Source of the DNA: Kiloniellales bacterium
GTDB lineage: Bacteria; Pseudomonadota; Alphaproteobacteria; Kiloniellales; JAKSBE01
Reading direction: 5' to 3'
DNA: 32,008 bases
NCBI GenBank assembly: GCA_022361275.1
Contig: JAKSBE010000454.1
Location: forward strand, 1-32,008
Shown one piece after another: positions 1 through 32,008 of the stretch (positions within the stretch are counted from its first letter, which is position 1; every line of letters begins with the position of its first letter). The notes below the pieces were generated by a model. That model was given only the letters and a program-made list of their open reading frames with translations, was not told the origin of the DNA and made no database searches. A program made the position numbers and the translations under genes.

Positions 1-20
1 CCGCGAAGGTCAAGAAATGA
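1..20 (+). CDS. 3' end of an upstream gene (partial), possibly PTS EIIA
   Basis: Only the last five codons and the stop are in the window; the frame reads Ala-Lys-Val-Lys-Lys and ends with TGA at 18-20. The stop overlaps the ATG of ptsH at 17-19 (ATGA), a usual sign of translational coupling. In alphaproteobacteria the gene just before HPr is commonly a mannose-type EIIA of the regulatory PTS, so that is the best guess. The identity is inferred from gene order only, since five residues cannot show it. Confidence 0.45.
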
Positions 21-307
21 ACCGGGATCAGGTCATGGTCGCGAAGCGGCGGGTGACCATCGTCAATCAGCGCGGCCTGCATGCCAGGGCGGCGGCCAAG
101 TTCGTCAAGTTGGCCGGCAGCTACGAGGCGGAGATCCTGGTCCGGAAAGACGGCATGGAGGTCTCCGGCCTCTCGATCATGGGCCTGATGATGCTGGCCG
201 CCGGCCTGGGCGCCGAAATCGAGCTGCAGGCCGAGGGACCGGCGCGGGACTCCGCGCTGACCGCGCTCGCGGGCCTGGTCGCGGCCGGGTTCCACGAAGA
301 GGTCTGA
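17..307 (+). CDS. ptsH: HPr phosphocarrier protein
   Basis: HPr is the small cytoplasmic phosphocarrier of the phosphotransferase system. It takes phosphate from Enzyme I on a histidine and passes it to EIIA proteins. The 96-residue product has the active-site motif RGLHARAAAKFV with His22, and the regulatory-serine motif GLSIMGLMML with Ser53, the site that HPr kinase modifies in this family. The length fits HPr (85-95 residues). The ATG overlaps the stop of the preceding gene (ATGA), and ptsI follows about 60 bases downstream, so the genes probably form one operon. No sugar-specific EIIB/EIIC permease is visible, which fits the alphaproteobacterial regulatory PTS that controls metabolism rather than importing sugar. 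Identification is firm; the regulatory role is inferred. Confidence 0.95.
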   Translation: MNRDQVMVAKRRVTIVNQRGLHARAAAKFVKLAGSYEAEILVRKDGMEVSGLSIMGLMMLAAGLGAEIELQAEGPARDSALTALAGLVAAGFHEEV

Positions 308-366
308 TGCGCGGCCTCCGGATTTCGTTCCCGGGGCGGCGGCAGAGACGATAGACGACGGGTGTG

Positions 367-2163
367 ATGGCGGCGAAGCGGGACAAGAAGAGCAAAGGCG
401 CGCGCAGGCGCCCCGGCGGCGAGCGCGTGCTCGAGGGTCTGGCGGTCTCGCCCGGCGTCGCGGTGGGCGAGGCCTTCCTGCGCGAAGCCGGCGAGATCCA
501 GGTCAACGAGTATACGGTGTCGCGGCGCCAGGTGCCGGCCGAGGCGGAGCGCTTCGAACGGGCGGTGGCCAAGGCGCACGGGCAGTTGGACAAGATTCGG
601 GCCCATGCCGACAACCTGCACGGCACCGCGGCCGAGGAGCTCGGCTACCTGCTGGACGCCCATGAGCAGATGCTGTCCTCCGCGCGCCTGACCAAGGGCG
701 TCGGCCGCCGTATCGAGCAGGGGCGGATCAACGCCGAGGCGGCGGTGATGGCCGAGATCGCCGAGATCGCCGCCAACTTCGAGGGCATGAACGACCCTTA
801 TCTGGCGGCCCGTGCCGATGAGATCCGCGAGGTCGGCCTGCGCCTCATCCGCAGCCTCTCGGACCGGCCCTACCAGGGCTTCAAGGCGGTCCCCGCCGGA
901 TCCGTGATCCTGGCCGAAGAGATCACGCCGGCGGACACGGCGCTCATGGACCCGCGGCGGGTCGGCGCCTTCGCCAGCGTCTTGGGCGGCGCCGAGAGCC
1001 ACACCGCGATCATGGCCCGTTCCCTGGGCCTGCCGGCCGTGCTGGGAGTCGCGGGGCTGCTGGAGGACGTCGCGCCGGGCGAGACCGTGATCGTCGACGG
1101 CTCGGACGGTCTCGTGATCCTGCGGCCGACGTCCAAGCGCATCGCCGAGTACCGGAGCCGCCAGGAGGCCATGGAGCGCGAGGCGCGGGCCCTGGTCCGA
1201 CTGCGCACGCGGCCGGCGGTCACGCGCGACGGGGTGACCGTCACGCTGCAGGCCAACCTCGAGCTGCCGCGCGAGGTCTCGCAGGCGCGCTCCGCGGGGG
1301 CCGAGGGCGTCGGCCTGCTGCGCACCGAGTTCCTCTACATGAACCGGGACAACCTGCCCGGCGAGGAGGAGCAGACCGTGGCCCTGCTCGAGATCGTCCG
1401 CGCCATGGGCGGCCGTCCGGTCACCGTCCGGACGCTCGACGTCGGCGGCGACAAGCTGGCGCCCTCCTTGCGGCCACGCTTCTACGGCACCGCCAACCCC
1501 GCGCTCGGTCTGCGGGCGATCCGGCTGTCGCTGAAGGAGCCGGAGCTGCTGGAAACCCAGTTGGCGGCGATACTCCGCGCCGGGGTCGAGGGGGCCTTGC
1601 GGATCCTCCTGCCGATGATCTCGACGGTCGCCGAGGTCCTGGAGGTCCGCAAGGTCCTCGCCGCGACCGCGCGCCGCCTGAGGCGCAAGGGCGTGAAGAT
1701 CGCCGATCCGCTGCCGCCGCTCGGGGTGATGATCGAGATCCCCGGCGCGGCGCTGGCCGCGGACGCCATCGCTTCGGTCGCCGACTTCTTCGCCATCGGC
1801 AGCAACGACCTGACCATGTACACCCTGGCGATCGACCGCGGCGAGGAATCCGTCGCCCACCTCTACAACCCGCTGCATCCGGCGGTGCTGCGGCTGATCC
1901 AGTTCTCCGTGGAGGCGGCGCTTCGGGCGCGTCTCCCGGTCAGCGTCTGCGGCGAGATCGCGGGCGATCCGCGGTTCACCCCGCTGCTGCTGGGCCTCGG
2001 CGTGCGCGATCTTTCGATGTCGGCGAACTCGCTGCTTCGGGTCAAGCAGCAGGTCCGCAGCCTCGACATGCAGGCGGCGGCGCGCCGCGCCCAGGTCATC
2101 ATGGACCAGACGGACAGCGGCCGGATCGCGGCGCTGCTGGACGATTTCAGCGAGTCCTTCTAG
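367..2163 (+). CDS. ptsI: PTS Enzyme I (phosphoenolpyruvate-protein phosphotransferase)
   Basis: Enzyme I autophosphorylates from phosphoenolpyruvate and donates phosphate to HPr. The product has 598 residues from the ATG at 367; a GTG lies directly before it at 364. The phospho-histidine motif GGAESHTAIMAR has its His near residue 212. The PEP-binding barrel follows, with EGVGLLRTEFLYM, the segment IGSNDLTMYTLAIDRG, and the active-site cysteine in SVCGEIAGD near the C-terminus. There is no N-terminal GAF domain, so this is classical EI and not EI-Ntr (PtsP). The first ~20 residues form a Lys/Arg-rich extension before the usual EI start. It lies about 60 bases after ptsH and ends before a strong terminator, so it is likely the last gene of the PTS operon. 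Confidence 0.95.
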   Translation: MAAKRDKKSKGARRRPGGERVLEGLAVSPGVAVGEAFLREAGEIQVNEYTVSRRQVPAEAERFERAVAKAHGQLDKIRAHADNLHGTAAEELGYLLDAHEQMLSSARLTKGVGRRIEQGRINAEAAVMAEIAEIAANFEGMNDPYLAARADEIREVGLRLIRSLSDRPYQGFKAVPAGSVILAEEITPADTALMDPRRVGAFASVLGGAESHTAIMARSLGLPAVLGVAGLLEDVAPGETVIVDGSDGLVILRPTSKRIAEYRSRQEAMEREARALVRLRTRPAVTRDGVTVTLQANLELPREVSQARSAGAEGVGLLRTEFLYMNRDNLPGEEEQTVALLEIVRAMGGRPVTVRTLDVGGDKLAPSLRPRFYGTANPALGLRAIRLSLKEPELLETQLAAILRAGVEGALRILLPMISTVAEVLEVRKVLAATARRLRRKGVKIADPLPPLGVMIEIPGAALAADAIASVADFFAIGSNDLTMYTLAIDRGEESVAHLYNPLHPAVLRLIQFSVEAALRARLPVSVCGEIAGDPRFTPLLLGLGVRDLSMSANSLLRVKQQVRSLDMQAAARRAQVIMDQTDSGRIAALLDDFSESF

Positions 2164-2220
2164 ATGCTGGATGCCGGCGCGTACCGGTCTCGATTCGGGG
2201 CGCAGGGGGCCTGAAAGGAC

Positions 2221-2266
2221 CGAGGGGCATCCCGGCTCTACCGGGATGCCCCTCGAATCGACTTTT
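2221..2266. terminator. Rho-independent terminator, probably bidirectional
   Basis: A perfect 15-bp stem (2221-2235 pairing with 2241-2255) encloses a 5-base loop, CTCTA. On the forward strand TTTT follows at 2263-2266. It lies between the converging genes ptsI (+) and the Flp pilin (-). The reverse-strand side has a shorter T-run (CCTTT), so it probably serves both genes but works better for ptsI. Confidence 0.85.
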
Positions 2267-2399
2267 CTGCCCTTGGTCAAGTCACCGTTGTCGGCGGTCT
2301 CCTTGCCGTCCGAGACGGCTGGGAGAATTCCTGTCCTCCCGGTGCTCCGTTCCTCGAGACCTTCAGGCTTTGCTTACTTCTTGGCCGGGCGTCCGGTTG

Positions 2400-2582
2400 C
2401 TAGAGTTTGCCGATACCATCTTCGAGCTTCTTATCGACGCCCTTGAACAGCGTATCCAGAGAGGTACCGATCGCTTCCAGGGCGCCGATGGCGGCGACCG
2501 CGATCAGGGCTGCGATCAGACCGTATTCGATCGCCGTCGCACCGGACTCGTCATTTGCGAAGGCATGCAGGGACTTGAACAT
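2400..2582 (-). CDS. Flp family type IVb pilin
   Basis: This is a 60-residue precursor of a Flp/type IVb pilin, the subunit of tight-adherence (Tad) pili. A short leader ends at Gly14, followed by the mature start ATAIEYGLIAALIAV, with the Glu-Tyr pair at mature positions 5 and 6 that is diagnostic of Flp pilins. The hydrophobic helix spans roughly residues 19-36. A prepilin peptidase of the TadV/CpaA type would cut after Gly14. The start is supported by GGAGGAGA at 2589-2596 (reverse strand), six bases before the ATG. No assembly genes (cpa/tad/rcp) are in the window, so the gene looks isolated. It converges on ptsI and diverges from ahcY. Family assignment is firm. Whether it is assembled into pili here is unknown. 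Confidence 0.92.
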   Translation of the reverse strand: MFKSLHAFANDESGATAIEYGLIAALIAVAAIGALEAIGTSLDTLFKGVDKKLEDGIGKL

Positions 2583-4191
<1,609 letters not shown>

Positions 4192-4260
4192 GGGCGCCGC
4201 TGTCCGCTTTTCCCGCGCCGCGATCCAGGCCCCTGGCCGGGACGCTGCGGTCTGCTCGGC

Positions 4261-4289
4261 TTGTTCACCCTTGGCAAAGGAACTAGACT
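4261..4289 (+). promoter_or_regulatory. Candidate sigma-70 type promoter for divL
   Basis: In the 227-base spacer between ahcY and divL, TTGTTC (4261-4266) and TAGACT (4284-4289) are 17 bases apart. The match to consensus is moderate (3/6 and 4/6). A second -35-like box, TTGGCA at 4271-4276, has no good partner. I see no convincing terminator after ahcY, so read-through into divL is also possible. Confidence 0.3.
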
Positions 4290-4418
4290 CGTGTGCGACT
4301 AGGGTCTTCTAGGTATATCGACCTTGGCGGCGCCCGACCGAATGTACTTGCGGCAATTTGACCCGATCGACCGACGGGTCCGGCAAAACGGCCTTTAACG
4401 GCAAGGGGCATTTGGCTC

Positions 4419-6782
4419 GTGCTGCCCACCGCACTGATCGCGCTTCTGATCGCCGCCGGCGTCTGCCTCTATCTGGGCCGCCGCCTGGCGGCTCTCCAGG
4501 CCAAGGCTGGGGCCGTAAGGCAGCGGGCGGCCATCGCCGAAGCCCGCCTGGCCGCCGCCACGCTGGGCAGCTTCGACCTCTCCGACAAGGCGGCCGGCGC
4601 CTCGCCCGGCCTGATCCCGGGCCTCGGCCTGACAGGCGGCACCGCGGGGGCGCCTGCGCCGCTCGGCCTGGACGCGGTTCTGGCGCTTTTCGCGGACTCC
4701 GATCGGCAGTCCCTGACGGCGGCGATCGAGGCCCTGGAGCGCGACGGCGACGGCTTCCGGCTCGTGCTCAGGCCGAAGCAGGGCCCGGCCGCCGTCTTGG
4801 TGTCCGGCGCCCGCCTCGACGGGCCGGCCGAAGCCGTGGACCGCTCCGCCTTTCTCTGGTTCCAGGACGTCAGCGAAGAGGTGACCCGCTTCGAGCGGGC
4901 CGAGGCGGAATGCGCGCTGCGCGAGGCGCTGCTCGACGCCTTGCCGGTGCCGGTCTGGCTGCGCGACGAGGCGTTCAGGCTCAGCTACTGCAACGCGGCC
5001 TACGCCGGTGCTGTCGACCGCGAGCGGGAGTCCGCGGTCGCCGACAGCGTCGAGCTGCTCGATCAGGCGCAGGGCGAGCCTGGCCAGGCGCTGGCCCGCC
5101 AGGCGCGCGAGGCCGGGGCCGCCGTGACCGCGTCCCACCACGCGGTGGTGGACGGCCAGCGGCGGCTCATGGCGGTGGAGGAACGGCCCTTCGGCGACGA
5201 GGGACTGGTCGGCCTGGCGATCGACCGCACCGATGTCGAGGAACTCCAGTCCGAGCTCAGCCGGCACATCGATGCCCATTCCGAGGTACTCGACAACCTG
5301 GCCAGCGGCATCGCGATCTTCGGCCAGGACATGCGGCTGAAGTTCTACAACGGCGCCTATGCCCGCATGTTCCATCTGGACGAGGACTTCCTGGCGACCG
5401 AGCCTCACCTCAACGACGTTCACGAGGCGCTGCGGGAACGCCGGCAGATTCCCGAGTACGCGGACTTTCCCAAGTTCAAGAAGGAACGGCTGCGGGCCTT
5501 CCAGACCCTGATCGCGCCCCTGGAGGAACTGCAGCACCTGCCGGACGGCAGCACCATACGGATGGTGGTCGCGCCGCATCCCTTCGGCGGCGTGCTCTCC
5601 ATCTGCGAGGACGTGACCGACCGCTTGGCGCTGGAGCGCTCCTACAACACCCTGATCGCGGTGCGGCAGGAGACGCTGGACAACCTCTTCGAAGGGGTCG
5701 CGGTCTTTGGAAGCGACGGCCGGCTGAAGCTGCACAACCCGGCCTTCGCCCGGATCTGGGAGCTTCCCGCCGAGAGCCTCCAGAACGAGCCCCATGTCCG
5801 CGACCTGCTGCCGCAGCTGCGCCGTTTCTATCCGATCGACGAGGAAAGCTGGCCGGAGGCGGAGGAACGCATGGCGGTGCAGGTCACCGAGGCCGAGCCG
5901 CGCAGCGGCCGCTTCGAGCGCAGCGACGGCATGGTGCTCGAATGGTCTCAGGTGCCGCTGCCCGACGGAGCCAGCCTCTTCACCTACTTCGACGTCACCG
6001 ATTCGACCCGCGTCGAGCGGGCCCTGCGTGAGCGTGCCGAGGCGCTCGAGACGACCGACCGCCTCAAGTCCGAGTTCATCGCCAACGTCTCCTACGAACT
6101 GCGCACGCCGCTCAACGCGATCATCGGCTTCGCGGAGATCCTCGAGAAGCAGCTCTTCGGCGAGCTCAACGACCGGCAGCTCGACTACGCCCGGGCCATC
6201 GTCGAATCCTCGGAGCGTCTGATCAGCCTGATCAACGACATCCTCGACCTCGCGACCATCGAGGCCGGCTATCTGCAGCTCGAACTGGAGTCGATCGACG
6301 TCCGCGAACTGCTGAACAGCATCTTCACCCTCGGCCACGAGCGCGCCCGCAGCCGCGGCCTGGAACTGGTGCTCGACTGCGAGGTGGACGTCGGCGCGGT
6401 GGTCGCCGATCCGCGGCGGCTGAAGCAGGCGCTCTTCAACCTGCTGTCGAACGCCTTCAAGTTCACGCCCGAGGGCGGCAGCGTCACCGTGGCCGCGGCG
6501 CGCGAAAACGGCGAGCTGCTGCTGTCGGTCACCGACACCGGCGTCGGGATCCCGGTCGAGGAGCACGGCCGGGTCTTCGACAAGTTCATCCGCGGCCCCG
6601 GCAACCCGCGCCAGGCCGGCGCCGGCTTGGGGCTGTCGCTGGTGCGGAGCCTGATCGAACTGCACGGCGGCCGGATCGAGCTCACGTCCGAACTGGACCG
6701 CGGCACCAAGGTGACCTGCCGGATCCCCGTCGAGCCCCCGCTCCTGGCCGTACCGACGCCGGCCGAGGTCCAGGAAGCCTGA
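4419..6782 (+). CDS. divL: DivL-like PAS sensor kinase homologue with Tyr in the H-box
   Basis: This 787-residue membrane-bound sensor protein resembles DivL, which in Caulobacter controls the CckA-CtrA cell-cycle relay through the response regulator DivK. An N-terminal transmembrane helix covers residues ~3-20. PAS-like units start near residues 168, 288 and 417. The HisKA-type dimerisation helix carries NVSYELRTPLNAIIGFAEIL, with Tyr559 where kinases have His. The ATPase domain still has its N-box (Asn678), G1 box DTGVGIP (Asp706) and G2 box GAGLGLSL (734-741). Tyrosine here is the known hallmark of DivL (Tyr550 in Caulobacter, a protein of similar length). The start is GTG at 4419 with AAGGGG ten bases upstream. 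Role in this organism is inferred from the family. Confidence 0.87.
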   Translation: MLPTALIALLIAAGVCLYLGRRLAALQAKAGAVRQRAAIAEARLAAATLGSFDLSDKAAGASPGLIPGLGLTGGTAGAPAPLGLDAVLALFADSDRQSLTAAIEALERDGDGFRLVLRPKQGPAAVLVSGARLDGPAEAVDRSAFLWFQDVSEEVTRFERAEAECALREALLDALPVPVWLRDEAFRLSYCNAAYAGAVDRERESAVADSVELLDQAQGEPGQALARQAREAGAAVTASHHAVVDGQRRLMAVEERPFGDEGLVGLAIDRTDVEELQSELSRHIDAHSEVLDNLASGIAIFGQDMRLKFYNGAYARMFHLDEDFLATEPHLNDVHEALRERRQIPEYADFPKFKKERLRAFQTLIAPLEELQHLPDGSTIRMVVAPHPFGGVLSICEDVTDRLALERSYNTLIAVRQETLDNLFEGVAVFGSDGRLKLHNPAFARIWELPAESLQNEPHVRDLLPQLRRFYPIDEESWPEAEERMAVQVTEAEPRSGRFERSDGMVLEWSQVPLPDGASLFTYFDVTDSTRVERALRERAEALETTDRLKSEFIANVSYELRTPLNAIIGFAEILEKQLFGELNDRQLDYARAIVESSERLISLINDILDLATIEAGYLQLELESIDVRELLNSIFTLGHERARSRGLELVLDCEVDVGAVVADPRRLKQALFNLLSNAFKFTPEGGSVTVAAARENGELLLSVTDTGVGIPVEEHGRVFDKFIRGPGNPRQAGAGLGLSLVRSLIELHGGRIELTSELDRGTKVTCRIPVEPPLLAVPTPAEVQEA

Positions 6783-6810
6783 TTGGGCCGCCCGGCAGGC
6801 CCCTCTTCCG

Positions 6811-7482
6811 CTAGATCGCCACGGGCCATGGCTCCTGGCGGTAGGCGCTGTCCCAGAACATCCATTCGTAGCGGGCCGATCGCTTGAAGGCCGCGAGCAT
6901 GGCGTCACGGGTCACCGTCGCCGCCCCGGCGGCCGCCCGGTCGTTGATGCCGATCACCGCCTCGACCGCCTCGCCGAAGGCGGGGTCGCTGTAGGTATCG
7001 ATCCAGGCCTGGTAGGGATTGTCGGCGACCGCCTCGCCGGCGATGCGCTTGCCCACGTCCCAGTAGATCCAGAAGCAGGGGAGCACGGCGGCGGCCAGCT
7101 CCTCGTAGCTGCCCCGCTGCGCCGTGGCGAGCAGGAAGTTGGTGTAGCCGTAGCAGGTCGGCGAGGGCTCGGCCCGCGCCGCGTCTGCCGGATCGACCCC
7201 GAAGCGCTCCAGAAAGCCGCCGTGCAGGGCCCGCTCGACGACCAGCGCCTCCTGCGACGCGCGGGCGAAGAACTCGATGGCGCCGGGGTCGGGCGCCCGG
7301 GCCGCGGCGATCGCCAGGGCGCGCGCGTACTGCTCCAGGTAGAGGGCGTCCTGGATCATGTAGAACTGGAACCGCGGTTGCGACAGCGTGCCGGCCGCGA
7401 GCTCGCGGTTGAACGGCAGATCGAGAATGCCGCGGCGCAGATCGGCCGTTTCCCGCCAGGCCCACTCGCTGAAACGGGTCAT
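6811..7482 (-). CDS. tenA: TenA aminopyrimidine aminohydrolase (thiaminase II family)
   Basis: TenA hydrolyses aminopyrimidine breakdown products of thiamine, such as aminomethyl-HMP, so the pyrimidine can be salvaged for thiamine synthesis. The 223-residue product has the expected residues: Asp45 in the DALYLEQYAR segment, the CYGYTNFL segment at 110-117, nucleophile Cys136 in AVLPCFWIYWDVG, and Glu206 in YEWMFWD. These match the Asp44, Cys135 and Glu205 positions of Bacillus TenA. The ATG at 7482 has GGAG at 7491-7494, but that site sits in a small hairpin and overlaps an upstream ORF. A TPP riboswitch lies upstream, so expression should rise when thiamine is short. It is the only gene behind the riboswitch. 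It converges on divL with just 28 bases between, holding a weak GC hairpin (6785-6802). Confidence 0.95.
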   Translation of the reverse strand: MTRFSEWAWRETADLRRGILDLPFNRELAAGTLSQPRFQFYMIQDALYLEQYARALAIAAARAPDPGAIEFFARASQEALVVERALHGGFLERFGVDPADAARAEPSPTCYGYTNFLLATAQRGSYEELAAAVLPCFWIYWDVGKRIAGEAVADNPYQAWIDTYSDPAFGEAVEAVIGINDRAAAGAATVTRDAMLAAFKRSARYEWMFWDSAYRQEPWPVAI

Positions 7483-7544
7483 GGCAGGATCTCCGCCAGC
7501 GGAGGGCCGGCCGGCACCGATATCGGTTGAGCTGTGAAGTGCAT
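7479..7544 (-). CDS. Upstream ORF (21 codons) in the tenA leader
   Basis: A short reading frame starts at ATG 7544-7542 and ends with TGA at 7481-7479, overlapping the tenA start as ATGA. The 21-residue product begins MHFTAQPISV and is Pro/Ala-rich, with no recognisable domain. Its ribosome binding site is strong: AGGAAAGGGAG on the reverse strand at 7549-7559, five bases before the ATG. The overlap suggests that its translation is coupled to tenA. The frame and binding site are seen directly; that it is translated is inferred. It could be chance, since short frames are common in GC-rich DNA. Confidence 0.5.
   Translation of the reverse strand: MHFTAQPISVPAGPPLAEILP
7491..7504 (-). promoter_or_regulatory. 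Hairpin covering the tenA ribosome binding site
   Basis: A palindrome with 5-bp arms (7491-7495 with 7500-7504) and a 4-base loop includes the GGAG used by tenA (7491-7494). It lies inside the upstream ORF, so a ribosome translating that ORF would open it. The sequence is direct evidence; the function is inferred. Confidence 0.45.
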
Positions 7545-7547
7545 GAC

Positions 7548-7573
7548 GCTCCCTTTCCTACGCGACGGGAGCC
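7548..7573 (-). promoter_or_regulatory. Putative TPP riboswitch expression platform
   Basis: On the reverse strand, GGCTCCC (7573-7567) can pair with GGGAGC (7553-7548), which is part of the ribosome binding site of the upstream ORF. The same CTCCC can instead pair with GGGAGC in the aptamer's 3' side (7626-7621). That gives the usual arrangement of a translation-controlling switch. No U-run follows the hairpin, so a terminator mechanism is less likely. Pairings are seen directly; the switch is inferred. Confidence 0.5.
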
Positions 7574-7611
7574 GGGACCACGGGCCGCCGAAGGGCGGAA
7601 CGTCGGCCTCG

Positions 7612-7701
7612 GTCGCAACCGCTCCCTTCGCTGGCATGATCCAGATCAGGTTCTACGGGTCTGTTCTCAGCCCGCCGGCGGCGGACACCCCGAGTTGCGA
7701 C
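7612..7701 (-). promoter_or_regulatory. TPP riboswitch (THI element)
   Basis: The reverse strand carries the conserved thi-box core: ACTCGGGGTG near the 5' side, CTGAGA at 7670-7665, then ACCCGTAGAACCTGATC, CTGGATCATGCCAGCGAAGGGA split across 7650-7623. The closing P1 helix is perfect: GTCGCAAC (7701-7694) pairs with GTTGCGAC (7619-7612). Thiamine pyrophosphate binding to this RNA lowers expression of thiamine genes. It sits upstream of tenA in the same orientation, which fits TenA's salvage role. Confidence 0.95.
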
Positions 7702-7706
7702 ATCGA

Positions 7707-7737
7707 AGGATATGGGCCTGCGATCGCTGCCGATCAA
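7707..7737 (-). promoter_or_regulatory. Candidate promoter for the riboswitch-tenA transcript
   Basis: On the reverse strand, TTGATC (7737-7732) and TATCCT (7712-7707) are 19 bases apart. Each matches the sigma-70 consensus at 4 of 6 positions. Transcription would begin about where the riboswitch P1 helix starts, which is the main argument for it. The spacing is long, so the call is weak. Confidence 0.35.
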
Positions 7738-7773
7738 TTCCGCACGAGCGCCGGTTCTCCACTAGTACCTGTA

Positions 7774-8238
7774 CTACCTGATTGCGGGACCGGGGTCGGC
7801 CGAGGCCGCGTCGGCGAGCCAGACCCGCGCGTAGGGAAGCAGAGGCTTCGGCAAGGCGTCGGCGGCGAACCAGGACCAGGCCCGGCCTTCGTCCGAGCCG
7901 CGCAGCCTCCCCCCGGTCCGGCGGCAGGCGAAGACCGCGGTCACGAACTGGGTCCGGCGGCCGTCCGGAAAGCCGACCACCTGAAACGCCGGGTCGGAAT
8001 TGAGCGAGACCAGCCGCTCGATGCGCACCGCCAGCCCCGTCTCCTCCCTGACCTCCCGATGGAGGGCGGCGGCGGCGGTCTCGCCGCGCTCGACGTGGCC
8101 GCTCACCGGCGCCCAGCCGTCCCCGACCCGTCGGTGGTGCAGAAGGACGCGGCCCTCCGCGTCGTAGATGATGGCCGCGACGCCCGGCCGGACGTCGGTG
8201 ATCCCGTGATCGCTCTTCTGATGACTCTCCGAACCCAT
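7774..8238 (-). CDS. Nudix hydrolase
   Basis: Nudix enzymes hydrolyse nucleoside diphosphates linked to another group, often damaged or surplus nucleotides. The 154-residue protein has a complete Nudix box: Gly47, Glu53, then REVREETGL at 61-69, matching G-x5-E-x7-REUxEExGU. The surrounding fold is typical, with VRPGVAAIIYDAEGRVLL before the box and GRRTQFVTAVFAC after it. The substrate cannot be told from sequence. The start at 8238 is 14 bases after the stop of the ferredoxin-NADP reductase gene, so the two are probably co-transcribed; the binding site is weak (GGAT). The same open frame runs on upstream through the reductase gene, but that part is a shadow. Confidence 0.88.
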   Translation of the reverse strand: MGSESHQKSDHGITDVRPGVAAIIYDAEGRVLLHHRRVGDGWAPVSGHVERGETAAAALHREVREETGLAVRIERLVSLNSDPAFQVVGFPDGRRTQFVTAVFACRRTGGRLRGSDEGRAWSWFAADALPKPLLPYARVWLADAASADPGPAIR

Positions 8239-8252
8239 CCCGGGCTGATCCG

Positions 8253-9317
8253 CTACGCGACGCCGGGCACGCCCTTGGTGGTCGAATACTCCCAGTGCAG
8301 GGTCTCGTCCGGACGGATCCGGGCGTAAATCGCGTGCGCCGCCATGGCCGCCTCGGAGAAGCCGCAGAGGATCAGCTTCAGCTTGCCCGGATAGCTGTTG
8401 ACGTCGCCGATGGCGTAGATGCCCTCGGCGCTGGTCATGCAGGTTTCGGGATCGACCGCGATCTGGCCGCGTTCCAGCTCCAGGCCCCAGGACGCGATGG
8501 GGCCGAGGTTCATCGACAGGCCGAAGAAGGGCAGCAGGACGTCCGCCTCGAGGCGCCGCTCCTCGCCCGACATCTTGCGTACCACCACGGCCTCGAGCTG
8601 GCCGTCGCGGCCCTCCAGGCCGTGCAGCTGATAGGGCACGACCAGGCGCACGACGTCGCCGGCGCTGGCCAGTTCCTGCAGGCGCGCGACGCTGTCCGGG
8701 GCGCCGCGGAACTTGGGTCGGCGGTGCACCACATGGATCTGCGCGGCCATCTCGGCCAGGGACAGGGTCCAGTCCAGGGCCGAATCGCCGCCGCCGGCGA
8801 TGACGACTCGCTTGCCGCGGAAATCCTCGCGCCGGCGGACCATGTAGAAGACGCTCTTGCCCTCGTAGTCGCGGATTCCCTCCAGTGGCGGCCGATTCGG
8901 GCCGAAGGCGCCGCCGCCGGCCGCGATCACCACCGCCTTGGCGTCGAGCCGCAGACCGCCTTCGGTCTCCAGCAGCCAGCGGCCTTCGGGGCCGGACTCG
9001 ATGCGCTCGACCCTTTGCCCCAGATGGTAGACCGGCGCGAAGGGGGCCGCCTGCTCGCCCAGCCGTTCGACCAGCTCCGAGGCCTGAATCCGCGGATAGC
9101 CCGGGATGTCGTAGATCGGCTTCTCGGGATAGAGCGCGGCGCATTGGCCGCCCAGGGAGTCCAGGGCGTCGATGACGTGGCAGCGGATCTTCAGCATGCC
9201 CAGCTCGAAGACCGCGAAGAGGCCGACCGGGCCGGCGCCGATGATCACGACGTCGGTGGTCGCCGTGGTCTTCGTCTCTGTCGTCTGGACCTGGGAGTCG
9301 CGGAGGGCTTCTGGCAT
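8253..9317 (-). CDS. Ferredoxin-NADP reductase, thioredoxin-reductase-like type
   Basis: This flavoenzyme moves electrons between NADPH and ferredoxin or flavodoxin. The 354-residue product has the FAD motif VVIIGAGPVGL (Gly27-Gly32), the NADPH-site motif VVIAGGGDSALDW (~171-183), and the C-terminal FAD segment YAIGDVNSYPGKLKLILCGF. It resembles thioredoxin reductase in fold but lacks the redox CxxC between the two nucleotide sites. That marks it as the YumC/FNR-type homodimeric reductase. The first ~20 residues are a polar Thr-rich extension before the FAD motif. The ribosome binding site before ATG 9317 is weak. It is divergent from tsaE across a 168-base spacer and leads into the Nudix gene. 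Confidence 0.9.
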   Translation of the reverse strand: MPEALRDSQVQTTETKTTATTDVVIIGAGPVGLFAVFELGMLKIRCHVIDALDSLGGQCAALYPEKPIYDIPGYPRIQASELVERLGEQAAPFAPVYHLGQRVERIESGPEGRWLLETEGGLRLDAKAVVIAAGGGAFGPNRPPLEGIRDYEGKSVFYMVRRREDFRGKRVVIAGGGDSALDWTLSLAEMAAQIHVVHRRPKFRGAPDSVARLQELASAGDVVRLVVPYQLHGLEGRDGQLEAVVVRKMSGEERRLEADVLLPFFGLSMNLGPIASWGLELERGQIAVDPETCMTSAEGIYAIGDVNSYPGKLKLILCGFSEAAMAAHAIYARIRPDETLHWEYSTTKGVPGVA

Positions 9318-9485
9318 CGGAACTGCGCGGATCGTGGTCGGGGCCGGTCGGATCTCGGGTCGTCTGAGCGGGCCCTACGATGGCCGCCGGCCTCAGCCTT
9401 GGCAAGCCTTGCATCGCCGCCGCCGCGCCGTCGCCTTGCTTCCGCCGTTGCCCGAGTCGGGGCCGCCCGCTAATAAGGGCGCGTC

Positions 9486-10004
9486 ATGGCAGTCGCCCTC
9501 CGAGCAACACCAGAGCGACAGCTTCGTCTGGACGACCAGGCCGCCACCGCGGCCCTGGCCCGGCGGCTCGCGCCCCTGCTGCGCCGCGGCGACCTGGTCG
9601 CGCTCCGGGGCGATCTCGGCTGCGGCAAGACCAGCTTCGCCCGGGCCCTGATCACCGCCCTGCCGCCCGCCGATCCCGGCGCGGCGCCGGACGAGGTGCC
9701 GAGCCCGACCTTCACCCTGGTGCAGATCTACGACCGCCGGCCGGCGCCGGTCTGGCATTTCGATCTTTACCGGGTCCAGGACCCCGAGGATGTCCTGGAG
9801 CTGGGCTTCGAGGAGGCCCTGGCCGAGGGCATCTGCCTGATCGAATGGCCCGAGCGGCTCGGCCCGCTGCTGCCGGAAGACCGCCTCGACCTGTGCCTCG
9901 ACTTCGGGGCCTCGCCCGAGGCCCGCCGCGCCCGGCTCGAAGGCCACGGTGTCTGGGCGGCGCGGCTGGCCAAGCTCGATCTCGATGGAGAGCCCGCAAC
10001 TTGA
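9486..10004 (+). CDS. tsaE: TsaE, tRNA t6A threonylcarbamoylation ATPase
   Basis: TsaE is the ATPase that drives turnover of the TsaB-TsaD-TsaE complex, which makes N6-threonylcarbamoyladenosine at position 37 of tRNAs reading ANN codons. The 172-residue protein shows the Walker A motif GDLGCGKTSFARAL (Lys48), the family segment SPTFTLVQIYD, HFDLYR, and IEWPERLG with the conserved Glu-Trp. AGGG lies seven bases before the ATG at 9486. Its TGA (10002-10004) overlaps the TTG start of amgK, so it heads a tightly coupled operon. In many alphaproteobacteria tsaE follows divL; here the two are separated by the reverse block tenA-Nudix-reductase. Confidence 0.95.
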   Translation: MAVALRATPERQLRLDDQAATAALARRLAPLLRRGDLVALRGDLGCGKTSFARALITALPPADPGAAPDEVPSPTFTLVQIYDRRPAPVWHFDLYRVQDPEDVLELGFEEALAEGICLIEWPERLGPLLPEDRLDLCLDFGASPEARRARLEGHGVWAARLAKLDLDGEPAT

Positions 10005-11044
10005 GCACCCGCGAAGACGTCATCCAGGCCTTTCTCGACGCCCAGGGCTGGGGCGGGGCGGAGCGGAGCCTCCTGGCCGCCGATGCCTCCTTCCGCCGCT
10101 ATCTGCGGCTCCAGAGGGACGGCGAGCGGGCGGTGCTGATGGACGCGCCGCCGCCCGAGGACGTGCGGCCCTTCGAGCGGGTCGCCGCCCTGCTGCTGCG
10201 CCTCGGCCTTTCGGCGCCGCGTCCCCTGGCGGTCGAGGCGGCGGCGGGCCTGCTGCTGCTGGAAGACCTGGGCGACGCGACCTTTACCCGGGTCCTGGCC
10301 CGGGGCGACGACGAGGCCGGGCTCTACCGCCTGGCGATCGATACCCTGATCGCGCTGCACCGGGGCTGGTCGGTGGATCTGCCGGGGGCCGGCGAGCTGC
10401 CGCCCTACGACGAGGCCCGTCTGCTGGACGAGGCCCTGCTGCTGACCGACTGGTTCCTGCCGGCCCTGCGCGGCCGGCCTACGCCGGCGCCGCTGCGCGA
10501 GGCCTACATCGAGGCCTGGCGGGCGGTCTTCCCGGCCGCGCAGGCCCTGCCGGAGACGCTGGTCCTGCGCGACTACCATGTCGACAACCTCATGATCCTG
10601 GAGGGCCGCGCCGGGGTTGCCGCCTGCGGCCTGCTGGATTTCCAGGACGCCGTGCGCGGATCCCCGGCCTACGACCTGGTCTCGCTGCTGGAGGATGCCC
10701 GGCGCGACATCGCCCCCGAACTGGCGGAGGAGATGTTCGAGCGCTATCGCGCCGCCTTCGAGGCGCTCGACGGTGCCCAGCTGCGCGCCGCCATGAGCGT
10801 GCTCGGCGCCCAGCGCAGCGCCAAGATCATCGGCATCTTCACCCGCCTGGACCGCCGCGACCGCAAGCCCGGCTACCTCAGGCACATTCCGCGGGTCTGG
10901 CGCCTCCTGCAGGGCGACCTGGCGCATCCGGCCCTGGCGCCGGTGCGCGCCTGGTTCGACCGCGAGATCCCGGTCGCCGAGCGGATCGCGCCGCCCCGGG
11001 AGACGGCGCCCCGGGAGACGGCGCCCCGGGAGACGGCGCCATGA
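10001..11044 (+). CDS. amgK: AmgK-like N-acetylmuramate/N-acetylglucosamine kinase
   Basis: AmgK phosphorylates the anomeric hydroxyl of N-acetylmuramic acid and N-acetylglucosamine during peptidoglycan recycling, feeding MurU. The 347-residue product has an aminoglycoside-phosphotransferase fold, with the catalytic-loop motif RDYHVDNLM (Asp191, His193, Asp195, Asn196) and the metal-binding segment LLDFQDA (Asp213). The best start is TTG at 10001, overlapping the tsaE stop, with GGAGA at 9987-9991; the frame is open further upstream only as a shadow of tsaE. The C-terminus ends in three exact PRETA repeats just before an ATGA overlap with murU. The specific assignment rests on the pairing with a MurU-like gene; a generic phosphotransferase is the fallback. 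Confidence 0.87.
   Translation: MSTREDVIQAFLDAQGWGGAERSLLAADASFRRYLRLQRDGERAVLMDAPPPEDVRPFERVAALLLRLGLSAPRPLAVEAAAGLLLLEDLGDATFTRVLARGDDEAGLYRLAIDTLIALHRGWSVDLPGAGELPPYDEARLLDEALLLTDWFLPALRGRPTPAPLREAYIEAWRAVFPAAQALPETLVLRDYHVDNLMILEGRAGVAACGLLDFQDAVRGSPAYDLVSLLEDARRDIAPELAEEMFERYRAAFEALDGAQLRAAMSVLGAQRSAKIIGIFTRLDRRDRKPGYLRHIPRVWRLLQGDLAHPALAPVRAWFDREIPVAERIAPPRETAPRETAPRETAP
10993..11037 (+). repeat. 15-bp tandem repeat, three exact copies
   Basis: The unit GCCCCGGGAGACGGC occurs three times without a mismatch and a partial fourth copy runs to 11040. It encodes the repeated Pro-Arg-Glu-Thr-Ala tail of the AmgK-like kinase and abuts the ATG of murU at 11041. Because the unit is a multiple of three, copy changes would keep both genes in frame. 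Confidence 0.95.
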
Positions 11045-11784
11045 GCCGGCGCCGGCGCGACCCGAAGCAGGCCATGGTCCTGGCCGCCGGTTTCGGCAAG
11101 CGGATGCGGCCGATCACCGAGACCCTGCCCAAGCCCCTGGTCCGGGTGAACGGCGAAGCCATGCTCGACCGCATCCTCGACCGCCTGGTCGAGGCCGGGG
11201 TCAAGAAGGCCGTGATCAACCTGCATCACCTGGGCGAGGCGATCGAGGCGCACCTGGAGGACCGCAAGACGCCCGAGATCGTCTTCTCGCCCGAAGAGGA
11301 GATCCTGGAGACCGGGGGCGGGGTCAAGAAGGCGCTGCCCCTGCTCGGCAAGGAGCCCTTCTTCGTCGTCAACGGCGACGTGCTCTGGCTCGACGGCCGG
11401 AGCTCCGCGCTGCGGCGTCTGGCCGAGTCCTGGGACGGCCGCAAGATGGACTGCCTGCTGCTGCTGCACCAGTGCGTCTTCGCCTACGGCTACGAAGGCC
11501 TGGGCGACTTCTTCCTCGACCCTGCCGGCGTGGTGCGCCGGCGCCGCGAGCGCGAGGTCGCGCCCTTCGTCTTCGGCGGCATGCAGATCATCGATCCCAA
11601 GCTCTTCGACGCCATGCCCGAGGGCCCCTTCTCGCTGAACCGGATCTACGATCTGGCGGCGCAGCGCGGCCGGCTCCACGGCATCTGCCACGACGGCGAA
11701 TGGTTCCACGTCGGCACGCCCGAGGACCTCAAGTTCGCCGAGGACGCCATGCACCACATGAGCGTCCCGGCGATCCACCGATGA
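11041..11784 (+). CDS. murU: MurU-like N-acetylmuramate-1-phosphate uridylyltransferase
   Basis: MurU joins UMP to N-acetylmuramate-1-phosphate, giving UDP-MurNAc for cell-wall synthesis and bypassing de novo (fosfomycin-sensitive) synthesis. The 247-residue nucleotidyltransferase has the signature VLAAGFGKRMRPITETLPKP near residues 13-32, then FVVNGDVLW with the metal-binding Asp and FHVGTPEDL near the end. Its start overlaps the amgK stop and its own TGA overlaps the addB start (both ATGA). The amgK-murU order is the known recycling pair of Pseudomonas and alphaproteobacteria. A related sugar-phosphate nucleotidyltransferase is possible, but the neighbour makes MurU most likely. Confidence 0.9.
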   Translation: MSRRRRDPKQAMVLAAGFGKRMRPITETLPKPLVRVNGEAMLDRILDRLVEAGVKKAVINLHHLGEAIEAHLEDRKTPEIVFSPEEEILETGGGVKKALPLLGKEPFFVVNGDVLWLDGRSSALRRLAESWDGRKMDCLLLLHQCVFAYGYEGLGDFFLDPAGVVRRRREREVAPFVFGGMQIIDPKLFDAMPEGPFSLNRIYDLAAQRGRLHGICHDGEWFHVGTPEDLKFAEDAMHHMSVPAIHR

Positions 11785-14783
11785 CCCCGGGGGCGCCCGC
11801 GATCAGCTCGATTGCCGCCGGCGTCTCCTTCGTCGACGTCCTGGCCGCCGGCCTGCTCGCGCGCAGCGGCGACGATCCGCTATGGCTCTCCGACGTCACG
11901 CTGCTGTTGCCGACCCGGCGCGCCTGCCGGGCCATCCAGGATGCCTTCCTGAGGGCCTCCGGCGGCCGTCCGTTGGTCCTGCCGCGCTGTCTGCCCCTAG
12001 GGGACCTCGACCCCGAGGAGCTCGTCCTGGCCGACGCAGAGGGCCTGGGCGGGGCCTTGGACCCGGAGCTGCCGCCGGCGCTGCCGCCGCTGCGTCGCGA
12101 CCTTCTGCTGTCCCGCCTGATCCTCAAGCTGGGCGCCACGGCTGCGGACCCGGGCGGCCCCTTGAACGAGGAGCAGGCGCTGCGCCTGGCCCGGGAGCTG
12201 GGGCGTTTCCTCGACCTGGTCGAGACCGAGGGCCTCGGCCTGGAGCGGCTCCGCGACCTGGTGCCCGAGGCCTACGCCGCCCATTGGCAGATCACCCTGC
12301 GCTTCCTCGGCATCCTGGAGGAGGCCTGGCCGAAGATCCTGGCCGCGGAGGGCGCGATCGGCGGTGCCGAGCGGCGGCGCCGGCTGCTGGAGGCCCAGGC
12401 CGCGCTCTGGCAGCGGGAGCCGCCGGCGCGGCCGGTGATCGCCGCGGGGTCGACGGGCAGCATCCCGGCGACCGCGGCGCTGCTGGCCACGGTCGCGCGC
12501 CTGCCCCGGGGCGAGGTCGTGCTGCCGGGCCTGGACCGGGAGGCGGAGCCGGCGACCTGGGCGCTGATCCGCGAGGACCCGGCGCATCCCCAGCACGGAC
12601 TGGCCTGCCTGCTCGATCGCCTCGGCGCGACCCGAGACGAGGTGACCGACTGGCCGGTCGAGATCGCCCCCGGCCTGAAGGCGCGGCGGCGCCTGGCCGC
12701 CTGGGCGCTGCGCCCGGCACAGGCGACCGCGGCCTGGCGGGGCCTCGCGGCCGGCCTGTCCGGGGCCGAGCGCGACGCCGCCCTGGACGGCGTCACCCGC
12801 ATCGACTGCGCGGATCCCGGCGAGGAAGCCGCGGTCATCGCCCTGGTCCTGCGTCAGGCCCTGGAGACCGAGGGCCGGACCGCGGCGCTGGTGACCCCGG
12901 ACCGGGGTCTGGCGCGGCGGGTCGGGGCGGCGCTGCGGCGCTGGGGGATCCTGGTCGACGACTCGGCGGGCCGCCCCCTGGCCGAGACCCCGCCGGGCGT
13001 CTTCCTGCGCCTGCTTGCGGCCCTGGCCGCGGCCCAACTGGCCCCGGTATCCCTGCTGGCCGCCCTCAAGCATCCCCTGGCCGCCGGCGGCCAGGCGCCG
13101 GGCGCCTTTCGCGCCCGGGTCCGGGAGCTCGAGCGCGCGGTCCTGCGCGGTCCGCGCCCGGCCCCCGGCTTCGCCGGGCTGCGTCGCGCCCTGCGCGCCG
13201 CCAAGGGCGGCGCCGGGCTGCTGGACCTCCTCGCCGACCTGGAGCGGCGCCTGAAGCCTCTGATCACGGCCTTCGGCGGCCGGCGCCGCCGGCTCGCCGC
13301 GTTGGTGGAGGCGCAGCTCGCCGCGGCCGAGGCCCTGGCGGCCAGCGACGAACGCCAGGGCGCGGCCCGGCTCTGGACCGGCGAGGCCGGCGAGGCGGCG
13401 GCGGAGTTCCTCGCCGACCTGCTGGCCGCGGCCGACGACGGCGTCACCCTGGAGCCCGGCGGCTATCCCGGGCTCTTCGACAGCCTCCTGGCCGGGCGCG
13501 TGGTCCGGCCCCGCTTCGGCCGGCACCCGCGGCTCCACATCTGGGGGCCGCTGGAGGCGCGCCTGCAGCATGCCGACGTGGTGGTGCTGGGTGGGCTCAA
13601 CGAAGGCACCTGGCCGGCCGAGGTCGAGGCCGGACCCTGGCTCAGCCGGCCGATGCGGCGGGACTTCGGCCTGCCGGCGCCGGAGCGGAGGGTCGGCCTG
13701 GCGGCCCAGGACTTTTCCCAGGCCTTCACCGCGCCGCGGCTGTTCCTGACCCGCGCGCTGCGGGTCGAGGGCACGCCGACCGTGCCGTCGCGCTGGCTGC
13801 TGCGCCTGGAGGCCCTGCTGCAGAGCTTCGAGCGCGGCGAGGCCTGGCGTGCCGAGGCGCCGCAGTGGCGGGCCTGGGCCGAGGCGCTGGACCGGCCGGC
13901 GGCGGTGGTCGCGGTCAAGCCGCCGACGCCCCGGCCGCCCCTGGCGGCGCGGCCGCGCAAGCTCTCGGTCACCCGGATCGAGACCTGGCGGCGCGACCCC
14001 TACGCCCTCTACGCCTCCGAGATCCTGAAGCTCAGGGCTCTCGAGCCGCTCGACGCCGATCCCGGTGCCGCCGAACGGGGCATCCTGATCCACGAGGCCC
14101 TGGAGCGCTTCCTCAAGGCCTGGCCGGCCGCCCTGCCCGAGGACCCCGAGGCGGCCCTGCTCGAACTCGGCGCCGAGGTCTTCAAGGCCATCGAGGCCAA
14201 GCCGGGCGCCTATGCCTTCTGGTGGCCGCGCTTCTGCCGGATCGCCCGCCACGTCGCCGAGGAGGAGGGCGCGCGCCGGGTCGGGCTGCGCCAGGCCCTG
14301 GCCGAGATCCGCGGCACCTTGACCCTCGACGCGCCCGGCGGCGACTTCACCCTGACCGCCAAGGCCGACCGCATCGAGGCTTACAACGACGGCCGGCTGG
14401 CGATCCTCGACTACAAGACCGGGGTCCTGCCGCGGGTGATGGACGTCGACGACGGCTATGCGCCCCAGTTGCCCCTGGAGGCGGCGATCGCCGCGGCCGG
14501 CGGCTTCCCGGGGCTGGCGGCGGCCGAGGTCGGCGAACTGGCCTACTGGAAGCTGAGCGGCGGCGAGCCGCCCGGGCAGATCCGCAAGCTCAAGGCCGTG
14601 CCCGGCGCGCTCGCCGCGGCCGCGCTCGACGGCTTGGCCCGGCTGGTCGCGCGTTTCGACGATCCGGCCACGCCCTACCACGCGGTGCCGCGGCCGGACC
14701 GGGCGCCGGCCTTCTCCGACTACGCCCACCTGGCACGGGTCAAGGAGTGGTCGGCGGGCGTCCTCGGGGAGGGCGCGGAATGA
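11781..14783 (+). CDS. addB: AddB subunit of the AddAB double-strand-break repair helicase-nuclease
   Basis: AddB works with AddA to resect double-strand ends and load RecA. The 1000-residue protein is the alphaproteobacterial type. It has an inactive helicase-like body with the conserved segment ADVVVLGGLNEGTWP, and a C-terminal RecB-like nuclease with GILIHEALERFL, ADRIEAYNDG and LDYKTG (Asp877, Lys879). No cysteines lie after the nuclease core, so the iron-sulfur cluster of Firmicute AddB is absent. No Walker A motif is evident at the N-terminus. The start at 11781 overlaps the murU stop, and its TGA overlaps the addA start at 14780. The subunits are therefore probably made together. Confidence 0.95.
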   Translation: MTPGAPAISSIAAGVSFVDVLAAGLLARSGDDPLWLSDVTLLLPTRRACRAIQDAFLRASGGRPLVLPRCLPLGDLDPEELVLADAEGLGGALDPELPPALPPLRRDLLLSRLILKLGATAADPGGPLNEEQALRLARELGRFLDLVETEGLGLERLRDLVPEAYAAHWQITLRFLGILEEAWPKILAAEGAIGGAERRRRLLEAQAALWQREPPARPVIAAGSTGSIPATAALLATVARLPRGEVVLPGLDREAEPATWALIREDPAHPQHGLACLLDRLGATRDEVTDWPVEIAPGLKARRRLAAWALRPAQATAAWRGLAAGLSGAERDAALDGVTRIDCADPGEEAAVIALVLRQALETEGRTAALVTPDRGLARRVGAALRRWGILVDDSAGRPLAETPPGVFLRLLAALAAAQLAPVSLLAALKHPLAAGGQAPGAFRARVRELERAVLRGPRPAPGFAGLRRALRAAKGGAGLLDLLADLERRLKPLITAFGGRRRRLAALVEAQLAAAEALAASDERQGAARLWTGEAGEAAAEFLADLLAAADDGVTLEPGGYPGLFDSLLAGRVVRPRFGRHPRLHIWGPLEARLQHADVVVLGGLNEGTWPAEVEAGPWLSRPMRRDFGLPAPERRVGLAAQDFSQAFTAPRLFLTRALRVEGTPTVPSRWLLRLEALLQSFERGEAWRAEAPQWRAWAEALDRPAAVVAVKPPTPRPPLAARPRKLSVTRIETWRRDPYALYASEILKLRALEPLDADPGAAERGILIHEALERFLKAWPAALPEDPEAALLELGAEVFKAIEAKPGAYAFWWPRFCRIARHVAEEEGARRVGLRQALAEIRGTLTLDAPGGDFTLTAKADRIEAYNDGRLAILDYKTGVLPRVMDVDDGYAPQLPLEAAIAAAGGFPGLAAAEVGELAYWKLSGGEPPGQIRKLKAVPGALAAAALDGLARLVARFDDPATPYHAVPRPDRAPAFSDYAHLARVKEWSAGVLGEGAE

Positions 14784-17700
14784 GCGGCGCGCAGGCCGAG
14801 GCCATGATCGCCCGCGCCTCGGCGCTGCAGGCCCGGGCCGCCGATCCGGAGAGCTCGATCTGGGTCGCGGCCTCCGCCGGCACCGGCAAGACCAAGGTGC
14901 TGACCGACCGGGTGCTCAGCCTGATGCTGGCCGGCACGCCGCCCGAGCGTCTGCTCTGCCTGACCTTCACCAAGGCCGCGGCGGCCGAGATGGCGACCCG
15001 CATCGCCCGCCGCCTGGCGGCCTGGACCACCTTCGCCGACGACAGGCTGGCCGCGGCCCTGACCGAGCTGCTCGGGCGGGCGCCGGAGGACGGTGAAACG
15101 GCCCTGGCGCGCCAGCTCTTCGCCCGGGTCCTCGACGCCGAGGGCGGCCTCAAGATCCAGACCATCCACGCTTTCTGCCAGTCCCTGCTCGGCCGCTTCC
15201 CCCTGGAAAGCCGGGTCGCGCCGCATTTCCAGGTGCTCGACGACCGCTCCGCGGCCGAGCTGCTGGCGGCCGCCCGGGAAGCGGCCCTGGCCGGCAGCGC
15301 CGCCGAGCCGGGCGGCGCGACCGCCAAGGCGCTGGAGACCCTCGCCGGCCTGCTGGACGAGACCCGCTTCACCGAGGTGCTGACCGAGCTGACCCGGGAG
15401 CGCGGCCGCTTCACCCGACAGGTCGAGCGCCTGGGGCTGGCCGGCCTGGTGGCGGCGGTCAACGCTCGGCTCGGCATCGGGCGGGAGGAGACCCCCGAGG
15501 GGGTCCTGGCCGAGGCCACGGCGGACGTCGCCCTGGATCTCATGGGGCTTCAACTGGTCGTCGCGGCGCTGGAGGCCGGCAGCGCCGCGGAGCGGGCCAA
15601 GGCGGCCGCCCTGAAGCTCTGGCTCGCCCTGTCGGGGGCGGCGCGCGCGGCCGCCTTCGACGACTACGCGGCGCTCTTCCTGAACGCGGAGGGCGAGCCG
15701 CGGCGGCGTCTGCTGACCAAGGGCGCGCAGGCCGCGGTGCCCGGCGCGGAAGCCATCATGGCGGCCGAAGGCGCCCGCCTCCAGGCGGTGCTGCGGCGGC
15801 GCAACAAGGTGGTGACGGCCCGGGCCACCCAGGCCCTGGCGACCTTGGGCGTGGCGGTCCTGGAAGGCTACGCGCATCACAAGGCCTGGGCCGCCTTCCT
15901 CGACTACGACGACCTGATCCTCAAGACCCGCGACCTGCTGCTGACCCAGGGCATGACCGGCTGGGTGCTGTTCAAGCTGGACGGCGGCCTCGATCACGTC
16001 CTGATCGACGAGGCCCAGGACACCAACCCGGAGCAGTGGCAGATCGTCGAGGCCCTGACCCGCGAGTTCTTCGCCGGCGAGGGCGCGCGCGAAGGCCCGC
16101 GCACCGTCTTCGCGGTCGGCGACGCCAAGCAGTCGATCTTCGGCTTCCAGCGCGCCGAGCCGGAGGAGTTCCTGCGCCTGCGCGGGGTGATGGCCGGGCG
16201 CGCCACGGCCGCGGGCCAGCGCTGGGACGACGTCGACCTGAACGTCTCCTTCCGCTCGACCGAGGCCGTGCTGGCGGCGGTCGACGCGGTCTTCGCCGGC
16301 GCCGCCGCGCGCGACGGTGTCCTGCCGGACGCGCGGCCGCTGCACCACGAGGCCAGTCGGCGCGGCCAGGCCGGCGTGGTCGAGCTCTGGCCGCCGGCGC
16401 CCCTGGTCGAAAGCGAGGCCGAGGCACCCTGGAGCGCACCCTTGGAGCGCCGGGGCACGACCCCGCCGCGGCTGCGCCTGGCCCGCCTCATCGCGCGACG
16501 GATCCATTACTGGACCCTCGACCCTCAAGGCGCGGCGGACCCCGAGGCGCGCCTGCCGTCCAAGGACCGGCGATTGCAGCCGGAGGATTTCCTGATTCTG
16601 GTCCGGCGGCGCAACGAGTTCGTCGAGGAGGTGGTGCGCGAGCTCAAGCTGCTGCGCGTCCCGGTCGCCGGCGTCGACCGCATGGTCCTGACCGACCAGC
16701 TCGCGGTCATGGATCTGATCGCGCTGGGCCGTTTCCTGCTGATGCCGGAGGACGACCTGACCCTGGCGACGGTCCTCAAGGGGCCCTTCGTCGGCTTCGA
16801 CGAGGAGCAGCTCTTCGCTCTGGCCCACGAGCGGACCGGCACGCTCTGGCAGGCGCTGCGGCAGGCGCAGGGCGGGACCCTTCACGCCCGCATGGCCTGG
16901 GATCTGCTCTCCGAACTGCTGGCCCAGGCCGACGGCCTGCCGCCCTACGAGCTCTATGCCGAGTTGCTCGGCCCGCGGCGCGGCCGGGAGAGCCTGCTGG
17001 CCCGCCTGGGCCGGGAGGCCGCGGATCCCATCGAGGAGTTCCTCGGCCTGGCACTGGCCTACGAGCGCGAGCACCCGCCCTCCCTGGAAGGTTTCCTGCA
17101 CTGGCTCGAGGCCGGTCGGCAGGAGGTCAAGCGCGACCTCGAGCACGGCGGCCAAGCGGTTCGGGTGATGACTGTGCACGGCGCCAAGGGCTTGCAGGCG
17201 CCGGTGGTCTTCCTGCCCGACACCCTGCAGCTGCCGCAGAACAGCGACAGCCTGTTCTGGCTGGACGACGAGGGCCTGCTGCTCTGGCCGCCGCGCCGGG
17301 CCTGGGACGACGAGGTCGCAGAGGCGGCGCGCGGCCGGCAGCGCGAGGCCCAGCTCCAGGAGTACCGCCGCCTGCTCTACGTCGCCATGACCCGGGCCGA
17401 AGACCGGCTCTACGTCTGCGGCTGGTCCGGTCGCCAGGAGCCGCCCGAAGGCTGCTGGTACGATCTGGTCCGCCGGGGCCTGGCACGCTGCGCCGAGGCG
17501 GTCGACTACGACTTCACCCGGGCGGCGGCCGAGGGCTGGGCCGGGCCCGGCCTGCGCCTGGCGACGGCCCAGGACGCTGCCGCCGAGGCCGGCGCGGCCG
17601 GGCCGCCGCCGCTGCCGCCGGCCGCGCTGCCGGACTGGGCCGGACGCCCCCCGGTCCCGGAGCCCCTGCCGCCGCGGCCCCTGGCGCCCTCACGGCCGCG

Positions 17701-18253
17701 CCTGCCGGAGCCGCCGCTGCGCAGTCCCCTGGGCGCCGAGGAGGGGGCCGCGCTGCGCCGCGGCCGGCTGGTCCACCGCCTGCTGGAGCTCCTGCCGGCG
17801 CTGCCCGCAGAGGCCCGGGCCGCCGCCGGGGCCCGGCTGCTCGCCCTGCCGCAGCAGGGCCTGGCGCCGGCTGCGGCGGAGGCCCTGCTGACCGCGACCC
17901 TGGCCCTGCTGGAGCATCCCGACTTCGTCAGGTTTCTCGGTCCGGACAGCCGGGCCGAGGTGCCGGTCGCCGGGCTGGTCGAGGGACGCGACGGGCCGCA
18001 GGTCGTGGCCGGCCAGATCGACCGCCTGGTCGTCGGGGCCGAATCGGTGGCGGTGGTCGACTACAAGTCCAACCGTCGCCCACCGGAGGACGCGGCCGGG
18101 GTGCCGGAGGTCTATATCAGGCAGATGGCGGCCTATCGGGCGCTGCTGTCCGAGATCTATCCCGGGCGGCGGATCGACTGTTACCTGCTCTGGACCGGGG
18201 GGCCGCGGCTGATGCAGCTCAGCCCTGCGCAGCTCGCCGATCACGCGCCTTGA
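14780..18253 (+). CDS. addA: AddA helicase-nuclease subunit
   Basis: AddA is the UvrD-type 3'-5' helicase and nuclease subunit of AddAB. The 1157-residue protein shows, in order: motif I AASAGTGKTKVLTDR (Lys37), motif Ia LTFTKAAAAEM, motif II VLIDEAQDTNPEQW (Asp410, Glu411), motif III VGDAKQSIFGFQRA, motif IV NVSFRST, motif V VMTVHGAKGLQAPVVFL, motif VI YVAMTRAEDRLYV, and the nuclease signature VVDYKSNRRP (Asp1094, Lys1096). The region around residues 930-985 is a Pro-rich linker between helicase and nuclease. The open frame extends far upstream to 11882, but that stretch is the shadow of addB; the ATG at 14780 overlapping the addB stop is the real start. Confidence 0.96.
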   Translation: MSGAQAEAMIARASALQARAADPESSIWVAASAGTGKTKVLTDRVLSLMLAGTPPERLLCLTFTKAAAAEMATRIARRLAAWTTFADDRLAAALTELLGRAPEDGETALARQLFARVLDAEGGLKIQTIHAFCQSLLGRFPLESRVAPHFQVLDDRSAAELLAAAREAALAGSAAEPGGATAKALETLAGLLDETRFTEVLTELTRERGRFTRQVERLGLAGLVAAVNARLGIGREETPEGVLAEATADVALDLMGLQLVVAALEAGSAAERAKAAALKLWLALSGAARAAAFDDYAALFLNAEGEPRRRLLTKGAQAAVPGAEAIMAAEGARLQAVLRRRNKVVTARATQALATLGVAVLEGYAHHKAWAAFLDYDDLILKTRDLLLTQGMTGWVLFKLDGGLDHVLIDEAQDTNPEQWQIVEALTREFFAGEGAREGPRTVFAVGDAKQSIFGFQRAEPEEFLRLRGVMAGRATAAGQRWDDVDLNVSFRSTEAVLAAVDAVFAGAAARDGVLPDARPLHHEASRRGQAGVVELWPPAPLVESEAEAPWSAPLERRGTTPPRLRLARLIARRIHYWTLDPQGAADPEARLPSKDRRLQPEDFLILVRRRNEFVEEVVRELKLLRVPVAGVDRMVLTDQLAVMDLIALGRFLLMPEDDLTLATVLKGPFVGFDEEQLFALAHERTGTLWQALRQAQGGTLHARMAWDLLSELLAQADGLPPYELYAELLGPRRGRESLLARLGREAADPIEEFLGLALAYEREHPPSLEGFLHWLEAGRQEVKRDLEHGGQAVRVMTVHGAKGLQAPVVFLPDTLQLPQNSDSLFWLDDEGLLLWPPRRAWDDEVAEAARGRQREAQLQEYRRLLYVAMTRAEDRLYVCGWSGRQEPPEGCWYDLVRRGLARCAEAVDYDFTRAAAEGWAGPGLRLATAQDAAAEAGAAGPPPLPPAALPDWAGRPPVPEPLPPRPLAPSRPRLPEPPLRSPLGAEEGAALRRGRLVHRLLELLPALPAEARAAAGARLLALPQQGLAPAAAEALLTATLALLEHPDFVRFLGPDSRAEVPVAGLVEGRDGPQVVAGQIDRLVVGAESVAVVDYKSNRRPPEDAAGVPEVYIRQMAAYRALLSEIYPGRRIDCYLLWTGGPRLMQLSPAQLADHAP

Positions 18254-18343
18254 CCTCCGGCCCGCCCGGTCCCAGATTCTTCTGAACTCTCCGAGTCGCG
18301 CCCGACCCCGGCACCTCGGGAAAACAGGTCACAGGAGTGGGTA

Positions 18344-18679
18344 ATGACGACAACCGCAGTCAGCGACGCCAGCTTCGAGAGCGACGTTCTCAAGGCCGAC
18401 GCACCGGTCCTGGTGGACTTCTGGGCCGAGTGGTGCGCGCCCTGCAAGGCGATCGCGCCGGCGCTGGAGCAGCTCGCCCAGGACATGCAGGGGCAGCTGA
18501 CGGTCGCCAAGATGAACATCGACGACAACCCGCTGACTCCGCAGAAATACGGCGTGCGCGGGATCCCGACCCTGATGCTGTTCAAGGACGGGCAGGTCGC
18601 CGGGACCAAGATCGGCGGCAACCTGACCCGCAACGAGCTCGCCGACTGGGTCGGCGGCGTGATCGGCATCGCGGCCTGA
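18344..18679 (+). CDS. trxA: Thioredoxin
   Basis: Thioredoxin is a small cytoplasmic disulfide reductase serving ribonucleotide reductase and other enzymes. The 111-residue product has the thioredoxin fold sequence [20 protein letters not shown] with active cysteines 31 and 34, and the conserved cis-proline in [12 protein letters not shown]. The active site reads WCAPC rather than the more common WCGPC; this variant is known in alphaproteobacterial thioredoxins. AGGAG at 18333-18337 gives a good start at 18344. It follows addA by 90 bases and ends at a clear terminator, so it may be the last gene of the operon or have its own promoter. Confidence 0.96.
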
Positions 18680-18702
18680 AGCGGGCCCATTCCGGTTTCC
18701 GG

Positions 18703-18734
18703 GCCCCGCCCTCTCGCGGCGGGGCTTTGCTTTT
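18703..18734 (+). terminator. Rho-independent terminator after trxA
   Basis: An 8-bp GC stem (18703-18710 with 18718-18725) with a 7-base loop is followed by TTTGCTTTT. It lies 24 bases after the trxA stop and before the converging folC gene. Confidence 0.85.
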
Positions 18735-18834
18735 CGCTCGGCCCTCACCCTCCGGCCCCTCCCCCTTTGGAGCGCCTACGCGCGGGATGAGGAGGCTTGG
18801 TGCGCGCCCTGCCGGGGCTGGCTGAGGGGCTGTC

Positions 18835-20163
18835 CTATTCCGGCGGCGTGCCGTTCTCGGCGAGCACCCGTCCGGCCAGATAGAGCGAGCCGCAGATCAG
18901 CACCCGGGCCGGTCCGTCGCCCTCATGTCGCGCCACGGCTGCCAGGGCCTCCGAAACGGAACCGAACGGCGCGGCGGCGAAGCCGGCGGTTCGAGCGGCG
19001 TCCGTGGCCTCCGCAGCGCTGAGCGCGCCGGCCTCGCCGGGGATCGGGACCGCGGACAGCGAGGCCGCGCCGGGTGCGAGGAGGCGGAGGTAGGCTGCCA
19101 CCGCCTTGTTCCGCATCATCCCGTAGACGACGTGGAGCGGCCGGTCGCGCCAGCCCGTCGCCACCTCGACCAGGCTCTCCGCCGCGGCGACGTTGTGGCC
19201 GCCGTCCAGCCAGAGCTCCCAGCCCTCCGGCAGGGCGCCGAGCAACGCGCCCTCGGTCAGGCGCTGCAGGCGGCCGGGCCAGGTGGCCTCGGCCAGGCCC
19301 CGGCGCCACGCCCGCTCGTCCAGGCCGAAGCCCGCGAGCTTTTCCGCGCAGGCCAGCGCGGTCGCGGCGTTGGCGACTTGGTGGCCGCCCGGCAGGGCCG
19401 GCGCGGGCAGCCGCAGGCGCCTCTCGCCGAGACGGAGAGTCCAATCGTCAGCGGCGTCGCCGGTCGCGAAGTCCCAGTCCCGGCCGTGGAGGTAGAGCGG
19501 CGCCCCGACCCGGGCCGCCTGGGCCTCGATCGTGGCGCGGGCGGCCGGCGCCTGCGGGGCGATCACCGCCGGCACCCCGGGCTTGAGGATTCCGGCCTTC
19601 TCGAAGGCGATGGCCTCTACGGTCTCGCCCAGGAACTGGGTGTGGTCGATCGAGACCGGGGTGATCACGGTCAGCGCGGGCCGCGCCACCACGTTGGTCG
19701 CGTCCAGGCGGCCGCCGAGGCCGACCTCCAGCAGCAGCACGTCCGCCGGATGCCGGGCGAAGGCCAGGAAGGCGGCGACCGTGGTGATCTCGAAGTAGGT
19801 GATGGGCTCGGCGCCGTTGGCGGCCTCGCAGTTTTCCAGCAGCGCGGCCAGCTCCGCTTCGGGGATCAGCCCGCCGGCGAGGCGAATCCGTTCGTGGAAG
19901 CGGACCAGGTGCGGCGAGGTGTAGACCTGGACTCGCCGGCCGGCGGCCTCCAGCACGGCGCGCAGGTAGGCGATCACGGAGCCCTTGCCGTTGGTGCCGG
20001 CGACATGGATCACGGGCGGCAGCCGCGCTTCCGGGTGGTCGAGCCGTGCCAGCAGACGCTCGACCCGGCCGAGGGAGAGATCGATGATCTTGGGATGAAG
20101 GCGGCTCAGCCGCTCCAGGATCGCGTCACTCGGCGGCTTTGCGGTCGATCGTTCCGGCGCCAT
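18835..20163 (-). CDS. folC: Bifunctional folylpolyglutamate synthase / dihydrofolate synthase
   Basis: FolC adds glutamate to dihydropteroate and extends the polyglutamate tail of folates. The 442-residue, Mur-ligase-like protein has the P-loop [15 protein letters not shown] (Lys60), the segment [13 protein letters not shown], the metal-site region [24 protein letters not shown], and [11 protein letters not shown]. These are all diagnostic. The ATG at 20163 lies inside the end of accD, so the two genes overlap by 38 bases in different frames; no later start would keep the N-terminal helix. accD-folC is a common proteobacterial pair. It is the last gene of the reverse operon and converges on trxA. 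Confidence 0.95.
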
Positions 20164-21097
20164 GCTTGTTGGGGTCGTTGGTGTTGCCGGCCTTGCCCTT
20201 GGCCCGGGCGCTCGTGGTTGCCACCGGCAGGGCGATGGCGTCGGGCGGCGCCGGCTGCCGGATCAGGGTCAGGAGGCGGATCAGGGTCCCGCGCAGCTCG
20301 CGCCGGTCGACGACCATGTCGACCATGCCGTGCTCCAGCAGGTATTCCGAGCGCTGGAAGCCGTCCGGCAGGGTCTCGCGGATCGTCTCCTCGATGACCC
20401 GGGGGCCGGCGAAGCCGATGATCGCGCCGGGCTCGGCGACCGCGATGTCGCCCAGCATGGCGAAGGAGGCGGTGACGCCGCCGGTGGTCGGGTCCGTGAT
20501 CAGCACCAGGTAGGGCAGCCCGGCTTCCCGGACCATCTCGACCGCGATCACGCTGCGCGGCATCTGCATCAGGGACAGGATGCCCTCCTGCATCCGCGCG
20601 CCGCCCGAGGCGGGTACCACCAGCAGCGGCGCCTTGGCCTTGACCGCGGTCTCGGCGGCGGTGACCAGGCCCTGGCCGACCGCGATCCCCATGGAGCCGC
20701 CCATGAAGCCGAAGTCGAAGACCGCGACCACGATGGGATGGCCGCCCATCCGGCCGCGGGCGACCAGGATGGCGTCGGTCTCGCCGGTCTTGTTCTGGGC
20801 GTCGCGCAGGCGGTCGGTGTAGCGCTTGTTGTCGCGGAACTTGAGCGGGTCGCTCAGCGGCTTGGGCAAGTCGATCCGGTCGTAGGCGCCGTCGTCCAGC
20901 AGCATCTCCAGGCGCCGCTTGGCCGGGATGCGCATGTGATGGCTGCAGTGCGGACAGACCCGCTGGTTGTTCTCCAGCTCGCGGTGGAAGACCATGGCGC
21001 CGCAGCTCGGGCACTTTTCCCAGAGGTTCTCCGGGACGTCCTTGCTTTGGACCAGCGCTCTGATCTTGGGTCGGACGAAGTTCGTCAACCAGTTCAT
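20126..21097 (-). CDS. accD: Acetyl-CoA carboxylase carboxyltransferase subunit beta
   Basis: AccD pairs with AccA to transfer the carboxyl group from biotin to acetyl-CoA, making malonyl-CoA for fatty-acid synthesis. The 323-residue protein starts with a zinc ribbon, CPSC and CPHC (Cys29, 32, 48, 51), followed by the crotonase-like core with [38 protein letters not shown], and [17 protein letters not shown]. The last ~35 residues are a polar tail rich in Lys, Asn and Ala that varies among species. The gene overlaps folC by 38 bases and follows trpA by 25, so it is probably co-transcribed with trpB-trpA. Confidence 0.97.
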
Positions 21098-21122
21098 GGC
21101 TTGCTATCCAATCCTGTCCGCC

Positions 21123-21976
21123 TCAGCGGCGCGCCCCGCGGACGCCCTCGGCCAATTCGGCGACCAATCCGAGGACCGCCGCCGCCAGCCCGTCCCGGAC
21201 ACGGCCTTCGTCGTCGAGCCCGGCCTTCACCGCGTCGACGATGGCGGAGCCGACCACTGCGGCATCGGCCACCTTGGCGATTTCCGCCGCCTGCTCGGGA
21301 GTCTTGATGCCAAATCCGACGGCAATCGGCAAATCCGTATGCCGCTTCAGCCGGGCCACCGCCTGCGTGACGGCGGCGGCGTCCACGGCGCGGGTGCCGG
21401 TGATGCCCATGATCGAGACATAGTAGAGAAAGCCGCCGGTATGCGTCAGCACCGCCGGCAGTCGTGCGTCGTCGGTGGTCGGCGTCGCCAGACGGATGAA
21501 GTGCATCCCGGCGCGGATCGCCGGAATGCAGAACTCCTCGTCTTCCTCGGGCGGCAGGTCGACGACGATCAGGCCGTCGACGCCGGCGGCGACCGCGGTC
21601 TGCAGGAAGGCCTCGACGCCGAAGCGGTAGATCGGGTTGTAGTAGCCCATCAGCACGATGGGCGTGTCCGGATCCTTGGCGCGGAAGCCGCGCACCAACT
21701 CCAGCACGCCCTTCAGGGTCATGCCGGACTTCAGCGCCCGCAGGCTGGAAGCCTGGATCGCCGGGCCGTCGGCCATGGGGTCGGAGAAGGGCATGCCCAG
21801 CTCGATCACGTCGGCGCCGGCGGCCGGCAGGCCATGCAGGATCTCGGCCGAGATCACGGGATCCGGGTCGCCGGCGGTGACGAAGGCGACCAGGCCGGCA
21901 CGGCCCTCCGCCCGCAGCGCGGCGAAGCGGCGGTCGATCCGGCTCTCCGCGCCGGCGACCTCGGCGGCGGCCCCGC

Positions 21977-21980
<4 letters not shown>
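21123..21980 (-). CDS. trpA: Tryptophan synthase alpha subunit
   Basis: TrpA cleaves indole-3-glycerol phosphate to indole and glyceraldehyde-3-phosphate and channels indole to TrpB. The 285-residue TIM barrel has the conserved [18 protein letters not shown] with the catalytic Glu, VDLPPEE with the second acidic residue, and the phosphate-site segments [12 protein letters not shown] and [11 protein letters not shown]. The ATG at 21980 overlaps the trpB stop (ATGA). The open frame runs upstream through trpB only as a shadow. TrpA and TrpB form the usual alpha2-beta2 complex, and the overlap supports equal production. Confidence 0.97.
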
Positions 21981-23188
<1,208 letters not shown>

Positions 23189-23221
23189 GGGTGGCGCGAT
23201 CGCCTTCAAGGGAGCCCTGGC

Positions 23222-23262
23222 GCGGTATGAAGTGAAGCCGAACCGGCTTCACTTCATACCGC
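23222..23262. repeat. Perfect 19-bp palindrome upstream of trpB
   Basis: Arms 23222-23240 and 23244-23262 are exactly complementary with a 3-base loop (AAC). It is 33 bases upstream of the trpB start. It lacks a T-run on either side, so it is not a typical terminator. It belongs to a dense set of palindromes filling the trpF-trpB spacer (23189-23511), which holds no gene I can support. Confidence 0.9.
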
Positions 23263-23276
23263 TCTCATTGAACGTA

Positions 23277-23328
23277 TAGAGCCCGATTCAGACATGAGGT
23301 CGTTTCGATCTCATGTCATCGTGCTCTA
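23277..23328. repeat. Long imperfect hairpin framed by TAGAGC/GCTCTA
   Basis: Outer arms TAGAGC (23277-23282) and GCTCTA (23323-23328) enclose inner arms GACATGAG (23291-23298) and CTCATGTC (23310-23317) with a further TCG/CGA pair around a TTT loop. The right half, 23310-23330, matches 30176-30196 beside the rpsA stop at 20 of 21 bases, which marks it as a dispersed repeat. Confidence 0.8.
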
Positions 23329-23352
23329 GGGCGCGGACTCTGCCCGATTGCG

Positions 23353-23399
23353 CCGGTGCCCGCAATGCCTTCGGCACCGGCCGATCCGGGCGAAGGCAT
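23353..23399. repeat. Two overlapping, mutually exclusive hairpins
   Basis: CCGGTGCC (23353-23360) pairs with GGCACCGG (23373-23380). Alternatively ATGCCTTCG (23365-23373) pairs with CGAAGGCAT (23391-23399). The two structures share bases and cannot form together. This resembles an attenuator but could be part of a repeat element. It lies between trpF and trpB; no leader peptide with Trp codons is apparent. Confidence 0.6.
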
Positions 23400-23472
23400 C
23401 GCAGACACTGGCGCGTCGCCGGTTAATACCAAGGAGCGTTGATCATGACTCATTTGATCTATTCCATAGAGT

Positions 23473-23514
23473 TAGAGAAGCTTATCCGCGTTCGAACGAA
23501 CGCGGGCTGCTCTA
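23473..23514. repeat. Hairpin abutting the trpF stop codon
   Basis: Outer arms TAGAGAAGC (23473-23481) and GCTGCTCTA (23506-23514), with one mismatch, enclose perfect 9-bp arms CCGCGTTCG and CGAACGCGG (23486-23494 and 23497-23505). The last three bases are the trpF stop codon on the reverse strand. The TAGAG...CTCTA frame resembles the hairpin at 23277-23328. It could end or stabilise the trpF transcript. Confidence 0.75.
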
Positions 23515-24159
23515 GCCGGCCGCAAGGGCCTGCAGGAATGCGGCGATCTTCTCCGGGCTCTTCCGGCCCGGCTTGTCCTCGACGCCCGAGGAGACGTCGA
23601 CCGCGGGCGCGCGGGTGACGCGCAGCGCCTCGGCAAGGTTGCCGGCGTCCAGGCCGCCCGAGAGAAACCAGGGCTTGGGCCAGTCCCGCCCGGCCAGCAA
23701 GGTCCAGTCGAAGCTCAGCGCGTTGCCGCCCGGCAGGGCGCCCTCCATGTCCTTGGGCGGCTTGGCGTCGAAGAGCAGGCGGTCGGCCACCGGCAGGTAG
23801 TCGCCGGCGCGGCCGAGGTCCTCGGCGCCGGCCACCGGGATCGCCTTCATCACCGGCCGGCCGAAACGGCGGCGCACCTCGGCGACCCGGGCCGGGCTCT
23901 CCTTGCCGTGGAGCTGCAGCAGGTCGAAGTCGTAGGCCTTGAGGATCGCGCCCAGGGCCTCGTCGTCGGCGTCCACCGTGACCGCGACCTTGCCCAGGCC
24001 GGGCGGCAGGTCGGCGGCGATCCGGGCCGCGCCCTCGGGGGTCGCCGCCCTCGGGCTGGGCGGATAGAAGACGAAGCCGACGAAGGCCGCGCCGCCCGCG
24101 ACGGCCGCCCGCGCGGCCTCGACGGTGCGGATCCCGCAGATCTTCGCTTCGATCCGCAT
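23512..24159 (-). CDS. trpF: Phosphoribosylanthranilate isomerase
   Basis: TrpF converts N-(5'-phosphoribosyl)anthranilate to its ribulose form in tryptophan synthesis. The 215-residue TIM barrel has the catalytic-cysteine motif KICGIRT (Cys8), LLQLHGKE, LFDAKPP, LSGGLDAGN, and VDVSSGVEDKPGRKSPEKI at the C-terminal phosphate site; all are standard. AGGAGGG lies four bases before the ATG at 24159, and the start overlaps the stop of the upstream membrane gene (TGATG). Its stop codon lies in the arm of a hairpin. It precedes trpB in the common trpF-trpB-trpA order but is separated by about 320 bases. Confidence 0.96.
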   Translation of the reverse strand: MRIEAKICGIRTVEAARAAVAGGAAFVGFVFYPPSPRAATPEGAARIAADLPPGLGKVAVTVDADDEALGAILKAYDFDLLQLHGKESPARVAEVRRRFGRPVMKAIPVAGAEDLGRAGDYLPVADRLLFDAKPPKDMEGALPGGNALSFDWTLLAGRDWPKPWFLSGGLDAGNLAEALRVTRAPAVDVSSGVEDKPGRKSPEKIAAFLQALAAG

Positions 24160-25001
24160 CAGCCCTCCTGCTCCTCGCCGGTGGCGCGGTCGGGCGGCCC
24201 GGCTTGCGCGGCGGGTATCCAGCCGGTGCACTCGCGGAAGGCGATCGAGACGAAGGCGAAGTAGAGTGCCAGGACGACATAGCTCAAAGCCATGTTCGAG
24301 ACGAGGAAGACCAGGCCGGGCGACGCGGGGGCCCCGGCGCCGGCGCTGAGCGCCGCACCGAGGAACAGGCTCGCGATGGTCATCGGGATCATCGAAATCG
24401 CCAGACCGGCGATCAGGCGGATGGCCTGCCCTCTGGTATGGCGCCAGGAGTCGGCCAAGCCGTAGGCCTCGTCGACTGCGACCGCCGGGAACACGAAGGA
24501 GAACCTCAGGACCAGCACGAGGGCGACTACTACCATGATCATGAACGGCAGCATGTTCAGCATCACCTCGGCGCGCAGTTCGGGCGAGGGATCGCCGTCG
24601 AACTCCGCCAACGGCCGGTACTCGGCCATGATACCGAGGCCCGGCAACGCCGTCAGCAGCATCATCAGCGCGGCGAAACGCAGGAAATGCAGGTGTCGAG
24701 GCATGATCGGCGGGAGGGTCGTCGGCGCGGCGCGGCGCGCGCCCAAGAGCACGAAGCGGATCCAGGCAACGCCGAAGTAGGCCTCGGGAAAGAGGTTGAG
24801 CGCGTTGACAAGAACGAAGCGCTCCGGCGAAATCGCTTCGGTCTGCGCCATGAAGCTGATCCCGAGCGAGATGGCGAAGGGCAAGGCCGCGGCCTTGGCC
24901 AGGCTCGGAAGGTGGCTGAAGACCATGCCATAGGCCTCTGCGACCGTCTGAAAGATCGGCAGCTTCCTTACAGCCTCTGGCGGCGGTCCTTGATGGCTCA
25001 T
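24159..25001 (-). CDS. Six-helix membrane protein of unknown function, paralogue 1
   Basis: I do not recognise a named function. The 280-residue protein starts with a short soluble segment containing KLPIFQTVAEAYGMVFSHL and has about six hydrophobic segments (near residues 30-52, 63-88, 104-125, 150-175, 190-220 and 228-255). Between helices 4 and 5 lies a conserved-looking motif, FVFPAVAVDEAYGLADSW followed by RHTRGQ, and FRECTGWIP ends the last helix. The same landmarks occur in the next gene upstream, so the two are tandem paralogues. Its stop overlaps the trpF start, so it is translated together with trpF. The layout loosely recalls integral membrane proteins of the DUF975/YciC kind, but I cannot confirm a family. 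Confidence 0.8.
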   Translation of the reverse strand: MSHQGPPPEAVRKLPIFQTVAEAYGMVFSHLPSLAKAAALPFAISLGISFMAQTEAISPERFVLVNALNLFPEAYFGVAWIRFVLLGARRAAPTTLPPIMPRHLHFLRFAALMMLLTALPGLGIMAEYRPLAEFDGDPSPELRAEVMLNMLPFMIMVVVALVLVLRFSFVFPAVAVDEAYGLADSWRHTRGQAIRLIAGLAISMIPMTIASLFLGAALSAGAGAPASPGLVFLVSNMALSYVVLALYFAFVSIAFRECTGWIPAAQAGPPDRATGEEQEG

Positions 25002-25129
25002 AGACGCTCCGTCCCCTCCCGAACCGGGCTCCGATCCCGTCGGCCGTCATCTGTAGCAGAGGTGGGCCCTGCTGCCACGCCAATCAATCGCCCGGAGGCG
25101 CCGGGCGGACCGCAAGGTCGAGTCTCGAT

Positions 25130-26053
25130 CTAGCTGCCCAAGGGTACCGCCGGTGTGGCGGGGTTCGGCTCCGGATACCATCCCGTGAGGCCTTTGAAAG
25201 CGACGGCGCCGATGACGATGGCCCAGTAGCAGAGCCCGAGCAGATAGACGACGAAAACGAAATAGAGGAGACCGTCTTCCATCTGCGCGATGACCTGCGC
25301 CGGGTCCGTCGCCGCAGGGTCGCCCTGCGGCCCCGTGAGCTCCGGGGTCGTCGCCAGGGAGAAGATCATGATCCCCAAGACGGGCGGGACGGAAACCAGA
25401 AACAAGGCCGCGAAGAAGCGTAGCACCTGCCCTTTGGTGTGGGCCCAGGCGTTGTGCAGAGCATAGTCCTCGTCGACCGAAGCCGCCGGAAAGACGAAGG
25501 ACAGCCGCAGCACGACGAAGACGACCAGGCAGAAGAGCGCCAGCCCCCAAAGGGGCACCAGCAGGCCGATGCCGAGCGCCGTGGCAGGGTTCAAGGTGGC
25601 CGCGTCCTGACCGATCAGGGGAGCGAGGGCCGCCAGCGGAAGAGCCCCGAAGAAGAGGACAATGGCAAGATAGACCACGAGAATCAGCAGGCTGTAGCCG
25701 AGGAACAGCCAGTGCCGGCGCTTGGGCACGGGGAACAACGGCGGTCGCCCGCGGTCCGGTCCCAGCAGGTTCAGCCGGTACCAAGCCACGCAGAAGATGA
25801 CGAAAGCGAAGAAAAGGAGGAAGTACAGGGGAAGCAGAAGCAGCCCCAGGGCGCCCGACCCGGCAGGGTCCAGGGTGACCTGCTGCAGGATCTTCCAGTA
25901 GGCCCAGTACAGAGGCGCGCCGAGCAGGACCGGGAGCAGCGCGGCCTGGGGCAGGTAGCGGAGGTAGCGGAAAAAGCTGCCGTAGGCCTCGCCGACGACC
26001 GCGAAGACCGGCAGCTTCTGCAGCGGTTCGCTGGGCGGTGTCGCCTCCGTCAT
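25130..26053 (-). CDS. Six-helix membrane protein of unknown function, paralogue 2
   Basis: This 307-residue protein is the paralogue of its downstream neighbour. Shared landmarks are the opening KLPVFAVVGEAYGSFFRYL, the motif FVFPAASVDEDYALHNAW followed by AHTKGQ, and the ending FKGLTGWYP. About six hydrophobic segments are seen. The region between helices 5 and 6 carries an extra acidic loop of roughly 25 residues. I chose ATG 26053, which has GGGAGGGA upstream and aligns with the paralogue; the open frame starts at 26113. A 128-base spacer separates the pair, and pyrF lies 82 bases upstream. Function is unknown; the conserved polar loop facing one side of the membrane may be a binding site (inference). 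Confidence 0.8.
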   Translation of the reverse strand: MTEATPPSEPLQKLPVFAVVGEAYGSFFRYLRYLPQAALLPVLLGAPLYWAYWKILQQVTLDPAGSGALGLLLLPLYFLLFFAFVIFCVAWYRLNLLGPDRGRPPLFPVPKRRHWLFLGYSLLILVVYLAIVLFFGALPLAALAPLIGQDAATLNPATALGIGLLVPLWGLALFCLVVFVVLRLSFVFPAASVDEDYALHNAWAHTKGQVLRFFAALFLVSVPPVLGIMIFSLATTPELTGPQGDPAATDPAQVIAQMEDGLLYFVFVVYLLGLCYWAIVIGAVAFKGLTGWYPEPNPATPAVPLGS

Positions 26054-26135
26054 GGCTCGGATCCCTCCCCTGCGTCCTTTCGCGGCCACGGTGCCGCGTG
26101 CCGGGCCAATCACCCTTTAGGCCCCCAGCCATCCT

Positions 26136-26852
26136 TTAGACCGCGGCAGCGAGTTCCTCGCCGATCCGGCGGGCGGCGGCGGCCGGATCCTCGGCGCCGG
26201 TGATCGGCCGGCCGATCACCAGATAGTCGGCGCCCGCGGCCAGGGCTTCGGCCGGGGTGGTGACCCGCTTCTGGTCGCCCTTGGCGGCCCAATCCGGGCG
26301 GATCCCGGGCACCACCAGCAGGAAGTCCGGGCCCAGAGCGGCGCGCAGCCCGGCGATCTCGCGCGGGCTGCAGACCACGCCGTCCAGCCCCGAGTCCCGC
26401 GCCAGGCGTGCCAGGCGCAGCACCTGCCCGGCCGCCGGGCCGCGCTGGCCGACCGCCTCCAGGTCGGCGTCGTCCAGGCTTGTCAGCACGGTCACGCCGA
26501 TCAGCCGGGGCCGCGCCACGCCGCGGGCGGCCGCCGCGTCGCGCACCGCCTCCGCGGCGGCCGCCATCATCGCCCGTCCGCCGCTGGCGTGGACGTTGAC
26601 GATCAGCGGCGCCAGGTCGACTGCGGCGCGCAGGGCGCTGGCGACCGTGTTGGGGATGTCGTGAAACTTGAAGTCGAGGAACAGCGGCTGCCCGCCGGCG
26701 AGTGCGCGGACACCCTGCGGACCGTGGGCGGTGAAGAACTCCTTGCCGATCTTCAGGCCGCCGACCAGGCCGGACAGCGCGGAGGCCAGGGCCTCTGCCC
26801 GGGCCAGGTCGGCTGTGTCGAGGGCGACGAGGATGCGGTCTTGCGGCGACAT
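26136..26852 (-). CDS. pyrF: Orotidine 5'-phosphate decarboxylase
   Basis: PyrF removes CO2 from OMP to give UMP, the last step of pyrimidine synthesis. The 238-residue TIM barrel carries the catalytic motif FLDFKFHDIPNTV (Asp60, Lys62, Asp65), KIGKEFF near residue 34, VHASGGRAMM, and the phosphate-binding end VPGIRPDW with DYLVIGRPIT. All are standard for bacterial PyrF. A GAAGG precedes the ATG at 26852. In related genomes pyrF sits directly between lapA and trpF; here two extra genes lie on each side. Upstream is a 14-bp tandem duplication with TTGATA boxes. Confidence 0.97.
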   Translation of the reverse strand: MSPQDRILVALDTADLARAEALASALSGLVGGLKIGKEFFTAHGPQGVRALAGGQPLFLDFKFHDIPNTVASALRAAVDLAPLIVNVHASGGRAMMAAAAEAVRDAAAARGVARPRLIGVTVLTSLDDADLEAVGQRGPAAGQVLRLARLARDSGLDGVVCSPREIAGLRAALGPDFLLVVPGIRPDWAAKGDQKRVTTPAEALAAGADYLVIGRPITGAEDPAAAARRIGEELAAAV

Positions 26853-26877
26853 GGCGGCCTTCTAGCAGCCGCCGCGT

Positions 26878-26910
26878 GGGCCTATCAAGCTGGGCCTATC
26901 AAGCTGGGCC
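26878..26910. repeat. 14-bp tandem duplication upstream of pyrF
   Basis: GGGCCTATCAAGCT occurs twice exactly (26878-26891, 26892-26905), followed by GGGCC of a third copy. On the reverse strand each copy contains TTGATA, a good -35-like box. The proximal one is 18 bases from TAGAAG, which ends six bases before the pyrF ATG. If used, it would give an almost leaderless message. The repeat is certain; promoter activity is a guess. Confidence 0.85.
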
Positions 26911-26912
26911 CG

Positions 26913-28037
26913 TCACGCTGCGGTGGCCTGCGGATCGCCGGCCGCCCAGCGGGCGAAGGCCGAGAACTCCAGGGCCTCGGTCGCCGCCAGCGCCAGTTGC
27001 TCGCCCAGGACCGCGCCGAACTTGAACATGTGACCGGAGCAGTTGCTGATCACGATGCAGCGGCCCTGGCGCTCGGCCAGGAAGCTGTCGTCGCTGCGCG
27101 GCGTGCTGGCCGTGGTGTAGAAGCAGATCCGCGCTTCCTTGATCCGGTAGTCCTCGGGCGCTTTGAGGAAGGGCGCAAGCTTGGCGAAGAGACCCTCGGC
27201 CTCCCCGGGCTCCGGCTCACGCGTGGCATCGGCATCGCCCGGACGCAGGTGCGGGCCCAGGCCGAACTTCAGCCCGGTGCCGTCGACCGGGGGCAGAAGG
27301 TAGGGCGCGCCCTGGGCACCCAGGTCGTGCGCCGGTCCGGCGCGCCAGGCCGCCGCGAAGCGCGCCGGCGGTTCCAGGTAGCAGACGGCTTGGCGCTGGG
27401 CGATCAGGCCGCCGGCGTAGTGGGGCAGCAGCTTGCCGATCCAGGCCCCGACGCAGATCACGACCGCGTCGCCGCTGTCCCGGCCGCCATCTTCGAGTTG
27501 GATCTCCCCGGCCATGGGGTCGATCGCGACCACCTTCCGCTCCTCGTTGAGGGCGACGCTGCGGCCTTCGAGGTGGTTCGCCAGGCCGGTGACGATGCGA
27601 TCGGCGAAAAGCGGTCCGCCGGGCCGCACCAGCAGGCCCCACGCGGTCTCGGGCAGGGCCAAGTAGGGACAGAGCGCTTCGACTTCCTGGCGGTCGAGGG
27701 TCTCGTAGGGATGGCCGATCTGGTTCAGGACATCGCGCGAGTCGCTGGCCAGCTCGCCGCCCATGCCGCCGAGGGCGAGGACGCCGCTGTCGACGAAATG
27801 CCGCGCGCCGAGGTCCGCCCAGAGACGCTCCCAGGCCTCGAAGCCTTCCAGCACCATGCGGGCGTAGCCGGGATTGCCGGGATAGAGCAGGCGGATCATG
27901 CGATGCTGGTCGAAGGAGGCCGAGCGCGGGTTCGGAATCATGCCCTGGTCGTAGACCACCGCCTCGTGGCCCAGCCTGTTCAGGGCCCATGCGGTCGACA
28001 AGCCGATCACGCCGGCCCCGACGATGACGACCTTCAT
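26913..28037 (-). CDS. FAD-dependent oxidoreductase, monomeric sarcosine oxidase-like (DAO family)
   Basis: This 374-residue flavoenzyme has the FAD motif VVIVGAGVIGLSTAWALN (Gly7, Gly9, Gly12) at its start. Near the C-terminus are KEARICFYTTA (Cys305) and CSGHMFKFGAVLGEQLA. In monomeric sarcosine oxidase and N-methyltryptophan oxidase the equivalent cysteine holds FAD covalently, so covalent flavin is likely. Such enzymes oxidise secondary or cyclic amines to imines with oxygen. The start at 28037 has GAGGAG upstream. A cyclodeaminase-family gene ends 25 bases before it, so the two probably form a catabolic pair: an imine produced by one could be reduced by the other. The substrate is not determinable from sequence. 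Confidence 0.85.
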   Translation of the reverse strand: MKVVIVGAGVIGLSTAWALNRLGHEAVVYDQGMIPNPRSASFDQHRMIRLLYPGNPGYARMVLEGFEAWERLWADLGARHFVDSGVLALGGMGGELASDSRDVLNQIGHPYETLDRQEVEALCPYLALPETAWGLLVRPGGPLFADRIVTGLANHLEGRSVALNEERKVVAIDPMAGEIQLEDGGRDSGDAVVICVGAWIGKLLPHYAGGLIAQRQAVCYLEPPARFAAAWRAGPAHDLGAQGAPYLLPPVDGTGLKFGLGPHLRPGDADATREPEPGEAEGLFAKLAPFLKAPEDYRIKEARICFYTTASTPRSDDSFLAERQGRCIVISNCSGHMFKFGAVLGEQLALAATEALEFSAFARWAAGDPQATAA

Positions 28038-28062
28038 GCCTGCGTCTCCTCGTCGCCCGCCG

Positions 28063-28992
28063 TCAGGCCCGCTCGTAGGCCAGCTGGGCCGCGCCGAGAT
28101 CCTCCAAGGCGGTGCCAACCGACTTGAACAGCGTGATCTGGTCGTAATAGCGGCGCCCGGCCCGTTCGCCCCGAGTCAGGTCGAAGAGGTCGGCTGCGAT
28201 GTCGTCCTCGGTCAGGACTCCGGCCTCCAGGGGTTGCACGATGTCGCCGGCCTCGCTGCAGGCGCCGTCACGGGTGTCGACGAAGACCCGGGCACGCGTC
28301 ACGGCGTCGTCGTCGGCCTCGCGCATGTCCGGCCTGAACCCGCCGACCAGATCCAGATGCTGGCCCGGCTGCAGCCAGGCGCCCCTGATCAGCGGTTCCA
28401 GCGTCATGGTCGCGGCCGAGATGATATGGGCGCCGCGCACCGCCGCCTCAAGGTCGGTCGTGGCCGCGACCCTGAAGTCGCGCCGGTTCAGCCGGCGGGC
28501 GAGCTGCTCGGCCTTGTCCGGATTGCGGCCCCAGATCAGCACGTTGCAGATCGGCCGGACCTCGGCGTGGGCCCGGACGAGGTAAGGCGCCAGGGCGCCG
28601 GTGCCGATCATCAGCAACCGCTCGCAGTCCTGCCGCGCCAGGTAGCTGGCCGCCAGCGCCGAAGCCGCCGCCGTGCGTTTCACCGTCAGGGTCGGGCCGT
28701 CGATCATCGCCAGCGGCTCGCCGCTATGGCCGCTCAGCAGCAGGTAGGCGCCCATGACCGAGGGCAGGTTGCGTTCGCCGTTGTGCGGAAAGACCGTGAC
28801 CAGCTTGATCCCGATGTGGCGGCCGGACTGCCAGGCCGGCATCAGCAGCAGGGTCGCGTCGCTGCCGCCGCCGATCGCGTGGTGATGGCGGACCGGCACC
28901 TCGGCGCCCTTGCGGAAGGTCTCGCGCAGGCGTTCGATCAGATCCTTGAATTCGAGCGCGGCTTCGACTTCCGCTGCAGTGATGATCCGCAT
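28063..28992 (-). CDS. Ornithine cyclodeaminase / mu-crystallin family protein
   Basis: The 309-residue protein belongs to the ornithine cyclodeaminase/mu-crystallin family. It shows GIKLVTVFPHN with the conserved Lys63, LTVKRTAAASALAASYLAR, the Rossmann motif LMIGTGALAPYLVRAH, and the C-terminal SVGTALEDLGAAQLAY. Members act as ornithine cyclodeaminase, ketimine reductase, 1-pyrroline-2-carboxylate reductase or amino-acid dehydrogenase. With the adjacent amine oxidase, a cyclic-imine reductase (pyrroline- or piperideine-2-carboxylate) is a sensible guess, but this is inference. The ATG at 28992 has no strong binding site. Its upstream spacer is packed with palindromes. Confidence 0.88.
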   Translation of the reverse strand: MRIITAAEVEAALEFKDLIERLRETFRKGAEVPVRHHHAIGGGSDATLLLMPAWQSGRHIGIKLVTVFPHNGERNLPSVMGAYLLLSGHSGEPLAMIDGPTLTVKRTAAASALAASYLARQDCERLLMIGTGALAPYLVRAHAEVRPICNVLIWGRNPDKAEQLARRLNRRDFRVAATTDLEAAVRGAHIISAATMTLEPLIRGAWLQPGQHLDLVGGFRPDMREADDDAVTRARVFVDTRDGACSEAGDIVQPLEAGVLTEDDIAADLFDLTRGERAGRRYYDQITLFKSVGTALEDLGAAQLAYERA

Positions 28993-29003
28993 GACGCCCG
29001 AGG

Positions 29004-29053
29004 CTAGATCAAACGCCGCTCAATTGGAATCACTTGAGCCGCGTTTGATCTAG
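29004..29053. repeat. 20-bp inverted repeat with one mismatch
   Basis: Arms 29004-29023 and 29034-29053 (CTAGATCAAACGC and its complement at the outer ends) pair with a single mismatch around a 10-base loop. It lies just before the cyclodeaminase start, in the 186-base gene-free spacer 28993-29178, and overlaps the next palindrome by three bases. Confidence 0.85.
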
Positions 29054-29105
29054 TGTCCCGATTCTGAAATTCGTGAGAGCGAGTTGCAGAATCAAAGGGA
29101 CACTA
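29051..29105. repeat. Inverted repeat TAGTGTCCC/GGGACACTA
   Basis: TAGTGTCCC (29051-29059) pairs with GGGACACTA (29097-29105), and GATTCTG (29060-29066) with CAGAATC (29087-29093), with a 3-base bulge. Both inner arms contain the GANTC methylation site. The stretch CCCGATTCTGA resembles CCCGATTCAGA in the trpF-trpB hairpin at 23283. Confidence 0.8.
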
Positions 29106-29141
29106 ACTCGTTGAATCTCGTGTGATTCAGCTTCCAAATCT

Positions 29142-29160
29142 CGGCACATGAAATGTGCCG
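29142..29160. repeat. 8-bp hairpin after lapA
   Basis: CGGCACAT (29142-29149) and ATGTGCCG (29153-29160) pair around a 3-base loop, 19 bases beyond the lapA stop. No T-run follows closely on the reverse strand. It could protect the end of the lapA message or act as a weak terminator. Confidence 0.65.
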
Positions 29161-29178
29161 GACTTTGAAACCATCACA

Positions 29179-29532
29179 CTAGTTGCCGTTGGCGACCATC
29201 GGCAGCCGCCCGGCGGCGGGCTTGTCCTCGGGCGTGCGCCGCTCCAGTTCGGCGACCTGCCGTTCCAGTCGGGTGGCGTTGCGCCTGGCATCGCGGGCCT
29301 GCCGCCGGCTGGCGCCGCCCGAGATCCACATGACGCAGCCGCCGGCCAGGAAACCGATCAGGAAGCTCAAGAGGGCCATGAGAAAGAGCGGCAGCTCCAG
29401 GCTGATCTCGAAAGGCCAGAGGTCGAGCAGGACGCGCTGCCGGTTGGACAGCGCGAAGGACACCACCACGATCGCCAGGATCACGCCGATGAAGGTGACC
29501 AAGATACGTGGGAACCAAGCCAGGAACTTCAC
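29179..29532 (-). CDS. lapA: LapA domain (DUF1049) inner-membrane protein
   Basis: LapA-domain proteins are small inner-membrane proteins; in Escherichia coli LapA acts with LapB in lipopolysaccharide assembly. This 117-residue protein has two transmembrane helices (about residues 6-28 and 47-68) separated by the typical NRQRVLLDLWPFEISLELPLF segment (split here as NRQRV and WPFEISLELPLF). A charged, Arg/Glu-rich coiled tail follows at ~73-100. The GTG start at 29532 has GAGAGG upstream. It sits directly after ihfB, the usual alphaproteobacterial order rpsA-ihfB-lapA. The downstream 186 bases contain only palindromes before the next gene. Confidence 0.88.
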   Translation of the reverse strand: MKFLAWFPRILVTFIGVILAIVVVSFALSNRQRVLLDLWPFEISLELPLFLMALLSFLIGFLAGGCVMWISGGASRRQARDARRNATRLERQVAELERRTPEDKPAAGRLPMVANGN

Positions 29533-29601
29533 CGCCGCCTCTCGAACTTCGCCAGGTCCGCCACGCCCGGTCCGGGACCGACGGGCGACCGCCGCTGGGG
29601 A

Positions 29602-29883
29602 TCAGCTTTGATTCAAGCGTTCGCGCAGCTGTTTGCCCGTCTTGAAGAACGGAATCGACTTTTCCTTGACCATCACCGCATCGCCGGTCCGCGGATTGCG
29701 CCCGACCCGGGCGCCGCGTTCGCGCACCGAAAAGGCGCCGAAGCCGCGTAACTCGACACGGTTGCCCTTGGCCAAGGACTCCGCGATTTCGTCGAAGATC
29801 GTCGTCACGATCCGCTCCACATCGCGATGGAAGAGATGCGGATTCTGCTCGGCTATACGCTGGATGAGTTCTGATTTCGTCAT
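29602..29883 (-). CDS. ihfB: Integration host factor beta subunit
   Basis: IhfB forms, with IhfA, the sequence-specific DNA-bending protein used in transcription, recombination and replication control. The 93-residue protein has the HU/IHF fold: [17 protein letters not shown] at the start, [19 protein letters not shown], then the DNA-contacting arm [10 protein letters not shown], and [17 protein letters not shown]. The beta assignment follows from these segments and from its place after rpsA. ATG 29883 has GGGAGG upstream; the open frame begins at 29916 but those codons lack homology. lapA follows after 69 bases. Confidence 0.96.
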
Positions 29884-30072
29884 GCCCCCCTCCCAAGGGG
29901 AACGCCCCCGGCACAAGTGGTCTTGAAGTACGCCTAGGCTTATTTTCAGGCCAATTTCTTGTGCGCCTTCTGACCGAGTCTTTTAAGGCTGCCAGACCCT
30001 CTCCACGACGTCAAGGATAAGCCGTTCAGATAACGACGTTTTTTTGATACCGCCAAGGATCAGCGCAAATAG

Positions 30073-30107
30073 AACAAGCCCGGCAGGGGAAGGCTGCCGG
30101 GCTTGTT
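30073..30107 (-). terminator. Terminator-like hairpin after rpsA
   Basis: A perfect 14-bp stem (30073-30086 with 30094-30107) with a 7-base loop lies 85 bases beyond the rpsA stop. On the reverse strand the stem ends in TTGTT and is followed by CTATTT. It should end most rpsA transcripts before ihfB. The rest of the 308-base spacer (29884-30191) holds the ihfB leader and two short repeats, with no gene. No clear ihfB promoter was found. Confidence 0.8.
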
Positions 30108-30137
30108 TCCTCTCAAGCGGGACGATTCGAAGTCGAT

Positions 30138-30159
30138 CCTGCTACGGGCCTGCTACGGG
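30138..30159. repeat. 11-bp tandem duplication downstream of rpsA
   Basis: CCTGCTACGGG occurs twice back to back (30138-30148 and 30149-30159), between the rpsA stop and its terminator. No function is suggested. Confidence 0.85.
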
Positions 30160-30175
30160 TAATGAACGGACAGGC

Positions 30176-30196
30176 CTCATGACATCGTGCTCTAGG
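30176..30196. repeat. Partial copy of the trpF-trpB repeat at the rpsA stop
   Basis: Twenty of 21 bases match 23310-23330, the right half of the hairpin in the trpF-trpB spacer. Here the left half is missing. The GCTCTAG end contributes the rpsA stop codon (30192-30194), just as a similar end contributes the trpF stop. Confidence 0.75.
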
Positions 30197-31994
30197 CGTC
30201 GTCCTTCGCCTCTTCTTCGGCTTCGGCGTCGTCCTTTGCCTTGGCCTTCGCCTTGGTCTTCTTGGCCGGCTTGGATTCCTCCGCCTTCGACTTCTGCTGG
30301 GCCTTGGAGATGGCGGCGCCCAGGATGTCGCCGAGGGTCGCGCCGGACTCGGCGGAGCCGTACTCGGCCATGACCTGCTTCTCTTCCTCGACTTCGCGCT
30401 GCTTGATCGACAGCGTGACCTTGCGGGTCTTCTTGTCGAGCGTGGTGATCTTGGCGTCGACCTTCTCGCCGACGGCGAAGCGGTCCGGCCGCTGCTCGCT
30501 GCGGTCACGCGACAGCTCGGCCTTGCGGATGAAGCCGACCAGGCCGTCGGCCAGGGTGACCTCGATGCCGTTGTCCTGGACCCGGCTGACCGTACCGGTG
30601 ACGATGGCGCCCCGGCGCAGCCCGTCGGCCCCGGCCTGGAAGGGATCCTCGCCCAGCTGCTTGATGCCGAGGCTGATCCGTTCCTTCTCGGTGTCGACGT
30701 CGAGCACCTTGCAGCGCACGGTGTCGCCCTTCTTGTAGTCCTTGACCGCCTCGTCGCCGGAGCGCGACCAGTCCAGATCGGAGAGGTGCACCATGCCGTC
30801 GATCTCGCCGGGCAGGCCGACGAAGAGGCCGAACTCGGTGATGTTGCGGATCTCGCCCTCCAGCTCGGTGCCGAGCGGGTGACTCTCGGCGAAGGCCTGC
30901 CAGGGGTTGGACAGGCACTGCTTGAGGCCGAGGGAGATCCGGCGCTTCTGCTCGTCCACGTCCAGGACCATGACCTCGACCTCCTGGCTGGTCGAGACGA
31001 TCTTGCCCGGGTGCACGTTCTTCTTGGTCCAGCTCATCTCCGAGACGTGGACCAGGCCCTCGATGCCCGGCTCCAGCTCCACGAAGGCGCCGTAGTCGGT
31101 GATGTTGGTGACCCGGCCGGTGAACTTGGTCCCGATCGGGTACTTGGCGCCGACGCCTTCCCAGGGGTCGGCCTCGAGCTGCTTCATGCCGAGGCTGATG
31201 CGCTGGGTCTCCGGGTTGAAGCGGATGACCTGGACGTCGACGTTCTGGCCGATCGACAGGGCCTCGGTCGGATGGTTGATCCGCTTCCAGGAAATGTCGG
31301 TGACGTGCAGCAGGCCGTCGACGCCGCCGAGATCGACGAAGGCGCCGTAGTCGGTGATGTTCTTGACCACGCCCTGCAGGACCTGGCCCTCCTTGAGGTT
31401 GGCGACCAGCTCCGAGCGCTGCTCGGCCCGGGTCTCCTCCAGGACGGCGCGGCGCGAGACCACGATGTTGCCGCGCGAGCGGTCCATCTTGAGGATCTGG
31501 AAGGGCTGCGGCGTGCCCATGAGCGGCCCGATGTCGCGCACCGGGCGGATATCGACCTGGCTGCCGGGCAGGAAGGCCACCGCGCCGTCGAGATCGACGG
31601 TGAAGCCGCCCTTGACCCGGTTGAAGATGATGCCTTCGACCTTGTCATTGTCGGCGAAGCTCTTCTCGAGCCGCACCCAGCTTTCCTCGCGCCGCGCCTT
31701 CTCCCGCGACAGAACCGCCTCGCCGAGCGCGTTTTCGACCCGCTCCAGATAGACCTCGACCTCATCGCCGACGGTCACCGCCGTGTCCGAGCCCGGCAAC
31801 CCAAACTCCTTCAGTGGTACGCGACCCTCGGTCTTCAGACCCACATCCACGACCGCGAGATCCTTCTCGATCGCAACCACCGTTCCCTTGACGACCGAGC
31901 CTTCGCCGACCGGCTCCGCCCCCATCGTCTCTTCGAGTAATGCTGCAAAGTCTTCCCGTGTGGGGTTGAGTTCGCTTGCCTGAGTTTGAGTCAT
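30192..31994 (-). CDS. rpsA: 30S ribosomal protein S1
   Basis: S1 binds mRNA and helps place it on the 30S subunit, mainly for structured leaders or weak binding sites. The 600-residue protein has six S1 repeats, spaced about 85 residues apart from residue ~33 to ~535. Each later one has the form NITDYGAFVDLGGVDGLLHV. The final ~60 residues form a charged tail rich in Lys, Ala, Glu and Asp, typical of alphaproteobacteria. I chose ATG 31994; a TTG at 31997 precedes it, and GGGAG lies five bases before the TTG/ATG region. Upstream (usually cmk) is outside the window. A terminator-like hairpin follows, then ihfB. Confidence 0.97.
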   Translation of the reverse strand: MTQTQASELNPTREDFAALLEETMGAEPVGEGSVVKGTVVAIEKDLAVVDVGLKTEGRVPLKEFGLPGSDTAVTVGDEVEVYLERVENALGEAVLSREKARREESWVRLEKSFADNDKVEGIIFNRVKGGFTVDLDGAVAFLPGSQVDIRPVRDIGPLMGTPQPFQILKMDRSRGNIVVSRRAVLEETRAEQRSELVANLKEGQVLQGVVKNITDYGAFVDLGGVDGLLHVTDISWKRINHPTEALSIGQNVDVQVIRFNPETQRISLGMKQLEADPWEGVGAKYPIGTKFTGRVTNITDYGAFVELEPGIEGLVHVSEMSWTKKNVHPGKIVSTSQEVEVMVLDVDEQKRRISLGLKQCLSNPWQAFAESHPLGTELEGEIRNITEFGLFVGLPGEIDGMVHLSDLDWSRSGDEAVKDYKKGDTVRCKVLDVDTEKERISLGIKQLGEDPFQAGADGLRRGAIVTGTVSRVQDNGIEVTLADGLVGFIRKAELSRDRSEQRPDRFAVGEKVDAKITTLDKKTRKVTLSIKQREVEEEKQVMAEYGSAESGATLGDILGAAISKAQQKSKAEESKPAKKTKAKAKAKDDAEAEEEAKDDA

Positions 31995-32008
31995 CAATAC
32001 TCCCGTAA

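Follow-up and report, generated by a model that had tools for sequence, protein, structure and literature searches.

A TPP riboswitch that may act on tenA through a coupled 21-codon open reading frame in a Kiloniellales bacterium

The TPP riboswitches of Escherichia coli thiM and thiC are ordinary translational switches that work by sequestration of the Shine-Dalgarno sequence (SD). A more indirect layout is found at the B12 riboswitch of Mycobacterium tuberculosis ppe2, where it was shown experimentally that expression needs translation of the upstream open reading frame (uORF) uPPE2 together with an AUGA overlap (PMC11260477). As described in PMC7652899, which cites Park et al. (2017), CsrA represses E. 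coli iraD through a coupled short ORF, idlP. Here we describe a locus on contig JAKSBE010000454.1 of a Kiloniellales bacterium (GCA_022361275.1), in which a 21-codon ORF lies between a TPP riboswitch and tenA. The whole 32,008-nt stretch that was analyzed is referred to as the window. We hold, with moderate confidence, that TPP acts as an OFF switch on tenA and that its signal is relayed through the 21-codon ORF.

The riboswitch, the short ORF and the start of tenA

The window contains a TPP riboswitch aptamer (RF00059) at positions 7604-7702 of the reverse strand (cmscan, 66.4 bits, E-value 3.9e-11), above the Rfam gathering cut-off of 54.3 for this family. It is the only Rfam RNA family in the window and agrees with the aptamer that the initial annotation had placed at 7612-7701. 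TPP binding and switching of expression by this aptamer are predicted from its sequence. Directly downstream and on the same strand lies tenA (6811-7482), which encodes a member of the aminopyrimidine hydrolase/thiaminase II family (PF03070, TENA_THI-4; E-value 5.1e-41) and is 74% identical to the tenA of locus L039. Judged by position only, tenA is the thiamine-related gene under the riboswitch. An intrinsic terminator was looked for and none was found, which agrees with translational control.

The pairing elements proposed in the initial annotation are all present, on the reverse strand. The anti-SD strand of the expression platform, CTCCC (7567-7571), sequesters the GGGAG at 7549-7553, which serves the 21-codon ORF as its SD. 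An alternative partner of CTCCC lies in the 3' part of the aptamer (GGGAGC, 7621-7626, with GGGAG at 7622-7626). The hairpin over the SD of the ORF (-13.6 kcal/mol) is present in the minimum-energy fold, and this SD is 0.00 unpaired in the fold of the free leader, an occlusion that lies within the range of shuffled GC-rich sequences (P about 0.18). When CTCCC is forced onto the aptamer 3' side, at a cost of 6 kcal/mol (-113.0 vs -119.0 kcal/mol for the free fold), the SD of the ORF opens in part, from 0.00 to 0.32 unpaired.

The annotated 21-codon ORF itself (MHFTAQPISVPAGPPLAEILP; 7479-7544, reverse strand) starts at +59 past the aptamer, is preceded by AAAGGGAG and has its own SD inside the platform hairpin. 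In the TPP-thiM-tenA operons of Pelagibius, thiM starts at +59/+60 past the aptamer and is preceded by a similar CTCCC/GGGAG hairpin. Across the order, the SD of a distal first gene is mostly paired (mean unpaired below 0.3) in 76 of 103 leaders. The platform hairpin of the window stands directly at the start of the ORF, about 55 nt upstream of the SD of tenA. Since the SD hairpin is found at the ATG of the ORF and +59 is the slot of a first gene, the riboswitch target is the 21-codon ORF. The expression platform belongs to this ORF and not to tenA, and tenA occupies the position of a second gene.

The TGA stop codon of the ORF overlaps tenA by 4 nt in an ATGA (7479-7482, reverse strand), again as annotated. 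Inside the ORF, a small hairpin (7491-7504, reverse strand; CTCCG-CTGG-CGGAG; -5.7 kcal/mol) covers the GGAG of tenA at 7491-7494 and is present in the minimum-energy fold. This hairpin, which the initial annotation had described as a cover on the binding site of tenA, does exist, but its occlusion is not beyond chance at this G+C content (P = 0.175, about 0.18). The GGAG precedes the ATG of tenA by 8 nt, a good spacing, and tenA may therefore not depend strictly on the ORF. With the ORF held single-stranded, as if occupied by a ribosome, the SD of tenA passes from 0.21 to 1.0 unpaired. In the same static fold the AUG of tenA pairs elsewhere (0.01 unpaired), so that the model supports an opening of the whole start region only partly.

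In the proposed relay, binding of TPP would close the aptamer, CTCCC would pair with the SD of the ORF, and the ORF would stay untranslated. Without TPP, CTCCC could pair with the aptamer 3' side and the ORF would be translated. Its ribosome would open the small hairpin over the SD of tenA and terminate at the ATGA overlap, and tenA would then be translated via termination-reinitiation or local re-recruitment. A role for the peptide is improbable; what would matter is the act of translating the ORF. We infer translation of the ORF, the dependence of tenA on this translation and the direction of switching. A relay through the coupled ORF is the simplest reading of the locus, plausible rather than demonstrated for tenA. 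The two-step control put forward in the initial annotation is strengthened by a platform that sits at the ORF and by the recurrence of the layout described below, and weakened by a tenA hairpin at chance level and by the GGAG that tenA keeps for itself.

Short overlapping ORFs in other leaders and their possible origin

We assembled 144 TPP leaders from 61 genomes of the order. Loose uORF criteria yielded many doubtful cases, for example ORFs starting inside the aptamer, and a strict rule was therefore adopted: an ATG at least 30 nt past the aptamer, an SD of at least 4, a length of 8 codons or more, out of frame, and a stop located between -2 and +8 relative to the first start of the gene. 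Five leaders including that of the window have this layout. Leader L187 (genome G027) has a 16-codon ORF with the SD AGGAGG upstream of thiO, joined to it by a ATGGCTGA overlap. Leaders L201 (G004) and L281 (G021) both have a 24-codon ORF that overlaps thiO in a TAATG. In L234 (G027), a 13-codon ORF precedes an ABC permease gene and, provided that the permease starts at the GTG, overlaps it in a TAGTG; an alternative start, ATG, lies 18 nt further on. In genome G027, two TPP riboswitches thus have a short ORF with its own SD behind them. As L201 and L281 come from relatives, the number of independent cases is four, the window included. In all four leaders outside the window the downstream gene has no SD and is, therefore, plausibly dependent on coupling. 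The layout was found in none of 49 TPP leaders from other orders, 19 of which were long enough. We also observed a thiC-like start after the TPP riboswitch of leader L205 (G043, C367) that breaks off early and goes on in another frame, either a frameshift or a sequencing error.

The related pair in G004 and G021 allows a closer comparison. The ORF length of 24 codons, the offset of +65, the SD and the TAATG overlap are all kept, with no indel and with differences at 40 of 137 positions. The encoded peptides have diverged, with 8 identical residues among 24 and with 7, 11 and 4 changes at the three codon positions, and an intact ORF would be retained under random substitution with P about 0.1. 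Nothing here thus points to selection on the peptide, and for the ORF selection is no more than hinted at.

Both G004 and G021 lack thiC, which six sister species carry in the slot of the ORF, and the thiC-thiO junction is the same 1-nt TAATG overlap in two sister species (G034 and G046). Genome G027 lacks thiC as well, while thiM is missing from the source genome and its two sister species. These absences suggest that first genes were lost and left the short ORFs as scars, with the start belonging to the riboswitch and the stop-start junction retained. A similarity of the G004 and G021 ORFs to thiC was looked for and none was found.

A scar may have no role in control, and the 21-codon ORF could be a leftover of a lost first gene (such as thiM or thiC), the GGAG of tenA accounting for most of the translation of that gene. 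Its start exactly in the thiM slot, the lack of thiM in the source genome and two sisters, the thiC slot and shared thiO junction of the G004/G021 pair, and the GGAG 8 nt before the ATG of tenA all fit such a leftover. However, the 21-codon ORF bears no clear trace of thiM. Compared with the C-terminus of Pelagibius thiM, it ranks in the top 2.5% of the background for one species and at 33% for the other, and similarity to thiM N-termini or to the tail of thiD was not convincing. The tenA of the window is not close to that of Pelagibius either (62% identity vs 74% to others), and remnants without coupling are not expected to keep stop-start overlaps above chance. We regard an inert leftover as rather unlikely. 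Scar origin and relay function are compatible, and both can be true. In a wider and tentative view, control by TPP riboswitches of this order could repeatedly have passed to a short ORF without conservation that took the place of a lost first gene (thiC or perhaps thiM) and would relay the vitamin signal via a stop-start overlap to a next gene whose SD is absent or occluded.

Chance expectation and genomic context

The 21-codon ORF could also have arisen by chance, with the riboswitch acting directly on tenA, be it by sequestering 7571-7482, by mRNA decay or by Rho. At the single locus the numbers leave room for this. Dinucleotide shuffling of the 121 nt that separate the aptamer from tenA gave an ATG ORF with an SD, 8 or more codons long and overlapping the tenA start, in 3.1% of cases, and in 10.5% if GTG and TTG were allowed, and neither hairpin goes beyond chance. 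Taken alone, the ORF therefore has an only modestly low chance probability, and a single locus is weak evidence. What goes beyond chance is the recurrence in other leaders: the strict rule selects five of the 144 leaders vs 0.26 expected, with a maximum of three in 300 shuffles, a comparison to be read as a guide and not as a pre-planned test, since the first cases were already known when the rule was framed. The platform hairpin also argues against a chance ORF, as it lies about 55 nt upstream of the SD of tenA and at the start of the ORF, as in the other translational leaders of the order. We consider a chance ORF with direct control of tenA improbable.

The riboswitch, the ORF and tenA share an insert with a neighbor. 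Upstream of the aptamer lies a NUDIX hydrolase gene (7774-8238, reverse strand; PF00293), which is likewise absent from the sister species. Two genomes of the same genus (G001 and G002) are 88-89% identical to the window on both flanks, and in them the end of the histidine kinase gene (6782) joins the end of the oxidoreductase gene (about 8262) either directly or with about 74 nt in between; the same close spacing of both genes is seen in G050, which belongs to another family. This empty site identifies the NUDIX-riboswitch-ORF-tenA segment (6783-8252, reverse strand) as an insert of about 1.47 kb, which among the genomes compared is present in the source genome only. A misplacement of this segment in assembly or binning, for which the 615 contigs and 9.3% estimated contamination of the source assembly might speak, is scarcely credible given flanks that meet precisely at the empty site of the sister species and an insert GC content (0.707) equal to that of the window (0.704). 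Relatives of the NUDIX gene (71-72% identity) are found in G045 and G049 with no tenA beside them, and the tenA tree yields no supported placement that would point to the source of the insert.

The source genome has six TPP riboswitches. They stand before thiC, a thiO-like gene, an ABC transporter ATPase gene, two thiY-like HMP transport genes (with a TenA-like gene next) and, in the window, the ORF-tenA pair. Except for thiC, the genes outside the window were named from reading the sequences and not by a family search. The two thiY-like loci (L002 on C508 and L005 on C383) are similar to each other, each with an HMP-binding protein gene followed by a TenA-like gene, so that at least three genes of the TenA family appear to lie under TPP riboswitches in the source genome. 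Elsewhere in the order tenA is rare: two Pelagibius genomes carry it, downstream of thiM in an operon with a TPP riboswitch. Several other Alphaproteobacteria have tenA after thiD, as the last gene of a thiM-thiE-thiD-tenA operon. None of the loci checked has an aptamer directly before tenA (80 GTDB tenA loci, the lower-ranked of them checked by a sequence pattern of the aptamer core only; 61 genomes from the order and 385 from the class), and no orthologous TPP-ORF-tenA leader was found among relatives in the data searched. The alignment of related tenA leaders that the initial annotation had suggested thus has no material to work on in these data.

Comparison with known systems

Compared with E. 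coli thiM and thiC, the window has the same aptamer and the same logic, with the difference that the sequestered SD is there the metabolic gene's own. The TPP-thiM-tenA operon of Pelagibius is a further parallel. Its platform is located at the same distance from the aptamer, tenA is the second gene and, in P. litoralis, has a 4-nt overlap (GTGA) with the first, but this first cistron is a full thiM instead of a 21-codon ORF. If the relay operates as proposed, the annotation of riboswitch control to the nearest long gene would overlook a relay that is translated, and a systematic search for short ORFs behind riboswitches would be worthwhile. It would also offer a route by which a riboswitch operon outlives the loss of its first gene, with a token ORF carrying the signal: the switch, the start codon and the stop-start junction would be retained after the gene itself has gone.

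The initial annotation had called the layout unusual, and it is indeed uncommon, although it has precedents in M. tuberculosis (PMC11260477) and in the CsrA/iraD system (PMC7652899). A literature search that lacked most subscription journals turned up no account of a coupled ORF of this sort behind a bacterial TPP riboswitch, and the only bacterial riboswitch relay of this type in the literature searched is the B12 case of M. tuberculosis. The idlP-iraD pair resembles the window in that the regulator acts only on a short, slightly overlapping ORF, from which translational coupling carries the control over to the gene; the regulator there is a protein and not a riboswitch. The ppe2 leader, the nearest precedent, shares with the window a riboswitch that acts on a short uORF whose stop overlaps the start of the main gene (AUGA). 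Expression of the main gene proceeds there via termination-reinitiation, as established by experiment, whereas the corresponding step in the window is predicted from sequence. Both systems further differ in their ligand, which is B12 for ppe2, and in the main gene, since ppe2 has no SD while tenA has a GGAG within a hairpin. The layout of the window is thus a TPP-based version of an already known coupled-uORF control, in which TPP as the ligand class is new.

Follow-up and report, generated by a model that had tools for sequence, protein, structure and literature searches.

We analysed a 32,008-nt stretch of DNA (the window; contig C312) from a Kiloniellales genome, G000 (5.95 Mb, 615 contigs), and compared it with two genomes of the same genus, G001 and G002. 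The genes under discussion lie on the minus strand, and profile searches confirmed the identities of TrpB, TrpF, ribosomal protein S1, and a LapA-domain protein. A preliminary description had placed four hairpins in the trpF-trpB spacer, two of them framed by TAGAG...CTCTA. All four are present: A (23222-23262, with a perfect stem of 19 bp), B (23277-23328), C, and D (23473-23514). The framing was borne out for B, as TAGAGC...GCTCTA, and for D, as TAGAG...CTCTA; A and B proved to be a single element, AB, and C is not a repeat. TAGAG-N10..40-CTCTA, a pattern that misses B because the gap there exceeds 40, has two overlapping matches in the window, both in D, against 0.06 expected by chance. The features are listed below, without a strand where none was assigned.

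23216-23329: element AB, two hairpins, A and B; right CTAG at 23326-23329, left end decayed to CTGG at 23217-23220.
23331-23414: hairpin C, ancestral spacer, not dispersed; found in the G001 and G002 spacers; fold z −6.29.
23337-23365, minus strand: promoter-like motif TTGCGG-N17-CAGAGT upstream of trpB, within hairpin C.
23427-23458, plus strand: single end of a long-inverted-repeat element (TACCAAGGAGCGTTGATCATGACTCATTTGA...), with many dispersed copies.
23450-23459: TCATTTGATC, shared without change by the long-inverted-repeat end of the window and some D copies; probable site of fusion.
23452-23515: truncated D, positions 44-107 of 107, 97% identical to the consensus; right hairpin 23473-23514, right CTAG 23512-23515.
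23512-23514, minus strand: trpF stop codon TAG, within the end of D.
29004-29053: lone left hairpin of D, with CTAG at both ends.
29050-29182: element E, 133 nt from CTAG to CTAG; the right CTAG contains the stop codon of the LapA-domain gene.
30176-30195: half-unit of B, equal to the right end of AB (20/21 identity); CTAG at 30192-30195 supplies the rpsA stop codon.

Hairpin A alone seemed unique as a query; a longer query showed it to be part of AB. A query spanning both hairpins gave joint matches of about 115 nt at many sites in G001, and 23 distinct copies, including that of the window, share common ends at extrapolated lengths of 113 to 118 nt. The end tetranucleotide is CTAG in 16/23 copies on the left and 20/23 on the right, and the terminal inverted repeats read CTAGAGC-GGGATGA and CTAGAGC-ACGATGA. 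In G000, the B query returned 35 rows at E ≤ 10, many of which pair up as opposite strands of a single palindrome, and 18 distinct places at E ≤ 0.02, the window included. The pattern TAGAGC-N15..45-GCTCTA occurs at 73 places and its reversed control, which lacks the rare TAG and is unmatched in composition, at 72, so that the bare count is no evidence; those of the 73 places that were listed sort into recognisable families. A B-like sequence is also found in G028, which belongs to another family of the order, and the B type is thus more widespread than full D. The half-unit reported beside the rpsA stop was confirmed at 95% identity over 21 nt (30176-30196). It is missing from the aligned stretches of G001 and G002, where rpsA appears, by eye, to end in TGA. 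G001 carries an AB copy near window position 25100 that is absent from G000.

Alignment of loci defined full D as a 107-bp unit of two hairpins, CTAGATCAAACTGCGTTTAATTGG...TTTGATCTA, a linker, and TAGAGCAGC...GCTGCTCTAG. A first D query gave at least 41 rows (40 of 133 first-look candidates scored), and we collected 84 distinct full copies in the three genomes (47 in G000, 20 in G001, and 17 in G002); these counts are lower bounds, covering fetched loci whose flanks reach 60 nt or more. CTAG forms the left end of 72/84 copies and the right end of 71/84, and the inverted-repeat relation between the two ends is only partial (CTAGATCAAACTGCG and CTAGAGCAGCCCGCG). The stems are well kept, with 3159/3275 pair cells still paired (G-T counted) and 10/39 pairs occurring with two Watson-Crick types. 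Among 61 genomes of the order, 4 matched D: the three of the genus and G054, from another family, with a 46-nt partial match. When the GTDB collection was scanned for exact matches to a 26-nt stretch of D, 22 stretches were hit, all in the G002 record; G001, whose fetched loci contain the 26-nt stretch, gave no match and so lay outside the scan, as G000 may have done too. Several D copies in G001 and G002 lie tens of bases from contig ends (e.g., G001:C68:7 and G002:C357:1). The assemblies thus seem to break there, and copy numbers would be underestimated.

The elements are frequently stacked. In the window, the lone left hairpin of D and E share the CTAG at 29050-29053, forming a stack at 29004-29182. 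E itself has five other near-complete copies among the fetched loci (L160, L242, L026, L243, and L060). A single shared CTAG joins D to B, A, or E ends, or AB to E, at a further seven loci (L129, L056, L024, L049, L207, L212, and L157). The preliminary description had proposed a dispersed, mosaic intergenic repeat family, and the many further copies found by whole-genome search, together with the shared CTAGs, support that proposal. In the trpF-trpB spacer, D lacks its own left half and one end of the long-inverted-repeat element stands in its place. Among the fetched places of this TACCAAGGAGCGTTGATCATGACTCATTTGA repeat (L067-L095), besides the window, 12 have paired inverted ends and 11 a single one; the paired elements measure about 75-280 nt, and the repeat also occurs in other families of the order. 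A scan of 30 loci for an autonomous element behind the TACCAAGG repeat found none with a second end spaced as in an IS. The half-element and D were probably fused by recombination at TCATTTGATC, to judge from the identity of this stretch in both. Hairpin C is of another kind: it is shared with the spacers of both congeners, and no further copies turned up among 40 of 229 candidates scored. The trpF-trpB spacer is a patchwork of elements plus the ancestral hairpin C.

Orthologous sites in the congeners allowed filled and empty states to be compared. In the trpF-trpB spacer, G001 lacks AB and reads AAGCCTCAGGGCGCGG, where the filled site reads GAGCCCTGG-AB-CTAGGGCGCGG; this empty site is CTCAGG rather than CTAG, which counts against CTAG targeting. 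In G002, AB is present but its B is shortened, and the TACCAAGG long-inverted-repeat end and D are missing from both congeners. The trpF stop falls at the same codon without D, as TAG in G002 and TGA in G001. At C219, G000 reads GACGACTAC-TAG-D-CTAG, and both relatives read GACGACTATTAG, with TTAG at the same codon; at C338, G000 has GGC-TAG-D, G001 has GGCTAG (a CTAG without D), and G002 ends in TGA. C108 has TGA at the same codon in both relatives. For the LapA-domain gene, which carries E in G000, G001 has CTAG at the same stop without E, and G002 has TAA; the G000 spacer has lost other bases as well. Thus, at five stop-codon sites and in ten comparisons, all read by eye, the stop codon holds the same position with and without the element, so that protein length is unchanged by it.

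At four of these five empty sites, one relative or both carry (C/T)TAG, with the caveat that the relatives carry TTAG at two sites and elsewhere TGA or TAA. TAG was found in 5/10 comparisons, which is not above a baseline of 38/104 taken from the ORFs on which the codon model was trained (open-ended ORFs scored as TAA, homologues of the three genomes pooled). Orthologous empty sites show one (C/T)TAG where a filled site is bounded by CTAG on either side, in keeping with target duplication; TA would be the duplicated target. Other sites are harder to read. At C219 site 1, which holds a partial D, G001 has none and G002 retains GGCTCTAGGCC, which may be a remnant. No D is seen at C219 site 3, C338 D1, or C108 D1 (G002 only for the last), where the flanks are too changed for the target to be read.

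CTAG is itself rare here: 227 kb contain 113 occurrences where base composition predicts 652, an approximately 6-fold depletion, and 43 of the 113 lie at element-like ends. The preliminary description had pointed to two cases in which the end of an element supplies the stop codon of its neighbour; both are correct (trpF TAG at 23512-23514 and rpsA TAG at 30192-30194, minus strand), and a tally of positions relative to stop codons showed that the use of TAG stops by D goes far beyond them. Among 168 D flanks, classified with a codon model trained on 104 ORFs, a gene clearly reads into the element in 61, with 93 unclear, 11 reading away, and 3 too short. In 44 of the 61, the gene stops at the element's own TAG (left, 29/39; right, 15/22), a proportion higher than one-third (P = 7e-10) and than the 16/35 found at non-element CTAGs (P = 0.009). 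Counted by locus, TAG-stop placement was seen for 41/84 D loci and 15/70 non-element CTAGs (P = 3e-4). The in-frame excess over the CTAG background may reflect targeting, or partly selection against harmful insertions.

As a candidate mobiliser, we considered IS630. A search for PF13358 in the three genomes gave 7 rows at 7 loci, those in G000 being fragments, and paired TA-anchored inverted ends surround the gene at only 2 of the 7. L256 in G001 is 1.06 kb long, has TAGAGCG ends (CTAGAGCGTCGCGCTTTTAATC and CTAGAGCGCCACGCCTTAATTGGG) flanked by CTAG, and holds its ORF in two parts; L258 in G002 is 1.18 kb long, with TAGTGT ends (CTAGTGTTCTGATTCCGAAGTT and CTAGTGTCCTGATCGCGAAGTT) likewise flanked by CTAG. 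The transposases of both match NF033545 (IS630). IS630 reportedly prefers the TA in CTAG, according to the title of a 1991 paper by Tenzen and Ohtsubo. In G000, the partial IS630 gene at L259 (66% identical over 98 aa) ends in CGACGCTCTAG, and a partial D follows directly.

We then scored the similarity of element ends to those of the insertion sequences, using as controls 1680 genomic 26-mers taken after TAG, unfiltered and with element copies included; a control that excluded sequences starting like element ends looked stronger than this one, and the comparisons were picked after the ends had been seen. For the left end of E and L258, 2 and 1 of the 1680 controls were as good, as were 0 to 3 of 1000 shuffles, which retain the first three bases; for the right end, 5 and 24 controls were. 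The right end of D matched L256 better than all except 4 and 6 controls, or 11 and 21 of 1000 shuffles, and its left end only weakly (296 and 116 controls as good). Comparisons of AB with L256 left 61 to 296 controls as good, the right end of AB being weak (61). The left end of AB with that of L255, another IS630 gene, left 1 of 3000, the L255 terminus being a putative one since its contig ends within the gene. Altogether, these resemblances would make the link to IS630 well supported for E and moderately so for D and AB.

Short length, many copies, sharp common ends, and unrelated flanks at 84 D and 23 AB loci characterize the elements as MITEs, their non-coding nature being judged from size alone. 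We therefore read AB, D, and E as CTAG-bounded, non-autonomous MITEs of 107-133 bp that were most likely moved in trans by an IS630-family transposase inserting at the TA of CTAG, a reading to which we assign a probability of roughly two in three. AB and D each consist of two back-to-back palindromes. An IS630-family (Tc1/mariner-type) enzyme would cut at the element ends and insert the element at the TA of a CTAG. Insertions would often fall exactly on stop codons because CTAG is rare in this GC-rich genome and about a fifth of element-free CTAGs are a clear in-frame TAG stop. CTAG reads alike on both strands and bounds the inserted element on each side, so genes to the left and right would keep a TAG stop. 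Each insertion would also create two new CTAG targets, leading to stacking, shared CTAGs, and mosaic spacers. It is the resemblance of ends that points to IS630 enzymes as the probable movers.

CTAG or YTAG at the insertion points would equally suit MITEs of an IS5-type element with a 4-bp CTAG/YTAR duplication. We consider this origin unlikely, as both insertion sequences found with similar CTAG-bounded ends belong to IS630 by NF033545, within a search for transposases that was made with PF13358. A REP/BIME likeness was put forward in the preliminary description. On such a model, a Y1 (RAYT) transposase would copy the repeats by way of single-stranded hairpins, and CTAG would serve as its tag. 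The elements do share REP-like traits, being palindromic, high in copy number, frequent at gene 3' ends, and stacked, as far as such repeats are characterized in the cited account (PMC3733652). Mechanistically, however, the likeness fails: these are 107-133-bp units with CTAG at both ends, a single YTAG in the empty sites of relatives, and some IS630-like termini, as opposed to the one-sided GTAG or CGTC tags of REP/BIME. The only PF01797 (Y1_Tnp) gene found in G000, at L096, lies in a 3.25-kb locus devoid of CTAG and is accompanied by GGGGTCAGAGTCATTTTT-type repeats. A RAYT origin, tested in G000, was thus unsupported, the sole Y1 gene lacking element flanks, and we regard it as improbable.

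Selection by the host could also be invoked, if hairpins at gene 3' ends served as terminators or mRNA stabilisers at stops and were spread by recombination. The strong RNA folds (AB, z −9.3; consensus D, z −10.3), the preservation of stems through two-sided changes, and the location right after stops all fit this explanation. Nonetheless, orthologous sites in the congeners lack the element, the spacer has no U-run terminator, and full D was seen only in the genus, which together make this the least probable of the alternatives and a very improbable one.

RIME elements are palindromic. By their description, the RIME of rhizobia are like the elements studied here in that they are intergenic, mosaic, and found in Alphaproteobacteria. 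Closest in kind is RUP of pneumococcus, an IS630-Spn1-type MITE described as 107 bp long, high in copy number, intergenic, inserted at TA, carrying IS630-like ends, and clustering with other repeats (PMC2229807, PMC10969869, PMC3049150). RUP and our elements, likened by description, agree in the length of D, copy number, intergenic position, TA, and IS630-like ends, and differ in the host, in the two separate palindromes, in CTAG instead of plain TA, and in the marked placement at stop codons. BOX of pneumococcus is reported to encode a gene's stop codon in 36 cases; the supply of stop codons is common to both, whereas BOX is modular (boxA, boxB, and boxC) with a proposed link to ISSpn2 (PMC3049150). 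With RUP so close in kind and BOX already supplying stop codons, the kind of element is a known one, and the CTAG/stop-codon rule is the distinctive part.

Correia/NEMIS repeats of Neisseria, stem-loop repeats of 107 and 155 bp counted among TA-ended MITEs (PMC2229807), are similar by description as small stem-loop elements, and the account cited describes no preference for CTAG or stop codons. REP/BIME and CGTC-tagged repeats resemble ours in being palindromic, dispersed, and often downstream of genes, as portrayed in PMC3733652; they carry a one-sided GTAG or CGTC tag on a 20-40-bp palindrome, with a RAYT link for GTAG, unlike the two-sided CTAG here. According to the same account, no dedicated transposase goes with the CGTC repeats of this class (PMC3733652). 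On these descriptions, the elements appear to resemble RUP more than REP/BIME. Among the matches listed, we found no published CTAG/stop-codon MITE or Kiloniellales repeat, which is no proof of absence, and a literature text search for the terminal sequences gave unrelated titles among the 15 of 210 matches listed.

A broader and more tentative proposal, which we hold to be possible and somewhat short of even odds, is that several IS630-type MITE families use TAG stops as a safe harbour. The palindromic CTAG is depleted, the stop would be restored on both strands, protein length would be kept, and the new targets would let 3'-end regions be built serially, one such insertion having become a two-hairpin leader at the predicted trpB start. 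On the main reading, a single rule, CTAG targeting, would account for both the stacked palindromes and the shared stop codons. That reading would supply a candidate mobilising enzyme for one set of palindromic repeats in Alphaproteobacteria, predict where such elements lie in other GC-rich genomes, and draw attention to the possibility that transposons provide stop codons there.

At trpB, neither a U-run terminator nor a standard sigma-70 promoter was found in the spacer. The promoter-like motif within hairpin C has a −10-like hexamer that ends 7 nt from the CTAG of AB. A generalized form, TTGCNN-N17-CANNNT, occurs upstream of trpB at 22/24 loci, which represent several families of the order, and in 0.6% of 480-nt windows drawn at random from the genus; the pattern was devised after inspection of these spacers, and the match at L118 is doubtful, being located far upstream. 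Thirty loci were examined, of which 6 had no trpB hit, and the 24 include G000 and the two congeners. If the motif is taken as a promoter, trpB transcription would start at about the AB insertion point, and AB would now form a two-hairpin leader of trpB; D would lie upstream of the predicted promoter, at the trpF stop. The joint RNA fold of A and B (z −9.27) and that of consensus D (z −10.3) are strong. An effect of the elements on transcript ends or on trpB expression, as suggested in the preliminary description, is possible. An Rfam scan of the window gave nothing matching the trpF-trpB hairpins and a sole match elsewhere, a TPP riboswitch at 7604-7702 on the minus strand.
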